64,000 bases of DNA from Poseidonibacter lekithochrous. Its GTDB lineage: Bacteria; Campylobacterota; Campylobacteria; Campylobacterales; Arcobacteraceae. The translations under genes and the position numbers were made by a program. Shown here piece after piece: positions 1-64,000 of the stretch. Positions within the stretch are counted from its first letter, which is position 1. Every line of letters begins with the position of its first letter. The notes beneath the pieces are model-generated. The model was not told the origin of the DNA and did no database searches. It saw only the letters and a list, made by a program, of their open reading frames with translations. The stretch is taken from assembly GCF_013283835.1 (NCBI RefSeq), contig NZ_CP054052.1:3410001-3474000 (forward strand). The letters are read 5' to 3'.

Positions 1-163
1 TATATTTATCAAAGATTTTTTCTAATTGACCTCTTTTCTTTTTCCAATCAATTTTCATTTTTTCTTCAGATGCTCTACATATTTCACAAACACCTAAAGC
101 ATCCAAGGAAAGACCCTCATAAGATGTAGGCATATTACATCTAGTACACTTCATTAATTTCAT
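1..163 (-). CDS. N-acetyl sugar amidotransferase (PseA/WbpG-like), N-terminal fragment
   Basis: Only the first 54 codons lie in the window; the gene runs off the left edge. The N-terminus carries paired cysteines (C6xxC9 and C26xxC29) around a CTRCNMPTSYEG stretch, typical of the N-acetyl sugar amidotransferase family (PseA of Campylobacter, WbpG of Pseudomonas), which converts an acetamido group on a surface sugar to an amidine. The start is fixed by AGGAG six bases before the ATG. It begins 8 bp after the NeuB-family gene on the same strand, so it is probably the fourth gene of the sugar operon. The substrate cannot be told from this fragment. Confidence 0.75.
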   Translation of the reverse strand, partial: MKLMKCTRCNMPTSYEGLSLDALGVCEICRASEEKMKIDWKKKRGQLEKIFDKY

Positions 164-171
164 TTTTTCTC

Positions 172-1248
172 CTAAAGAATGATATCTGACCAATTTACAG
201 AATTGCCAAGTTTTATATCATTACTTAATTTTTTTCCTAATATATTATCTTTCTCAAAAGGTAAAACTGTACCTTTTGGAGCTGGTCTTAAAGGTTCAAA
301 CATATCACTAGTAATTACATCATTTTTATTTAAGTCGCGAGTAGCTCTTAAACATCTTCTTTGTAAAACACTTGTTTCTAATTCATTATCTTCTATTTTC
401 TTAATACAAGTTCCCAATGCATACTCTAATTCTCTTGTTCTATCAATCATTTCTCTCCAAGTTAATGGATTCATAGAAAACTTATGATCTGGCCCTTCTA
501 AAGAATTATTATCAGTAAAATGTTTTTCAACAACTTTAGCACCAAGAGCCACAGCACCTAATACAGTTGTGTGACCTAAAGTATGATCTGATAATCCTAA
601 AATAGCATTAGGAAATAGTTGAGCATATGATTTTAATACATTTAATTGAATATATTTAAAGTTCTCATTACTTGCTGTATAGTTAGTATTACACTGCATT
701 AAAACTATTTGTTTATTTATTTTTTCTAGTTTATTAATTAAACATATTACTTCTTCAATATTTGAGGCACCAGTAGCTACAATCATTGGTTTGTAAAAAC
801 TTGCCATTTTTTCTACAATCTCATGAAAAGTTATATCTCCTGAACCTACTTTATATGCAGGTACAAAATTATTAATATAATCTATATCATTTATATCATA
901 TGGCGAAGTAAAAAAATCAATTTCTGCTTTTTTACAAGTATTATATAATTCTTCAGTCCATCGAAGAGGAACTTCCGCATCTTTATATACCTCATATATT
1001 GATTTATTCCAATTCTTTTGATGGCTTGATTTACTTCCTAAATTCTTAAAGCCAACATCACTTACAATTGAGCTTGCTTTAAAGTGCTGAAATTTAGCAG
1101 CATCAGCCCCAGCTTCTTTTGCCAAATAAATTAAATCTTTAGCTTTTTGTAAATCACCATCGTGATTTGCAGCAATATCAGCAATAAAATATGTTTTTGA
1201 ATTTGCAGAGATTTCACTGCTTCCTATATTAAAAGTATTATTATTCAT
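172..1248 (-). CDS. NeuB-family nonulosonate (sialic/legionaminic/pseudaminic acid-like) synthase
   Basis: This enzyme family condenses phosphoenolpyruvate with a 6-carbon N-acyl sugar to make a 9-carbon nonulosonate for surface glycans or flagellin glycosylation. The TIM-barrel part (about residues 10-285) has IAANHDG, FFTSPYD, KVGSGD, GLSDHT and VVEKHFT motifs. It is followed by a C-terminal SAF (antifreeze-like) domain with LRPAPKGT. A longer frame opens at 1272, but that start would lie inside the preceding gene. The ATG at 1248, preceded by AAGGTGA and two bases after the upstream stop, is preferred (358 aa). Whether the product is neuraminic, legionaminic or pseudaminic acid cannot be decided here. 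Confidence 0.88.
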   Translation of the reverse strand: MNNNTFNIGSSEISANSKTYFIADIAANHDGDLQKAKDLIYLAKEAGADAAKFQHFKASSIVSDVGFKNLGSKSSHQKNWNKSIYEVYKDAEVPLRWTEELYNTCKKAEIDFFTSPYDINDIDYINNFVPAYKVGSGDITFHEIVEKMASFYKPMIVATGASNIEEVICLINKLEKINKQIVLMQCNTNYTASNENFKYIQLNVLKSYAQLFPNAILGLSDHTLGHTTVLGAVALGAKVVEKHFTDNNSLEGPDHKFSMNPLTWREMIDRTRELEYALGTCIKKIEDNELETSVLQRRCLRATRDLNKNDVITSDMFEPLRPAPKGTVLPFEKDNILGKKLSNDIKLGNSVNWSDIIL

Positions 1249-1249
1249 T

Positions 1250-2137
1250 TTAATCACCTTTTTTATATTCATAATATAAAGAGTCTATAACCTCTTCTAT
1301 TTTTGGCATTTTTAAATCTAAATCTCTTTCAATTTTTGAAGTATTTAAACCTAAAGTTAATGCCCTTTGAATTGAACTTTCATTTTGAATTAAAACAGTT
1401 TTTTTTATTTTCTTATTATCAAAAGAAAATTTTTTAGAAACTTTCATTCCAAAATCATACTTACTTATACTTTCACATGAAGATATATTATAAATCCCAA
1501 CCAAACCTTTTTTATAACATTTTAAAAGAATCCCTCCAAGTAAATTTACCGAGATAGGAGATGTAAAAAAGTTTTCATATAAATTTATATTTAATTCTTT
1601 AGACATATTATTTATAAGCCATTCAAAAAAAGACTCTTTTCCATTTTTTCTAAAACCAATAATATTTGTACGAACAATTAATGATTTCTTATAAATATCA
1701 AGAACTGCCTCTTCTGCTTTATATTTAGTCTTCGCGTAATTATTCAATAAAGAAACATTTTCATTTTCATTATGTCTATACTTTCCATCATTATAATAAT
1801 GATCAGTAGAAACATGTATAAAATAAGAATTATTTTTTTTTGCGAGTTCTGCTAGGTTTATTGAGATTTCATAATTAGAAAAGTTTGCTAAAGGTAAATC
1901 ATCCTCACATTTTTGTAAATCTACTAAAGCAACAGTATTTATGATTAAATCAGGACACCAAGAATTAAAATAAGTATCTAACTCAATTGTAATATTTGAG
2001 AAGTCAATTAGATTATTAACATTCTCTTCTATATTAACTGAATGATTTCTAGAGAAAGCTCTTACATCATAGTTTTTAAATAGTTTTATTAAATTAGATC
2101 CTAAAAGTCCAGTACCACCAATAACTGCGATTTTCAA
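1250..2137 (-). CDS. RmlD-like NAD(P)-dependent sugar reductase (SDR superfamily)
   Basis: The 295-aa protein starts with a Rossmann nucleotide-binding motif GGTGLLG (residues 7-13) and carries the SDR active-site pattern YAKTK (YxxxK) and an STDHYY segment. This is the layout of dTDP-4-dehydrorhamnose reductase relatives (RmlD, WbjC/FnlB), which reduce 4-keto sugar nucleotides. It lies between pseB and the NeuB-family gene on the same strand, 11 bp after pseB. It probably acts on the keto sugar made by the PseB-type dehydratase. PseC, the usual aminotransferase partner of PseB, is not in this position. The exact substrate is unknown. Confidence 0.78.
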   Translation of the reverse strand: MKIAVIGGTGLLGSNLIKLFKNYDVRAFSRNHSVNIEENVNNLIDFSNITIELDTYFNSWCPDLIINTVALVDLQKCEDDLPLANFSNYEISINLAELAKKNNSYFIHVSTDHYYNDGKYRHNENENVSLLNNYAKTKYKAEEAVLDIYKKSLIVRTNIIGFRKNGKESFFEWLINNMSKELNINLYENFFTSPISVNLLGGILLKCYKKGLVGIYNISSCESISKYDFGMKVSKKFSFDNKKIKKTVLIQNESSIQRALTLGLNTSKIERDLDLKMPKIEEVIDSLYYEYKKGD

Positions 2138-2148
2138 AATAACAACTT

Positions 2149-3150
<1,002 letters not shown>

Positions 3151-3264
3151 TTAATCTAATAAAAAGATTTGTTTTATATATAGTATCAAATAAATTATTA
3201 ATTTTCATTTTTTAAGATATTATATGCAATAATAAGTTATATTAAAATCATATTAGGTTAAATT

Positions 3265-3489
3265 ATGGCAGAAAAAGTTATTCCAGATAATATTATTAAA
3301 ATTCAAAAGAAGCTTGCATCATTTGAAAAAGGCTCAAGAAATTATAAGAAATACACAAAAATTCTTGCAAAACATATTAAGAAACACTCAATGAAAAGAA
3401 GAGTTACATCTCATATTAAGACAATTGAATCAGTGGAAAAAATATCTCAAAATGAAACATCTGAAAAAGATGAAAATAAATCAGAATAA
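3265..3489 (+). CDS. Small basic hypothetical protein upstream of recA
   Basis: A 74-aa protein, lysine-rich in its first two thirds and acidic (Glu/Asp/Ser) at the C-terminus. I recognise no domain. It reads as helical, without membrane segments or a signal peptide. It begins with ATG at 3265 in the interval divergent from pseB, with only a weak ribosome site, and ends 97 bp before recA. Codon use is like the neighbouring genes, which supports a real gene. A nucleic-acid-binding role would fit the charge but is a guess. Confidence 0.65.
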   Translation: MAEKVIPDNIIKIQKKLASFEKGSRNYKKYTKILAKHIKKHSMKRRVTSHIKTIESVEKISQNETSEKDENKSE

Positions 3490-3537
3490 AAAACATTACA
3501 AATTGTAATAAAAATATATACTTTATATTTTTTTCGC

Positions 3538-3543
3538 TAAAAT
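3538..3543 (+). promoter_or_regulatory. Candidate -10 element of the recA promoter
   Basis: TAAAAT preceded by a long T-rich run, the usual look of a sigma-70 promoter in Campylobacterota, where a periodic T-rich stretch often stands in for the -35 box. It lies about 45 bp before the recA start. Confidence 0.45.
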
Positions 3544-3586
3544 TCCCACATAAAATTAACAAAAGAAAATCTACACAGGATAAAAA

Positions 3587-4618
3587 ATGGATGATAATCA
3601 AAAAAAATCTTTAGACTTAGCTATTAAACAAATTGACAAAGCGTTTGGAAAAGGTACACTAATTAGACTTGGTGATAAAGAAGTTGTTCCAACAGAATCA
3701 ATTTCAACTGGTTCTTTAGGACTAGACTTAGCACTTGGTGTTGGAGGAATTCCAAAAGGAAGAGTTGTAGAGATTTATGGACCTGAATCATCTGGTAAAA
3801 CAACATTAACATTACATGCAATTGCTGAATGTCAAAAAGCTGGTGGTGTTTGTGCCTTTATTGATGCGGAACATGCACTTGATACTGTTTATGCACAAAA
3901 TCTTGGTGTAGATATTGATAACTTACTAGTTTCTCAACCTGATTTTGGTGAGCAAGCATTAGAAATATTAGAAACTGTAATCAGATCTGGTGCAGTTGAC
4001 TTAGTAGTTGTGGATTCAGTTGCTGCACTTACTCCAAAAGTGGAAATTGATGGAGATATGGATGACCAACAAGTTGGTGTACAAGCAAGACTTATGTCAA
4101 AAGCTCTTAGAAAAATTACTGGTTTATTAAATAAAATGAATACAACAGTAATCTTTATTAACCAAATTAGAATGAAAATTGGTATGACAGGTTACGGTTC
4201 ACCTGAAACAACTACTGGTGGAAATGCACTTAAATTCTACTCTTCAGTAAGATTAGATATTAGAAGAATTGCTACACTTAAACAAGGTGAAAATTCAATT
4301 GGTAACAGAGTTAAAGTAAAAGTTGTGAAAAATAAAGTAGCAGCACCATTTAAACTTGCTGAGTTTGATATCATGTTTGGAGAAGGTATCTCTAAAATGG
4401 GTGAACTTATTGACTATGGTGTTAAACTTGATATCGTTGACAAAGCTGGAGCATGGTTCTCTTATGGAGATTCAAAAATTGGTCAAGGAAAAGAAAACTC
4501 AAAAGTATTCTTAAAAGACAATCCAAAAATCGCAAATGATATAGAAAATAAAATTTTAACTTCTATGGGAGTTAATGACGAAATTATTCAGGGTGAACCT
4601 GAAGAAGACGCAGAATAA
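3587..4618 (+). CDS. recA: Recombinase RecA
   Basis: RecA forms ATP-dependent filaments on single-stranded DNA for homologous recombination and DNA-damage responses. The 343-aa protein has the Walker A motif GPESSGKT (residues 65-72), Walker [11 protein letters not shown], the NQIRMKIG segment and the [15 protein letters not shown]-binding loop region, ending in an acidic tail (EPEEDAE). Length is normal for the family. It is followed by a perfect 11-bp hairpin and then eno, the order known from Campylobacter jejuni. I see no clear SOS box upstream. Confidence 0.98.
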
Positions 4619-4626
4619 TTACACTC

Positions 4627-4652
4627 TTCAAAGGAGTGAAAACTCCTTTGAA
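4627..4652 (+). terminator. Hairpin after recA
   Basis: A perfect inverted repeat: 11-bp arms TTCAAAGGAGT and ACTCCTTTGAA with a GAAA tetraloop, nine bases after the recA stop. There is no U-run after it, so it may act as an mRNA 3' stabiliser or weak terminator rather than a classic intrinsic terminator. Confidence 0.65.
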
Positions 4653-4720
4653 ACTACACACTACCTACCCCAAAGAACAATCAAAACCCTCATAAAAGCA
4701 AAGTAAAAACATCCTTTAGA

Positions 4721-4726
4721 TATAAT
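4721..4726 (+). promoter_or_regulatory. Candidate -10 element of the eno promoter
   Basis: TATAAT, 28 bp before the eno GTG start and 69 bp after the recA hairpin. It suggests that eno and the genes behind it have their own promoter. Confidence 0.5.
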
Positions 4727-4738
4727 CTAGCAAATTAA

Positions 4739-6028
<1,290 letters not shown>

Positions 6029-6040
6029 TTACATTAATTT

Positions 6041-6283
6041 ATGAAAAAAATACAACGTGGTTACAAGAAATTTATCGTAATAGTAATAGCATCTATTGCT
6101 ATTACATTATTTCTTAGCTACCATGTTGCTAATATTCTTTTTGGAAGTAACTCTTTAAAAGTTTACAGTTCATTAAAAAACAAAAAAGAGTATTTAGAGA
6201 GAGAAATTATTAGATTGCAAAAAGATAATGCTCATTTACAAAAAGAGTACTTTGAATTAAAAAACTTGGAGCCTGAAGAATGA
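6041..6283 (+). CDS. FtsB/DivIC-like septum formation initiator
   Basis: An 80-aa single-pass protein with a short basic N-terminus, one membrane helix (about residues 10-33) and a coiled coil after it (about 40-75, heptad-like with EREIIRLQKDNAHLQKEY). This is the FtsB/DivIC layout, a bitopic divisome protein that pairs with FtsL. It follows eno, the usual place for this gene in many bacteria, and overlaps the next gene by 4 bp (ATGA), suggesting translational coupling. Assignment rests on topology and context. Confidence 0.75.
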   Translation: MKKIQRGYKKFIVIVIASIAITLFLSYHVANILFGSNSLKVYSSLKNKKEYLEREIIRLQKDNAHLQKEYFELKNLEPEE

Positions 6284-7050
6284 AAACTTTATTTTTATTT
6301 ACATTAACTGTTATTTTATCATTAAGTTTAAGTGCAAGAGAGAATCCTTTTACTGCAACAAATGCTTATGAAGAAGAAGCTGCCAGAATTATCGAACTTA
6401 ATGAAGTTGATGAGACTGCATACGGTGAAGAACAGTTTATTCAACAAATGCAAGAAGAGATGGCTATGACAAAAGAGCTTCCTCAAGGTGGAAATAAAAA
6501 TAAAGTTAAAGAAGCTGTTAAAAAATTAATGCCTTCATTAAAAGAGAAAAAAATAAATGACAAAGTTTATTCTCAAAAAGAAGTAAAAAAACTTATCAAA
6601 AAAGCTCAAAAACAAAGTGAAGCAAAAACTAAAAAACTTATCAAAACTGAATTAGAAAAATCTCAAATGGTTGAACCACAACAAGTTGTTTTTGTGAAAC
6701 CAAGACCAGATGTAGAAATTGAAGAAGAGATGATGAAAACAAAAAAGGTTTTACCTTTTATGGACATCGAATATAGTGACGATAAACTTATTATTCACAC
6801 TAAATACAAAGTATCAAAGAAGTTTACATTAGATAAAGGTAATAAGATTATTATCGATTACAAAGCAAAATTAAACTTCTATACAAAAAGAGAATCTTTA
6901 GATACTTCTAATTACAAAAAAATTGCAATTGGTAATCATAAAAAAAATGGTTTCTTTAGAGTTGTTGTAGAATTAAATAGTAAACCTACAAACTTCAAAG
7001 TTAACTATAAAAACAACCTAATTTCTATCGTTAAGACTAATGAATTGTGA
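6280..7050 (+). CDS. AMIN-domain secreted/periplasmic protein
   Basis: The 256-aa protein begins with a signal peptide (hydrophobic residues 3-18, then SLSARE). A highly charged Lys/Glu middle section (about 70-165) follows, then a C-terminal beta-rich domain (about 172-254) of the AMIN type, which in amidases and secretins binds cell wall. No enzyme domain follows, so it may be a wall-anchoring or scaffold protein. It overlaps the FtsB-like gene by 4 bp, which links it to division or envelope work, and matches the position of the AMIN gene behind recA-eno in C. jejuni. Its 3' end overlaps the convergent antiporter gene by 33 bp. Confidence 0.75.
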   Translation: MKTLFLFTLTVILSLSLSARENPFTATNAYEEEAARIIELNEVDETAYGEEQFIQQMQEEMAMTKELPQGGNKNKVKEAVKKLMPSLKEKKINDKVYSQKEVKKLIKKAQKQSEAKTKKLIKTELEKSQMVEPQQVVFVKPRPDVEIEEEMMKTKKVLPFMDIEYSDDKLIIHTKYKVSKKFTLDKGNKIIIDYKAKLNFYTKRESLDTSNYKKIAIGNHKKNGFFRVVVELNSKPTNFKVNYKNNLISIVKTNEL

Positions 7051-8178
7051 TAAGATTCTTATCGCAATCATTACAATTAAAACCTCTAAAATGGCTGCTA
7101 GAATAAATGCATAATAATACTCTTGATCTATTGAGTGATTATTATATGCCAATGTCGTAACCGCAATTAAAAGTGTTAAAGGCATTGAGTGAGAAAGACC
7201 AATCATAAAGAACTTATTCCAACCCATATCTTTTATAAACAATGTTGATGCAACAAATCTAATAGCTATCATTGCAAATGTAATTAAGAAGGCTTTTAAT
7301 ACTAATCCATCAGTAAAAATTGCATCTAATTCAAAAGATGCCCCTACAGAAATGAAAAATATTGGTACTAACCATCCAAATCCAAAGTGCTCTAATTTAT
7401 GAGGTAATTGCTTATTATGTTCCTCAAAGAATGTAGTAATAAATGTACCTGCAATAAATGCCCCAAATGCTACTTCTAGATGTAAATACATCATTACAGT
7501 AATCATAAGGAAAAAAATAGCCATAGATACTCTAATATCTTGTTCTTGATGATCTTGCTCCGGCATTAAATATGCTTTAATTTCAGGGAACCACCAAATA
7601 AGGTTATGGAAGATTTTGTAAACAAATAACATAGAGATTAAGAAAACAACAAATAAGAACATTGTTTTATATAACTCAAAATTAATCCCAAACTCTAGTA
7701 CCGCAGATACAGTTGTAAGGGCAAAGATAGATACTATCTCACCAATTAATCCTACAACAATTGATAATCTAATCCACTCTACGTCCCCATACTCTTTTTT
7801 AAGGGCTGCTAATAGCCCTATAGAGATTAAAGGAAGAATAACTATGAAGATATTACCTAAATCAAAATAAACGGATATAAGCGTTGATAGAGAGAAAAGG
7901 ATAATATTATAAATCAAAGATTTCTTTAATATTGAGGGGGATATATTTACAAGTTTTTTCAGATCAACTTCAAGTCCTGCTAAAAACATCAGATATAAAA
8001 ATCCAAGTTCCGCAACAAGATGCAAAATTGCATGATCAACAATAAATGCAAAATATGCAGCTACTGCTCCAAGTATAATTTCAACAGTAATTGTTGGAAG
8101 TCTTAATAACTTAGCTATTAATGGCGAAGAAAAGATAATAAGAGATATTGATATAATTATTAGTATTTCTTCACTCAT
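7018..8178 (-). CDS. CPA2-type cation:proton antiporter (membrane domain only)
   Basis: A 386-aa polytopic membrane protein with about 11-12 hydrophobic helices. It has the Na+/H+ exchanger (KefB/NapA-like) signatures LGFLYLMFLAGLEVDLKKL near the N-terminus and LEVAFGAFIAGTF and LVPIFFISVGASFELD in the second half. It should exchange Na+ or K+ for protons across the inner membrane. No TrkA-N/RCK domain follows, unlike KefB/KefC. The start is ATG at 8178 with AAGG seven bases before it. The last 33 bp overlap the convergent AMIN gene. Confidence 0.88.
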   Translation of the reverse strand: MSEEILIIISISLIIFSSPLIAKLLRLPTITVEIILGAVAAYFAFIVDHAILHLVAELGFLYLMFLAGLEVDLKKLVNISPSILKKSLIYNIILFSLSTLISVYFDLGNIFIVILPLISIGLLAALKKEYGDVEWIRLSIVVGLIGEIVSIFALTTVSAVLEFGINFELYKTMFLFVVFLISMLFVYKIFHNLIWWFPEIKAYLMPEQDHQEQDIRVSMAIFFLMITVMMYLHLEVAFGAFIAGTFITTFFEEHNKQLPHKLEHFGFGWLVPIFFISVGASFELDAIFTDGLVLKAFLITFAMIAIRFVASTLFIKDMGWNKFFMIGLSHSMPLTLLIAVTTLAYNNHSIDQEYYYAFILAAILEVLIVMIAIRILSQFISLNDRN

Positions 8179-8187
8179 TAATTAACC

Positions 8188-9069
8188 TTACTTCTCGTCT
8201 GCCATTTTTACTACGTGTTTAGCTATTTTGAATCCTAGTTTTTCTAATGCTTCAACATCATCTTTTGGAGTTTTACCAGCAGTTGTTAAATAATCACCAA
8301 TAACAAATGCATTAGCACCTCTATTAAAGATTTCATATTGCTCATCACCAAACATTAATTCTCTTCCACCAGCAACCATAATTTTATGTGCATTTGGAAT
8401 CATTTCCCTTGATAATTCAACTAAATCAAAAGCTTCTTCTCTTGTAATTGTATTTTCAACTAAAGGTAATGCTTCATTTGGATGGAAAAAGTTTAAAGGA
8501 ACATTCATTGGATCTAAAGATGCAATAGATTTAATCATAGAGATTCTATCTTCTTGAGTTTCACCCATTCCAAAAATTCCACCACATACAAGTTGAAGTC
8601 CTGCTTCTTTAACATTTAAACAAGTTTGGTATCTCTCTTCCCAATCATGAGTAGTACAAATTGTAGGATAGAACTCTTTTGATGTTTCTAAGTTATGGTT
8701 ATAGTTATCAACACCTGCTGCTTTAAGCTCTTTTAATTGATCAACAGAAGCTGTACCATTACAGGCAATAAGTCTTAATCCTAAGTTTGCAGCTTTTACA
8801 GCTTTTGCCGCCTCGGCAATAAACTTAGTTTTTTTATCTGTAAGTCCTAGTCCAGCAGTAACTAAACAAAATCCAACTGCACCATTTTCTCTAGCAATTG
8901 TAGCTTCTTTTACAATTTGCTCAATTTCTTTTAATTTATACCTTTGAATATCTGCTTTATATCTAACACTTTGTGTACAGAATTTACAGTCTTCGTTACA
9001 TGTTCCACTTTCAACATTACAAATGGCACATAAAAAAATTTCATCAGTATTTTTAAATTTATCGTTCAT
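8188..9069 (-). CDS. bioB: Biotin synthase BioB
   Basis: BioB is a radical-SAM enzyme that inserts sulfur into dethiobiotin. The radical-SAM cysteines are C24, C28 and C31 (CNEDCKFC), counted from the chosen start. ATG at 9069, preceded by GAAGAA, is preferred over the in-frame TTG at 9090; the product is then 293 aa. Other family features are YNHNLETS, CGGIFGMGET, PLNFFHPNEA and AGGRE. It overlaps the phosphodiesterase gene by 11 bp and sits in a topA-led minus-strand run. No other biotin genes are nearby. Confidence 0.95.
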   Translation of the reverse strand: MNDKFKNTDEIFLCAICNVESGTCNEDCKFCTQSVRYKADIQRYKLKEIEQIVKEATIARENGAVGFCLVTAGLGLTDKKTKFIAEAAKAVKAANLGLRLIACNGTASVDQLKELKAAGVDNYNHNLETSKEFYPTICTTHDWEERYQTCLNVKEAGLQLVCGGIFGMGETQEDRISMIKSIASLDPMNVPLNFFHPNEALPLVENTITREEAFDLVELSREMIPNAHKIMVAGGRELMFGDEQYEIFNRGANAFVIGDYLTTAGKTPKDDVEALEKLGFKIAKHVVKMADEK

Positions 9070-9571
9070 ATTTATATTCTTCTTTCTCAAAAAATTCTTT
9101 GTTTGTATTTTTAAAATAGTACGTGATTATATACTCATTTTCATTAATTTCTAGAAATACACACTCAATTAGAGGCTTTTCACGTGCACAAACTTCCCCT
9201 GGATTTACAAACAATGTTCCATTTTTACACTCTGATTCAAACTTATGAGTATGACCAAAAATCACAACATCAGCATCGGGAGTTAAGTGATAAGGAAGAT
9301 GCATAAGTTTAAATTTTATATCTTTTATTTTGAAATAATAAGGTTCTTGTTTTATAGTATATTTATTAGAAACAGGGATTAATCCCATATCATTATTTCC
9401 AAATACACTCACATAAATAAGCCCTGAGTCTTTTAAAAGTTGTAGATTTTCTTCAATACATAAATCACCAGCATGTACAAGGTATTGACTTCCCTTTTCT
9501 TTTAAAAAGTCAATAACTTCTTTCGTATAGTCACTTCTGTGGTGACTATCTGATAAAATACCTATTTTCAT
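9059..9571 (-). CDS. YfcE/MJ0936-type metallophosphoesterase
   Basis: The 170-aa protein has the calcineurin-like metal-binding motifs in order: ILSDSHH (residues 5-11), HAGDLC, FGNND, and FGHTHKFE near the middle. This fits the small YfcE/MJ0936 phosphodiesterases; the natural substrate is usually unknown. Its ATG shares a base with the topA stop (TAATG), so it is probably translated by coupling to topA. Confidence 0.88.
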   Translation of the reverse strand: MKIGILSDSHHRSDYTKEVIDFLKEKGSQYLVHAGDLCIEENLQLLKDSGLIYVSVFGNNDMGLIPVSNKYTIKQEPYYFKIKDIKFKLMHLPYHLTPDADVVIFGHTHKFESECKNGTLFVNPGEVCAREKPLIECVFLEINENEYIITYYFKNTNKEFFEKEEYKYER

Positions 9572-11970
9572 TAAGTTTTTGGTGTGCTCTTCTTAGCTGT
9601 AGTTTTTTTAGCAGGAGCTTTTTTAGTTGTTGTTTTTTTTGCAGTTGTTTTCTTAGCCGCAGGTTTCTTAGCTGGTGCTTTTTTTGCCGGAGCTTTTTTA
9701 GCAGCAGTTTTAGACTTAGGATCTTTTGCAATAATCTCTTCACACTCTTCAAGTGTTAAATCTTCAGCAACTTTACCTTTTGGAATTTTGAAGTTTTTTC
9801 TTCCTTGTTTAATATATGGACCATATTGTCCGATTAAAACTTGAATCTTCTCTTTTTCAAAATTTTTAATAGTAGCTTTTGCTTTTGCTTCATCAATTTC
9901 TTTGATTACCACTAATGCTCTATCTTCTTCTACAGTATAAGGATCATCAGTTTTTAAAGAGTAATATTTAGTCTTAACTTGTAAGTATGGACCAAATCTA
10001 CCAATATTTGCTTTAATCTCTTCACCCTCTGCTGTATGTCCTACAACTCTTGGAAGTGTGAACAAGAATAATGCTTCTTCCATAGTAATAGTATCCATAT
10101 TTAAGTGATCAGGAATAGCAACAAATTGAGGCTTTTCTTCATCATCTTTTGTTCCAATTTGAACAAATGGACCAAATCTTCCAACTCTAGCACTCATTGG
10201 TTTTCCAGATTTTGGATCAGTTCCTATTTCTCTTACTTGTAAATAATCTTCTTTATTTACTGTTTCTTCTTTTTCTTCAATAGTTTTTTTGAAACCACCA
10301 TAGAATTCATGCATTACTTGTTCCCAAGCAATTTTACCCTCGGCAATATCATCAAACTCTTCTTCAATTTTTGCAGTAAATCCAAGATTTACAATATCAG
10401 AGAAGTGATCAGCTAAAAAAGTATTAACTATTTCACCAGTTGGTGTTGGTTCTAGTTTTTTATCTTCTGTTTTTACTACATATTCTCTTTGCTGAATTGT
10501 TGAAATTGTTGGAGCATAAGTTGATGGTCTTCCAATTCCTTCTGATTCAAGTTTTTTTACTAGTGACGCTTCTGTATATCTAGCAGGTGGTTTAGTAAAT
10601 AACTGCTCTAAATCTAATTTATTAAGATTTAAAACCGTTCCAACTTTAATTGTTGGAAGAATTTTCTCTGTACTATCTAGTGCAGATTCAGGATTATCAC
10701 TACCTTCTGTATATGCTTTCATAAATCCAGGGAAGATAATTCTTTGTCCCTTTGTTTGGAATTCAAACTCTTCACTTTTACCAGCTTTAATTTTATACGT
10801 AGTATTTGCAATCTTAGCAGGAGCCATTTGAGTAGCTAAAGTTCTTTTCCAAATTAATGAATAAAGTTTATATTGAGAGTTATCAACATGGTCTTTTATT
10901 TCACTAGGTTTTAATGCAAGATTAACTGGTCTAATAGCTTCGTGAGCCTCTTGTGCTCCTTTTGCTTTAGATTTGTATGCTCTTGGCTTATCTAGTGAGT
11001 ATTCTTTTCCATATTGTGCTTCAATAACTTCTTTTGCTGCAGATGTTGCTACTTTAGAAAGATTTAATGAGTCAGTTCTCATATATGTAATTAAACCACC
11101 AGTATGTCCTGGGATATTACCTACATTTCCTTCATAAAGTTGTTGTGCAATAATCATTGTTTGTTTTACAGAATATCCAAGTTTTCTACTTGCTTCTTGT
11201 TGTAATGTAGAAGTAGTAAATGGAGCTGCAGGGTTTCTTTTTGAATCTTTTTCTTCAATATCATTAAGAACAAAACTTCCTTGTTTTAAAGAAGATTCAA
11301 TAACTCTAGCTTGTGCTTCATTTGTTACTTTAACGTTTGAACCATTCTCTTTTGCAAGTTCTGATTTTAATTCAGGGTCAATAAATTCAGATTTAATTTT
11401 CCAGTACTCTTCTGGTTTAAATTCTCTAATTTCATTTTCTCTATCTACAATAATCTTAACTGCAACAGATTGAACACGTCCTGCTGATAATCCATATCTT
11501 ACTTTTTTCCATAATAGAGGTGATAATTCATATCCAACTGCTCTATCAAGAATTCTTCTTGCTTGTTGAGCATCAACTAAGTGTTGGTCAACATCTCTTG
11601 GATTTTCTAGTGCCTTCATAATGGCATCTTTAGTAATTTCGTGGAATACAATTCTTTTTATAGGATTATTTTCAATTTTAAGTGCAGGGATAAGATGCCA
11701 TGCAATAGCTTCTCCCTCCCTATCCTCATCGGCCGCTAGGTAGATAGTTGTATCTTTACTAATTTGTTTCTTTAAATCAGATATTACTTTTTTCTTATCT
11801 GTAGAAACTAAGTACTTTGGCTTAAAGTTATCTGCAGGATCAAAACCAAGTTTTGATTTAGGTAAATCCCTAACATGACCCATTGAAGCCATTACTACAT
11901 AATCACTTCCTAAAAATTTTGATATTGTCTTTGCTTTGGCAGGAGACTCCACGATTACTAAATTTTTCAC
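9571..11970 (-). CDS. topA: DNA topoisomerase I
   Basis: A type IA topoisomerase that relaxes negative supercoils. The 799-aa protein has the TOPRIM start VIVESPAKAKTISKFLG and ADEDREGEAIAWHL, and the active-site Tyr is residue 296 in TYMRTDS. Instead of zinc fingers it has three C-terminal repeats centred on GRFGPFVQIG, GRFGPYLQVK and GQYGPYIKQG. The last 45 or so residues form a Lys/Ala-rich tail of KKAPA and KKTT repeats, like histone H1 tails, probably for nonspecific DNA binding. It heads a run with the phosphodiesterase gene and bioB. Confidence 0.97.
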   Translation of the reverse strand: MKNLVIVESPAKAKTISKFLGSDYVVMASMGHVRDLPKSKLGFDPADNFKPKYLVSTDKKKVISDLKKQISKDTTIYLAADEDREGEAIAWHLIPALKIENNPIKRIVFHEITKDAIMKALENPRDVDQHLVDAQQARRILDRAVGYELSPLLWKKVRYGLSAGRVQSVAVKIIVDRENEIREFKPEEYWKIKSEFIDPELKSELAKENGSNVKVTNEAQARVIESSLKQGSFVLNDIEEKDSKRNPAAPFTTSTLQQEASRKLGYSVKQTMIIAQQLYEGNVGNIPGHTGGLITYMRTDSLNLSKVATSAAKEVIEAQYGKEYSLDKPRAYKSKAKGAQEAHEAIRPVNLALKPSEIKDHVDNSQYKLYSLIWKRTLATQMAPAKIANTTYKIKAGKSEEFEFQTKGQRIIFPGFMKAYTEGSDNPESALDSTEKILPTIKVGTVLNLNKLDLEQLFTKPPARYTEASLVKKLESEGIGRPSTYAPTISTIQQREYVVKTEDKKLEPTPTGEIVNTFLADHFSDIVNLGFTAKIEEEFDDIAEGKIAWEQVMHEFYGGFKKTIEEKEETVNKEDYLQVREIGTDPKSGKPMSARVGRFGPFVQIGTKDDEEKPQFVAIPDHLNMDTITMEEALFLFTLPRVVGHTAEGEEIKANIGRFGPYLQVKTKYYSLKTDDPYTVEEDRALVVIKEIDEAKAKATIKNFEKEKIQVLIGQYGPYIKQGRKNFKIPKGKVAEDLTLEECEEIIAKDPKSKTAAKKAPAKKAPAKKPAAKKTTAKKTTTKKAPAKKTTAKKSTPKT

Positions 11971-12019
11971 TAAAAAAAACCTTATATTATTTTAAATTTT
12001 GCATTCTAACATAAATCAA

Positions 12020-12799
12020 TTAATAAATTATAACTTCTTCTTCTATATCTATGTTAAATTGATCTTTTATTCTACTCTTTGCTAAGTTGATTATTTCAAC
12101 AGCTTCTTCGTATGTTCCGCCACCTAAATTCACTAAGAAATTAGCGTGTTCTTGGGAAAATGACATATTGCCTATTTTATACCCTTTTAAACCTACAGCT
12201 TCTATTAATCTACCTGCATAATCATCTTTTGGGTTTTTAAAACAAGATCCAGCACTTGGAATATGTGGCTGATTATCTCTCATTTTATTAAACTCTTTTA
12301 ATTTATCTTTACTAAAACCCTCTTCTATATTAAAAACAACTTCATAAACTATTGTATTTAATTGGGTGTGTCTATATGAATAATTCACATCTTCTTTTTT
12401 AATATATCCATCTTTAGTTTTAATAGAATGAACATAATTGAAAATTTCCCAAGACTTAAGTCCTGCATTCATTTTTACTAAACCACCTAAGTTACCTGGT
12501 AGTTTAGCTAAAAATTCTAAATTTGCGATATTATTTTTTCTTACATAAGTCAAAAGTTTACCAGATGTAGTTGCACATCCCACATAAAGTAAATTATCTT
12601 CTCTTCTTATATAATCAAACTCTTCCCCTAAAATTGCAAACTTTGGTGCATTTGAAGAAAGAAGAAGATTATTAGCACGACCAATTATTTGGTACTCACT
12701 ATAATCAGCTATTTCATTTATAACTAAAACATCAACAGTTGGACCTATTTTAATTGATGAATATTTTGTAAAATCAATAGTTCTTATAGAATTTTGCAT
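12020..12799 (-). CDS. murB: UDP-N-acetylenolpyruvoylglucosamine reductase MurB
   Basis: MurB is the FAD enzyme making UDP-MurNAc for peptidoglycan. The 259-aa protein has the FAD region (AKLPGNLGGLVKMNAG, near residues 120-135), YRHTQL, and the signature PSAGSCFKNP with the catalytic Ser. It ends with a SFSQEHANFLVN segment. The short length is usual in Campylobacterota. It starts 5 bp after mqnD. Confidence 0.94.
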   Translation of the reverse strand: MQNSIRTIDFTKYSSIKIGPTVDVLVINEIADYSEYQIIGRANNLLLSSNAPKFAILGEEFDYIRREDNLLYVGCATTSGKLLTYVRKNNIANLEFLAKLPGNLGGLVKMNAGLKSWEIFNYVHSIKTKDGYIKKEDVNYSYRHTQLNTIVYEVVFNIEEGFSKDKLKEFNKMRDNQPHIPSAGSCFKNPKDDYAGRLIEAVGLKGYKIGNMSFSQEHANFLVNLGGGTYEEAVEIINLAKSRIKDQFNIDIEEEVIIY

Positions 12800-12804
12800 A
12801 TTTA

Positions 12805-13668
12805 TTACTTTTGTCTTAATTCTTTATATTCACTTGGAATTAAAAAATCTTGTGATTTAACTAACTCTGTATAAAAACCATTTTTATATCCAAGTTCAAA
12901 TAGTTTATCTAAAGCTTTATATTGAATATCAGATAATTGTACTGAGTTATCATTTGCATATAAATCAAGATAATTATCTAATGTGTCAGCATCAACTCTA
13001 ATTAAACCTTTGTCAAGTAACATAGGAGCTAAAACTTTTCTGTTTTTATTTGCAACATTAACTGCTTTAATTAATGTATCTTCATAATCAATTGCAGCAT
13101 GTAATGGAATTGATCTTCTAATACACATTCCACCAAGTGGTAATGGTAAATCTCCACCACTTAATTCAACCCAAATATCCCACATCTCTTTTTCAACTTC
13201 TAATGAATCATCATAAGTTAAAATCGATTCGTGAATTAATACACCAGCATCAACATCACCATTAATAACTGCTTGTTCAATATCTAAGAAATTCATATAT
13301 GTAATTCTTGCATCTGGATATGCAATTTTGAATAATAAAGCATTTGTAGTGAATTCACCACTTAAAGCTACTTTGAAATTTCTTTTTAATTTAGTGCCTT
13401 TTCTTTTAATAAGTTTAGGTCCATAACCTTCACCAAAAGAAACTGCTGTTTTTAATAAGGCATAATCATCTTTAACGAATGGATAAAGTGCAAATGAAAT
13501 AGCACAAATATCATAGTCACCTTTCAATGTAGCTTGATTTAATGTCTCAATATCGTCTGCAATATTTTCAAATTTGGCATCATTTGGAGTAACCCAACCA
13601 AATTTAATTGCATAATACATAAAAATATCATCTGCATCAGGTGAATGTGCAACACTTATAGTCTTCAA
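12805..13668 (-). CDS. mqnD: 1,4-dihydroxy-6-naphthoate synthase MqnD (futalosine menaquinone pathway)
   Basis: The 287-aa protein begins SVAHSPDADDIFMYYAI, the signature of the MqnA/MqnD family, and continues with DICAISFALYP, SFGEGYGPKL and LPLGGMCIRR. MqnD turns cyclic dehypoxanthinylfutalosine into 1,4-dihydroxy-6-naphthoate, a late step of menaquinone synthesis by the futalosine route used in Campylobacterota. MqnA shares the fold; the SPDxDD start and GPKL region favour MqnD. It is followed 5 bp later by murB. Confidence 0.85.
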   Translation of the reverse strand: MKTISVAHSPDADDIFMYYAIKFGWVTPNDAKFENIADDIETLNQATLKGDYDICAISFALYPFVKDDYALLKTAVSFGEGYGPKLIKRKGTKLKRNFKVALSGEFTTNALLFKIAYPDARITYMNFLDIEQAVINGDVDAGVLIHESILTYDDSLEVEKEMWDIWVELSGGDLPLPLGGMCIRRSIPLHAAIDYEDTLIKAVNVANKNRKVLAPMLLDKGLIRVDADTLDNYLDLYANDNSVQLSDIQYKALDKLFELGYKNGFYTELVKSQDFLIPSEYKELRQK

Positions 13669-13738
13669 ATCTTATCCTTAAAATTAATTAGTTGGATTGT
13701 AACAAGATATGGTTTATTTCTAGGTTATAAAGAAGGTT

Positions 13739-14227
13739 TTATAGTTTATATTCTAATTTTAGTGTTTTAATAATCTTATAAATACTTGTGGCATAAAGTA
13801 AACCAGTTTTACTTTCATATTTCCAACCTGTATTATAAGAGGCCCAAGTTTTTGCCCATGATTCATCATGAACACCTTGCCAATACTGTATTTCTAATAA
13901 AGCATTATTAACAGCATAACGAATATCTGTTACTAATTTATTTGAGAAATACTCTCTATTTTCTTTTGTATCATCAACATCTTCTCTTGATAACACAGTT
14001 TTGATATTTGCTTGAAATAATCCATAATCTTTAGATTTATCATTCACTAAATTTTTACCTAATGAAGACTCTTTTATAGCAATTGCCATTAAAGAATATT
14101 GAATCATTTTCTCATTTGAAAGAGATTTTATCTCTTTTAAAATCAAAATATCTTTTTCAGATAATCTAAGAGAATTAGAATAAACAGATGAAATAAAAAT
14201 AAATAGAAGTAAGAATATTTTTTTCAT
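13739..14227 (-). CDS. Secreted SLT-type (lysozyme-like) protein, putative lytic transglycosylase
   Basis: A 162-aa protein with an N-terminal signal peptide (residues 1-16, KKIFLLLFIFISSVYSN). It continues with a lysozyme-like segment: SLMAIAIKESSLGKNL holds the expected catalytic Glu, followed by DYGLFQANI and TWASYNTGWKY. This is the transglycosylase-SLT pattern, which would cleave peptidoglycan. An in-frame TTG at 14242 also exists, but ATG at 14227 starts directly with the signal peptide. It stands alone between the nuo terminator and mqnD. Confidence 0.72.
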   Translation of the reverse strand: MKKIFLLLFIFISSVYSNSLRLSEKDILILKEIKSLSNEKMIQYSLMAIAIKESSLGKNLVNDKSKDYGLFQANIKTVLSREDVDDTKENREYFSNKLVTDIRYAVNNALLEIQYWQGVHDESWAKTWASYNTGWKYESKTGLLYATSIYKIIKTLKLEYKL

Positions 14228-14240
14228 GACAGAATTATAC

Positions 14241-14275
14241 AAAAAATCTAGCCATTTATATATAAAATGGCTAGA
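14241..14275 (-). terminator. Intrinsic terminator of the nuo operon
   Basis: On the minus strand, beginning 9 bases past the nuoN stop, 11-bp arms TCTAGCCATTT and AAATGGCTAGA (7-base loop) are followed at once by TTTTTT. This is a textbook rho-independent terminator closing the 14-gene operon. Confidence 0.88.
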
Positions 14276-14283
14276 AAATTGTT

Positions 14284-15786
14284 TTAGAAGCTTGTAGTTC
14301 CTACGTAGTAAGAAATTACGTTTAATAAAGGTTCTATAAAGAAAATAGATGTAACTGCTAAGAATACTGCAAATCCAACTACCGATTTCATTGGTAATGA
14401 AGCATTTTGCATAAACTTAGTTTTTGCACCCTCTTCTGGATCTCTTAAGAACATGTATGAAACAGGTCTTAAGTAGTAGTATGCAGCAATTGCAGAGTTA
14501 AGTACAATAATTACAGCTAAAGCAATTTCTCCAGCATTAACAGCACTTGAAATTAAGTACATTTTTCCCCAGAATAATGCAAACGGAGGAAGACCAGTTA
14601 AAGCAAATAAGAATAGAGCTAAAATTGAAGCTGTAAACGGTGAAATTTGAGCAAGTCCTGAGAACTTAATAAATGCATATGGTGATTTATAATCTCCATA
14701 CTCTTTACCTCTATTTAACCATAACATACCAAAGGCACCAAAGTTAGTAACTGTAAATAAAATCCAGTATAAGAATAGGGCTGAAGTTGCTTGCGTTGTT
14801 CCAATTAAAATAGCCGCCATTGCCATACCTGCATTTGATACAGATGAGTAAGCTAACATTCTTTTAATATCAGTTTGTTGTAATGCAATGATATTTGGAA
14901 TAGTCATTGTTAAAACAACTGTAATGTAAAGCATTGTATGAATAATCATATCACCACTATGTACAAATACTTCAAAGAATCTAAGTGCAACTACAAAACC
15001 TGCCATTTTAGGAATAACAGATAAGAACCCTGCTAATGCAGAAGTTGAACCTGTATAAACATCTGGAACCCAAGTATGGAATGGGAATAATGATAATTTA
15101 AATCCAAGAGCAGCAAACATAAATACAAATCCAACTAATACCATTGCATAGTTAGAGAAGTTATCAGCTGATAAATACCCTTGAGAACTTAATACTTCAG
15201 ATATTTGTGCTAATTCTAATGAACCAGTTAATGCATAGAAAATCATAGAACCAAATACGAAGAATGCAGCAGCTAATGCTCCCATTGTAAAGTATTTGAT
15301 TGCGGCTTCAATTGAAACCATTCTATTATGCATTGCAATCATTGTGTATAATGACAATGATGCTGTTTCTAATCCAACGAAGATTAAAATTAATGAATCC
15401 GAACTTACCATAAACTGGAATCCTGCTACCATAAATAAATATAAAGCAAAATATTCAGCATGTCTGAAATCTTGGAATCTTAACTTAGATAATCCTAGGA
15501 AAATAAATAGAATCGAACCTGAAATAATGATAACCTGAGATAGTATCGCAATACCATCAAGTAACATCATATCAAATAAACCTCTCTCATCACCAGAGTA
15601 AGCAAGTAATGTAAATAGGTCAAACGTTAAGAATAATATAACTAAAACAACGTATAACGATTTATGTTTTTCAGTATTAAAAAGGTCAGTTAATAAAATA
15701 CTAATTGCACCAATGATTGCAATCATCATTGGAGCTAAAGTACCAAGGTTTAAACTTTCTAAACTAAATGAAATAGGCTCAAGCAT
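14284..15786 (-). CDS. nuoN: NADH-quinone oxidoreductase (complex I) subunit N
   Basis: A 500-aa membrane protein with about 14 hydrophobic helices, one of the three antiporter-like proton-pumping subunits of complex I. It has the proton-translocation features of the family: GLETASLSLYTM, FKLSLFPFHTWVPDVY and LAYSSVSNAGMAM. It is the last gene of the nuo operon, one base from nuoM, and ends just before the terminator. Confidence 0.96.
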   Translation of the reverse strand: MLEPISFSLESLNLGTLAPMMIAIIGAISILLTDLFNTEKHKSLYVVLVILFLTFDLFTLLAYSGDERGLFDMMLLDGIAILSQVIIISGSILFIFLGLSKLRFQDFRHAEYFALYLFMVAGFQFMVSSDSLILIFVGLETASLSLYTMIAMHNRMVSIEAAIKYFTMGALAAAFFVFGSMIFYALTGSLELAQISEVLSSQGYLSADNFSNYAMVLVGFVFMFAALGFKLSLFPFHTWVPDVYTGSTSALAGFLSVIPKMAGFVVALRFFEVFVHSGDMIIHTMLYITVVLTMTIPNIIALQQTDIKRMLAYSSVSNAGMAMAAILIGTTQATSALFLYWILFTVTNFGAFGMLWLNRGKEYGDYKSPYAFIKFSGLAQISPFTASILALFLFALTGLPPFALFWGKMYLISSAVNAGEIALAVIIVLNSAIAAYYYLRPVSYMFLRDPEEGAKTKFMQNASLPMKSVVGFAVFLAVTSIFFIEPLLNVISYYVGTTSF

Positions 15787-17312
15787 TACTTAACCTCCCC
15801 TATTGAATTTAAAGCTTTTAATTTGTCTTTTGTATCTTGATTAACAGCTTTAATCTGCATAACTTGTGTTAAATGTTTAACAGTTGTATTTAATGGATCT
15901 AAAATCACTTTTGGGTAAATACCTAATGCAATAATTAATGCCACTAATGAGAATAAAGCAACCGCTTCTCTACCAAAGATATCTTTTAAATCTTTGTTTT
16001 TAGGGTTTGTTAATTTACCAAAGAATGTTCTTTTGTACATTGCTAACATATAAATTGCACTTAATACAATAGTAAGTGATGCAATAAATGCTAAAATTGG
16101 AGATGCTTTAAAGAATCCTAATAATGATAAGAACTCACCGATGAATCCAATTGTTAAAGGTAATCCAATAGATGCCATTAATACAATTGCATAAACAAGT
16201 GCGAACATTGGCATATTGTGTGCTAATCCACCAAACTCTTTAATCATCTTGGTTTTACGTCTATCGTAAAGTACCCCAACACTCATAAATAGTGCTCCGG
16301 ATACAATTCCGTGACCAATCATCAGATAAACAGCCCCTGTTATACCTTCAACATTTAATGCAAATACCCCAAGAATAATTACACCCATGTGAGATACTGA
16401 AGAGTATGCAATCATTTGTTTCATATCTTCTTGTGCGTAAGCTAACATTGCTGTATAGATAATAGCTATGATTCCAAGACCTGCCATAAACCACATGAAG
16501 TAAACACTTGCATCTGGGAATAAAGGAAGAGAAAATCTAATAAATCCATATGTTTCCATTTTTAATAATACCGCTGCAAGGATAATAGAACCAATTGTTG
16601 GTGCTTGTCCATGTGCAATAGGTAACCAAGTATGGAAAGGAATCATTGGTACTTTTACTGCAAATCCAAAGAAGAATGCAATAAATAACCATAACTGAAC
16701 ATCAAATGGTAAAACTGCACCATACCAGTCTAATAAGTTAAAGCTCCAAACTCCTGTTGCTTCGTGGTAAACATATCCAAAATATAACATACCAATAAGC
16801 ATAATAACTGAACCTGTAAATGTATATAAGAAGAACTTGATTGCTGCGTAGAATCTTCTCTCTGCTCCCCAGAATCCAATGATATAAAACATTGGAATAA
16901 GAGTTAGTTCCCAGAAAATATAGAACATAATAACATCAAGAGCTACGAATACACCAACCATAGTCATTTGTAAATATAACATTGTAATGATTAGGTTTTT
17001 AACATTTCTTTTTTCAGTTAATGCAATAATTGAGATCATCGTCATAAATGTAATCATTACAATTAAGAATAATGAAACCCCATCAACACCCGCTACAAAA
17101 TTAATACCCATAGTTGGGATTAAAGGTAAGGTTTGAACAAACTGCATTCCTGCCACACTTGAATCAAAGTGGTACCATAATAACAATGCTAATACAAACT
17201 CAACAACAGTAACAACAACCCCGTACTGTCTCATTGAATCTTTATGAATTAAAAATCCAACAGTAGCTGCTACTGCTGGGAAGAATATCAGCATAGATAA
17301 AATATTTTCCAT
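15786..17312 (-). CDS. nuoM: NADH-quinone oxidoreductase (complex I) subunit M
   Basis: A 508-aa polytopic antiporter-like subunit of complex I. Family signatures include FYIFWELTLIPMFYIIGFWG, VKVPMIPFHTWLPIAHGQAP and IAYSSVSHMGVIILG. The conserved Glu in the WELTLIP helix and the Lys residues are present, so it should pump protons. It lies between nuoL and nuoN, with touching ends. Confidence 0.97.
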   Translation of the reverse strand: MENILSMLIFFPAVAATVGFLIHKDSMRQYGVVVTVVEFVLALLLWYHFDSSVAGMQFVQTLPLIPTMGINFVAGVDGVSLFLIVMITFMTMISIIALTEKRNVKNLIITMLYLQMTMVGVFVALDVIMFYIFWELTLIPMFYIIGFWGAERRFYAAIKFFLYTFTGSVIMLIGMLYFGYVYHEATGVWSFNLLDWYGAVLPFDVQLWLFIAFFFGFAVKVPMIPFHTWLPIAHGQAPTIGSIILAAVLLKMETYGFIRFSLPLFPDASVYFMWFMAGLGIIAIIYTAMLAYAQEDMKQMIAYSSVSHMGVIILGVFALNVEGITGAVYLMIGHGIVSGALFMSVGVLYDRRKTKMIKEFGGLAHNMPMFALVYAIVLMASIGLPLTIGFIGEFLSLLGFFKASPILAFIASLTIVLSAIYMLAMYKRTFFGKLTNPKNKDLKDIFGREAVALFSLVALIIALGIYPKVILDPLNTTVKHLTQVMQIKAVNQDTKDKLKALNSIGEVK

Positions 17313-17324
17313 TTACATAACCCC

Positions 17325-19187
17325 TTATAGTACCGCTAAGACTAATGCGAAAATAAGACCCATAATAAGTCCTACTACCATTAATCTTAAAGATGTTGAT
17401 AAATTACCTGATTGAATAGGTCTAGCTGTCGCACCTGCTTTATTAATAAAGTGAGCGATTCCATCAATTGCATTGTCAATAACTTTAATTTCAATCACAT
17501 TAAAGAACCAAACAGACATTGCGTAATATGGTTTAGAGATAAATTTGTCATAGAACACTGGAATATAATATTGATTTATAAATAATTTATAAAGTGCATT
17601 ATTTTCCCATTCTTTACTAAATCCATCACCTTTGTAGTATTTAACATAAGCTACTGCAATACCACCAACTGCAACAGCAGTTGTAATTAGAATTAAAATC
17701 CATACAGTTGAGCTTGCTGTATTTGAAGCTTCCCATGTTGGTAATGTTTTTGTAACAAAATCAATAAAGGCATGTTCAAACCATCCAGCTATTACTGCAA
17801 GTACAGCTAATGGAATCATTGCTGCAATTACAAAGTTTTTAGCTTCATGAGGATGGAAATCTGCATCTGAATAGTTTTGTTTTCCGAAGAAAATTTTAAA
17901 TACTAATCTAAATGAATAGAATGCTGTTAAACCAGCAGTTACCCATAATGTTCCCCATAATAGGAATGCATCTGCATTAAATGCTGCTTCTAAAATTTTA
18001 TCTTTTGAGAAGAAACCAGCTAATGGGAAAATACCAGCAAGTGCAAGAGAAGCTACAAGCATAATAATTGAAGTTGCTTTCATTTTATTATGTAAGCCAC
18101 CCATTTTTCTAATATCTAATTCATCATTCATTGCATGCATAACGTTACCAGCACCTAAGAATAATACTGATTTAAAGAAGGCATGAGTTGCAAGGTGGAA
18201 TAATGCCACCCAATAAGCACCAAGACCAGCTGCTACGAACATATATCCTAATTGAGATAATGTTGAGTATGCAATAATTCTTTTCATATCATTATTTACT
18301 AAAGCCATAGTTGCTGCAAAAATTGCTACAAATGCACCAAGTGCTGCAATTGCATATCCAACCTCAGGAACTAATGTATATAATTCATTTGATCTTACTA
18401 CTAAATAAACCCCAGCTGTTACCATAGTTGCTGCGTGAATTAACGCAGAAACAGGTGTAGGACCTTCCATTGCATCAGCAAGCCATGTATGTAATGGGAA
18501 CTGAGCTGATTTACCCATAGCACCTAGGAATAATAAACCACCAATCCAAACGATTAATGAATGATCAAGTGTAGAGATATTTGCAAATACTGCATCGTAT
18601 TGTAATGTTCCAAGGTTCCAGTATAATAAGAACATACCAAGTAAAAGACCTAAATCCCCAACTCTGTTCATAATAAATGCTTCATTAGCTGCCCATGATG
18701 CAGATTCTTTGTGATACCAGAATCCGATTAATAACCATGAACAAACTCCAACACCTTCCCAACCGATGAATAATACGGCGAAGTTATCAGACATTACAAG
18801 AACAAGCATAGAGAACACAAACGCAGAAAGGTAAGAGAAATATCTATTAAAACCTTTATCGTGTTCCATATAACCAATTGAATGAATATGAACCATAGTA
18901 GATACTACAGTTACAACAGACATCATTACAACTGATACTTGATCAACAACAAATCCAAATGGGATTTCTAAACTTCCTGTTTCAATCCATTGGAATAAAA
19001 TTACGTTTAATACAGTATCTGTCGTATAAACAAAATGTAATAATTTTAATGAAGCGAACATAGAAACAGCTAACATAAAAGATGTGAACCATCCTGTGAA
19101 AGCTGTTTTCTTTCTCATAGAGAATAATGCTGCTACTAATGAACCAACTAATGGGGCAAAAAGTGCAATGTATATATATTTTTCCAT
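17325..19187 (-). CDS. nuoL: NADH-quinone oxidoreductase (complex I) subunit L
   Basis: The largest antiporter-like subunit, 620 aa. It contains FIGWEGVGVCSWLLIGFWY, KSAQFPLHTWLADAMEGPTP, SALIHAATMVTAGVYLV and IAYSTLSQLGYMFV. A long amphipathic lateral helix followed by a final transmembrane segment is expected for the C-terminal part (about residues 500-620), as in other NuoL proteins. It follows nuoK by 2 bp. Confidence 0.97.
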   Translation of the reverse strand: MEKYIYIALFAPLVGSLVAALFSMRKKTAFTGWFTSFMLAVSMFASLKLLHFVYTTDTVLNVILFQWIETGSLEIPFGFVVDQVSVVMMSVVTVVSTMVHIHSIGYMEHDKGFNRYFSYLSAFVFSMLVLVMSDNFAVLFIGWEGVGVCSWLLIGFWYHKESASWAANEAFIMNRVGDLGLLLGMFLLYWNLGTLQYDAVFANISTLDHSLIVWIGGLLFLGAMGKSAQFPLHTWLADAMEGPTPVSALIHAATMVTAGVYLVVRSNELYTLVPEVGYAIAALGAFVAIFAATMALVNNDMKRIIAYSTLSQLGYMFVAAGLGAYWVALFHLATHAFFKSVLFLGAGNVMHAMNDELDIRKMGGLHNKMKATSIIMLVASLALAGIFPLAGFFSKDKILEAAFNADAFLLWGTLWVTAGLTAFYSFRLVFKIFFGKQNYSDADFHPHEAKNFVIAAMIPLAVLAVIAGWFEHAFIDFVTKTLPTWEASNTASSTVWILILITTAVAVGGIAVAYVKYYKGDGFSKEWENNALYKLFINQYYIPVFYDKFISKPYYAMSVWFFNVIEIKVIDNAIDGIAHFINKAGATARPIQSGNLSTSLRLMVVGLIMGLIFALVLAVL

Positions 19188-19189
19188 TA

Positions 19190-19489
19190 TTATCCCTTCA
19201 TCCCTTGAATATCATCTAAGTTAATAGAACCTGTTCTTTTGTACCAAAGAATTAATAATCCAAGACCAATTGCAACTTCAGCAGCCGCAACTGCGATAAT
19301 AAAGAATGCAAACATTTGACCAGATAAATCCCCATGGAATTTAGATACAGCTGCAAGACCAACGTTAACAGCATTTAACATAATTTCTGTAGAGAAAAAA
19401 AGCATTAAAACATTTTTTCTTCTAATTACACCAGCAAGTCCTATACAAAAAAGAACCGTTGATAGTATTAAATAGGCATTAAGTGTCAT
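19190..19489 (-). CDS. nuoK: NADH-quinone oxidoreductase (complex I) subunit K
   Basis: A 99-aa protein with three membrane helices (about residues 4-21, 27-50 and 60-84) and the family motifs LMLFFSTEIMLNAVN and AAAEVAIGL. Both conserved membrane glutamates of NuoK are present. Its start overlaps the nuoJ stop by 4 bp. Confidence 0.96.
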   Translation of the reverse strand: MTLNAYLILSTVLFCIGLAGVIRRKNVLMLFFSTEIMLNAVNVGLAAVSKFHGDLSGQMFAFFIIAVAAAEVAIGLGLLILWYKRTGSINLDDIQGMKG

Positions 19490-20073
19490 TTAGCCTCCTT
19501 AGATTCTGCTTCTTTAGCTTCTTTTGCTATTAAAGCATCAATTTCTTCTTCATGCATTTCAGAATAAGATTCATTCATTTTTTTACCAGCTAAAACAATT
19601 CCACCAATCATTGCAACAAGTAACATAATTGCTGCAACTTCAAATGGAACTAAGTATTTAGTAAATAAAACATAACCAACATCAGCAGAGTTACCTACTT
19701 CTGGATGAACAGGATAATTAGCTGTAACATTTTCACCAATAACTGGAGAGATGAAAATAACAACAATAATTAAAGCTACAATTCCAGATAATAAGAATAC
19801 TAATCTTGGATTATTAATCTTTTCTTTTACAGTTGATAAAGAATCAAAAAACATCATACCAAAGGCATATAAAGACATAATTGCACCTGTATAAACTACA
19901 ATTTGTACGGCCCCTAGGAAATCTGCGTCAAGTAAGAAAAAGAATGCTGAGATGAAAATCATCCCTGCAGCCATTGAACTTAGCGCGTATAAAGCGTTGT
20001 TTGTAAGTACTGTAATTCCAAACATTGAAACTGTAAGTACTGCAAACATTATAAAAGCTACTACTTCAAACAT
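19486..20073 (-). CDS. nuoJ: NADH-quinone oxidoreductase (complex I) subunit J
   Basis: A 195-aa membrane subunit with five hydrophobic helices, including the conserved AVQIVVYTGAIMSLYAFGMM stretch with the TM3 pi-bulge region that couples quinone chemistry to pumping. It ends in an acidic/lysine-rich tail (KEAKEAESKEAK). It starts 9 bp after nuoI. Confidence 0.95.
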   Translation of the reverse strand: MFEVVAFIMFAVLTVSMFGITVLTNNALYALSSMAAGMIFISAFFFLLDADFLGAVQIVVYTGAIMSLYAFGMMFFDSLSTVKEKINNPRLVFLLSGIVALIIVVIFISPVIGENVTANYPVHPEVGNSADVGYVLFTKYLVPFEVAAIMLLVAMIGGIVLAGKKMNESYSEMHEEEIDALIAKEAKEAESKEAK

Positions 20074-20082
20074 CCAAACTCC

Positions 20083-20703
20083 TTAGTACGACAGTGGTGT
20101 TTTTTTAATTTTTTTATCAGCATCTGGTGATACCGAACCGAAACCAGCAAATTCTGTTTGTTGGTTTAATTGATCAAATGGTGTTAAAATATCTTCTTTT
20201 AATGAGAAGTGAGCTCTTTGCTCAGAAGAGTTTTCATATCTTCCTCCATGTACAATTGCAAGTTCTGGACAAACTTCTGCACAATAACCACAGAAAATAC
20301 ATCTACCCATATTAATTGTATATTCACTTACTGCTTTTCTAGAATCTTCATCTATTTTAGTTTCCATTCTAATACAGTTAGCAATACAGATCTTTTCACA
20401 TAAACCACAACCAATACATCTTTCACTACCTGATTCTAATAAAACAAGTAATTTATGTACGGCTCTATATCTAGGACCTATTGGTAATTTTTCTTTTGGA
20501 TATTGAACTGTTGCCATTTCTCCATTGAAAAGAGCACCAGTCATCATTTTCCAAGTAATTTTTAAACCAGTGAATAATTCACCTTTAACAGATCTACTTA
20601 AGACCTGTTTGAAAGTTTCCCATTCAGTCTTTGGATAATTATCTTCTTGAACTGTTACGTAATCTTCAGAAATATTTCTGTTTTTAAATTCTTTAAAACT
20701 CAT
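20083..20703 (-). CDS. nuoI: NADH-quinone oxidoreductase (complex I) subunit I
   Basis: The peripheral-arm ferredoxin-like subunit holding clusters N6a and N6b. Two [4Fe-4S] motifs are present: CIGCGLCEKICIANC and CIFCGYCAEVCPELA. A longer frame opens at 20787 inside nuoH. The ATG at 20703, with GGAG seven bases before it and 2 bp after the nuoH stop, is preferred, giving 206 aa. Confidence 0.96.
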   Translation of the reverse strand: MSFKEFKNRNISEDYVTVQEDNYPKTEWETFKQVLSRSVKGELFTGLKITWKMMTGALFNGEMATVQYPKEKLPIGPRYRAVHKLLVLLESGSERCIGCGLCEKICIANCIRMETKIDEDSRKAVSEYTINMGRCIFCGYCAEVCPELAIVHGGRYENSSEQRAHFSLKEDILTPFDQLNQQTEFAGFGSVSPDADKKIKKTPLSY

Positions 20704-20705
20704 AA

Positions 20706-21704
20706 TTACTCCAAAATCATTATTACTAGACCAGTTGCTAAGATATTTAACACTGCAAGTGGCATTAATATTTTCCAACATAACCACATTAATTGGTCAG
20801 GTCTAACGTGTGGCCAAGCTGCTCTTGTCCATAAGAATATAAAGATTAAGAACATTACTTTTAATATAATTGCTAATCCACCAGGGATAAACCATAATGG
20901 CTCAAATCCACCAAGGAAAATTAATGCAGTTAAGAAAGCAATTGTAAATAATGCTGCATACTCACCAATGAAGAACATTCCCCATCTCATACCAGAATAC
21001 TCAGTTGCATAACCTGCAACTAATTCAGCTTCATGCTCAAGTAAATCAAATGGTGTTCTGTTTGTTTCAGCAAATCCAGCAATAACAAATAAAATAAATG
21101 CTAAAGGTTGCGACCAAACAATCCAGTTTGAAACTCCACCAGCTTGGTAGTTATTAATATCAATTAATGATAATGAACCTACCATCATTAATGGTGCTAG
21201 TAAAGCAAGTCCTGATACAACTTCATATGATAAAAGTTGAATAGCAGTTCTAGCTCCTCCAAGTAATGCCCATTTATTAGCAGAACTCATACCACCTAAT
21301 AAAGGTCCATAAAGTCCAATTGCTCCAACTGATAATACAAATAAAACCCCAACATTTACATCTGAGATAATTGGTCTAACTGTATAACCAAACATTTCAA
21401 ATTCAGGGAAGAAAGGAATAGCACTCATTGCAATAAATGCAGTAGCCGCTGTAATAATTGGTGCAATCATAAAGATTGGTTTATTCGCATTTGCAGGAAT
21501 AAAGTCTTCTTTAGTGAATAGTTTAATACCATCAGCTGCAATTTGTAAAAGACCGTAAGGACCAACGTTTGTAGGTCCTAGTCTTCTTTGCATAAATGCT
21601 AATACTTTTCTTTCTATATATGTTGTAAATCCAGCTAACGCAGAGAAAATTGTTAATACAACTACAACTTTTATTATTGTTTCTATTATAATTCCAGCTT
21701 CCAT
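20706..21704 (-). CDS. nuoH: NADH-quinone oxidoreductase (complex I) subunit H
   Basis: A 332-aa membrane subunit with about eight helices that forms the quinone-chamber floor. Signatures include YIERKVLAFMQRRLGPTNVG, ADGIKLFTKEDFIP and AETNRTPFDLLEHEAELVAG. It sits one base after nuoG and two before nuoI. Confidence 0.97.
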   Translation of the reverse strand: MEAGIIIETIIKVVVVLTIFSALAGFTTYIERKVLAFMQRRLGPTNVGPYGLLQIAADGIKLFTKEDFIPANANKPIFMIAPIITAATAFIAMSAIPFFPEFEMFGYTVRPIISDVNVGVLFVLSVGAIGLYGPLLGGMSSANKWALLGGARTAIQLLSYEVVSGLALLAPLMMVGSLSLIDINNYQAGGVSNWIVWSQPLAFILFVIAGFAETNRTPFDLLEHEAELVAGYATEYSGMRWGMFFIGEYAALFTIAFLTALIFLGGFEPLWFIPGGLAIILKVMFLIFIFLWTRAAWPHVRPDQLMWLCWKILMPLAVLNILATGLVIMILE

Positions 21705-21705
21705 A

Positions 21706-24180
21706 CTATGCCTTTACTACTTGAGCTTTATTAAATCTATAAGTATCAAATAAAACTTTTGAAGATGAGTTTTTATCAAATGTAGATACATAAGCAATAT
21801 CACCAGCAATTTGAATATCAGTATAAGCATTTAATTCTAATTCAGAACCATTTGCATTAACTTTTACTTTATCACCTTTAGATAATTCTAATTTATCAAA
21901 TGCAGCTTTAGAGAAGAAAATACCTGATTCAAGATTATCTTTAAACTCATGTGCAATTGCTGTAAATTCATTAAATTGGTTAATTGGGTTTGCTTGGTAA
22001 ATTACCATTTCATTTTCAGATACTTCAAACTTAGCTGTATTGCTTACATTTGTTTCATCACATGCTTCAGAACTAGTAGATGATAAATCGTAACCTCTAT
22101 ATTCAACTCTGTCAGTACCGAATTTATTTGGTAATGAATCAAATTCTACAGCTTGGAATCCAGCTTCTACTGGTAATTCTTCTGTATATTCAATTGTATA
22201 TTCAATATCATCATTTAAAACAACATTTGCAATATCATTTAAAGCATAACCATTAAATGCTAATGCAGCATTTGTTGGAACAACTTTTTTATCAATATTA
22301 GTAAATGTTCCTTCTTGTTGATTAAGTGCTGGCATATCAATATTTCCATCACCTAAAGCAGATAATTCGTAATCAGCAGTTTCGTTGTAACCTACAACAA
22401 ATCCTGATTCTTCTTTATCTAATTTACAAATTTGAGAAACACCTAATGTGTTAGTTTGTGTTGGTAAGATAACAATATTAAATGCAGTATATCTATCAAT
22501 AATTCCACATAACTTAGCTAAGTTAATTGAATCTGGATGAGAAATTAAATCTTCTCCAACCATTAATGAGAATGTATCTTTTTTAGCTAACATTGAATCA
22601 ATTAATTCTAAGAAGGCTTCATCTTTTCCAAACTCTTCTAATAAAGTGTTGTATTCAAACTCAACTTCTTTAGAAACTTTTTTAGGAACCATTTTTGAAA
22701 CTTCTTTTTCTTCACCAGTTTCTTCATCTTTTACGATTTCAACTACTTTTTCTTTGATAGTTTCAACTACTGTTTTAGTTCTAGTTTCAGTTTTAGAAGC
22801 AATATAATCAGCAACAGATGCTGGTAAATCTTTTCCAAACTTATAAAGAATGAAATATAAAATAGCTTCTTCTGCCATTGGTGCATGATAAATAAAGTCT
22901 GTAGTTTTACCTTTTTTACCAATTTTTTCCATTACTGGATCCGCAACTGGGTGGAAGTATAAAGCAGCACCTTTATTCATAATTACTGAGTTATTTAATG
23001 CATATCTTGCATTTGGTAAATCAGATTTTAAATATGAACCAACAGAAATTACAAAGTTTGCATCATGTACTTCTGTAAGTGTTGAAGAGTATAAAGATTT
23101 ACCAGAAGTGCTTGTATAATTAGCTAAGAACTCTTGATATCTTCTTGCATCTTCATTTACAAGTTTAGCACCAGTTTTATTAGCTACTTTTTGTAAGATT
23201 AATGCTTCTTCATTTGTAATAAATGAGTTGAATTTAATTGTATTTGCTTTTTTGAAAGCTTCTACTGCTTCATTAAATGCCGCTTCGTCTTTTGCTTCAC
23301 ATTTGTTTTCAAAATCATAAGCAAATCTAGCTGCACCATTTACAGTTGAGAAATGAGGTTCATTTGTAACTCTATAAATTCTTTTTGTAGCGTGAGCATC
23401 AATTGATTCTTGTTTGATTTCGTAGTACATAAATGCACAATCAGATGAGTGTGGATTTACTGCTGGAATTTTCTTTAATTCCCAAGCATTTGAAGTGTAT
23501 TGGAAGTCATGAGAAACTAAAGCACCTACTGGACATGCAGAGATACACTCACCACAGTTTGTACAGGCATCAGCGTCATAACCAATTAAAGATTTATTTA
23601 ATTTGTTCCACATTGCATAAGCATCTTTTGGCATTTCTGCTTTAAATGTCTTATCAATTGCATCTGCACCTCTTTTAACTGTAGAAAGAGCGTTTGAACC
23701 AACCATATCTTTACATACAGTTACACATCTCTCACACATAATACATAATGCAGGATCATAGTTCATAACTCCCCAGTGTTGAGTAGGTCTATGAATATCT
23801 CTAATTGAGTATGATTGTTTATCAACATTCATATATAAAGAGTAGTTTTGAAGTTCACATTCACCACTTTGGTCACAAACTCCACACTGTAATGGATGGT
23901 TTACATCGTAAACTTCCATAATAGCTCTTCGCTCTTTAGAAATATTTTCAGTTACAGTTGTAACGTCCATTCCTTCTTTAACTTTTGTATTACATCCGTA
24001 TACTTGTTTTCCATCAGCTTCAACTAGACATAATCTACAAGCTAGTGTTGGTGAACATCTTGTTAAATAACATACAGCAGGAACAAAAACATCATTTTCT
24101 CTTGCTACGTTAAGTATAGATTCACCATTTTTAGCTTCTATAGATTTACCGTCCATTGTTAATGTAATCATGTCACTCAT
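21706..24180 (-). CDS. nuoG: NADH-quinone oxidoreductase (complex I) subunit G
   Basis: The 824-aa iron-sulfur subunit. The N-terminal [2Fe-2S] domain has CYLTRCSPTLACRLC, then comes the H/C cluster region CGVCDQSGECELQ, then two [4Fe-4S] motifs CIMCERCVTVCKDM and CTNCGECISACPVGAL. A molybdopterin-oxidoreductase-like domain without cofactor follows (about residues 250-824). A strongly charged insert (about residues 463-515, rich in Lys, Glu and Val, with EETGEEKEV) interrupts this domain. Its start shares a base with the stop of the preceding small subunit gene. Confidence 0.95.
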   Translation of the reverse strand: MSDMITLTMDGKSIEAKNGESILNVARENDVFVPAVCYLTRCSPTLACRLCLVEADGKQVYGCNTKVKEGMDVTTVTENISKERRAIMEVYDVNHPLQCGVCDQSGECELQNYSLYMNVDKQSYSIRDIHRPTQHWGVMNYDPALCIMCERCVTVCKDMVGSNALSTVKRGADAIDKTFKAEMPKDAYAMWNKLNKSLIGYDADACTNCGECISACPVGALVSHDFQYTSNAWELKKIPAVNPHSSDCAFMYYEIKQESIDAHATKRIYRVTNEPHFSTVNGAARFAYDFENKCEAKDEAAFNEAVEAFKKANTIKFNSFITNEEALILQKVANKTGAKLVNEDARRYQEFLANYTSTSGKSLYSSTLTEVHDANFVISVGSYLKSDLPNARYALNNSVIMNKGAALYFHPVADPVMEKIGKKGKTTDFIYHAPMAEEAILYFILYKFGKDLPASVADYIASKTETRTKTVVETIKEKVVEIVKDEETGEEKEVSKMVPKKVSKEVEFEYNTLLEEFGKDEAFLELIDSMLAKKDTFSLMVGEDLISHPDSINLAKLCGIIDRYTAFNIVILPTQTNTLGVSQICKLDKEESGFVVGYNETADYELSALGDGNIDMPALNQQEGTFTNIDKKVVPTNAALAFNGYALNDIANVVLNDDIEYTIEYTEELPVEAGFQAVEFDSLPNKFGTDRVEYRGYDLSSTSSEACDETNVSNTAKFEVSENEMVIYQANPINQFNEFTAIAHEFKDNLESGIFFSKAAFDKLELSKGDKVKVNANGSELELNAYTDIQIAGDIAYVSTFDKNSSSKVLFDTYRFNKAQVVKA

Positions 24181-24989
24181 TATGCATCAACCTTTTCAAT
24201 TTTTACTTGCTTGTATCTATAATCATTAAAAATATCTTCATTTGAAGCAGCTATTTTAGCAATAGATACTGTACCGTTTAACTTCTCATCAACTTTTAAA
24301 GTTCTTTTGATTTTTTCATTTTTGTAGTTAATAAATATTTCATCATTGTTTTTAACTTTTGCAATATTTGCAAATGTTTGACTACAAAGTAAATCTTCAC
24401 TAGATTCTTCATCAACTAGTCTATATAAAACTGTTCCGTTGTATGATTTTAAATCTTCTACTTCTTCTAAATCAATATTTTCACATGCATTAATTTTTGC
24501 TTCAAATTCGTCATTTAAAACAATTACATTAAAGTCAGTATATTTTTTGATTAGAGAGATAAATCTAATAATATTTTCAACTCTATCATGTTCAATTAAA
24601 TCGTCACCAATTACTAGAGTTTTAAAAGTACAATTTGAAGATGCTTCATAAGCTTCCTCAAACTCTTCTTCTCCAGCAGAACTTTCAGCAGAGATATATC
24701 CTAAATCTAAATCATTGATATATTTTTGTGTATTTTCATCAGATTCTTTTACAAAAGCATCTAAGAATAAAGCACAAACACCCTCTTCACTTCCTACTTC
24801 ATATTTAATAAATTGAGTATAGTAAAGTTTTAAATCAATATTATCAATTGGATGCATATAAACAAACTTTGCATTTGTTTTAGCAATTGATTCAATAATT
24901 GAATTTCTTACAGGTTCTTTGTTGTCAGCAAGCATTGAACCAAGTGTGATTACAAAATCACTTTTAGCAATAATTTCTTTTTTATCCAT
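24180..24989 (-). CDS. Complex I accessory subunit in the nuoF position (Campylobacterota type, Cj1574c-like)
   Basis: This 269-aa protein occupies the place of nuoF but has none of its features: no FMN/NADH-binding glycine-rich motif and no cluster cysteines. It instead resembles parts of the neighbouring NuoG: SDFVITLGSMLADNKEPVR matches FVISVGSYLKSDLPNAR, and LVIGDDLIEHDRVENI matches LMVGEDLISHPDSINL, each followed by a YTxFNxxVL segment. In C. jejuni the corresponding gene pair is thought to let complex I accept electrons from flavodoxin rather than NADH. Placement is firm; mechanism is inferred. Confidence 0.82.
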   Translation of the reverse strand: MDKKEIIAKSDFVITLGSMLADNKEPVRNSIIESIAKTNAKFVYMHPIDNIDLKLYYTQFIKYEVGSEEGVCALFLDAFVKESDENTQKYINDLDLGYISAESSAGEEEFEEAYEASSNCTFKTLVIGDDLIEHDRVENIIRFISLIKKYTDFNVIVLNDEFEAKINACENIDLEEVEDLKSYNGTVLYRLVDEESSEDLLCSQTFANIAKVKNNDEIFINYKNEKIKRTLKVDEKLNGTVSIAKIAASNEDIFNDYRYKQVKIEKVDA

Positions 24990-25258
24990 TATTTTGCTTC
25001 CTCTGCTTCTTCAACTTCTCTTGGTTCTGGTTTTATTTTTTTAACCACTAAAGTCCAGTCAACTTCATTAAACTTAATTGAGTTCATTAATGTATATCCA
25101 GCTTCATAAATAACATCCGCTGATTTCTGAATGTTTTCGAAATCACCAATTTCAAACATAATAATTGCAGTTTCACCCTCAACAATTTGTTTATCCATTA
25201 GCTCTAACATTCTGTCGTAGAAATCATTTTTTAAAGGTCTTAAATCAAATCTTTTCAT
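24989..25258 (-). CDS. Complex I accessory subunit in the nuoE position (Campylobacterota type, Cj1575c-like)
   Basis: An 89-aa acidic protein with no cysteines, so it cannot hold the [2Fe-2S] cluster of a true NuoE. It begins RFDLRPLKNDFYDRMLELM and ends with a Glu-rich tail (EVEEAEEAK). Position between nuoD and the nuoF-place gene, and its size, match Cj1575c of C. jejuni. Together with the next gene it replaces the NADH-oxidising module. The function in the complex is inferred from position. Confidence 0.8.
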   Translation of the reverse strand: MKRFDLRPLKNDFYDRMLELMDKQIVEGETAIIMFEIGDFENIQKSADVIYEAGYTLMNSIKFNEVDWTLVVKKIKPEPREVEEAEEAK

Positions 25259-25270
25259 TTCCTATTTCCC

Positions 25271-26497
25271 TTATCTATCAATTTCACCGAATACAATGTT
25301 TAAGTTACCAATTAAAGTAACAACATCGGCTAACTGTAATCCAACTAATAATTCTTCAAGAATTGCTGTATGTTGGAAACTTGGTGTTCTAATTTTCATT
25401 CTATAAGCATATGGAGAACCATCACTTACTACGAAATATCCTAATTCACCTTTTGGTGACTCAGTAGCAACATATACTTCACCTTTTGGTGGTCTCATAC
25501 CTTGTGTTACAAGTACGAAGTGTTGCATTAAAGAGTAGTTTTGAGTCATGATTTGCTCTTTTGGAGCTGAAATATACTCAGGTGCGTGAGCCATTAATTG
25601 ACATTCACTTTCATCATACATTGGTACTAATTGTTTTAAAATCTTCGCAGATTCTCTCATTTCAGCAATACAAATTTTGTATCTACCGTATGAGTCATTT
25701 GTATAAGAAACTGGAACATCGAAATCTAATTCATCATAAATACCGTAAGGCATCTCTTTTCTTAAATCCCATTTGATTCCAGAACCTCTTAAAGCAATAC
25801 CAGAACATCCCCATTCTTTCGCCATTTGAGGTGTAATAACACCGATATTTTCAAGTCTCATTTTCCAGATTCTATTCTCTGTTAATAAACCTTCATACTT
25901 TTCTAATTCTGTATGTAAAATATCTAAGAATGATAAACAATCAGCTGTCCAATTTGATGGTAAGTCTAAAGGAACTCCACCAATTCTAACTGCTGAGTGA
26001 GTAAGTCTAGCTCCACAATAGTCTTCAATTAAGTCCATTGCATATTCTCTTTCTCTGAAACAGTAAAGGAACATAGACATAGCACCAACGTCTAGTGCGT
26101 GAGTTGCTAACCAGAATAAGTGAGAAGTAATTCTATTTAATTCTAAAAGCATTGTTCTAATAATTTCAGCTCTTCTTGGAGCTTCAATTCCTAGAAGTTT
26201 TTCAATAGCTAAGGCATATCCATAGTTATTTGAAGTAGCAGCAATATAATCCATTCTGTCCGTAGTTGGTAAGAATTCATTATAAATCATATTTTCAGCC
26301 ATTTTCTCCATACCTCTGTGAAGGTATCCAATTAATGGTCTTGATTTAACTACTTCTTCACCTTGAAGTTCTAATACTAGTCTTAATTGACCGTGAGCAG
26401 ATGGATGTTGTGGTCCAAAGTTCACCATCATTGTATTGTCTTCTCTCTCGAAATGAATATTTTCAAAGAAAGGTTTTAATCTATTTGGTTGTTGCAT
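25271..26497 (-). CDS. nuoD: NADH-quinone oxidoreductase (complex I) subunit D
   Basis: The 408-aa 49-kDa-type subunit that forms the quinone site with NuoB. It has [19 protein letters not shown] with the conserved His pair, [20 protein letters not shown] and the C-terminal [14 protein letters not shown]. It is a separate protein from NuoC here, not a fusion. It begins 6 bp after nuoC. Confidence 0.97.
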
Positions 26498-26503
26498 ATT
26501 TCT

Positions 26504-27307
26504 CTACCTTCTTCTTTTTAAAACAACTGATTCTTCAGGTTTTAATTTTTTCATAATTCCACTGATATCATCTTCTTGGTAAGAAATAGCAGTTTCAGGT
26601 TCAAATTCAGAAATATCTGTTTCGTAAGGAACTTCATGTCCAAGTCTTGCAAATCTAGTAGTATCATATCTATCAATTGCAGCTGGATCTCTTTGTTCAG
26701 GTCCAATAATATCTCTAGCTTCTTTTCCAAAGATTTTATCTACTTCATACCATGAAGCAGCCTCGTCACCTTGAAGAGGATAAGTTTTTCTAAGTGGGTG
26801 ATCATACCAATCATCTGGCATAAGAATTCTTTTTAAATTGAAGTGACCTTCAACTTTTACACCTAACATATCATACATTTCTCTTTCAGACCAGTTTGCT
26901 GATTTGAAAACAGATGTAACAGATTTAATAGCTTCATCTTTTGGTAAGAAACATTTGATTCTTAGTCTTTTATGTTTTGAAAGTGATAACATTTCATAGA
27001 ATACTTCGTATCCATCTTTAGCTGCTAGATAATCAATAGCAGAAAGTTCCATTAACATATCGTATTCTAATTCATCTCTTAAGTAAGTCATTGCCTCAAC
27101 AACTGCATTTTTGTTGATAATCATTACTAAGTGTGTATGTTCAATATAAGCATCACTTACATTAATATGTTTACAGAACTCTTCATGATCTTTGGCAAAT
27201 ATTTCATCACTTGAAGGAGCAAGTCTTGGTAGACTTGGTACTACATGGAATCTATCAGTAAAATAGGCTTGTTTTTGTGCATTGTCTTTGTTTTTATACT
27301 GTCTCAT
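26504..27307 (-). CDS. nuoC: NADH-quinone oxidoreductase (complex I) subunit C
   Basis: The 267-aa 30-kDa-type subunit. Signature region: WSEREMYDMLGVKVEGH followed by DDWYDHPLRKTYPL. The protein is longer than many NuoC proteins, with an extra C-terminal stretch (about residues 210-267) ending KLKPEESVVLKRRR. Its start overlaps the nuoB stop by one base. Confidence 0.96.
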   Translation of the reverse strand: MRQYKNKDNAQKQAYFTDRFHVVPSLPRLAPSSDEIFAKDHEEFCKHINVSDAYIEHTHLVMIINKNAVVEAMTYLRDELEYDMLMELSAIDYLAAKDGYEVFYEMLSLSKHKRLRIKCFLPKDEAIKSVTSVFKSANWSEREMYDMLGVKVEGHFNLKRILMPDDWYDHPLRKTYPLQGDEAASWYEVDKIFGKEARDIIGPEQRDPAAIDRYDTTRFARLGHEVPYETDISEFEPETAISYQEDDISGIMKKLKPEESVVLKRRR

Positions 27308-27816
27308 TACACTAACCTCTTCTTCTTATGGGCTCTAAAAATTGATTCTTTTCTAATCTTTTTTTGTAAAGTCATAAGTGCATACTGTAATGTTTCAGGT
27401 CTAGGAGCACATCCTGGAAGATAAATATCAACTGGTACAATTCTATCTGCACCTTGAACAGTTGCATAAGTATTAAACATTCCACCAGTGTTAGCACATG
27501 ATCCCATTGAGATTACCCATTTTGGATCTGGCATTTGGTCATATAGTCTTCTCATGAACTCAGCATGTTTCTTTGTAAGAGTTCCTGCAATAATAATACA
27601 GTCTGATTGTCTAGGACTGGCTCTAAAAATTGTACCGAATCTATCGAAATCGTATCGAGATGCTCCAGTAGCCATCATCTCGATGGCACAACAGGCCAAA
27701 CCATAAGTCATAGGCCAAATAGAATTTGATCTACCGAAGTTAACTAACTTATCAATAGTTGTTAACTTGATTGGTGCGCCACCGTCTTGTAAATAATTTA
27801 CTTTATGCTGTGCCAT
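27307..27816 (-). CDS. nuoB: NADH-quinone oxidoreductase (complex I) subunit B
   Basis: The 169-aa subunit carrying the terminal cluster N2. The ligand cysteines are visible in [11 protein letters not shown] (adjacent Cys pair), GSCANTGG and PGCAPRPE. It overlaps the end of nuoA by 19 bp. Confidence 0.97.
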
Positions 27817-28187
27817 TCAAGGGCTCCTTTTTTCCAAGCATATAAAAATCCAATTGCTAATAATGTGATGAAAAGTAACATTTCAATAAATCCAAACCAT
27901 CCAAGTAGCTTAAAGTTAATAGCCCATGGGAACATGAAAATGATTTCTACATCAAATAAAATAAAAAGCAATGCTATTAAATAAAATTGCGTTGAGATTG
28001 TGTTTGGTTGTTTTGTAACTTCTGGTCCACATTCATATAATGTTGTCTTCAGTTTTTCAGTGTCAAGTCTTGCGATTTTACGGCTAACAAATCGCGATAG
28101 CCATACCGTAGCACCAAATGCAGTAAAGGTAACTACGAACATAATAAATGCACCAAAATAAGGATGGGCAAACTCCATGTGTGTCAT
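27798..28187 (-). CDS. nuoA: NADH-quinone oxidoreductase (complex I) subunit A
   Basis: A 129-aa membrane subunit with three helices and the conserved loop [11 protein letters not shown] holding the loop Cys near the quinone channel, then [21 protein letters not shown]. It is the first gene of the nuo operon. AAGGAT precedes the ATG. A start at the fourth codon (MEFAHPYFG) is possible. Confidence 0.96.
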
Positions 28188-28234
28188 TGTATTAATCCTT
28201 CTTAAATTAAAAAGTTTTTCTTTTTTATAGGTCT

Positions 28235-28240
28235 ATAATA
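28235..28240 (-). promoter_or_regulatory. Candidate -10 element of the nuo operon promoter
   Basis: TATTAT on the minus strand about 48 bp before nuoA, in the 285-bp interval divergent from the chemoreceptor gene. No clear -35 is seen. Confidence 0.3.
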
Positions 28241-28366
28241 GTATCTAATATCTAATAAATAGCCACTTATATTTAGTTCAAGAAATAGTATTCTAAATTT
28301 TTAAAATTAAGCTTATAATTTAATGTTTTTCTAAGAATACTAATAAAGTGGTACCAAAAGGAACAC

Positions 28367-28388
28367 TAAAATAACTTTGGTTATTTTA
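28367..28388. repeat. Perfect 9-bp inverted repeat between nuoA and the chemoreceptor gene
   Basis: Arms TAAAATAAC and GTTATTTTA with a TTTG loop, about 85 bp upstream of the chemoreceptor start. It could be an operator for either divergent promoter or a weak hairpin. The interval is AT-rich, so chance is not excluded. Confidence 0.4.
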
Positions 28389-28472
28389 TGTAATTATTAT
28401 GTAACTTTAATCCTAACTAAGTAAAATATTATTTACTAAAAATAATAAAATACCACACTAAGGACTTTTTAT

Positions 28473-30386
28473 ATGGTAAAAAGCATTAAACTAAAACTTC
28501 TGGCTTTGACAATTCTACCTGTCATTTTATCTGTTGCAATAATCAGTATTACAACTATCACCTTGATGAATAATAATTCTAAGAATACCCTAGAAAACAT
28601 CGAGAAAACCATTATACACGAGAAACAAGAGCTATTAAAAAATGAAATTTTAACAGCAGTTACTATTGTAAATGGTATTATAAAACAAGAGTCTGATATT
28701 AATGTGACAAAGAAAAAAGCTATAGAAATATTGTCTAATGCTAGATTTTTAAATGGAAGTGGTTACTTCTTTGCCTATGAAAATGGTGGATCTACATATA
28801 AATTTGCCTTCCATGGAACAAAACCTCATCTAAATGGTAAAACAACAAACATAACTAAACCAGATATAAAAGGTTATGCTTTTAGAAAAGCATTGATTGA
28901 TTCAGCAAAAGATGACAATAAGTTTATTGAGTACTACTACAAGAAACCAAACTCAGATAAGCTTATGAAAAAGATTGCTTTTTCTAAATATATTCCAGAA
29001 TTAAACTGGGTTGTTGTAACTGGTATTTATATTGATGATATTGAAAAGAAAATAAATGCTTTAGAGAAAGAATCAAATGAGTCTTTAAACTCACTAATTT
29101 ATACTCTTATTGGTTTTACTCTTGCAATACTATTACTACTTATTATTATAGTTCCGATTATTTCTGAGAAATCTATTGTTAGACCACTAAATACATTTAA
29201 AGATGGTTTATTAAACTTCTTGAAGTTTATCAACAAAGAACAAAGTGATACTCAACTAATTGAAGTAAGTACAAAAGATGAGATAGGTCACTTAACAAAT
29301 GAGTTAAATGACAATATCAATACAATCAAAGAGAATATTAGAAAAGATAATCTTGTATTAGAAAATGTATCTTCAGTAGTAGCCTGTGTTGCAAAGGGTG
29401 ATTTATCACAAAAGATAAATACTACAACAAACAATGAAGTAATCAATGAATTAACAAATGCTTTAAACACAATGATAAATTCTCTTCAAAGTCTTACATC
29501 TCAAACTTTAGATGTATTACACGCATTTCAACATAAAGACTTTACAAAAAAAGCAAATATTTCCTGTACTGAGCATTTCAAAGAGTTAATGGAAGGGGTT
29601 AATATCTTAGGAGATGAAATCTCATCTTTATTAGGAACAAATCTAAATAATGGACAGACATTATTCACTAATGCACAAACATTAAACTCTAATGTAAATA
29701 TGTTATCACAGTCTTCAACAGAACAAGCTAGCTCACTGGAAGAAACAGCAGCATCACTTGAAGAAATCACTGAAACAATGAGAGATAACTCTACAAGAAT
29801 GAATGACTTATTAGATAATGCAAAAAGTTTAGAAACATCTGTAAAAGAAGGTCAAAACCTTTCTCAAAAAACTAGTAAATCAATGCAAGAGATTAATGAA
29901 CAAGTAACATCAATTCATGAAGCTATTACAGTTATTGATCAAATTGCATTCCAAACAAATATTCTATCACTTAATGCCGCAGTAGAAGCAGCAACAGCAG
30001 GTGAATCAGGAAAAGGCTTTGCCGTAGTTGCAGGGGAAGTTAGAAACCTAGCTTCAAGATCAGCAGAAGCAGCTAAAGAGATTAAAGACTTAGTTGAGAG
30101 AGCTACAATAAAAGCAAAAGAAGGGGATGATATTTCTACTCTTATGTATAAAGGGTACGAGAATCTAAATGAAAATATTATTCAGACTACAAATATTATT
30201 GATACAATTTCAAATAGCTCAAAAGAGCAAATGCAAGGGGTTGAACAAATCAATACTAGCATTGCAAGTTTAGACCAAGCAACTCAAAACAATGCACAAG
30301 TAGCATTACAAACAAAAGAGATAGCAACTCAAACTTCTACAATGGCTAGTGACTTAGTAGAAGAAACATCTAAAAATAAATTCTAA
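28473..30386 (+). CDS. Methyl-accepting chemotaxis protein with periplasmic Cache domain
   Basis: A 637-aa chemoreceptor. Order: membrane helix (about residues 8-30); periplasmic single-Cache-type domain (about 40-195, with [13 protein letters not shown] and [14 protein letters not shown]); second membrane helix (about 201-226); HAMP-like linkers; then the cytoplasmic signalling domain. The tip is [20 protein letters not shown] followed by [22 protein letters not shown]. It should bind a small ligand outside and control CheA. No C-terminal CheR-binding pentapeptide is present. It begins after AAGGAC; its stop overlaps that of the convergent L,D-transpeptidase-like gene. Confidence 0.95.
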
Positions 30387-31087
30387 TTAGAAATACTACA
30401 ATCAATAAAACTAAAATCTTTTTGTACTTGTTTACAAGAAGATTTTGGTATTTGAATTAGTATTGGTTTTTTCTTTTTATCCAACCAAGATACAATATCT
30501 TTTATATTCTGCTCAAGCATTGAGGTACATCCAGAAGTATATATCTTCTTTGGATTCTGTACATGTAAAAAAATACACGAACCCAAAGATTTTTTATTTA
30601 AAGTATTATGTTCTACTTTAATCACATACTTATAGGTATCATTTGATAAAAGCATATTTTCATAACTTTTATATTTGTTTTTGTTTTTTGTATAAATTAT
30701 TTGATTGTATTTATCACTGCTAATATCATCTACACAAATATGATTAGTAGTTGATTGACTATAAGGCATATTTGTATTAATACTATTTTTATAAGTATAT
30801 ATCATTGATAAATCAAATACTCCAGCAACGGCTTTTTTATCACCCTCTTTTTTTATTCTTTGATTTTGTTTTTTATATGATTTGTATTGAGAAGAGCCCC
30901 ATGCTAATCCATTTTTTCCTAGATTAACATTTATGGCTTTTGTTTTTTGAATAAAAGTATCATTTACTTTTTCATAAGTGATAAGTTTTGCTTTTTGAGA
31001 TGTAAAAGTTGGAGATAAAACAAATACTACTTGTTCATAAGCACTTAGAGTTGAAAGTAGCGCTAAGAACAGAAATATTTGTTTCAT
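30383..31087 (-). CDS. Secreted L,D-transpeptidase-like (YkuD superfamily) protein
   Basis: A 234-aa protein with a signal peptide ([17 protein letters not shown]) and, in the C-terminal third, the pattern [19 protein letters not shown]. This keeps the His and the SGC catalytic cysteine of YkuD-type L,D-transpeptidases. GLAWG and AVAGVFDL fit the upstream part of that fold. Such enzymes cross-link or trim peptidoglycan. Two ATG codons lie next to each other; the second (31087), with AGGAG six bases before it, is preferred. It starts 10 bp after the AAA+ gene, so the two may be cotranscribed. Confidence 0.7.
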
Positions 31088-31096
31088 CATAAACTC

Positions 31097-32830
31097 CTAA
31101 AAGAAACCTACTTTGTTTTCACTATCAAATTGACCTTTTTGCTCTTTTGTAATTTGTTCTTCAAAGTCTTCTACTTTAAAGATAGGTTCTTCACTAATAG
31201 CGATTTTGTAAGCTGTATTTTTTATTACTAACTCGATTTGTCCACCAGTTAATTCATGTTTTGCTAATTTTTCAATATCAAAGTCTTCGGCTAAGGGAAG
31301 AGCTTCTGGTAAAAGCTTTGACCATAAAGTAACTCTTTGTTCTTTATTTGGTTTTATAAACTCTATTTTATAATTGAATCTTCTAGAAAATGCTTTATCT
31401 AGGTTTTCTAAAAGGTTTGTAGTTGCTATTAAAATTCCATCAAATCTTTCAATTTGTTCTAGGAAAATATTTTGCATTTGGTTATGCATTTTGTCACTAC
31501 CATTACCAGCACCTGATGTTCTAGAACTTAAGAACTGATCTGCTTCATTTAATAATAAAATTGGTTCAGATTTTGTTGTTTCTCTTAACTCATAATATTT
31601 ATCAAAAATAGCTCTTACATTCTTTTCACTCTCACCTACATACATAGAAAGAATTTTTGAACAGTCAAAACTAAGTACTTCTTTTTTAAGAGATTTAGCC
31701 ATTGCTAAAGCTGTAATTGTTTTACCAGTACCAGCTACTCCATAAAAGATAATTTTAGCTTCAATACCTTTTTTCTTATCTTTTAATCCCCACTGCTTAA
31801 GTCTACCAATAACATCTTTGTCTACTTGTTTTAAAAGACCATCTAAAGTCTCTCTTGTTTTTCCATTTAGAACTACATCATCTAAATCTTTAGTAGTTGT
31901 GATTAACTCAAATGTATCTTGATCTTTAATAATAGAATCAAGTTTGATTTTAGATCTTCTAGTTTTTTTCTTTGTTGGATGAGAGATTTTGTATAAAACC
32001 TCATCTGGAATATAGAAGTTTCTATTTATTCCACCAAAGGCTGTAAGAACCTCATCATAATCAACTAGTGTTTTAGATACTAAGTTTGAGCTCTCTTCTA
32101 ATAAAGATCTATATTTAATCTTTTCATAATCATCTGATGAAATTAATTCAATTAAAGCATTCATATCTCTTATTGAACCATCACCACCTGAATACTCTTC
32201 TTTTAATAAAGCTAAAAATAAAGTCTGTTCTTTTTCACTTAGTTCATTTTCACTAAAGAAGTCTTCTAACATAATAGAGTTATTAGTAACTTTTACTCTC
32301 TCTTTAATTCTATTCTCTAATAAAACTAATTTTGATTTCAATCTATTTGAACTAGGTGAGTTTACATCAAAATTTTTCTTCACTACATTTAACTGTTGTG
32401 CTAAATCTATTTTGAAAAACTGATCTTGTAAATACTCCAAGTGGTCACTATAGTTTTTAATCTCTGGAAGAATAAAGTCACTACTTCCTTTATCTAATAA
32501 TTTTAAATACGAACTAGATAATGAAATATTAGAATTAATAAGTTCTAATTTTGATATCTCATTTAGTTTGATTTGATCAAAGGCTATTTGTTCTAACCAT
32601 CCACATTCAAGTAAAGATTTGATTAAATCTAGTTTGTCTAAATGCTGATAAGTTTTTACATCGTAAAACTCTGTTAATACATCTATTACAACTAAAGTAT
32701 CTCTACCACCTACATACTCTTTTGTTAAGTATTGAAGGATTTTCCCTTCTTCTTTTGTACATTTTAATTTTTTAAAAAATTTTGTCGTTTCTAATTTATC
32801 TGATTTAATAAAATCAATTAATTCTTTCAT
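31097..32830 (-). CDS. AAA+ ATPase with unrecognised N-terminal half
   Basis: The 577-aa protein has no recognised domain in residues 1-330. A classical AAA+ module follows (about 355-545): Walker A GVAGTGKT, the pore-loop-like SMYVGESEKN, Walker B PILLLNEAD, sensor-1 ATTN, and paired arginines in AFSRRF. Walker B has Asn where Asp is usual, but keeps the catalytic Glu. It looks like a protein-remodelling ATPase of the CbxX/FtsH-like group. It is preceded by a small membrane protein and followed by the transpeptidase-like gene. Target unknown. Confidence 0.8.
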   Translation of the reverse strand: MKELIDFIKSDKLETTKFFKKLKCTKEEGKILQYLTKEYVGGRDTLVVIDVLTEFYDVKTYQHLDKLDLIKSLLECGWLEQIAFDQIKLNEISKLELINSNISLSSSYLKLLDKGSSDFILPEIKNYSDHLEYLQDQFFKIDLAQQLNVVKKNFDVNSPSSNRLKSKLVLLENRIKERVKVTNNSIMLEDFFSENELSEKEQTLFLALLKEEYSGGDGSIRDMNALIELISSDDYEKIKYRSLLEESSNLVSKTLVDYDEVLTAFGGINRNFYIPDEVLYKISHPTKKKTRRSKIKLDSIIKDQDTFELITTTKDLDDVVLNGKTRETLDGLLKQVDKDVIGRLKQWGLKDKKKGIEAKIIFYGVAGTGKTITALAMAKSLKKEVLSFDCSKILSMYVGESEKNVRAIFDKYYELRETTKSEPILLLNEADQFLSSRTSGAGNGSDKMHNQMQNIFLEQIERFDGILIATTNLLENLDKAFSRRFNYKIEFIKPNKEQRVTLWSKLLPEALPLAEDFDIEKLAKHELTGGQIELVIKNTAYKIAISEEPIFKVEDFEEQITKEQKGQFDSENKVGFF

Positions 32831-32844
32831 CTAGTAATAAAACC

Positions 32845-33198
32845 TTACTTATTAATTTTCGTATTCAGACTCTTGTAAAACTTATAAAGTTCTTCTTCTT
32901 GGGCAAAGCCCAGTTTGTAAGTATCATTAAGTACTATATCTAAGTTATGAACATCTACATTTTTTATATCTGAATATTTATACTCTTTGGAGTTTTTTTC
33001 TATATCAACTGTAAAACTATTAGATATTTCTAATATACTATTTTCACACAAGGCTTTATATGAACCTTTTGCATAAATAATCTGCTTACAATTTTCATTT
33101 TTTATATAATCTTCAATCTCTTCTAAATTTGAACTGTTATACATATTTAACGCAATCACATTCAAGGCAATAAACATAAAGAATGCTATAAAAATCAT
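32845..33198 (-). CDS. Small single-pass membrane protein, function unknown
   Basis: A 117-aa protein beginning with a membrane helix (residues 1-18), then a soluble part of mixed strands and helices with two cysteines (in ENCKQ and KALCEN). I do not recognise a family. AGGAG stands ahead of the ATG. It starts the minus-strand group with the AAA+ ATPase (14 bp apart), so the two may work together at the membrane, but this is only positional. Confidence 0.68.
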   Translation of the reverse strand: MIFIAFFMFIALNVIALNMYNSSNLEEIEDYIKNENCKQIIYAKGSYKALCENSILEISNSFTVDIEKNSKEYKYSDIKNVDVHNLDIVLNDTYKLGFAQEEELYKFYKSLNTKINK

Positions 33199-33314
33199 AT
33201 TTTGAACTCCTATATTATTAATGATAATACTATAAATCTTCTTAATAATAATTCAGAAAAATCATCGTATTTATTATAAGTTTAAAAGAATTATAAAAAA
33301 TTAGGTAAAATATC

Positions 33315-33320
33315 TATAAT
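33315..33320 (+). promoter_or_regulatory. Candidate -10 element of the Sel1 lipoprotein gene
   Basis: TATAAT 29 bp before the ATG, after an AT-rich stretch. The position suits a transcription start a few bases before the AGGGA ribosome site. Confidence 0.5.
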
Positions 33321-33349
33321 ATTTAAAGCGAATAACACAAGGGACAGAA

Positions 33350-33967
33350 ATGATTAAAAGTAGTACAAAACTTTTACTTACTTCACTATTTGCATCATTG
33401 ATATTAAGTGGATGTAATAAATATGAAGAAGCACTAAAAGTTTTACCAAATGAAGTAGCACAAGCAGACCAGTGTATTAGTTCTAATAAAGAGTTTGAAG
33501 CAGACTGTTATGATTTGATTTCTTATAAAAACTCTATTGCACTATTAAGACTTGGAATCAAAGATTTTGGAAAAGGAAATTATAAAGCAGCTATCAAACA
33601 ATACACTTTGGCAAAACAAAGAGGTAATTTATATGCTAATGCTTTATTATCTGATGCATATTTTAGTGGCAAAGGAGTACCTGTTAATGCGAAAATGGGT
33701 CTTGAGCTATTAGAAGATGTGGATAATGCAGATCCTATTGCTGCTTACAAACTATCTTTTTATTATTTAAATAAAAAAGATTATTCAAAAACTGTAAAAT
33801 TATTAGAATTTGCAGCTGTAAACAATGTAAAAAAAGCACAATTAGAACTAGCAAAAATTTATAGAGATGGGAAAATCACAAAAGCAAACCCACAAAGAAG
33901 CCAAGAATTATTCAAAGCTTATGAAGATAAAACAAATAGTTTCATAAGTAAAATCTACGGTTTATAA
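33350..33967 (+). CDS. Sel1-repeat lipoprotein
   Basis: A 205-aa protein with a lipoprotein signal (hydrophobic residues 7-19, lipobox LSGC, acylated Cys at 22). It then has TPR/Sel1-like helical repeats: YANALLSDAYFSGKGVPVN, AAYKLSFYYLNKKDYSK and AQLELAKIYRDGKI. Such proteins are usually protein-protein adaptors in the envelope. It is monocistronic, with its own promoter and a hairpin behind it. Confidence 0.82.
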   Translation: MIKSSTKLLLTSLFASLILSGCNKYEEALKVLPNEVAQADQCISSNKEFEADCYDLISYKNSIALLRLGIKDFGKGNYKAAIKQYTLAKQRGNLYANALLSDAYFSGKGVPVNAKMGLELLEDVDNADPIAAYKLSFYYLNKKDYSKTVKLLEFAAVNNVKKAQLELAKIYRDGKITKANPQRSQELFKAYEDKTNSFISKIYGL

Positions 33968-33976
33968 AACACCCAC

Positions 33977-33998
33977 GTATAGGCACTCTTGCCTATAC
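33977..33998. terminator. Hairpin between convergent genes
   Basis: Arms GTATAGGC and GCCTATAC with a 6-base loop, 9 bp after the lipoprotein stop and overlapping the stop of the transporter on the other strand. There is no strong U-run on either side, so a shared weak terminator is the best reading. Confidence 0.55.
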
Positions 33999-34922
33999 AA
34001 AATACTCCTCTAATACCATAAGAATCACAGAAATTGTAATAATAGATAATAAAGTCTGAGTTGTAATAATCGCAGACATTAGCTTCAAGTCTCCCCCTAA
34101 TTCTCTAGCTAGAATATAAGCAGAAGAAGCCGTAGGCATCGCTCCAAATAAAACTAATACCATAAGAGGTAATCCACCTACTCCCATAGAAATACCTGAA
34201 AACAAAATAAGTGCAGGGAAAAGTGCAAGTTTTATAAATACGGATGTGAATAACTCAATCTTTACTTCTTTAATATGTGCAAGATGTAAACCAACCCCAA
34301 CAGATAAAAGCCCAAGAGGTAGAGCCGCTGAACTTAAAATACTAAGAGTTTTTTCAAATGGTAAGAACAAAGATATATCAAAATAGTTCATACCTCCACC
34401 TATTAAACAAGCAATTATTAGAGGATTTTTTATTATTGATTTTAGTACTGAATTAAAAGTGATTTTATCACTACTTGCATACATGGAAAAAATTGTAATA
34501 CAAAAGATATTTAATGATGGAATCAAAAAGGTCATAAGTAAAGCAGCAACAACCAAACCACTATCTCCATAAATAGCATCTGTTAGGGCTAAAAATACAT
34601 AAGTATTAAACCGTACTGAGCCTTGGTAAATAGAGGTAAAACTAGCTCCATCAAAAAAGAACATAAATTTGTTTATAAGTATTAGTAAAACACTAGCCAT
34701 CAACACAGCTATAAGTGCTGATGATACAAAATTGAAGCCATCTATATTATCTAAGCTTGCAGTTGAGAGCTTGTACACTAAAAGAGAAGGAAATAGTACA
34801 TAATATGTGAACTTATCCGCATACTGCCAAAACTCTTCATTTGGAAACTTGATACTCTTGAAAAAGTATCCTAAAGAGATAAGTAAAAAGATTGGTAATA
34901 ATGCAAATAATATATTTTCCAT
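33993..34922 (-). CDS. AEC (auxin efflux carrier) family transporter
   Basis: A 309-aa membrane protein with about ten helices in two similar halves, each with a conserved Asn/Pro-rich break: SLGYFFKSI at the start, VRFNTYVFLALTDAIYGDSG in the middle, and PLGLLSVGVGLHLA and GAMPTASSAYILARELGGD in the second half. AEC proteins export organic anions such as malate or malonate, but substrate cannot be predicted. It lies 3 bp after the HARE/GIY-YIG gene and could be cotranscribed with that defence-type pair. Confidence 0.87.
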   Translation of the reverse strand: MENILFALLPIFLLISLGYFFKSIKFPNEEFWQYADKFTYYVLFPSLLVYKLSTASLDNIDGFNFVSSALIAVLMASVLLILINKFMFFFDGASFTSIYQGSVRFNTYVFLALTDAIYGDSGLVVAALLMTFLIPSLNIFCITIFSMYASSDKITFNSVLKSIIKNPLIIACLIGGGMNYFDISLFLPFEKTLSILSSAALPLGLLSVGVGLHLAHIKEVKIELFTSVFIKLALFPALILFSGISMGVGGLPLMVLVLFGAMPTASSAYILARELGGDLKLMSAIITTQTLLSIITISVILMVLEEYFV

Positions 34923-34925
34923 GAT

Positions 34926-35534
34926 TTACTCTTTTTCTATTTTCTTATGAAGTTCGTAGATTTCATCTGCAAAATCTAAACAATCTTTTGTAAAAAATTC
35001 TCTTGTCTGATTTGGACGGAAATTATGTAATAATTTGTGCATTGCTTTTTCTAAATTCTCATAATTTGATATTTTATATTCTCTTAGAACAGTGAATTTG
35101 AAAGGAACTCCAGTTGTATAAAGAGACTTAATTCTATCTTCAATTTTTAAAGTTGTAATCCCTATTTTTACTAACTCTTTTGCATCTTTTGTGAAAGTAT
35201 TCGTACTTAGAATATAAACTATTCCTATTTCACTTTCAAAGTCTTCTTCTATGGATTCTTTCTCTAATCTTTCTTCATCTTCTTCAACTAATCCTACAAG
35301 AACTGGCTTGGAAGATTTATCTCTAAAAAATATACTATCATTATCTACGCTCAAAGAAGAAACTTCTGCTTTTATCTGAGAAATAGCTAGTTTTTTATCT
35401 CCATTTTTTTGAAGCATTTTTGATTCTAATTTTTCAGGATATTTAGCTATTAATTTTGTTGTTAGTTGTTTGATATTTAGACTATTATTTTCAAATGTTA
35501 AAATATCTATTACCATTTCTTTTAGTGTTTTCAT
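34926..35534 (-). CDS. HARE-HTH plus GIY-YIG (T5orf172) domain protein
   Basis: A 202-aa two-domain protein. Residues 1-80 look like a HARE-HTH winged helix (TLKEMVIDILTF, then KMLQKNGDKKLAISQIKAEVSSL), a DNA-binding module often joined to restriction nucleases. Residues 103-190 form a GIY-YIG domain of the T5orf172 group: GIVYIL, LVKIGITT, an Arg in IEDRIKSLYTTGVP, a Glu in LEKAMH, and REFF. This suggests a DNA-binding nuclease. Its ATG shares a base with the stop of the Abi_2 gene (TAATG), indicating coupled translation. Confidence 0.75.
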   Translation of the reverse strand: MKTLKEMVIDILTFENNSLNIKQLTTKLIAKYPEKLESKMLQKNGDKKLAISQIKAEVSSLSVDNDSIFFRDKSSKPVLVGLVEEDEERLEKESIEEDFESEIGIVYILSTNTFTKDAKELVKIGITTLKIEDRIKSLYTTGVPFKFTVLREYKISNYENLEKAMHKLLHNFRPNQTREFFTKDCLDFADEIYELHKKIEKE

Positions 35535-36160
35535 TAATCTTTATTCTCCATCATTTTTTTATCATCAATTAATTCCTTCGCAAAAACACTAATTTCTTCA
35601 TCAAAGTATGACAATAATTCAAAAATATCACTTTGAATATTTAAATATTCTTGTTTTTTTATTATTCGTTCATAATGAAATATTCTATTTCTAAATTTTC
35701 TTATATGATTTAGTTTTTTATCTAAAATATTACGATTTATTAATTTTAGTTGTCTTGGAGGAATATTTGGGAAAATATACTTAATATCTTTTATTCTCAT
35801 CAAATTTGCATATGATTTTCTAAAAAGAGTAGTCCAAAAGCCCAAAGGCAGTTCTGCAACTATTTTATCATAAGTCAAAAGCTCTTTTCGTCGTAATATT
35901 TTCTTTTTAGCTTCATCTATTTTTTGTTTTGTATCTTTATGCAAGATATCACTGTCTAGCCAATCTTTAGATATTTTATATTTAAAATAATTGTCTATAG
36001 AGTTTCTTAAACTTATTTCAAAAATAGAAAGTAGAATATAGTACTTTTCACTTATATAAATATTTTGTTTATACTCTTTAAAATCACTATAGTTTTGTAG
36101 CCTTTTATCCGTTATGAACTTTTGCTTAATATTTTTTTGCACTTGACTTTTCCTTTCCAT
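35534..36160 (-). CDS. Abi_2/AbiD-AbiF-type HEPN protein (abortive infection)
   Basis: An alpha-helical, Lys/Arg-rich protein with the two hallmarks of the Abi_2 family: an early FEISLRNSIDNYF helix, and a C-terminal RNRIFHYERI that contains the HEPN ribonuclease motif Rx4H. Counted from the upstream ATG at 36184, this motif spans residues 165-170. Relatives (AbiD, AbiF) stop phage growth by killing or arresting the cell. The ATG at 36184 is buried in a strong hairpin, so ATG at 36160 (208 aa) is preferred; either is possible. Being AT-rich and beside restriction-type genes fits a transferred defence gene. Confidence 0.75.
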   Translation of the reverse strand: MERKSQVQKNIKQKFITDKRLQNYSDFKEYKQNIYISEKYYILLSIFEISLRNSIDNYFKYKISKDWLDSDILHKDTKQKIDEAKKKILRRKELLTYDKIVAELPLGFWTTLFRKSYANLMRIKDIKYIFPNIPPRQLKLINRNILDKKLNHIRKFRNRIFHYERIIKKQEYLNIQSDIFELLSYFDEEISVFAKELIDDKKMMENKD

Positions 36161-36183
36161 TTTTATACAATACAAATAAGACA

Positions 36184-36227
36184 TCCAGTAAGCCTTTAGC
36201 CTTTTGAGCTAAAGCTTGGATTTTTTT
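36184..36227 (+). terminator. Hairpin with U-run between Abi_2 and the methylase-like gene
   Basis: On the plus strand, TCCA-AAGC-TTTAGC pairs with GCTAAA-GCTTGGA (small bulges, 7-base loop), followed by seven T. It would be a good intrinsic terminator on the plus strand, yet both neighbours are on the minus strand. On the minus strand the same hairpin lies just before the Abi_2 start without a U-run and could attenuate read-through. Confidence 0.6.
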
Positions 36228-36248
36228 ATGTCTAGACACTTTAAATTT

Positions 36249-38003
36249 CTAATCCAAATAAGAATTATTAATTAAAGTAATTTCTTCTTCAATCTTTTTT
36301 ATTTGATTATATTTTTCAATCTCCAAATTAAAATTTTCTACAATTTTACACTTTCGTTTTTTATCTAAAACTGGAACTATAAATTCTTTTAAGTCATTAG
36401 TAGATATTTGTGGCATAGCACTGCCTTGTTTTAATAACTTATGCAATAATTCTTGCCCATCATTTGACTTTAAATACATATATAAAACAATTGCATCTTC
36501 TTTCAGATTCATATTATTCTTTAATCTAATTCTTTGAATAGCCTGAGAAGCTAAAATGTTATCAATATTTTCTCCTACAATTGCAATCTTTCCTAAAATA
36601 CCTTTTGCACTTAGCAAAATATCAAAAGGTTCTAATTTGTAAGACTTAAATTGCTTATTAGAAGTATTAATATTTTTTTCTTTAAGTGCTTTAGTTGTAT
36701 ATCCTGATAAAGAAAAGTCTGAAGGAGAAATTTCATATACTTTTTCATAGTTTTCTTCCTCTTTTACCGTTTGACATTTTTTTACATCTGCAATTTCATT
36801 AATTTTAAGTAAGTCATATGAAGATATTTTATCTTTAATTTCTTTTGCCTCTTGAGATAGAACATATCTATCAATACTAAGATTGTAATTATTTCGTTTA
36901 ATCTCATCATTAGATATAGTACTAATATCTTCGGTATCTTTACCATTAGTATAAAGTTCTAAAATCTCATTAATATCTTTTAAAATTGTTTGTCTTCCAT
37001 CTTTTGTAATAAACTTCTCATTTCTTAAATCAAAGAATAATACATTTGAGTTCTCTTTATTTTTATCAATAATAAACAATATCATTTCTGCAGAATTTCC
37101 AGTATTCATACTCGAAGGCAGTTGTATTGATGCTTTCAAATAATTTTCATCTATTAAAAATTTTCTAAACTTTTCTTCAATTCCTGACCTAAAAGAAAAC
37201 CCTACAGGCATTAATACTATAGCTTCATTTTTTGTTTGAGATAGAATATGTTCAAAGTGTGCTACATCTAATCGCTTTCCAGAATGAATTTTAAATCTAT
37301 CAAAATAAAGATTTAGAGGTATATCTGAGATAACGCTAAAAGGAGGAAATGCAATTACTGTATCAAATTGCTTTAGCTTTTTTTTATCCCAAAAACCTGG
37401 TAAATATAAAGAATTAGTTATATTTAATTGAATATTTTTTTCTTCATGTAATTCCATAAATAATTTAACTATATTAATTTTCTTATCTTCATATTCACAA
37501 TAAACATTTTTATTTGAGTAGTTTCCTACTCCTAAACCATGATTAAAAGGAACATAAATTTCATTACTACTTTTACCACTAAGCTTTACACTAAGATCAA
37601 TTATTTGGTCTGTAACAATAGAATTATTATCTGAAATAAAAGGATAAAAACTATTATATATTGAAGGTATAGTTTCTATACTTTTAGTAATATCTAAAAT
37701 CTTTAAAAATGATAAAAAATCAAAACTTATATAAGAAAAAAACTCTTCTATAATTTTTACTACATCAATTTTATATTTATCAAAAAAGTACTTTTTTACT
37801 TCTTCATTATTAATCCAATTTAAAAAATTAAAAGTTGGATTTGAAGAAAAAGGATTTATATTCGGACGTATATATTCTGAAATCACTTTTTCTAAAAATA
37901 CATCATCAAATAGTTTTAAAGTAAATATAGTAGTTAAGCATTCAAATTCTGAATTAGTTTTTTCTATAATCTTTAAACTGTCTAACAACTCAATATAATT
38001 CAT
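36249..38003 (-). CDS. Degenerate N6-adenine methylase fused to an HsdS-like target-recognition domain
   Basis: A 584-aa protein laid out like HsdM joined to a TRD. Residues 1-145 are helical; about 146-390 follow the methylase fold; about 395-584 look like an HsdS half (ending in GSAMPQISTNDLKEFIVPV plus a coiled helix). The catalytic motifs are broken. Motif I reads IYVPFNHGLGVG with Val151 where Asp is expected. Motif IV reads AFPPF, with Phe219 where the catalytic Asn of NPPF should be. The true HsdM nearby keeps both. It therefore probably recognises DNA without methylating it. AAAGG precedes the ATG; hsdR ends 152 bp upstream. Confidence 0.75.
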   Translation of the reverse strand: MNYIELLDSLKIIEKTNSEFECLTTIFTLKLFDDVFLEKVISEYIRPNINPFSSNPTFNFLNWINNEEVKKYFFDKYKIDVVKIIEEFFSYISFDFLSFLKILDITKSIETIPSIYNSFYPFISDNNSIVTDQIIDLSVKLSGKSSNEIYVPFNHGLGVGNYSNKNVYCEYEDKKINIVKLFMELHEEKNIQLNITNSLYLPGFWDKKKLKQFDTVIAFPPFSVISDIPLNLYFDRFKIHSGKRLDVAHFEHILSQTKNEAIVLMPVGFSFRSGIEEKFRKFLIDENYLKASIQLPSSMNTGNSAEMILFIIDKNKENSNVLFFDLRNEKFITKDGRQTILKDINEILELYTNGKDTEDISTISNDEIKRNNYNLSIDRYVLSQEAKEIKDKISSYDLLKINEIADVKKCQTVKEEENYEKVYEISPSDFSLSGYTTKALKEKNINTSNKQFKSYKLEPFDILLSAKGILGKIAIVGENIDNILASQAIQRIRLKNNMNLKEDAIVLYMYLKSNDGQELLHKLLKQGSAMPQISTNDLKEFIVPVLDKKRKCKIVENFNLEIEKYNQIKKIEEEITLINNSYLD

Positions 38004-38154
38004 TTATCAACCTTTTGTACTGTATAAATGAATTATAAACTTTTATTTCTTAGTAATAGCTGTACTACTTTATATAGAATGTAAATTTGCTTCTAATATT
38101 TTTATTATCTCTTCATATAAATATAGTGAAAATATATATTTTATAGTGAAATAT

Positions 38155-41013
38155 CTACTTCATCCCATCAAAAAAGATTTCTATGAAATCATTTATTTTA
38201 AGTTTCACTCTCTCTTCTACTTCTTTTTTCTCTTTTAGTTTTAGTTTTGTCATAACTAATCCTAGAATTTCAGCACCTCTTGGCATATCTTTTTTGAATA
38301 TATACTTGCTAATCATTTTTTGGAATAGCTCTTTATTTAGGTTTTCTTCTTCACATAAAATATTCATTGCTTGTGTTTGCTCTTGCTCTAAGAAAGAATC
38401 ATAAGCCTCTTTGACATTTGAATCTTCTTCAAGTTCAAAAAGGTTTTTATCTATAAACTTCTCGATTAGAACTCTTTTACTTCTAAGTTTTGAATCTCCA
38501 ACAATCATATCAATAACAGCTTTTTTCTGCTTTTCGTAATCTTTCCCTTCTTTTTTGCCTTTTCTCATATTTGCCAATAAGGCTAAAATATAAGCTACAT
38601 TTATTTCATCCGTATGAAGAAGTTCTAACTCAAAATCTATCTCATCAAAAATAGAGGGTTTTGTCTTATCTTTATTTCTTTTTATTTTATCTCTCAAATC
38701 AGTATATTTCGTACTAAAGTCAGTAAACTCTTCTTCACTCATTCCTAAATCATCCCATGAAAAATCAGAAAATGAAGCCATAGAATTCTTAAGCCTCATA
38801 ATCTCTCTAAAAGCACTAATAAAAGTATATTCTTCATTTTCATCTGCTAATGCATCTACATCTTGAACATTAGGAGTTATTTCATATAAGCTATCAACAG
38901 CCTTTGCAAATATTTCAGTATATTCTGCATATGACTTCATTAATACATCTTCTTTTGTTATAACTTCATTTGCTTCTTCATCGTTGAATAAACCAATCGC
39001 TTCATCTGTTTGGTCTTTTAGGTTTCTAAAACACACTACATTTCCTTGAGATTTTACCTCATCTAAAGTACGGTTAGTTCTAGAATAAGCTTGAATAAGT
39101 CCATGAAATCTTAAGTTTTTATCCACATAAATAGTATTTAAGTACCTACTATCAAACCCAGTTAAAAACATATTTACAACTATTAATATATCTACTTCTC
39201 GTTTTTTTACTTTTGTTGCTATATCATTGTAATATCTATAATAACTTTGGGTATCACCCAAAGAGTGATTAGTACCAAAAGTTTCATTGAAATCGTTAAT
39301 ATATAATTCTAATTTTTCTTTATTTCTATAGTTTACTTTTGATTCATTTATTTCTAGTTTTTCTTCATCTAGTATTCCAAAAGATTCTTTTGATTCTTCA
39401 TTTTGAGCATAGGAAAAAATAGTGGCAATATTTAGATTATGTTTCTGTTCTTCTTTTTTCTTTTTAAACAAATCATAATAAGCAATAGCACAATCAACAC
39501 TACTAGTACATAAAATAGCAGTAAATCTTCTCTGATGTGTTTTCTTTAAATGAACTCCTAGGATATAGTCACTAATCTTTTCTAATCGTCTAGGTGCTTC
39601 CATCAAAGCTTTTTCATCTATTTTATTTGATTCAATATCTATTTTGTTTTTTAGATCAGCCACATACTCAACTGAAAATTTCAATACATTTTCATCATTG
39701 ATTGCGTCTTTAATCACATAGGTATGTAATCTCTCTCCAAATAAGTCTTTTGTAGTTCTTCTACCTAAGTGATTTTTAGAAGAGTTATCTTCAAAAATTG
39801 GTGTTCCTGTAAATCCAAACATCTGTTTCTTGTGGAAAAATTCTGAAATTTTATTGTGAGTATCTCCAAACTGACTTCTATGACATTCATCAAAAATAAA
39901 TACTATTTTTTCATCTTTTAGATGTTCTATTTGTTTTAAATACTTATTAGTAGTTATTGCATTATTTAGTTTTTGAATAGTAGTTACTATTAGTTTAGAG
40001 TCATCTGTATTTGAGCAAAGTTGTTTTATTAGCTTAGAAGTATTATCTGTACTATCGACACTTCCTTCTTTGAAGTTATTAAACTCCAATGCTGTTTGGT
40101 AATCTAAGTCTTTTCTATCTACAACGAAAAGTATTTTTTTTACATTTGGATTGTCTTTTAAAATCTGTGATGTTTTGAAAGAGGTTAGAGTTTTACCACT
40201 ACCAGTTGTATGCCAGATATATCCACCATCTACTGAGATATTAACTTGATTTACTATATTTTCAACTGCGTAGTATTGATATGGTCTTAAAACCATCAGT
40301 TTATTTGATACTTCGCTTACTACTATGTATTTACATATCATTTTTGATAAGAAACAAGGTTCTAAGAATATAGAAGTAAATTCTCCTAGGTCATTGATAT
40401 GTTTGTTTTTTTCTGTCGTCCATGAAAAAGTCTGTTTAAAAGTATTGTCTTCACTATTATCTGCAAAATTAGTAAAGTACCTAGTATTTACACTATTGCT
40501 AATAACAAATAATTGTACAAAACCAAAAAGCCCACGACTTGCCCAAAAACTATCTTTTTGGTATCTATCTACTTGATTAAAGGCATCTTTTAAAGCAACT
40601 CCACTTCTTTTAAGCTCGATTTGAACCAATGGCAGACCATTTACTAAAAGAGTCACATCATATCTATTGACTGCTCTTCCTTGCATAGTGATTTGATTTG
40701 ATACTTGGTATTCATTTTGGCACCATTTATCCATATTTAGGAAGTCTATATATTTATCTGTACCATCATCTTTTTTTAGATTGTATCTATCTCTTAAAAT
40801 TTTAGCTCTTTTTACTACAGAACTAGCACTTAGGTGATTTAGTATTTTTCTAAATTCTGCATTTGAAAAAGTAGTATCATTATGAATTTCAAGCTGTTTT
40901 TTCAAGTTTAGAAGCATATCTTCTTCATTTGATAGTTTTACATTTTCGTATCCTAAACCTATAAGTTTTGTAATCAACTCCGCTTCTAAAACTGCTTCAC
41001 TTTTTTTACTCAT
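38155..41013 (-). CDS. hsdR: Type I restriction enzyme subunit R
   Basis: The 952-aa motor-nuclease subunit of a type I restriction system. The N-terminal nuclease shows D119 and the E133-K135 pair (QIELKRSG). The translocase has Walker A TTGSGKT, DECH in FIFDECHRSQFG, FGFTGTPI, and motif VI in QAYSRTNRTLDE. A helical C-terminal domain binds the methylase. AAAGGG precedes the ATG. It is separated from hsdS by fic and by an oppositely oriented small gene. No truncation is visible, so it should be active. Confidence 0.96.
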   Translation of the reverse strand: MSKKSEAVLEAELITKLIGLGYENVKLSNEEDMLLNLKKQLEIHNDTTFSNAEFRKILNHLSASSVVKRAKILRDRYNLKKDDGTDKYIDFLNMDKWCQNEYQVSNQITMQGRAVNRYDVTLLVNGLPLVQIELKRSGVALKDAFNQVDRYQKDSFWASRGLFGFVQLFVISNSVNTRYFTNFADNSEDNTFKQTFSWTTEKNKHINDLGEFTSIFLEPCFLSKMICKYIVVSEVSNKLMVLRPYQYYAVENIVNQVNISVDGGYIWHTTGSGKTLTSFKTSQILKDNPNVKKILFVVDRKDLDYQTALEFNNFKEGSVDSTDNTSKLIKQLCSNTDDSKLIVTTIQKLNNAITTNKYLKQIEHLKDEKIVFIFDECHRSQFGDTHNKISEFFHKKQMFGFTGTPIFEDNSSKNHLGRRTTKDLFGERLHTYVIKDAINDENVLKFSVEYVADLKNKIDIESNKIDEKALMEAPRRLEKISDYILGVHLKKTHQRRFTAILCTSSVDCAIAYYDLFKKKKEEQKHNLNIATIFSYAQNEESKESFGILDEEKLEINESKVNYRNKEKLELYINDFNETFGTNHSLGDTQSYYRYYNDIATKVKKREVDILIVVNMFLTGFDSRYLNTIYVDKNLRFHGLIQAYSRTNRTLDEVKSQGNVVCFRNLKDQTDEAIGLFNDEEANEVITKEDVLMKSYAEYTEIFAKAVDSLYEITPNVQDVDALADENEEYTFISAFREIMRLKNSMASFSDFSWDDLGMSEEEFTDFSTKYTDLRDKIKRNKDKTKPSIFDEIDFELELLHTDEINVAYILALLANMRKGKKEGKDYEKQKKAVIDMIVGDSKLRSKRVLIEKFIDKNLFELEEDSNVKEAYDSFLEQEQTQAMNILCEEENLNKELFQKMISKYIFKKDMPRGAEILGLVMTKLKLKEKKEVEERVKLKINDFIEIFFDGMK

Positions 41014-41039
41014 AAAAACCCTTTATTTAATAAATTCAC

Positions 41040-41079
41040 TTACGGATTACCGTATATATTTACGGGATTACGTAAAATA
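41040..41079. promoter_or_regulatory. Tandem 20-bp operator-like repeats between hsdR and the Fic-antitoxin gene
   Basis: Two copies exactly 20 bp apart: TTACGGATTACCGTA at 41040 and TTACGGGATTACGTAA at 41060. Each is itself an inverted repeat (TACGG/CCGTA and TTACG/CGTAA). The second copy covers the expected -35 of the plus-strand promoter, whose -10 is at 41083-41088. Two helical turns of spacing suggest paired binding of a dimeric repressor. Confidence 0.6.
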
Positions 41080-41082
41080 TGA

Positions 41083-41088
41083 TATAAT
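41083..41088 (+). promoter_or_regulatory. -10 element of the Fic-antitoxin promoter
   Basis: A perfect TATAAT 33 bp before the ATG of the 51-aa gene and directly behind the tandem operator repeats. Confidence 0.6.
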
Positions 41089-41121
41089 TACATATAACAA
41101 ATAATCTAGGATCACTTAACT

Positions 41122-41277
41122 ATGAAAAAAACTATTGCAAACACAAACAAACTTTTTGCTTCAGCAGCTAACAAAAGAAAAATGATTGTTAATTCTGTTC
41201 ATAGTTCTGCAAAAGTTGAAGGTTCTAAAATCACTAAAAAAGAACTTAACGAACACTATAAACTTATTCAATCATAA
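41122..41277 (+). CDS. 51-aa Fic-inhibiting antitoxin-like protein
   Basis: A short gene too small for usual ORF cut-offs: 51 codons, ATG at 41122 with AGGA ten bases before it. The protein holds VHSSAKVEGSKITKKEL, in which S29-A-K-V-E33-G34 fits the Fic inhibitory motif [S/T]xxxE[G/N]. The Glu of that motif reaches into the Fic active site to block ATP placement (as in VbhA). The adjacent Fic protein has no such motif of its own. Unusually, it lies on the opposite strand and converges on fic with a 14-bp overlap. Function is inferred from motif and position. Confidence 0.72.
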   Translation: MKKTIANTNKLFASAANKRKMIVNSVHSSAKVEGSKITKKELNEHYKLIQS

Positions 41278-42061
41278 GCTCCTCTTTAATTTTAGATTTT
41301 AATAACTCATTCATTGGTTTATAGTTACATTCATAACCTTCATGGACTCTTTGAATATAATTATCACCTCTTTTAAGCTTTAACCCAATCATTGGAAAAC
41401 CATTCTTTGCTAAAATAATATCACAGATAAGTCTACTTAATCTTCCATTCCCTTCTCTAAAAGGATGAATGAATAAAAAATCACTAATAAGCTTGGATAA
41501 ATCACTAGAAATACTATCTATATCTTCACCATATTCTTTAATACTAATTTCTTTTAAAAAGTTATCAAATTCTGGTAAACCTCGAAGAAAATCAAGTCTC
41601 CACTCCCAAGCTTCCGAACCACTTCCTTTACTCATATTTACAGTTCTTAACTCTCCAGCAAAAGGATAAATAGAGCTAAATATCATCTTATGCCATTGTT
41701 TTATAGTTTCAAATCCAAACGCTTTTGAGATATCAAGGTTTTCTACTAAATAAGTATATATTTCTAAGAGTTTTAAATCCTCTTGTATAACAATATAGTC
41801 ATTGTCTAAAGATTTAAGATAGTTTATACATACTCCATCTTTTGAGCTAATTTTTTGAATATCATTTGATTTCCATTCTATCCAAGGATTTTCAAAAGTT
41901 TCAATACCATCAAGAGATTCTTTTTGAGAATTATTTTTTGAAAGTATATGTTGTGGTGGCTTAGTAGAAGAAAAATATTTATTATCTGTTTTATACCAAT
42001 AGGTATATTTTCCATCTAATAAGACTTTAAAATCATATAATAAATATTTAGTTTTTGTCAT
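41264..42061 (-). CDS. Fic-domain AMPylase-type toxin/enzyme within the hsd locus
   Basis: A 265-aa Fic protein. The N-terminal part (1-90) is family-specific. The Fic fold follows, with FETIKQWHKMIF, the YPFAGELRTVNMSKG flap region, and a complete active-site loop HPFREGNGRLSR at residues 199-210 (catalytic His199, acidic Glu203, Arg207 and Arg210). It should transfer AMP or a similar group to a protein target. It begins 11 bp after hsdS with AAAAGG before the ATG, so it is cotranscribed with hsdM-hsdS. C. jejuni type I loci are also known to carry extra genes between hsd genes. Confidence 0.9.
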   Translation of the reverse strand: MTKTKYLLYDFKVLLDGKYTYWYKTDNKYFSSTKPPQHILSKNNSQKESLDGIETFENPWIEWKSNDIQKISSKDGVCINYLKSLDNDYIVIQEDLKLLEIYTYLVENLDISKAFGFETIKQWHKMIFSSIYPFAGELRTVNMSKGSGSEAWEWRLDFLRGLPEFDNFLKEISIKEYGEDIDSISSDLSKLISDFLFIHPFREGNGRLSRLICDIILAKNGFPMIGLKLKRGDNYIQRVHEGYECNYKPMNELLKSKIKEELMIE

Positions 42062-42072
42062 ACTATTTCCTT

Positions 42073-43257
42073 TTATACAAACATCTGTTGTAATAGACCT
42101 TTTTTGAACTCTTGGGCTTTTTGTTTTTGTTTTTTTGTGGCTTCTATTTTTTTATCTAGTGAAGATAAGAAATTTGCTATTTTTTGTTGTTCTTTTAATG
42201 AGGGTAAATCTATTTTCAATCTGTAAAAATCTCCATGATTTAAATCAGGAATAGTAGAAATTCCTGCATATCTCAAAATCATATTTTGAGTATTTCTCAT
42301 TCTTAAAAAATATACTAAAAAATCTTTATCAAAATTCTTAAAATAATTTATTCTAAAGAAATTATTATGAAATGCACCATTCACATTTGTTACAACTTGT
42401 CCCGTATTTCCAGTTCTAGTCATTAATACATCATCTTCATTACAAATTACAGAAGCAGAAGGTTCTTTAATAAAGTATTTTTTAGAACTCCCTTTTCTTA
42501 AAAACTCGTTTGTTATATAAAAATAGCTATCTTTAACTTTTTCTGTATATCTTTCAGAAATAGCAATTTGTAAACCTTGATTTATTTTTGTTAAATCACC
42601 TAACTTTTTTTCTTCCCAAGCAGGGAAATCTGAACTATCATCGGCTTTAAATCTTATCTCTTGTAAAAAAAGCTTTTGCATCATGGCTTTTTTGTATTTT
42701 TCTTGTAAGGCTATTTTTTCTTCTAGTTTTTCTATTTTTTTATCCACAGCAGATAAAAAAGAAGCAATTTTTTCTTGCTCTTGTTTTGATGGAAATTTTA
42801 TAGGTATTGAATTACAACTATTTTTATTCATGTATAATAGCGTTGTTTTTGTAGCAACTTTTACCATGTATTTTTTTTGAGTAAGTAAAGAGTAAAATAA
42901 AAATTCTACATTTATATTTCTATTGGGTAGAAAAGCATGAAGTTGTTGATTAATAATTAATTCATTTTTGGTAATAGCTAATAATCCCAATTCACCAACA
43001 CAGGACATAATAATAGAATTTGTAGGAACAATTTTTGAACCTATACTTTTTGATTCTTCTATGCTAATATTTAAATTTATTTTAGAAATATAAATATACT
43101 TACCTATAATATCAGGTGTTGTAATCCATGGAATTGTACCACTAAATAATTTAGGTTTATTTCTACCAGGAACTATACAATCAGTAATATTACCAATTTT
43201 ATTTTCTTCCCACTCTTCAGAAAACTCAGAAAATCGTATCGCTGGTACTCTTTCCAT
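42073..43257 (-). CDS. hsdS: Type I restriction enzyme specificity subunit S
   Basis: The 394-aa DNA-recognition subunit with the two-TRD layout: TRD1 (about 10-140), central helix (about 150-185, LSAVDKKIEKLEEKIALQEKYKKAM), TRD2 (about 205-345) and a C-terminal helix (FLSSLDKKIEATKKQKQKAQ) similar to the central one. It binds a split target sequence and guides HsdM and HsdR. The ATG shares a base with the hsdM stop. TRDs are variable, so the target cannot be read. Confidence 0.95.
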   Translation of the reverse strand: MERVPAIRFSEFSEEWEENKIGNITDCIVPGRNKPKLFSGTIPWITTPDIIGKYIYISKINLNISIEESKSIGSKIVPTNSIIMSCVGELGLLAITKNELIINQQLHAFLPNRNINVEFLFYSLLTQKKYMVKVATKTTLLYMNKNSCNSIPIKFPSKQEQEKIASFLSAVDKKIEKLEEKIALQEKYKKAMMQKLFLQEIRFKADDSSDFPAWEEKKLGDLTKINQGLQIAISERYTEKVKDSYFYITNEFLRKGSSKKYFIKEPSASVICNEDDVLMTRTGNTGQVVTNVNGAFHNNFFRINYFKNFDKDFLVYFLRMRNTQNMILRYAGISTIPDLNHGDFYRLKIDLPSLKEQQKIANFLSSLDKKIEATKKQKQKAQEFKKGLLQQMFV

Positions 43258-44843
43258 TAAAAAGGTGCCTTTATATTTAGCTCAGTACAAAAAGCCTCTA
43301 TTTCTTTATCTACATCCACCATCTCTTTATCAATAGCTTTTAACTCATCTGCTACCTCATCTATATTTATAGGCTCTTCTTCTTCAAAAGTATCTACATA
43401 TCTTGGGATATTTAGATTGTAGTCGTTTTCTTTTACTTCATCTAAAGTAGCTTTATATGAGTATTTATCTTCTGTATTTCTGTTTTTATATGTTTGGGCT
43501 ATTTTTTCTATATCTTGATTTCTTAAATTATTTTGATTTTTGCCTTTTTCATAGTTATCTTCACCACTTGCATCGATAAATAAAATATCATTTGGGTTTT
43601 CTCTACACTTTTTAAAGATAAGTATACAAGTAGGAATACTTGTACCAAAGAAGATATTTGCAGGTAGTCCAATCACTGCATCAAGATAGTTTTTTTGCTC
43701 TATTAGATACTTTCTTATATGTCCTTCTGCTGCACCTCTAAAAAGAACTCCATGAGGAAGTACTACTGTCATAGTTCCATTTTCTGCTAGGTGATAAATC
43801 ATATGTTGAACAAAAGCAAAATCTGCTTTTGTTTTAGGTGCTAGTTTTCCATATTGTGAAAATCTATCATTATTCTCGTGTATTGGTGAAGGATTCCAGT
43901 GAGCGGAAAACGGTGGATTTGCCACGATTGCCTCAAACTGATCATCCATGTGTTGCGGTCGCTCCAATGTATCTTCATTTTTGATATCAAAGTCATTGTA
44001 GTGAACTCCGTGAAGTATCATATTCATTCGAGCAAGGTTATATGTAGTTCTTGTAAGCTCTTGTCCATAAAACTTAGGATGTTTATCTTTTGGTAGCTCT
44101 TTAGCAACTCTTAAAAGAAGTGAACCCGAACCACAAGTAGGGTCATATACTGTTGAGATTTCTTTTCTTTTTGTTGTTACTAGTTTGGCAAGTAATGAAG
44201 ATACCATCTGAGGAGTATAGAACTCCCCTGCACTTTTACCTGCTCCACTTGCAAACTTTGAGATTAGATACTCATAAGCATCTCCTAATAAATCCCCGTG
44301 AGTGTCTTGTAGTCTAAAGTCTATTTCATCTAAGTGAGCTAGGACTTTTGAGATTAGTTCATTTTTTGCGTTTTCGCTTCGTCCTAGTTTTGAAGAGCTC
44401 AAATCAAGCTCTTCAAATAGTCCTTCATAATCATCTTGTGAGTCTGTTCCCATAGTAGAGATTTCTATATTTTTCAAAATAGTTGATAAATCATCTAAGA
44501 TGAAATTTGATTCACCTTCTACTTGGTTATTACCTTTTTTAGCAATATTTGAGAAAAGCTCATTTGGTTCTAAAAAGTACCCTAACTCTTCTACTGTTCC
44601 ATCTTTTAGATACTGTAGATTCTCTTCATAATCTTCATCAGATATATCCATATCTCTGAATTCATAACCTTCTTCATCTAAGTATTTGTTGTTAATAAAA
44701 ATTTCTATTTTTTCAGATAAGTATTTGTAAAAGATAAAACCTAAGATATAGTCCCTAAAGTCATCAGCTGTCATCTTACCTCTTAAGGTATTTGCTATAT
44801 CCCATAGTTTTTGTTGTAGTATTTTTTTCTGTTCTTCGCTCAT
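43257..44843 (-). CDS. hsdM: Type I restriction enzyme methylase subunit M
   Basis: The 528-aa N6-adenine methyltransferase subunit. It has the HsdM N-terminal helical domain (LWDIANTLRGKMTADDFRDY), motif I VYDPTCGSGSLLLRV, and motif IV IVANPPFSAHW, all intact. GEFYTPQMVSSL also marks the family. It is the first hsd gene. An 8-bp inverted repeat lies 26 bp upstream, with an XRE regulator gene immediately before it on the same strand. Confidence 0.97.
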   Translation of the reverse strand: MSEEQKKILQQKLWDIANTLRGKMTADDFRDYILGFIFYKYLSEKIEIFINNKYLDEEGYEFRDMDISDEDYEENLQYLKDGTVEELGYFLEPNELFSNIAKKGNNQVEGESNFILDDLSTILKNIEISTMGTDSQDDYEGLFEELDLSSSKLGRSENAKNELISKVLAHLDEIDFRLQDTHGDLLGDAYEYLISKFASGAGKSAGEFYTPQMVSSLLAKLVTTKRKEISTVYDPTCGSGSLLLRVAKELPKDKHPKFYGQELTRTTYNLARMNMILHGVHYNDFDIKNEDTLERPQHMDDQFEAIVANPPFSAHWNPSPIHENNDRFSQYGKLAPKTKADFAFVQHMIYHLAENGTMTVVLPHGVLFRGAAEGHIRKYLIEQKNYLDAVIGLPANIFFGTSIPTCILIFKKCRENPNDILFIDASGEDNYEKGKNQNNLRNQDIEKIAQTYKNRNTEDKYSYKATLDEVKENDYNLNIPRYVDTFEEEEPINIDEVADELKAIDKEMVDVDKEIEAFCTELNIKAPF

Positions 44844-44868
44844 GTAGTCCCGATAGTTGTTTTATTTT

Positions 44869-44890
44869 ATAAGATAGGATTATATCTTAT
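44869..44890. repeat. Inverted repeat upstream of hsdM
   Basis: Arms ATAAGATA and TATCTTAT with a 6-base centre, between the XRE gene and hsdM. It could be an operator for the hsd promoter or a small hairpin. It has no U-run suitable for termination on the minus strand. Confidence 0.5.
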
Positions 44891-44926
44891 GTATTTATGT
44901 TATTTGATTAATATTATTCTAATATT

Positions 44927-45166
44927 TTATTTAAAAAACTCATTCATTTCTACATCTAAGATATATGCTATTTTTCCTAAATGTTCTAGGTTGAAATGAC
45001 AGCCTTTATTATATATTTCTGCATTGGAGATGACACTTACACTTTTGTGTCCTATTGCGTGAGATAGTATTAGTTGGCTCATGCCTTTTTCTTTTCGTAT
45101 TCTTTTCACATTTTCACCAATTTTTTTATGAAATGTTTCAGAATCGAAGTTTTCAATTTGTTTCAC
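44927..45166 (-). CDS. XRE-family helix-turn-helix regulator (module copy 1)
   Basis: A 79-aa protein that is almost entirely one XRE-type HTH domain: IGENVKRIRKEKGMSQLILSHAIGHKSVSVI, then a helix with FNLEHLGKIAYILDVEMNEFF. The start is GTG at 45166 with AAGG 11 bases before it. It is divergent from the 81-aa gene at 45306 and lies 84 bp before hsdM on the same strand, so it could control both. It is clearly related to the 81-aa XRE protein of copy 2 (IRKEK, IGHKSVS, NLE, KI and LD shared). Confidence 0.85.
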   Translation of the reverse strand: MKQIENFDSETFHKKIGENVKRIRKEKGMSQLILSHAIGHKSVSVISNAEIYNKGCHFNLEHLGKIAYILDVEMNEFFK

Positions 45167-45209
45167 TATTTAATTTCGCCTTGCTATTCTAAGTTAAAAT
45201 TAAATCTTA

Positions 45210-45248
45210 TAACGATAAAATTATTTTAACAACTCGTTATTGTGAGTT
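45210..45248. promoter_or_regulatory. Operator-like repeats of module copy 1
   Basis: The divergent interval holds TAACGA (45210) and its inverse TCGTTA (45234), 24 bp apart, overlapping a second inverted repeat AACTC/GAGTT (45231-45248). The position between the divergent starts suits binding sites of the XRE protein. The seven bases TCGTTAT recur in the interval of copy 2. Confidence 0.45.
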
Positions 45249-45264
45249 AAAATACTATTTTTAT

Positions 45265-45280
45265 CTGGATAATTCAAAAA
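45265..45280 (+). promoter_or_regulatory. Shared 16-bp promoter-like element, copy 1
   Basis: CTGGATAATTCAAAAA, identical to 46055-46070. It contains GATAAT, a plausible -10, and ends 25 bp before the ATG of the 81-aa gene. Confidence 0.6.
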
Positions 45281-45305
45281 GTTTTTTATTAATAAGGTAT
45301 AAGAC

Positions 45306-45551
45306 ATGAAAAGATTATTACTTCTACTTGAAGACCAAGATATCCCATTAAACCAATGTTATAAAGATTATGAAGTTTGTGATGATACATTACTCATAAA
45401 GAAATCAAATGAGAGTTATTCTTCATCTATTGAGACTAGAGAATTAGTGACTTTATATGAGGTCTTTGAAAAAGAGAATAATATTAAAATCAATATTTTA
45501 AAAAATGGAGATATTTGTGTCAAAAAAGTATTTAGTCCAAGATATTCATAA
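45306..45551 (+). CDS. Unrecognised small protein, module copy 1
   Basis: An 81-aa protein with AAGG eight bases before its ATG. I know no family for it. It starts with a leucine-rich helix (RLLLLLEDQ), then CYKDYEV, the central KSNESYSSSIETRELV and a C-terminal NGDICVKKV strand. About 55% of residues are identical over 75 positions, without gaps, to the 76-aa protein of copy 2. Conservation within the window and strong ribosome sites show it is a real gene. It is divergent from the XRE gene, as in small toxin-antitoxin or autoregulated phage-like modules; the role is unknown. Confidence 0.8.
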   Translation: MKRLLLLLEDQDIPLNQCYKDYEVCDDTLLIKKSNESYSSSIETRELVTLYEVFEKENNIKINILKNGDICVKKVFSPRYS

Positions 45552-45718
45552 AAATCAGGTAAGATTATTAATTTTTCAAAATTTGAGAAAAAAGAATAAA
45601 AAAAGAACTAAATTATTATGATTTACAAGAAATATCAAAAGAAATTTTGAAATTAGTTTTTCTTATATCTATAAAGTAATATTAATAATTACTTAAATAT
45701 ATTTATTAAGTTATTTAT

Positions 45719-45964
45719 TTAAAGTAAATCTTTTATATTGATATCTAGAACTTTTGAGATTTTATATAGCTGTTCTAAATTATAGTGCTTGCCTTCTAGG
45801 CCTGCTTCAATTTTTCCAATAGTGCTAACTGATTTGTGTCCGATACTCAAAGCCAAGTCTGTTTGCGTTATTTTTTTCTCTTTTCTAATCTTTTTTATGT
45901 TGTAAGAAATAGTTTTATAAAACTCCTCTATTTCATTTTCATCAATTTCAATATGTAATAACAT
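45719..45964 (-). CDS. XRE-family helix-turn-helix regulator (module copy 2)
   Basis: An 81-aa HTH protein. After an acidic N-terminal helix it has NIKKIRKEKKITQTDLALS, IGHKSVSTIGKIEAG and the C-terminal YNLEQLYKISKVLDINIKDLL. This is a complete XRE fold, and the glycine-glutamate recognition region is better preserved than in copy 1. The ATG at 45964 has AGGA seven bases before it (an in-frame TTG lies one codon upstream). It is divergent from the 76-aa gene at 46090. Confidence 0.86.
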   Translation of the reverse strand: MLLHIEIDENEIEEFYKTISYNIKKIRKEKKITQTDLALSIGHKSVSTIGKIEAGLEGKHYNLEQLYKISKVLDINIKDLL

Positions 45965-46054
45965 CAAAGTTCCTGTACCAAAAGTTTTTCGTAAGTTTAT
46001 TAGAGATAGAATCGTTATGTTATTCCCTATTGGGATTAATTTTATTCATTTTTG

Positions 46055-46070
46055 CTGGATAATTCAAAAA
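46055..46070 (+). promoter_or_regulatory. Shared 16-bp promoter-like element, copy 2
   Basis: CTGGATAATTCAAAAA, identical to 45265-45280, ending 19 bp before the GTG of the 76-aa gene. TCGTTAT (46012-46018) stands upstream as in copy 1, 12 bp farther away. A small CCC/GGG inverted repeat lies between. Confidence 0.6.
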
Positions 46071-46089
46071 ATTCTTAAAAGGTTACATA

Positions 46090-46320
46090 GTGAACATTTT
46101 ATTATCATTATTAGAGGAACAAAACTTACGAAAAAATCTTTGTTATAGGGATTATAAAGTAGTTAAAAATACCATAGTTATCATAAAATCAAATGAAATG
46201 TATTCTTCAAGTATTGAGACAAAAGAACTAGTAGATTTATCACAAGCTTTTAAGAGACAAACAAACATAGAATTTACAGTTTTAGAAAATGGAGATATTA
46301 ATATAAAAAAAGTATCCTAA
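46090..46320 (+). CDS. Unrecognised small protein, module copy 2
   Basis: A 76-aa paralogue of the protein at 45306, starting with GTG behind AAAGG (seven bases). Shared blocks are LLSLLEEQ, CYRDYKV, KSNEMYSSSIETKELV and NGDINIKKV. The most constant part is the KSNE-YSSSIET core. No signal peptide or membrane helix is seen, so it is likely cytoplasmic. It could be a partner or inhibitor of the divergent XRE protein, a toxin, or an anti-phage component; the sequence alone does not decide. Confidence 0.78.
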   Translation: MNILLSLLEEQNLRKNLCYRDYKVVKNTIVIIKSNEMYSSSIETKELVDLSQAFKRQTNIEFTVLENGDINIKKVS

Positions 46321-46342
46321 GCAGTTTTAGCAAAGAAGTATA

Positions 46343-47188
46343 TTACTTCTCTACTAAATTATATAAAGCTTGAATCTCTTCAGGCCAGATTTCTTCATCG
46401 ATAGTTTCTAAAACCATTGGAATATCATCCATTCTATCATCATTCATAATGAATTTGAAAGCATCCCAACCAATTTTACCAACTCCAAGTGAGTCATGTC
46501 TATCTACTCTTGAACCAAGTTCTGGTTTTGAGTCATTTAAGTGCATACCCATTAAGTATTGTCGTCCAACTACTTCATCAAACTCTTTCCACGTTTTATC
46601 GTATGCTTCTCTTGTTCTGATGTCATATCCAGCAGTGAACATGTGACATGTATCAATACATACACCTATTCTGCTTTTGTCTTCAACTTTATCAATAATA
46701 TGTGCTAAATGCTCAAATTTATAACCTAAGTTTGAACCTTGCCCTGCTGTGTTTTCAATTACTAATTTTACATCTTTTGTAGCATCAATTGCTTGATTTA
46801 AAGATAGAGCAATTCTATCAAGACATTCATCTTCAGTAATCTTTCTTAGGTGGCTTCCTGGGTGAAAGTTTAATCTATCTAATTTTAGGATTTCACATCT
46901 TTCAATTTCATGTAAAAAACCGTCTAAAGATTTTTCTCTTTTCTCTTCTTCAGGGTGTCCTAAATTGATAAGATATGAGTCATGAGGTAATATATGTTTT
47001 GCTTGTATTCCAGTCTCTTCTAACTCTTTAAACCATCTATCAATTACTTTAGTTTCTAAGTCTTTAACTCTCCATTGTCTTTGATTTTTAACAAAAAGAG
47101 CAAAAGCTTTTGCGCCTATATTTCTAGCATTAATTGGGGCATTAAAAACACCACCACTTGCACTAACGTGTGCTCCAACGTATTTCAT
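46343..47188 (-). CDS. nfo: Endonuclease IV (AP endonuclease)
   Basis: A 281-aa zinc-dependent AP endonuclease for base-excision repair. It begins [19 protein letters not shown] and has the zinc-ligand motifs [31 protein letters not shown] and [20 protein letters not shown]. All expected His, Glu and Asp ligands are present. Length is normal. AGGAAC precedes the ATG. It marks the return from the accessory island to core genes. Confidence 0.96.
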
Positions 47189-47569
47189 ATTTGTTCCTAT
47201 TAATTTTTGATTATTTTAACTTATTAAATTAATATTATAAGCTTGATTTAATAAGTAAATTAAGTGTGCGTAATATAACTGTTACTAAAAACCTTTATAA
47301 GTATCATTTATATACACAAGTGAATAAAATCTTTAACTTTTACAAGTTTTTATAATATCCTAAAATGCCTAAGTATAGAATAAGAATTAATTTTAAAACC
47401 CGCTACATGCAGGCTATAAATTTTGTGTACTATTTCAATATCGCTTGTTTAAAAGCTAGTTTTGTTTATCTGTTTAATTATACAGTTGGAGTATTTTAAA
47501 TAGATAAATAAAAAAGAAATAGAATCAATAAAATTAAGATAAAAAGTATTTATAAAAGGACCAAACTTA
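47189..47569. other. Intergenic region between nfo and ndh
   Basis: 381 bp between divergent genes. It must hold both promoters. Near 47399-47413 a short hairpin (CCCGC/GCAGG around TACAT) is seen; on the minus strand it is followed by TTTT. I see no convincing gene, tRNA or known RNA here. Confidence 0.5.
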
Positions 47570-48772
47570 ATGGAAAAAGTTGTAATAATTGGAGGTGGAT
47601 ATGCGGGGATATATGCACTTAGAGAATTAGCAAAAAATAAGAATATTCAAATTACATTGATTGATAAACATACATTTCATAACTTACAACCAGAAGTTTA
47701 TGATTTAATTGCAAATAAATCAAATATTGCAGATGTTACTATTGATTTAACAACATTATGTATGGGTCTAAATCATGATTATGTTGAATACAAGAATTTA
47801 AAAGTAAGAAACATAGATAAAGAAGCAAAAAAGATCTATACAGAAGAACAAGAAATCGTAACTTATGATTACTTAGTAATGGCAGCAGGAACAAGAACAT
47901 TCTTCCCTCCTCAAATCCCAGGACTAAACAACGCTCACGATATCAAAAAACTTCATTGGGCAATGTTCTTCAAACAAAGTTTTGAAAATCAATTATTCAA
48001 AAAAATTAGTGATGAAGCAAAACAGTGTGATGATACTCATATTGTTGTAGTTGGTGCTGGTTTATCAGGTGTTGAAATTGCAGCTGAGATGGCATACAAC
48101 TCAAAGATGTTCTTCAAAAGAGGAAATTTCTCTTGTGATAACTTAAAAATATCACTTATTTCTAGTTCAGGTACGATTTTGCCAGGGCTTTCACAAAACT
48201 TGATTAATATCTCACACCAAAGATTAAAATCACTTGGGATTAAAGTAATCACATCTACAAAATTAACAAAATTAGAAGATGGATATGCTCACCTTTCAAA
48301 TGGTACAAAAATCCCTCACTCATTCCTGATTTTTACAGGTGGAGTTGAAGCATCTAAGATCGAAGGATTAGAAGACTTTGATACAAATGGTAGAGGTCAA
48401 ATTAGAGTAAATGAATATTTACAAGTACCAGATCATAAAAATATTTTTGCTATTGGTGATGTTGCTGAGATTAAAAACAAAGAGGGAGAGATAATGCCTC
48501 CTAATGTTACTATTGCTAGAATTTCTGGAACTAATGCAGGTAAGAATATTCTTAGTATGATTGCTGATAGAGGATTAATTCAATGTAAGCCAAAATTAGA
48601 TGGTATTTTAATTGCACTTGGTGGAAAATATGCAGCAGGAGATTTAATGGGTCTTGTAAATGTAAAAGGAAGACTTGCTTATGAGATTAAAAAATATGTA
48701 TTTAGCTCATATAGAAAACCACTATTAAAACTAATCAGAACTGGTTACTCAAAACTAAAAAAATTATCTTAA
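47570..48772 (+). CDS. ndh: Type II NADH dehydrogenase (NDH-2), FAD-dependent
   Basis: A 400-aa membrane-associated flavoprotein. It has an FAD-binding start VVIIGGGYAGIYALREL, an NAD-binding fold HIVVVGAGLSGVEIAAEMA, the quinone-site-type FHNLQPEVYD and the C-terminal IFAIGDVAEI, all in the positions expected for NDH-2. It should pass electrons from NADH to quinone without pumping protons. Because complex I here lacks the NADH module, this may be the main NADH route. Good ribosome site (AAAGGA) and a terminator behind it indicate a single-gene unit. Confidence 0.88.
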   Translation: MEKVVIIGGGYAGIYALRELAKNKNIQITLIDKHTFHNLQPEVYDLIANKSNIADVTIDLTTLCMGLNHDYVEYKNLKVRNIDKEAKKIYTEEQEIVTYDYLVMAAGTRTFFPPQIPGLNNAHDIKKLHWAMFFKQSFENQLFKKISDEAKQCDDTHIVVVGAGLSGVEIAAEMAYNSKMFFKRGNFSCDNLKISLISSSGTILPGLSQNLINISHQRLKSLGIKVITSTKLTKLEDGYAHLSNGTKIPHSFLIFTGGVEASKIEGLEDFDTNGRGQIRVNEYLQVPDHKNIFAIGDVAEIKNKEGEIMPPNVTIARISGTNAGKNILSMIADRGLIQCKPKLDGILIALGGKYAAGDLMGLVNVKGRLAYEIKKYVFSSYRKPLLKLIRTGYSKLKKLS

Positions 48773-48778
48773 AATCAT

Positions 48779-48804
48779 AATTAGCCTTTGTAAAAAGGCT
48801 AATT
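48779..48804 (+). terminator. Terminator after ndh
   Basis: Arms AATTAGCCTTT and AAAGGCTAATT (11 bp, GTAA loop), followed by ATTTTATATT. The stem is perfect and the tail U-rich, seven bases after the ndh stop. Confidence 0.8.
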
Positions 48805-48950
48805 ATTTTATATTCCCAATAAAACACCTAAAATCCCTATAAATCTTTTAAATTAAAGCAAAGCTAGTATATAATCAATAATTATTAAAACATTATATTA
48901 ATATTATTTATTTTTTATTAACTGATAAAAATTATCTATAGTAGGCTTTT

Positions 48951-50906
48951 ATGGGAAAAAAAACGACATACAAAAAACTTATTTTAAAAATTATTTTAAT
49001 TACTTTATCTCTAACACTTACTATTGCATTTTTTTATGCACAGTTTATGAAGTCAGAAGCAATTGAAACTCTCACAAAAGTAGATGCAAAAAAAACCACT
49101 CAACTAGTATTCCAATCATTGTACTCAGCAATGGAAAAAGGTTGGGATAGAAATGATTTAGAAAAGATTATAAAAAGAGTAAATAATATAGACAGCCAAA
49201 TGGCTGTAAATGTATATAGAACACAAATAGTAGCAGATGAATATGGCGATATTCCAAGGGATTTAGAAGCTAGACAAACAAATAAAATGGTTCAACATGC
49301 AATTAAAAATGATGAAATATTAAATATTGTAGATGATTCAGCAATTGACTACTATTACCCAATCGAAGCTAAACAAGAATGTCTTAAATGTCATACAACA
49401 GCACAAGAAAACGATGTTTTAGGAGTAATAAATATTACCTATCCTATTGATGATTTAAAAGTATCATTATCATCAATTATCAACTTTTTCCTTATATTTA
49501 TAATTGTCTTTTCATTGATAATATTTGTAGCTTTATTCACAAAATTTGATAAATATCTTGTAAAACCTATTAAAACATTTGTAATAAATATCAATTCTAT
49601 TTCAAAACATAAAGATATTACAAAAAGAATAACTATTGATAATAATATAGAAGAGATAGATTCTATGCAAGAAGTATTTAACAATATGTTAGATTCCTTA
49701 GAATATCAGTTTTATTATGATGAATTAACAACTTTTCCAAATAGAAAAAAACTACTAGAAACCCTAGGAGAACATAAAGACGCCCTACTTTTAATCGTAG
49801 ATATTGATCAGTTCCAACAAATCAATGATTTGTACGGAGATAAAATAGGTGATGATATTCTTAAGGAAACAGGGGAAATATTAGAGCGAAATATCCCTGA
49901 AAAAGCACATTTATTCAAACTTCATGCTGATGAATTTGCAATTTATTACCCTACTATTATTTCACCCGAAGAGATAAAAAGTTTTGCATTACAACTAAAT
50001 GGAGTAATTGAAAATCATACTTTTACTATTAATAACTCAGAAATATTTATTAATATAACTCTAGGACTAGCTTATGGAAATGATTTCTTATTAAACAATG
50101 CAGATATTGCTCTAAAATTAGCAAAAAAGAAAAAGAAGAAATCTTTAATTTATGAATCATCTATGAACATAGAACATGAATATGAACAAAATCTAAAATG
50201 GACAAAGAAAATAAAAGATGCCATTAAAAACGATAGAATTGTTCCACTATTCCAGCCAATTGTAAATACACAAACAAAAGAAATAATTAAATATGAAGCT
50301 CTTATAAGAATGATAGACGAAAATGGGGAGTATGTTTCACCTTATTACTTCTTGGAGCTTGCAAAGAAGAATAAGTTATACCCTCAACTTACAAAAATCA
50401 TGTTAACAAAAACTTTTGAAAAATTCAAAACTAAAGATAAACAAGTATCAATAAACTTATCAGTTGAAGATATTTTAAATGAATCAGTTCATGATACGAT
50501 TTTAGAAAAACTATATGAATATAAATTAGGTAATAGAGTTGTATTTGAATTATTAGAATCAGAAGGTATAGAAAACTTCGTAGAAGTTAAAGAGTTCATC
50601 GAAGAAGTTAAACAAACAGGAGCAAAAATATCAATTGATGATTTTGGTACTGGTTACTCAAATTTTGAGTATTTAATGAAGCTAAATGTGGATTATATAA
50701 AGATTGATGCCTCAATGATAAAAGATATTGACAAGAATAAAAATTCACAAATGGTTACTGAAACCATCATAGATTTTGCAAAGAAAATGGAAATCAAAAC
50801 AGTTGCGGAATTTATTCACTCAGAAGATGTATATAAAGTAATTAAAAAAATGGGAATTACTTATGCTCAAGGTTATTACTTTGGAGAGCCAAAAGAGTTA
50901 GATTAA
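48951..50906 (+). CDS. Haem-binding periplasmic sensor with degenerate GGDEF and intact EAL domain
   Basis: A 651-aa inner-membrane protein. Order: membrane helix (about 10-28); periplasmic DUF3365/Tll0287-like domain (about 30-175) with one c-type haem motif C144-LKC-H148; second helix (about 178-200); HAMP (about 203-255); GGDEF-like domain (about 260-400); EAL domain (about 415-650). The GGDEF signature is HADEF (325-329), so cyclase activity is probably lost. The EAL domain keeps EAL (449-451), ELLESEG, IDDFGTGYS and KIDASMI, so it should hydrolyse c-di-GMP, perhaps in answer to redox state or a gas bound at the haem. Confidence 0.86.
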   Translation: MGKKTTYKKLILKIILITLSLTLTIAFFYAQFMKSEAIETLTKVDAKKTTQLVFQSLYSAMEKGWDRNDLEKIIKRVNNIDSQMAVNVYRTQIVADEYGDIPRDLEARQTNKMVQHAIKNDEILNIVDDSAIDYYYPIEAKQECLKCHTTAQENDVLGVINITYPIDDLKVSLSSIINFFLIFIIVFSLIIFVALFTKFDKYLVKPIKTFVININSISKHKDITKRITIDNNIEEIDSMQEVFNNMLDSLEYQFYYDELTTFPNRKKLLETLGEHKDALLLIVDIDQFQQINDLYGDKIGDDILKETGEILERNIPEKAHLFKLHADEFAIYYPTIISPEEIKSFALQLNGVIENHTFTINNSEIFINITLGLAYGNDFLLNNADIALKLAKKKKKKSLIYESSMNIEHEYEQNLKWTKKIKDAIKNDRIVPLFQPIVNTQTKEIIKYEALIRMIDENGEYVSPYYFLELAKKNKLYPQLTKIMLTKTFEKFKTKDKQVSINLSVEDILNESVHDTILEKLYEYKLGNRVVFELLESEGIENFVEVKEFIEEVKQTGAKISIDDFGTGYSNFEYLMKLNVDYIKIDASMIKDIDKNKNSQMVTETIIDFAKKMEIKTVAEFIHSEDVYKVIKKMGITYAQGYYFGEPKELD

Positions 50907-50936
50907 TACCACATTTTAGACACACTTTTCATCTAC

Positions 50937-50942
50937 TATAAT
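50937..50942 (+). promoter_or_regulatory. Candidate -10 element of the REC/histidine-kinase cluster
   Basis: TATAAT 23 bp before the ATG of the first REC-kinase gene, behind the EAL-gene stop. It suggests that the four downstream genes form their own transcription unit. Confidence 0.5.
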
Positions 50943-50965
50943 TAACTCCCTAAAAAGGTTTAATC

Positions 50966-52111
50966 ATGGACTCAAATTATTTAAAGAAATCAACACTTTT
51001 GTATGTAGAAGATGAAGATGAAATAAGAGAATTTCTAAAAAAAAGACTTGAGAGAAAAGTAAAAAAACTCTATATTGCAAAAGATGGAGCAGAAGGCTTA
51101 GAGAGTTTTTGCGAAAACAGACCTGATTTTGTCCTAACAGATGTAACAATGCCAAATCTAAATGGTATTGATATGGCTATAAAAATTAGAGAACTTGATC
51201 CTAAAATACCAATTATAATAATGTCAGCCCACTCAGATACAAGCTATTTATTAAAAGCTATAGAATTAGGAGTAGATAACTACCTACTTAAACCCATTGA
51301 TAAAACTAAGTTATACAAAGCCCTTGAGAACTCAATCAAAGCCAATTTTTTAGAACAAGAGTTAGAAGAAAATAAAAAACAAATCCTTCATCAATCAAGA
51401 TTTGCCCTACTTGGGGAAATGACTTCTATGATTGCTCACCAATGGAGACAACCCCTAAATACAATATCAATATCCCTAGCAAAATTTCTTATGAATCTAG
51501 AACTTGATAAATATGATTTAGAGAATCCAGAAATGAGAAAAAAGTTTCCAGGTTTCGTACAAAGTAATCTAGAAAGAATTGAAGATTACATACAAGATCT
51601 TTCAGGAACTATTGATTCTTTTGCAAAGATATATAAACCTTCAGATCATTTAGAAGAGTGTTCTATAAATGAATCCATTAGCCATGCCTTAAGAGCATTT
51701 AAAAATACCTTATCTCATACAGATATTATTATCTATGATGAGCTACAAAGTAATGCTAAGTCAAATATATACAAAAATGAGTTTATTCAAATTTGTCTAA
51801 ACCTTTTAAATAATGCCTATGAACACTTCTTAGAAAGAGAAATTCAAAATCCAAGAATTGATATTCAAACAAAAGAGAATGAAGAGTTTATCGAAATAAC
51901 AATAAAAGACAATGCAGGTGGTATTAGTGATGAGATTATAGAAAAAATATTTGATCCCTATTTTTCAACAAAGTTTGCAAAAAATGGAAATGGATTAGGT
52001 CTTTATATGTCAAAACTAATTATTGAAGAACATCTAGAAGGTAAGCTTAGTGTAGAAAATGAAAATGACGGCGCAAAATTTATTATAAAATTAAAGGCAA
52101 ATCATGACTAG
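50966..52111 (+). CDS. REC-histidine kinase hybrid (soluble)
   Basis: A 381-aa cytoplasmic protein with a receiver domain first (residues 5-122; DED acidic pocket at 16-18, phospho-acceptor D59 in LTDVTMPN, Lys110 in LLKP). Next is a histidine kinase: H158 in MIAHQWRQPLN, the N-box NLLNNAYEH, DNAGGISDEIIEKIFDPYFST, and GNGLGLYMSKLIIEE. There is no sensor or membrane segment. It probably receives phosphate or signals from another kinase. It overlaps the next gene by 8 bp. Confidence 0.93.
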   Translation: MDSNYLKKSTLLYVEDEDEIREFLKKRLERKVKKLYIAKDGAEGLESFCENRPDFVLTDVTMPNLNGIDMAIKIRELDPKIPIIIMSAHSDTSYLLKAIELGVDNYLLKPIDKTKLYKALENSIKANFLEQELEENKKQILHQSRFALLGEMTSMIAHQWRQPLNTISISLAKFLMNLELDKYDLENPEMRKKFPGFVQSNLERIEDYIQDLSGTIDSFAKIYKPSDHLEECSINESISHALRAFKNTLSHTDIIIYDELQSNAKSNIYKNEFIQICLNLLNNAYEHFLEREIQNPRIDIQTKENEEFIEITIKDNAGGISDEIIEKIFDPYFSTKFAKNGNGLGLYMSKLIIEEHLEGKLSVENENDGAKFIIKLKANHD

Positions 52112-52865
52112 TATACTAAAAGAAATCACACTTCTTTATGTGGAAGATGATGAAACAATAAGACCCATGTTAGAAAAAGTTCTAGGACGAAAAGTAAAAG
52201 AACTATTTGTAGCCCAAGATGGGGAAGAAGGTTATCAAAAGTTTATTGACCATAATCCAGACATAATCTTAACTGACATAAAAATGCCAAAACAAGATGG
52301 TATTGCAATGGCAAAAAAAATAAAAAAAATAAATGAAAATATACCGGTTATTGTAACTTCAGCCCACAGTGAAGCAAACTACTTCCTTGAAGCAATAGAA
52401 TTAGGTATTGATGCTTATTTATTAAAACCAATTAATAGAAATAAACTCTTAGATAGTTTAGAGTCTAATGCAAAAATTGTTTTATATGAAAAAGAGAAAC
52501 AAAAGCAACAAAAACTTCTTCAAACTGTTGTAGATTTACAAGCAAGCATTATATTTTCAATTGACAAAAATAAAGAAAGACTGTTTGCAAATAACTTGTT
52601 CTTTGATTATTTTAAAAATGAAAATAAATCAATTTATGATGAGAGTAGCTTTTGCGAATATGATGAAGTAAATAAAAACCCTATTGTAAAATTATTAGAA
52701 AATGAAAATGAATTATGGCTTGACTATCTGTTTTCTAATCAAAAAGAGAGTTTTAAAATTAGTATAAACAAAAATAATCAAGATGTGGTTTTCTTAGTAA
52801 AAGCAAAACTAATACATGAAAAAGACGATGAACCAATAATGGTTATAACTCTTGTTCAACTCTAA
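52104..52865 (+). CDS. Receiver-domain protein with PAS-like C-terminus
   Basis: A 253-aa response regulator. The receiver (residues 5-122) has the DDE acidic start (16-18), the phospho-acceptor Asp in LTDIKMPK and Lys in LLKP. The C-terminal part (about 130-253) is PAS-like and resembles the middle of the REC-GGDEF protein two genes downstream (LFANNLFFDYF versus FANNSFLDFF), but no GGDEF domain follows. It thus looks like a REC-GGDEF relative without its output domain. Confidence 0.85.
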   Translation: MTSILKEITLLYVEDDETIRPMLEKVLGRKVKELFVAQDGEEGYQKFIDHNPDIILTDIKMPKQDGIAMAKKIKKINENIPVIVTSAHSEANYFLEAIELGIDAYLLKPINRNKLLDSLESNAKIVLYEKEKQKQQKLLQTVVDLQASIIFSIDKNKERLFANNLFFDYFKNENKSIYDESSFCEYDEVNKNPIVKLLENENELWLDYLFSNQKESFKISINKNNQDVVFLVKAKLIHEKDDEPIMVITLVQL

Positions 52866-52876
52866 AGGATAAGATT

Positions 52877-55048
52877 ATGGGAAAATTAGAACGTATGGGA
52901 CTTTATACTCCTTCGGTTATTTCTGTATTTGTCATAGGATTATTTTTATCAATTTTTTTATACATAGAAATATCATTTAACGAAAAAAGAGCTACAGACT
53001 TAAAATTTGAACATCTCTTAAAAAGAGAAAGTTTATTAGTTCAAAAAGAGTTAGATATTAATATTCAAGCCCTTCACTCCATAAAAAATTTATTTGATGC
53101 AACACATGATGTTTCAAGAAAACAATTTAAGGATTTTGTTAGTGAATACCTAGAACTTCATCATAGTATAAAAGCTATAGAGTGGTTACCATATATTAGC
53201 AAAGAGCAAAGAAGTTTTTTCGAAGAAAAAGCTTCAAAAGAATTAAATATAGATTTCAAATTTACATATAAAAACCAACAAGGAGAAATAAAACTTCTAG
53301 AAGAAGAAAAAACAGAGTATTATCCAGTTTATTACCTTGAACCTTTTAAACCTAATCAACAAGTTTTAGGTTATGATTTATCTTCAAATAAAACTAGATT
53401 AAAAGCTTTAAAAGAGTCCATAAAATCAAGAAAAGATACTGCAAGTGCCAAAATAAATCTAATTCAAGAAAAAGAAAATACAAGTGCTTTTCTATTTTTT
53501 ATACCAGTATGGGAAATCTCAAATAAAAACCAAATTAAAGGTTTTGTAGTAGGTGTATATGAAATTGAGGAGATGATTATACATTCACTTGAACACGATA
53601 ATATGGACAATTCTCTTCTTGATGTGTGGCTAGTAGATAAAACAGATAAATATAAAAATGAATTACTTTACACAAACACAGACCATAATAAACCTGTAAT
53701 TACAAAAAACTATGCTCCCATTAAAATAGAAGGAAGAAACTGGTTGCTTTATGCAAAACCTAGTGCTTTGTTTTTCAAAAAAAATAAAACCATTATCCCT
53801 TTTATTTCATTAATTGCTAGTTTATTTGTAACCTTCTTAATTACATATATCCTTGCTCAAAAAGTTATAAAAACTCAAGAGCTAGAAAATTTAGTTAACA
53901 ATAAAACAAAAAATATTATCGAATCAAATAAAAGATATAAATCCTTACTTGAAATGTTTGACAAAAAAGTAATTGCAGCAAGGATAGATTTAAAAGGTAG
54001 AGTTTCTTACTCCACTTCAGCATTTGAGTTAATAAGTGGTTACTCAAAAGCTGAATTAGTTGGATTAAGTAATAATATTCACCGACATGAAGATGTACCA
54101 AAAGATTTAAATATTAACATGTGGGAAACAATATCTGCAGGTAAAATATTTACAGCTGAGATAAAAAATAAGAAAAAAGATGGTTCAGTGTATTGGCTAA
54201 AAACAGTCATAATGCCAGAATATGACAAAGATAAAAACATCTCTAGTTATTTTGAAGTAAGTGATGATATTACATCTAAAAAAGAGTTAGAAATATTTAA
54301 TATTAATTTATCAGAAAGAATTGATTATGCAGTAAGTGAGAATCAAAAGAAAGACCAATTATTATTAGAGCAATCAAAACTTGCTGCTATGGGTGAGATG
54401 ATTGGAGCAATTGCCCATCAATGGAGGCAACCACTTAATAGTCTAGCTATAAAAATACAGTTTATTGAAGATGATTATGAAGATGATTTACTTAATGAAG
54501 ATTACCTAAATGAGTTCTCAACAAGTAGTATGAAACTAATTGATTTCATGTCTAAAACAATAGATGATTTTAGAAACTTTTTTACTATTGATAAAGTTAA
54601 AAGTGAGTTTGATGTAAAAGAAAAAATTGAAGAAACTATAAACATGTTGAATGCACAATTAGATAATTATGAAATTAAAATAATTATTAATAATAAAAGT
54701 TTTTCTGTGATAGGATATGTAAGCGAGTTTCAACAAGTAATTCTAAACATAATAAATAATGCAAAAGATGAGCTTGTAAAAAAAGAAATTGAAAAGAAAA
54801 ATATAATTATCGATATCCAAAATGAAGACGGCTTTGGTACTATTAAAATCCAAGATAATGCAGGTGGAATTCCAAGGGATATTTTAGACAGAGTATTTGA
54901 ACCATATTTTACAACAAAAGAGCAAGGTAAAGGTACTGGACTTGGATTATATATGTCTAAGATGATTATAGAAGAAAATATGAAGGGCAAACTCTCTGCA
55001 TCTAATATTAACGATGGTGCTGAGTTTATAATAAAAATGGAGATATAA
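52877..55048 (+). CDS. CHASE-PAS sensor histidine kinase
   Basis: A 723-aa membrane sensor. Order: membrane helix (12-33); periplasmic CHASE domain (about 75-250; IKAIEWLPYIS, EYYPVYYLEPF, LGYDLSSN); second membrane helix (about 305-328); PAS/PAC (about 350-475); short coil; then the kinase with H514 in IAHQWRQPLN, DNAGGIPRDILDRVFEPYFTT and GTGLGLYMSKMIIEE. CHASE domains sense small molecules outside the cell. It is the only member of this gene cluster with a sensor domain, so it is likely the main input. Confidence 0.93.
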   Translation: MGKLERMGLYTPSVISVFVIGLFLSIFLYIEISFNEKRATDLKFEHLLKRESLLVQKELDINIQALHSIKNLFDATHDVSRKQFKDFVSEYLELHHSIKAIEWLPYISKEQRSFFEEKASKELNIDFKFTYKNQQGEIKLLEEEKTEYYPVYYLEPFKPNQQVLGYDLSSNKTRLKALKESIKSRKDTASAKINLIQEKENTSAFLFFIPVWEISNKNQIKGFVVGVYEIEEMIIHSLEHDNMDNSLLDVWLVDKTDKYKNELLYTNTDHNKPVITKNYAPIKIEGRNWLLYAKPSALFFKKNKTIIPFISLIASLFVTFLITYILAQKVIKTQELENLVNNKTKNIIESNKRYKSLLEMFDKKVIAARIDLKGRVSYSTSAFELISGYSKAELVGLSNNIHRHEDVPKDLNINMWETISAGKIFTAEIKNKKKDGSVYWLKTVIMPEYDKDKNISSYFEVSDDITSKKELEIFNINLSERIDYAVSENQKKDQLLLEQSKLAAMGEMIGAIAHQWRQPLNSLAIKIQFIEDDYEDDLLNEDYLNEFSTSSMKLIDFMSKTIDDFRNFFTIDKVKSEFDVKEKIEETINMLNAQLDNYEIKIIINNKSFSVIGYVSEFQQVILNIINNAKDELVKKEIEKKNIIIDIQNEDGFGTIKIQDNAGGIPRDILDRVFEPYFTTKEQGKGTGLGLYMSKMIIEENMKGKLSASNINDGAEFIIKMEI

Positions 55049-56338
55049 ATGGACGATCTTTTTTTATCTAAAATAAATCTTCTATATGTAGAAGATGAAG
55101 AGTCTATTAGAAATATATTAGCAAAAAGATTAAGTAAAAAAGTCAATACCCTATATACCGCAGAAAATGGAGAAGATGGTTACAATAAATTTCTAGAAAA
55201 TTCTCCTGATATGATTTTAACAGATGTAACTATGCCAAAATTAAATGGTATTGAAATGACTAAAAAAATCAGAGAATATAATAGAGATATACCAATTATA
55301 ATCCTATCTGCAAATGATGAATCTAATTACTTATTATCAGCAATAGAAAATGAAGTGTCTGGTTATATAATGAAACCTTTGGACAAAGATAAGCTTTATG
55401 ATGTTCTAGAAAAGAATGCAAAAGCTATTTGTCTTGAAAAAATTAATCTAGCCCAACAACAGCAAATTAAAAAGCAACAAGTGCTTTTGCAGAATATAAT
55501 TAACTCTGAAAGAAATATGACTTTTTTAACAGATTTTTATTCTCTTAAATTTGCTAATAACTCATTTTTAGATTTCTTTGGAATTCAAAAAACTTCGGAA
55601 TTTAAAAATGATGTAATAACGATTTTTGAGAAACATGAAAAGTTTTTGGATAGAGATATTGTTAAAGATGAATTTTGTGCAATGAAGTTTTTCAATGAAA
55701 TAGAAAAACTAGATGAAACAAAAAGAGTTGTTTTAATAAAAGATAGAAATTCAAATATTAAATCTTTTTATATAAGTTTATCAAAACTTGATAATAACCT
55801 ATTTCTAGTTAGTCTTACAGATATTACTAAAATGACTTTAGAAAAAATAGATACAGAACAAAAAGCTTATTACGATGGTCTTACTGGAATTTATAATAGA
55901 AATAAGTTTCAAGAAGTATTTGAATATGAAGTAAAAAGAGTACATAGATATAAATATCCTTTATCTATTGCTATTTTAGATATTGACCACTTTAAGAACT
56001 TCAATGATCAGCATGGACACCTAATAGGAGATGAAGTTTTAATTTTAATTGCAAAGAAAATTCAAGAAAAGATTAGAGAAACAGATACTTTTGCTAGATG
56101 GGGTGGAGAAGAGTTTATTTTATTATTTTTTGAGTGTACTAAAGAGGATGCAAAAAATAAAGCAGATTTTTTAAGAAAAGAGATAGAAAAAACTTACCAT
56201 GAAACAGCAGGTAGAATTACAGTAAGTATAGGAATTTCTCAATATCAAGAGAATGATTCAATGGATGACTTATTTAAAAAAGCTGATGACGCACTATATA
56301 GAGCAAAAGAAAATGGTCGAAATAGAGTTGAAATTTAA
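55049..56338 (+). CDS. Receiver-GGDEF diguanylate cyclase
   Basis: A 429-aa response regulator that should make c-di-GMP. Receiver 5-122 (acidic DEE at 16-18, phospho-acceptor D59, Lys109). PAS-like middle about 140-265. GGDEF domain about 270-429 with GGEEF at 352-356 and an inhibitory I-site RETD at 343-346, the usual five residues before it. The ATG follows the stop of the CHASE kinase gene directly. It is the likely output of this phosphorelay and is opposed by the EAL protein upstream. Confidence 0.94.
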   Translation: MDDLFLSKINLLYVEDEESIRNILAKRLSKKVNTLYTAENGEDGYNKFLENSPDMILTDVTMPKLNGIEMTKKIREYNRDIPIIILSANDESNYLLSAIENEVSGYIMKPLDKDKLYDVLEKNAKAICLEKINLAQQQQIKKQQVLLQNIINSERNMTFLTDFYSLKFANNSFLDFFGIQKTSEFKNDVITIFEKHEKFLDRDIVKDEFCAMKFFNEIEKLDETKRVVLIKDRNSNIKSFYISLSKLDNNLFLVSLTDITKMTLEKIDTEQKAYYDGLTGIYNRNKFQEVFEYEVKRVHRYKYPLSIAILDIDHFKNFNDQHGHLIGDEVLILIAKKIQEKIRETDTFARWGGEEFILLFFECTKEDAKNKADFLRKEIEKTYHETAGRITVSIGISQYQENDSMDDLFKKADDALYRAKENGRNRVEI

Positions 56339-56344
56339 ATAATC

Positions 56345-56830
56345 TTAATTCTTAATACTTGTATTTAAAAGTATCATTTTCTTAGGAGAATAAATTATAC
56401 TTGTTTTTGATAAATCATTAGAAGAAATAACATTACAGTTCTTAATAACCAATTCTTGATTGGCAAAAACAACACCTGCTTTAAAATCATCATTTCCATC
56501 TTTAAAAGTTATATTTTCAATATGAAGTAAAGAACTTTTTGTATTAATAAAATTAAAGATTTGATTTGTTTTATTTCCATCTAAAACCACATCTTCTTTG
56601 CTAAGGCCTTTTGCACTTTTTATAAACAAGTTATACTTCTGATTATCTACAAAATAAAATGCACCTAAGTCCGATGTAGAGTATATACCTTTATCTAAAA
56701 TAATAGTATCATCCTGATTGTTTAATGCAGATTTTTTTAGAGCAAATCTTAATTCATTGGCATCTGATACATTAAATATTTGAGAAAAGCCAAAAGAGAA
56801 CAAAAGAGCAGAGAGAAAAAATAACTTCAT
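56345..56830 (-). CDS. Secreted short beta-helix-like protein
   Basis: A 161-aa protein with a signal peptide (KLFFLSALLFSFGFSQ). A repetitive strand-turn pattern follows (TIILDKGIYSTS, NLFIKSAKG, VVLDGNKTN, LLHIENITFKDGN, LVIKNCNVISS), like the first turns of a right-handed parallel beta-helix or pectate-lyase-like fold. It ends after about five turns, so it is either a short solenoid or a truncated relative of a larger protein. It is convergent with the diguanylate cyclase gene. Confidence 0.62.
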   Translation of the reverse strand: MKLFFLSALLFSFGFSQIFNVSDANELRFALKKSALNNQDDTIILDKGIYSTSDLGAFYFVDNQKYNLFIKSAKGLSKEDVVLDGNKTNQIFNFINTKSSLLHIENITFKDGNDDFKAGVVFANQELVIKNCNVISSNDLSKTSIIYSPKKMILLNTSIKN

Positions 56831-56915
56831 ATAACTACCTTTATTATATAATAATTCTTATCATATAAGTATAAGGCTTACAAATAAATTAATTTTTAAT
56901 TATTATTTAATAATT

Positions 56916-57302
56916 TTATTTATCTTTTCTAATTCGTATCAGTATTCTATTTTTTCTATCTCTATGTGTTATTTCTCTTTCATTTCTGTCAAATAACTCT
57001 TTTATAAAAGTATCTTCATAACTTGGATGTAGATTCTGAGAATTAAAAGTTTTTAAATCTTGACATTCAAAAGTAGACTTACAAATCCTATCTTCATATA
57101 TTTTCATATCAAGAACTGCTGTTCCTGCGCTAAAAATCTGTACTTGAGTGTAATCTCTATATTTAAAAATAAAACCTTTATCGTAAAATTTCATAGAAGG
57201 TGTTTTAATCAAAATAGTAGCGCTAGAAGTTAATTGTGGCTTAGTATTAAAACATCCTGTAAAAATAAATATTGAAAGTAATATTAGGAATATGTTTTTC
57301 AT
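56916..57302 (-). CDS. Conserved-looking putative lipoprotein
   Basis: A 128-aa protein with a lipoprotein signal peptide (KNIFLILLSIFIFTGC; lipidated Cys at 17). The rest is beta-rich and contains two further cysteines (ICKSTFEC) that could form a disulfide. It ends in a basic stretch (REITHRDRKNRILIRIRKDK). AAAGGA precedes the ATG. I recognise no functional family. It is divergent from queH. Confidence 0.72.
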   Translation of the reverse strand: MKNIFLILLSIFIFTGCFNTKPQLTSSATILIKTPSMKFYDKGFIFKYRDYTQVQIFSAGTAVLDMKIYEDRICKSTFECQDLKTFNSQNLHPSYEDTFIKELFDRNEREITHRDRKNRILIRIRKDK

Positions 57303-57331
57303 ATCTAATCCTTTGTTTTAAAATATTTTAC

Positions 57332-57337
57332 TATAAT
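57332..57337 (+). promoter_or_regulatory. Candidate -10 element of the queH-lpxB promoter
   Basis: TATAAT 31 bp before the TTG start of queH, in the short interval divergent from the lipoprotein gene. Confidence 0.45.
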
Positions 57338-57368
57338 ATCTCTAAATTATAAAATCAAAGGTTATTTT

Positions 57369-58442
57369 TTGTTAGTACATATTTGTTGTGCCGTCGATAG
57401 TCACTATTTTTTAGAAAGAATACAAGAAGAATATCCAGATGAAACATTAGTGGGATTTTTTTATGACCCTAATATTCATCCATATAGTGAATATAGACTT
57501 AGATACTTAGACGTAGAATACTCATGTCAAAAACTTGGCATTGAACTTATAGAGGGACCATACAATTTAGAAGCATGGCTTGAAAAAGTAAAAGGGATGG
57601 AACACCTACCCGAAAAAGGTGATAGATGTACAGTTTGTTATGATGACAGACTTGATAATACAGTTGAAAAAGCAAAAGAATTAGGACATGATAAATTTAC
57701 TACTACACTATTAATTTCTCCTAAAAAATCTCAAGAAAAACTAGATATTATTGGTCATAACTTAGAAAAACTGCACGGAATCGAATTTATTTTCAGAGAT
57801 TACAAAGCTGGTAATGGGGCTGAAATTCAAGGTAAAAAAGTAAAAGAAAACCAACTTTATAGACAAAACTATTGTGGTTGTTTATTTGGTCTAAGTGCTC
57901 AAAGAGAAGCTCAAAAGAAAATCATGGATGAGATGTTTAATCCTATCTCAAATCAGATTTTGCCTGAGTCAATTGAAGAGCGATTAGAGCTTTATAAAAG
58001 AAGAAATGAGCTAGAGAGAACTGGGGAGCAATATAAAATAGTTAAGCATAGATTCTTAAACTATAGACTTTTAAGCGCAAGAGTTAAAGTAGCTAAACAA
58101 ATTGTATCTTCGTATGTTCTACCCTACTCAATGATAAATAGAAACAAAACAAATGGAAGAATTGAATATGAAAAAGATGGTATTAACTATCTAAATAGAG
58201 ATGAATTAAAAATCATTTCACTTGAAAAATTCAATGCCTTAGCTAATACAAATTATTCAAACATAAAAGAGTTAATGTATTCACCTCCCTCTTTTGAAAA
58301 AGAGTTGGAAGTAAGAAATCAAATCATAAAAAGTGCTTTTAATCTAAGTACGATTATTGTTTTAGATGAAATTATTGATGCAAAATATGAGATTGAGTTA
58401 GAAGCTGAGACTTATGATGACGTAAGAGAGGAAATTATATGA
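57369..58442 (+). CDS. queH: Epoxyqueuosine reductase QueH
   Basis: The DUF208/QueH family reduces epoxyqueuosine to queuosine in tRNA, replacing QueG. The 357-aa protein has the cysteine sets ICC at 5-7, CTVC at 87-90 and a downstream NYCGC pair, as needed for the Fe-S/metal site, and LLISPKKSQEKL. The C-terminal half (about 190-357) is an extension beyond the core domain. The start is TTG at 57369 with AAAGG seven bases before it. It overlaps lpxB by 4 bp (ATGA). Confidence 0.87.
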   Translation: MLVHICCAVDSHYFLERIQEEYPDETLVGFFYDPNIHPYSEYRLRYLDVEYSCQKLGIELIEGPYNLEAWLEKVKGMEHLPEKGDRCTVCYDDRLDNTVEKAKELGHDKFTTTLLISPKKSQEKLDIIGHNLEKLHGIEFIFRDYKAGNGAEIQGKKVKENQLYRQNYCGCLFGLSAQREAQKKIMDEMFNPISNQILPESIEERLELYKRRNELERTGEQYKIVKHRFLNYRLLSARVKVAKQIVSSYVLPYSMINRNKTNGRIEYEKDGINYLNRDELKIISLEKFNALANTNYSNIKELMYSPPSFEKELEVRNQIIKSAFNLSTIIVLDEIIDAKYEIELEAETYDDVREEII

Positions 58443-59482
58443 AACTTTTAGTTTGTGCAATGGAAACATCTTCAAACATCCACTTAAGAGAGTTAAAAAA
58501 ACACTTTTGCGATGATGTGGAGATGGTAGGGGTTTTTGATAAAGAATTAGGTAATCCACTTTATGATTTAACTGCTTTAGCAATTATGGGATTTGTTGAT
58601 GCTCTAAAAAAACTAAGATTTTTCTTCAAACTTCGAGATGAATTAGTAGAACTAGCAAAGGATTGTGACAAAGTTTTACTAATGGACTCTTCAGGTTTCA
58701 ATCTACCCTTAGCAAAAAAATTAAAAGCCACATATCCAAACAAAGAAATCATTTATTATATCCTTCCTCAAGCTTGGGCTTGGAAGCAAGGAAGGGTTAA
58801 AAAACTTGAAGCTTATTGCTCAAAACTATGTTCAATTATTCCTTTTGAAAGTGAAATATATAACGATAAAAATAAGATTACTTATGTAGGACATCCACTG
58901 TTAGATGAAATTACTAATTTCAAAGAAGAATTAAATACAAGTGGAAAAATTGCTTTTATGCCAGGAAGTAGAAAAACTGAAATAAAAAACCATATGCCAG
59001 TATTTAAAGAACTAGCAAAACAGATACCAAATAAAAAACATATTTTAATTATTCCTTCAAAATTTGATGATGAGTATATAAATAAAATCTATGGAGATAT
59101 TTCAAACTTTACTATTTCAAGAGAAGCCCATGAAACGCTACAAGAAGCGGAATATGGCTTTATCTGTTCAGGAACTGCAACACTAGAAGCTGCACTTATT
59201 GGAACACCATTTACACTAAGTTATGTGGCTAAAAAGTTCGATTATGCAATAGGTAGAATGTTTGTAAAACTTAATCATGTTGGATTAGCAAATATCTTTT
59301 TTGAGAAAATGGGAAAAGAGCAAATTCATAGTGAGTTTTTACAAGAAGAAGTGAGTGTTGAAAACCTTTTAAATGATTATAAAAATATGGATAAAAAGTT
59401 ATTTTTTGAAAATTCTAAAGTACTTAGAGAGTACTTACAAAATGGAAGTTCTCAAAATGTCGCAAGCATAATTCAAAACTAA
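58439..59482 (+). CDS. lpxB: Lipid-A-disaccharide synthase
   Basis: A 347-aa GT-B glycosyltransferase that joins lipid X and UDP-diacylglucosamine in lipid A synthesis. Family features: ETSSNIHL near the start, DSSGFNLPLAKKLK, YYILPQAWAWKQGR, YVGHPLLDE, FMPGSRKTEI and CSGTATLEAAL. It is translationally coupled to queH and followed by fabZ after a 51-bp gap with its own promoter. Confidence 0.94.
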   Translation: MKLLVCAMETSSNIHLRELKKHFCDDVEMVGVFDKELGNPLYDLTALAIMGFVDALKKLRFFFKLRDELVELAKDCDKVLLMDSSGFNLPLAKKLKATYPNKEIIYYILPQAWAWKQGRVKKLEAYCSKLCSIIPFESEIYNDKNKITYVGHPLLDEITNFKEELNTSGKIAFMPGSRKTEIKNHMPVFKELAKQIPNKKHILIIPSKFDDEYINKIYGDISNFTISREAHETLQEAEYGFICSGTATLEAALIGTPFTLSYVAKKFDYAIGRMFVKLNHVGLANIFFEKMGKEQIHSEFLQEEVSVENLLNDYKNMDKKLFFENSKVLREYLQNGSSQNVASIIQN

Positions 59483-59508
59483 TTTTTATTTGGATAAAAT
59501 ATCTACTA

Positions 59509-59514
59509 TATAAT
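59509..59514 (+). promoter_or_regulatory. Candidate -10 element ahead of fabZ
   Basis: TATAAT 19 bp before the fabZ ATG, in the lpxB-fabZ gap. A nearby GGATAAAAT (59492-59500) is an alternative. Confidence 0.4.
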
Positions 59515-59533
59515 AAAAACTTTAGGATAATAA

Positions 59534-59977
59534 ATGTTAGATGTTACAGAAATTCAAGAAATTCTTCCTCATAGATACCCATTTTTATTAGTTGATAGAA
59601 TCACTGATATGGAAAAAGGTAAAACTATTGTAGGTTTTAAAAATATCTCAATTAGTGAGCCTGCATTTATGGGTCACTTCCCAGGTCATCCAATTTACCC
59701 AGGTGTTTTAATCTTAGAAGGTATGGCACAAGCTGGTGGTATCTTAGCATTAAAAAGCAACGATTTAACAAATGAAGAACTTAAAAATAAAGTAATTTAC
59801 TTCATGAGTATTGACAAAGCAAAATTCAGAACACCTGTTAAACCTGGTGATAAATTAGAGTACAGAATCGAAGTTAAAAAACTAAGAGGTACACTAATCG
59901 TTCTTGAAGGTAAAGCATATGTTGATGATTCATTAGTTGCTGAAGCTGAATTAAAAGCTATGGTAGTAGATAAATAA
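59534..59977 (+). CDS. fabZ: 3-hydroxyacyl-ACP dehydratase FabZ
   Basis: A 147-aa hot-dog-fold dehydratase of fatty-acid synthesis. It has [14 protein letters not shown], the catalytic [20 protein letters not shown] (His and Glu present) and [14 protein letters not shown]. It heads the fabZ-lpxA-clpX-mreB-mreC run known from C. jejuni. Confidence 0.97.
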
Positions 59978-59981
59978 TCAG

Positions 59982-60761
59982 ATGAATAATATTCATAAAA
60001 CAGCAATAATTGAAGAAGGTGCAATCCTTGGTGATAATATCACTATTGGTGCATACACAATTATTGGAAAAGATGTAAAGATTGGTGATGGAACAAGAAT
60101 TGATTCACACACAGTTATTGCAGGTAAAACTACAATAGGAAAAGACAATCATATCTATTCACATGCTGCAATTGGAACTGATCCTCAAGACCTTAAATTT
60201 AATGGTGAAGAAGTTGAACTAATTATTGGGGATAACAATAAAATTAGAGAATTCACACTATTTAATCCAGGTACTGAAGGTGGTGGTTCAATCACAAGAA
60301 TCGGAAGTAATAACTTGTTCATGGGTTACGTTCATGTAGCACATGATGTTATTATTGGTGATAACTGTGTATTCGCTAACTGCGCTACACTTGCAGGTCA
60401 TGTAGAGATTGATGACTATGTAGTTGTTGGTGGATTAACACCAATTCACCAATTTTGTAAAATTGGAACTCAAGTAATGATTGGTGGAGGTTCTGTAGTA
60501 ACTCAGGATATTCCTCCATATTGTTTAGCAGAAGGGAATAAAGCCGTTCTTAGAGGACTTAACCTAAATGGTCTTAGAAGAAGATTCGATAATAGAGAAG
60601 ATATTAATGCAGTAAAAACTGCTTATAAAGCTTTATTTGAATCAGGTAATCCATTAGCAGACACAGCCAAAGAATTACATGAAAATGAAAATAAATATGT
60701 TAAGAATTTAGCTTCTTTTTGTTTAGAAACAAAAAGAGGAATTCCTTACAATAGAAAATAA
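59982..60761 (+). CDS. lpxA: UDP-N-acetylglucosamine acyltransferase
   Basis: A 259-aa left-handed beta-helix protein that adds the first acyl chain in lipid A synthesis. Many hexapeptide repeats run through residues 3-185, with the catalytic His in HVAHDVIIGDNC and GGLTPIHQFCKIG. A helical C-terminus follows (LRRRFDNREDINAVK). It starts 4 bp after fabZ. Confidence 0.97.
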   Translation: MNNIHKTAIIEEGAILGDNITIGAYTIIGKDVKIGDGTRIDSHTVIAGKTTIGKDNHIYSHAAIGTDPQDLKFNGEEVELIIGDNNKIREFTLFNPGTEGGGSITRIGSNNLFMGYVHVAHDVIIGDNCVFANCATLAGHVEIDDYVVVGGLTPIHQFCKIGTQVMIGGGSVVTQDIPPYCLAEGNKAVLRGLNLNGLRRRFDNREDINAVKTAYKALFESGNPLADTAKELHENENKYVKNLASFCLETKRGIPYNRK

Positions 60762-60776
60762 AATAATAGGTACAAA

Positions 60777-62006
60777 ATGAGTAAAATTATATGTGATTTT
60801 TGTGGAGCAGAAGATTCAGCAGAAAACCCAGTAATAGCTGGGGAAAATGCTTGTATTTGTAAAGCTTGCGTTGGTGCAGCTCATGACATCATGTCTGGAA
60901 ATATTTCAGAAGGCCATGACCATCTTCCTGCTGTTCAAAACGACGAAGAAAAAAAAGAAGAAATCAAACTTAGAACTCCTGCTGAATTAAAAGCAATTCT
61001 AGATGATTATGTTATTGGTCAAGAAAGAGCAAAAAAAGTATTATCTGTTGCAGTATACAACCACTACAAGAGAATTTTCAGACATAATGAAATTGATGAT
61101 GATACGGAATTAAATAAATCTAATGTTTTATTAATTGGACCTACTGGTTCAGGAAAAACACTACTTGCTCAAACTATTTCTAAATATTTAGATGTTCCTT
61201 TAGCTATTGCTGATGCTACATCTTTAACAGAAGCTGGATATGTTGGTGATGACGTTGAAAACGTTGTTACTAGATTAGTTCAAGCAGCTGGTGGAGATAT
61301 TGAAAAAGCTCAAAGAGGTATTATCTTTATTGATGAAGTTGATAAAGTAGCTAGAATGAGTGAAAATAGATCTATTACTAGAGATGTTTCAGGGGAAGGT
61401 GTTCAACAAGCACTTCTTAAAATTGTAGAAGGTTCTGTTGTAAACGTTCCACCAAAAGGTGGAAGAAAACACCCTGGACAAGATGCACTTCAAGTTGATA
61501 CTACAAATATTTTATTTGTTTGTGGTGGAGCTTTTGATGGTTTAGAAGATATCATCAAGAAAAAAGAAGGTGCTAATGTTCTTGGATTTAATCAAGCTGT
61601 AAAAAGCAAAAAAGAAGATAGCAAACTTATCTCAAAAGTTGAAACTGATGATTTAGTTAAGTACGGATTAATTCCTGAGTTAATCGGTCGTTTACATATG
61701 TTAGCTACACTTAATGAAATAACTGAAGAAGATATGGTTCATATTTTAACTGAACCAAAAAATGCTTTAATCAAACAATACATTAAATTATTCGAAATGG
61801 ATGATGTTAATTTAGAATTTGATAAAGAAGCATTATTAGAATTAGCAAAACTTGCAATTGAGAGAAAAACAGGGGCAAGAGGATTAAGATCTATTCTTGA
61901 AGATATTATGTTAGACATTATGTATGATCTACCTGATTACAAAAACAAAACTGTTACAATTACAAAAGATGTTGTTCTTAAAGTTGAAGAACCAAAAATA
62001 GCATAA
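60777..62006 (+). CDS. clpX: ATP-dependent Clp protease ATPase subunit ClpX
   Basis: A 409-aa AAA+ unfoldase for ClpP. The N-terminal zinc finger has CDFCGAEDS and CICKACVG. The ATPase has Walker A GPTGSGKT, Walker [10 protein letters not shown], the pore region [11 protein letters not shown], an [17 protein letters not shown] segment and the sensor-2 GARGLRSI. All domains are complete. Confidence 0.97.
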
Positions 62007-62021
62007 TAAAAGGATAGAGAA

Positions 62022-63053
62022 GTGTTTTTAGATAAATTTATTGGTCTATTTTCAAGTGATATGGCAATTGACCTAGGAACAGCAAATACAATTGTTTCTG
62101 TAAAAGGAAAAGGTATCATTATTAATGAGCCTTCTGTTGTAGCTGTTCAAAATGACAAATACGGAAGAGATAAAATCTTAGCAGTTGGTCAAGAAGCAAA
62201 ACAGATGATTGGTAAAACACCACTAAACATTCAAGCAGTAAGACCTATGAAAGATGGTGTTGTTGCTGATTTCGAAATGACAGAAAGAATGATTAGATAT
62301 TTCATCGAAAAAGCACACTCTAGAAAATCTTTTATTAGACCTAGAATCATTATTTGTATTCCATATGGTATTACTCAAGTTGAGAAAAAAGCCGTAGAAG
62401 AATCAGCAATGAGTGCAGGTGCTAGAGAAGTATTCTTAGTAGAAGAACCAATGGCAGCAGCTATTGGAGCAGGAATTCCTGTATCTGACCCATCTGGTTA
62501 TGTAGTTGTTGATATTGGTGGTGGTACTACTGAAATTGGTGTTACTTCACTTGGTGGATTAGTACTTTCTAAATCAATTAAAGTTGCGGGTGATAAGTTT
62601 GACAAATCAATTATTGAATATGTTAGACAAAACTACAACCTATATATTGGTGAAAGAACTGCTGAAAATATCAAAATTGAAATTGGTACTGCTGTTAAAT
62701 TAGATACAGAACTTAAAATCAAAGTAAAAGGTAGAGATAACTCAGGTTTACTATCAACTATTGAATTAGGTTCAGAAGGTGTACGCACTGCTATTAAAGA
62801 ACCTCTTAAAGAGATTGTTTCAGCAGTAAGATCAGTATTAGAGGAAATGCCACCTGATTTAGCAGGAGATGTTGTTGATAATGGTGTTATACTAACTGGT
62901 GGTGGAGCATTAATTAGAGGTCTTGATTCATATATCGCGGATATTGTAAAACTTCCAGTAAAAGTTGCAGAAGATCCATTATTAGCAGTTGCTTATGGTA
63001 CAAGCAATGTTTTAGATGAGGATGCTTTACTTAGATTAATCACGAATGCGTAA
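62022..63053 (+). CDS. mreB: Rod-shape-determining actin homologue MreB
   Basis: A 343-aa actin-fold ATPase that guides lateral cell-wall growth. It has AIDLGTANTIVSVKGKGI, the second phosphate motif VVVDIGGGTTEIGVTSLGG, and ILTGGGALIRGLD. The start is GTG at 62022, seven to eight bases after AAAGGA. It overlaps mreC by 8 bp. Confidence 0.97.
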   Translation: MFLDKFIGLFSSDMAIDLGTANTIVSVKGKGIIINEPSVVAVQNDKYGRDKILAVGQEAKQMIGKTPLNIQAVRPMKDGVVADFEMTERMIRYFIEKAHSRKSFIRPRIIICIPYGITQVEKKAVEESAMSAGAREVFLVEEPMAAAIGAGIPVSDPSGYVVVDIGGGTTEIGVTSLGGLVLSKSIKVAGDKFDKSIIEYVRQNYNLYIGERTAENIKIEIGTAVKLDTELKIKVKGRDNSGLLSTIELGSEGVRTAIKEPLKEIVSAVRSVLEEMPPDLAGDVVDNGVILTGGGALIRGLDSYIADIVKLPVKVAEDPLLAVAYGTSNVLDEDALLRLITNA

Positions 63054-63855
63054 ATTTCTATTTTTTGTACTTTTCATTGTTATTGGTTTATCTTACCTTT
63101 TTGAGGTAGATAAACTAATTGCAAGAAATTTCAACTTTCTTAATACAATCAAACTTTCATATATAAATACTGTTATTGATATTTCAAATACTATTGATAA
63201 ATATTTTAATCAAGTAAAAACTATTGAAGAATTAAAAACAGAAAATGCCAAACTAAAACAGTATGAAGTACTATATAATACAACACTGAAAAAATTCGAC
63301 AGTCTTAACGAATATGTTAATACTGCTTCACGAAATAATACAAGCTCAACAATCACTCAAACAAAAGTTTTATCATATATAGGATTTAATGACTTTACAA
63401 AAGTATGGGTTGATTATAAAAAGAGTGATGATTCGATCTTAGGTTTAATTACAGGAGAATATGCTGCTGGAATTGTACTAAAAGAGGATGATAGATCTAT
63501 TGCTTTATTAAATGGAAACAAAAAATCTTCTTATGCTGTATTTATAGGTGAGAAAAAAGTTCCAGGAATTGTAACCTCATCAGATGGCGAAGAAAATTTA
63601 TTAATAAAATTTATACCTATTTGGTCTGATATAAAAGAAGGAGATGAAGTAATTACTTCAGGTATGGATAATATCTTTTTTGAAGGCTTAAAAGTTGGAA
63701 AAGTATTAAAGGTATCTAAACTTTCAGATATGAAAACAGCTTTGATTAAACCTTATGCAAATGTATTAAAGAAGAAATATTTTTATGTATATAAGGGAAA
63801 ATCAGACCCAATATTAATAGAAGAGAAAGAGGATAAAAAAGCTACTAATAAGTAG
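63046..63855 (+). CDS. mreC: Rod-shape-determining protein MreC
   Basis: A 269-aa bitopic periplasmic protein: membrane helix at residues 3-18, coiled coil at about 60-90 (IEELKTENAKLKQYE), then the two small beta-barrel MreC domain (about 100-250; SGMDNIFFEGLKVGKV). It connects MreB to the wall-synthesis machinery. It starts inside the end of mreB and its last 11 bp overlap the convergent riboflavin synthase gene. Confidence 0.93.
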   Translation: MRKFLFFVLFIVIGLSYLFEVDKLIARNFNFLNTIKLSYINTVIDISNTIDKYFNQVKTIEELKTENAKLKQYEVLYNTTLKKFDSLNEYVNTASRNNTSSTITQTKVLSYIGFNDFTKVWVDYKKSDDSILGLITGEYAAGIVLKEDDRSIALLNGNKKSSYAVFIGEKKVPGIVTSSDGEENLLIKFIPIWSDIKEGDEVITSGMDNIFFEGLKVGKVLKVSKLSDMKTALIKPYANVLKKKYFYVYKGKSDPILIEEKEDKKATNK

Positions 63856-64000
63856 CCATTATTTTATCCACACTATCCCAAGATAAACTATCATCTTTAG
63901 CATTATCTTTTTTAAACATGTTATACACATATCTAGCAAACATATCAGTTTCTAAATTCACTTTTGAACCTACTTTATACGTTTTAAACAGCGTATTATC
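63845..64000 (-). CDS. Riboflavin synthase (alpha subunit), C-terminal fragment
   Basis: The last 51 residues of a gene that enters from the right edge, ending in TAG at 63845-63847. The piece TYKVGSKVNLETDMFARYVYNMF matches the end of riboflavin synthase's second barrel (KVNLExDxxARYV), which makes riboflavin from two lumazine molecules. It converges on mreC with an 11-bp overlap. Only the end can be seen. Confidence 0.78.
   Translation of the reverse strand, partial: DNTLFKTYKVGSKVNLETDMFARYVYNMFKKDNAKDDSLSWDSVDKIMATY

Follow-up and report, generated by a model that had tools for sequence, protein, structure and literature searches.

The region at 34926-38003 of the window (the whole 64,000-nt stretch of DNA analysed here) is best explained as cargo carried behind a type I RM locus, consisting of two independent modules and one passenger gene. 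In this reading, to which we assign a probability of about 0.62 as a whole, the product of the first gene, a pseudo-methylase (36249-38003) that we call pMS, would be an autorepressor built from restriction-enzyme parts, while abi_2 would belong to a separate toxin module controlled by its own RNA. Transcription control of type I RM systems is little known, RptR (2025) being a recent example. If the reading is right, parts of the restriction enzyme itself would have given rise to a repressor of wide occurrence, with a TRD put to use as a transcription factor. Its recognition site could be read directly in promoters, which would make the switching of these loci easy to test.

Gene content of the locus

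All three open reading frames of the original prediction are present on the minus strand. Directly in front of them stands a type I RM locus that is complete and carries a Fic insertion (38155-44843); that account does not mention it.

34926-35534, minus strand: T5orf172-type GIY-YIG protein, 202 aa, coupled to abi_2 via TAATG
35534-36184, minus strand: Abi_2/AbiF-type HEPN protein, predicted RNase toxin, 216 aa (RNRIFH, PADLOC PD-T4-5, Pfam Abi_2 in its relatives)
36249-38003, minus strand: pMS, 584 aa (ORF list)
38155-41013, minus strand: HsdR of the adjoining type I RM locus (profile match)
41264-42061, minus strand: Fic/Doc gene within the type I locus (profile match)
42073-43257, minus strand: HsdS (profile and PADLOC match)
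43257-44843, minus strand: HsdM with intact catalytic motifs (profile match; DPTCGSG and NPPF kept)

HsdR and pMS are separated by 151 bp and pMS and abi_2 by 64 bp, and the abi_2 and GIY-YIG genes share one base within TAATG, in line with the coupled translation that had been predicted. The third gene had been described as a HARE-HTH/GIY-YIG nuclease. Its GIY-YIG domain was recovered with both T5orf172 and MUG113 (E values from 1e-12 to 1e-14), and no HARE-HTH profile matched the protein at E <= 10, with which a diverged copy is still compatible. A close relative of this gene was found in one of the 298 other genomes of the order, beside glutamyl-tRNA reductase, and the relatives elsewhere stand in unrelated contexts, unlinked to pMS or abi_2. 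The GIY-YIG gene is probably a rare companion or passenger of pMS and abi_2.

A methylase-specificity fusion and the palindromes at its promoters

pMS was matched by the Pfam N6_Mtase profile only at profile positions 84-310 (E 7.8e-29), and its residues ~400-570 match the PADLOC Specificity_I models with one TRD only. Motif I reads YVPFNHGLG where HsdM has DPTCGSG, departing from the SAM-binding pattern D-P-x-C-G-S-G, and motif IV reads FPPF where HsdM has NPPF, outside the pattern N/D-P-P-Y/F. These two replacements bear out the earlier view of the protein as a probable sequence reader without catalysis. Motifs I and IV are lost in every pMS relative, and the replacement motifs YxPF and [FI]PP (FPPF/FPPM/IPPF) recur in nearly all of them. 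The AF2 model of pMS, which is of moderate confidence (pLDDT 75, pTM 0.65), has as its best PDB matches CamA and type I M subunits, some of the latter bound to Ocr or ArdA (7eew, 7bto, 7bst); its fold also matches IIG enzymes and both M1 and M2 of PacII. In this model the C-terminal 36 residues (helix 548-583) form a single long helix like that of a half S subunit, so that pMS has the TRD and coiled-coil helix of type I specificity proteins, with a single TRD. No HTH was detected in pMS. The MADS system was not matched (NCBIfam MAD5 scored 58 bits against a cut-off of 400), and neither the full MAD5/MAD2 scores nor the MADS gene set was found. Judged from its sequence, pMS appears to be an M-half-S fusion no longer able to bind SAM or to methylate.

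Among 299 sampled genomes of the order, five full-length pMS members were found, and further ones came from genome contigs and plasmids, including those of Cyanobacteria, Aromatoleum and Aliivibrio. In the tree, 21 pMS form one clade (support 100/97) apart from true HsdM, with members from Campylobacterota, Cyanobacteria, and Beta- and Gammaproteobacteria. Broken copies are carried on Alphaproteobacterial plasmids (L077, L078). An M-S protein from a Lactococcus plasmid (L076), considered as a further pMS, grouped with HsdM outside the clade and was left out of the counts. Among the viral contigs searched, no relatives of pMS or Abi_2 were confirmed.

Of the 23 pMS loci examined, about 15 adjoin type I hsd genes, pMS frequently coming first, and the type I operons that host it belong to different subtypes; in L117, L118 and L041, pMS is an orphan with no hsd genes nearby. 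The TRD of pMS is as conserved as the rest of the protein. Between L033 and L043, the TRDs of pMS are 77% identical, while the linked HsdM and HsdS are only 20% and 17% identical, and many other pairs are similar; pMS is therefore independent of the RM specificity. We also considered that the specificity of pMS might be matched to that of its own HsdS and rejected this, the cognate TRD pairs being no closer than the non-cognate ones. A TRD that stays constant while the enzyme changes would be expected of a fixed-target regulator rather than of a specificity partner.

A small DUF4258-like gene stands in front of pMS in nine loci, mostly 1-10 nt upstream, and this arrangement is found in both main branches of the pMS tree. 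Pfam places DUF4258 among the toxin families of the RelE/ParE superfamily (PMC11980606). A RelE-like fold was not recovered for DUF4258 (poor AF2 model with pLDDT 69, no PDB match), so its predicted toxin nature is taken solely from this Pfam placement and publication. In L041 a HicA gene overlaps the end of pMS, and in L117, which has a sister pMS, another Abi_2 is encoded 0.8 kb downstream. What does recur is a looser arrangement, in which pMS is next to a gene resembling an RNase toxin (DUF4258, HicA or Abi_2); an antitoxin-like function of pMS would fit this, and pMS may act as a guard.

The promoters of the pMS operons contain a gapped palindrome, AGT-N9-ACT, usually in two copies, of which typically one ends 1-2 nt before the TTGACA box and another lies past the -10 box. 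The geometry "site, 1-2 nt, TTGAC[AT]" was observed in 12 of 15 loci compared with none of 1000 dinucleotide shuffles, and L040 fits the operator pattern only with one mismatch. Three loci fetched after the pattern had been set (L117, L118 and L120) contain five sites where 0.17 are expected, a number reached by none of 5000 shuffles. In an unbiased search of all 3-base gapped palindromes, AGT-N9-ACT came out first, with 23 copies in 11 of 12 loci; since some 3-base gapped palindrome reaches 11 or more in 3 of 200 AT-rich shuffles, we base the operator claim on the fixed geometry and the held-out loci, not on this count. The inner nine bases vary between loci, and AGT and ACT are constant. As the pMS loci are related, their common promoters partly reflect descent. 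Operators are seen whether or not DUF4258 is present, so that pMS is the one gene product shared by all these loci. At two loci with a more distant pMS, the promoter is framed by other palindromes (ACTATAAAATAGT and ACTATTCGATAGT in L073; the pair GTACGCCGTAC with GTACGGCGTAC in L072), as would be expected if a changed TRD read a changed site.

The following elements were located in the pMS promoter of the window.

38052-38066, minus strand: candidate pMS operator AGTACAGCTATTACT (AGT-N9-ACT), from the consensus of the relatives' promoters
38032-38037, minus strand: candidate -10 box TATAAT of the pMS unit, read from the sequence
38016-38021, minus strand: AGTACA past the -10 box, which may be a leftover half-site, read from the sequence

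This promoter has no good -35 box, and the candidate operator occupies that place. L117 has a full second operator where the window has the AGTACA half-site, and AGTACAGCTATTACT shows two mismatches to both L117 operators (AGTACAGATCTTACT). Only three 15-mers in the whole 64 kb come this close to the L117 operators, so that the probability of chance placement in the pMS promoter is ~0.007; by composition alone, the chance of a site there is ~6%, which is statistically weak. A conserved candidate operator at its own promoter, the feature of promoter-bound RM regulators, is present in the pMS clade, with a weaker site in the window. No AGT-N9-ACT was found upstream of the window hsdM, and hence the window pMS probably controls its own unit only.

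Since pMS has kept one TRD and the S-type helix, dimerisation and reading of a bipartite palindrome are to be expected. The helix would mediate dimerisation as in a half-S protein, and the dimer would read AGT-N9-ACT in this clade. On the operators of its own operon promoter, pMS would then act as a repressor, as with C proteins or RptR. The operon under its control would comprise pMS, abi_2 and the GIY-YIG gene in the window, and elsewhere usually the small DUF4258 gene and/or hsdM, hsdS and hsdR. A search of the open-access literature found no paper on such a methylase-derived regulator.

The abi_2 gene and its upstream hairpin

Abi_2 carries the HEPN signature RNRIFH pointed out in the original prediction (R-x4-H, within the family pattern R-x4-6-H), and R162, R165, N166, F169 and H170 are invariant across 25 Abi_2 relatives. 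The PADLOC profile PD-T4-5 matches the protein over residues 45-187 (E 3e-14). The window protein has no Pfam match of any kind, with none to Abi_2 even at E <= 10, and 11 of its 25 aligned relatives do match that family; the Abi_2 profile gave no match in the PDB. Directly upstream of the gene lies a conserved RNA element.

36183-36221, minus strand: conserved hairpin RNA, candidate RNA antitoxin, directly upstream of abi_2 (covariation, model R1)

In the window and five relatives, this hairpin of ~39 nt consists of an outer stem, an inner stem, the loop CTCAAAG and a CTTAC bulge. Eight of its 11 pairs covary with pairing kept, which was reproduced in none of 500 shuffles. The covariance model R1, built from these six sequences, matched all 12 held-out close abi_2 loci (E values from 1e-9 to 1e-16), where the hairpin also lies directly upstream of abi_2 and again shows covariation. 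Rfam, including RF03085, gave no match to it. The annotated ATG of abi_2 (36184) overlaps the end of the hairpin, and therefore a Met at about 36160 is the likelier, and probably the real, start.

The gene appears in varied surroundings. In L063 it is flanked by BrxC and a PglX-like gene; in L065, L106, L107 and L111 it adjoins HsdM and HsdS or stands between them; in L066 its neighbour is a type ISP gene, and in L062, L100, L101, L104 and L105 it is next to DUF2779 genes. AbiF systems act with such upstream hairpin RNAs (PMC12373285). This precedent and the conserved hairpin make Abi_2 likely to be a self-contained unit of RNA antitoxin and HEPN toxin. We conclude that abi_2 and its hairpin are probably a self-contained AbiF-type module, mobile among BREX, type I, type ISP and other loci, in which the hairpin RNA would keep the predicted Abi_2 HEPN RNase in check.

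Alternative readings and comparison with known systems

The original prediction took the three genes for a candidate defence unit resembling the guard logic of PrrC. In such a unit, pMS would read DNA and keep the Abi_2 RNase in an inactive state, the GIY-YIG protein would act alongside, and disturbance of pMS or of the RM complex would free the RNase. The compact gene order and coupled translation agree with such a unit, as does the proximity of pMS to RNase-toxin-like genes elsewhere (DUF4258 in nine loci, HicA in L041, Abi_2 in L117). The association of such HEPN genes with restriction loci is real and already published, Abi2, AbiF and AbiD being embedded in R-M operons and PrrC-like logic having been proposed for them (Anantharaman 2013, PMC3710099). 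The three-gene unit itself is not supported, as the three families do not co-occur: pMS is present in 5 and abi_2 in 15 of the 104 genomes of the family, and both are present only in the window genome (at the thresholds used, in none of the four other pMS genomes and none of the 14 other Abi_2 genomes). Moreover, the close abi_2 relatives all have their own hairpin RNA instead, forming a separate RNA-plus-toxin unit elsewhere, and the relatives of the GIY-YIG gene occur in unrelated contexts. Both outcomes that the original prediction had named as refuting it, rare joint occurrence and an Abi_2 gene belonging to a separate unit, were thus observed, and the guard unit is quite unlikely.

Three further explanations concern pMS itself. 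It could be a structural partner, either a second, inactive M subunit or an alternative half-S (cf. PacII M1M2S) with no role in transcription control, in which case another factor would bind the palindromes; the usual position of pMS beside hsdM and hsdS and its fold match to PacII M1 and M2 speak for this, but pMS accompanies HsdM and HsdS of families that are not related to one another, with little change in its own TRD, and the orphan pMS of L117, L118 and L041 have no hsd partners nearby, so we regard it as improbable. Simple decay of a methylase gene would account for the lost catalytic motifs and the broken members (L077, L078), but several phyla retain the same replacement motifs (YxPF; [FI]PP) in an uninterrupted reading frame, with the TRD as conserved as the rest, and we give this very little credence. 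Finally, the dead methylase-specificity fusion might switch restriction and RNase-toxin operons and serve at the same time as an anti-restriction decoy, which DNA mimics (Ocr, ArdA) would strip from AGT-N9-ACT, turning restriction and toxin genes on. The fold shared with type I methylases, including the Ocr/ArdA-bound structures 7eew, 7bto and 7bst, the location of the candidate operator at the promoter of an operon with defence genes, and the Ocr-triggered defence known for PARIS (PMC12255303) are consistent with this sensor role, but a plain autorepressor role is equally possible for pMS on these grounds; we consider the decoy a speculative extension. We retain the reading of pMS as an autorepressor next to an independent abi_2 module.

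As an autorepressor, pMS would resemble RptR, the RMS-proximal repressor of type I RM islands (PMC12255303): both are first genes of type I RM/toxin islands with palindromic promoter operators, usually two or more, and predicted autorepression. RptR, however, is a small four-helix protein that binds TAGCTA, whereas pMS is a methylase-specificity derivative of ~580 aa with a gapped palindrome, and no homology between them is evident. The C (controller) proteins of type II RM systems likewise provide RM-encoded transcription control through promoter operators, as predicted for pMS, but they are small HTH proteins, and pMS has no detected HTH. With type I HsdM/HsdS and M-S fusions, which NCBI annotates as "type I RM subunit M/S", pMS shares its fold, TRD, C-terminal helix and genomic neighbourhood; it differs from them in lacking the SAM and catalytic motifs and in that the conservation of its TRD does not depend on which HsdS is linked to it.

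The abi_2 locus is similar to PrrC-EcoPrrI and the R-M HEPN genes (PMC3710099) in that an HEPN RNase gene adjoins a type I RM locus, here one that also contains Fic. In contrast to PrrC/RloC, the window HEPN protein consists of 216 aa alone with no ABC NTPase fusion, and unlike in PrrC-EcoPrrI, the gene has its own RNA element and does not lie between hsd genes. PD-T4-5 of PADLOC covers only residues 45-187 of Abi_2 (E 3e-14), and here the gene comes with an RNA element and an RM context. Close counterparts are the AbiF/Abi_2 RNA-antitoxin systems (PMC12373285; Zilberzwige-Tal 2025 cited there), which combine an Abi_2-group HEPN protein with a hairpin of ~35-40 nt directly upstream. The window RNA has a different consensus (loop CTCAAAG, CTTAC bulge), usually occurs in one copy and does not match RF03085, and its abi_2 sits inside R-M and BREX loci; the abi_2 hairpin would thereby extend the RNA-antitoxin AbiF units to a group outside Rfam coverage within such loci.

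Hairpins at abi_2 genes

The region of abi_2, an AbiF-type HEPN gene, is bracketed in two loci outside the window (L104 and L106) by two copies of the conserved abi_2 hairpin, a candidate RNA antitoxin:
L104, 6532-6589 and 8852-8909, hairpin copies
L106, 6040-6108 and 6762-6819, hairpin copies

By eye, the distant abi_2 genes of L067-L070, L081-L084 and L086 were found to carry a second hairpin type 30-150 nt upstream, which has a stem around TCATCAC ... GGAGAGGA or GAGAGG, is closed by CCTAG/CTAGG-like arms, and gave no match in Rfam.

The hsd locus and the border of the defence cargo

In the window, a Fic/Doc gene matched by PADLOC PDC-S04 lies between hsdS and hsdR, and upstream of hsdM there are two small XRE-type HTH genes, possibly a separate controller of the hsd operon. 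The defence cargo of the window and that of L117, the locus with the sister of the window's pMS (a fusion of a catalytically dead type I M domain and a half-S), are edged by the same AP endonuclease (nfo-like) gene, which marks an insertion hot spot common to both:
Window, 41264-42061, Fic/Doc gene
Window, about 44970-45210 (-), XRE-type HTH gene 1
Window, 45719-45967 (-), XRE-type HTH gene 2
Window, 46343-47188, AP endonuclease (nfo-like) gene
L117, 5872-6717, AP endonuclease (nfo-like) gene

Decay and cargo at other pMS loci

In L031, a remnant of DUF4258, a small gene often preceding pMS, lies upstream of 1841 between the candidate operators (AGT-N9-ACT palindromes) and pMS, and reads ..TTNYILARMSQKG... 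Two plasmids of Alphaproteobacteria each have a pMS that is itself split between two ORFs:
L077, 7285-9179, broken pMS
L078, 7372-9074, broken pMS

Between hsdS and hsdR, type I operons headed by pMS carry HamA with a helicase, a Hachiman-like pair, as well as RhuM genes (L034, 1817-4863; L033, 2541-3536).
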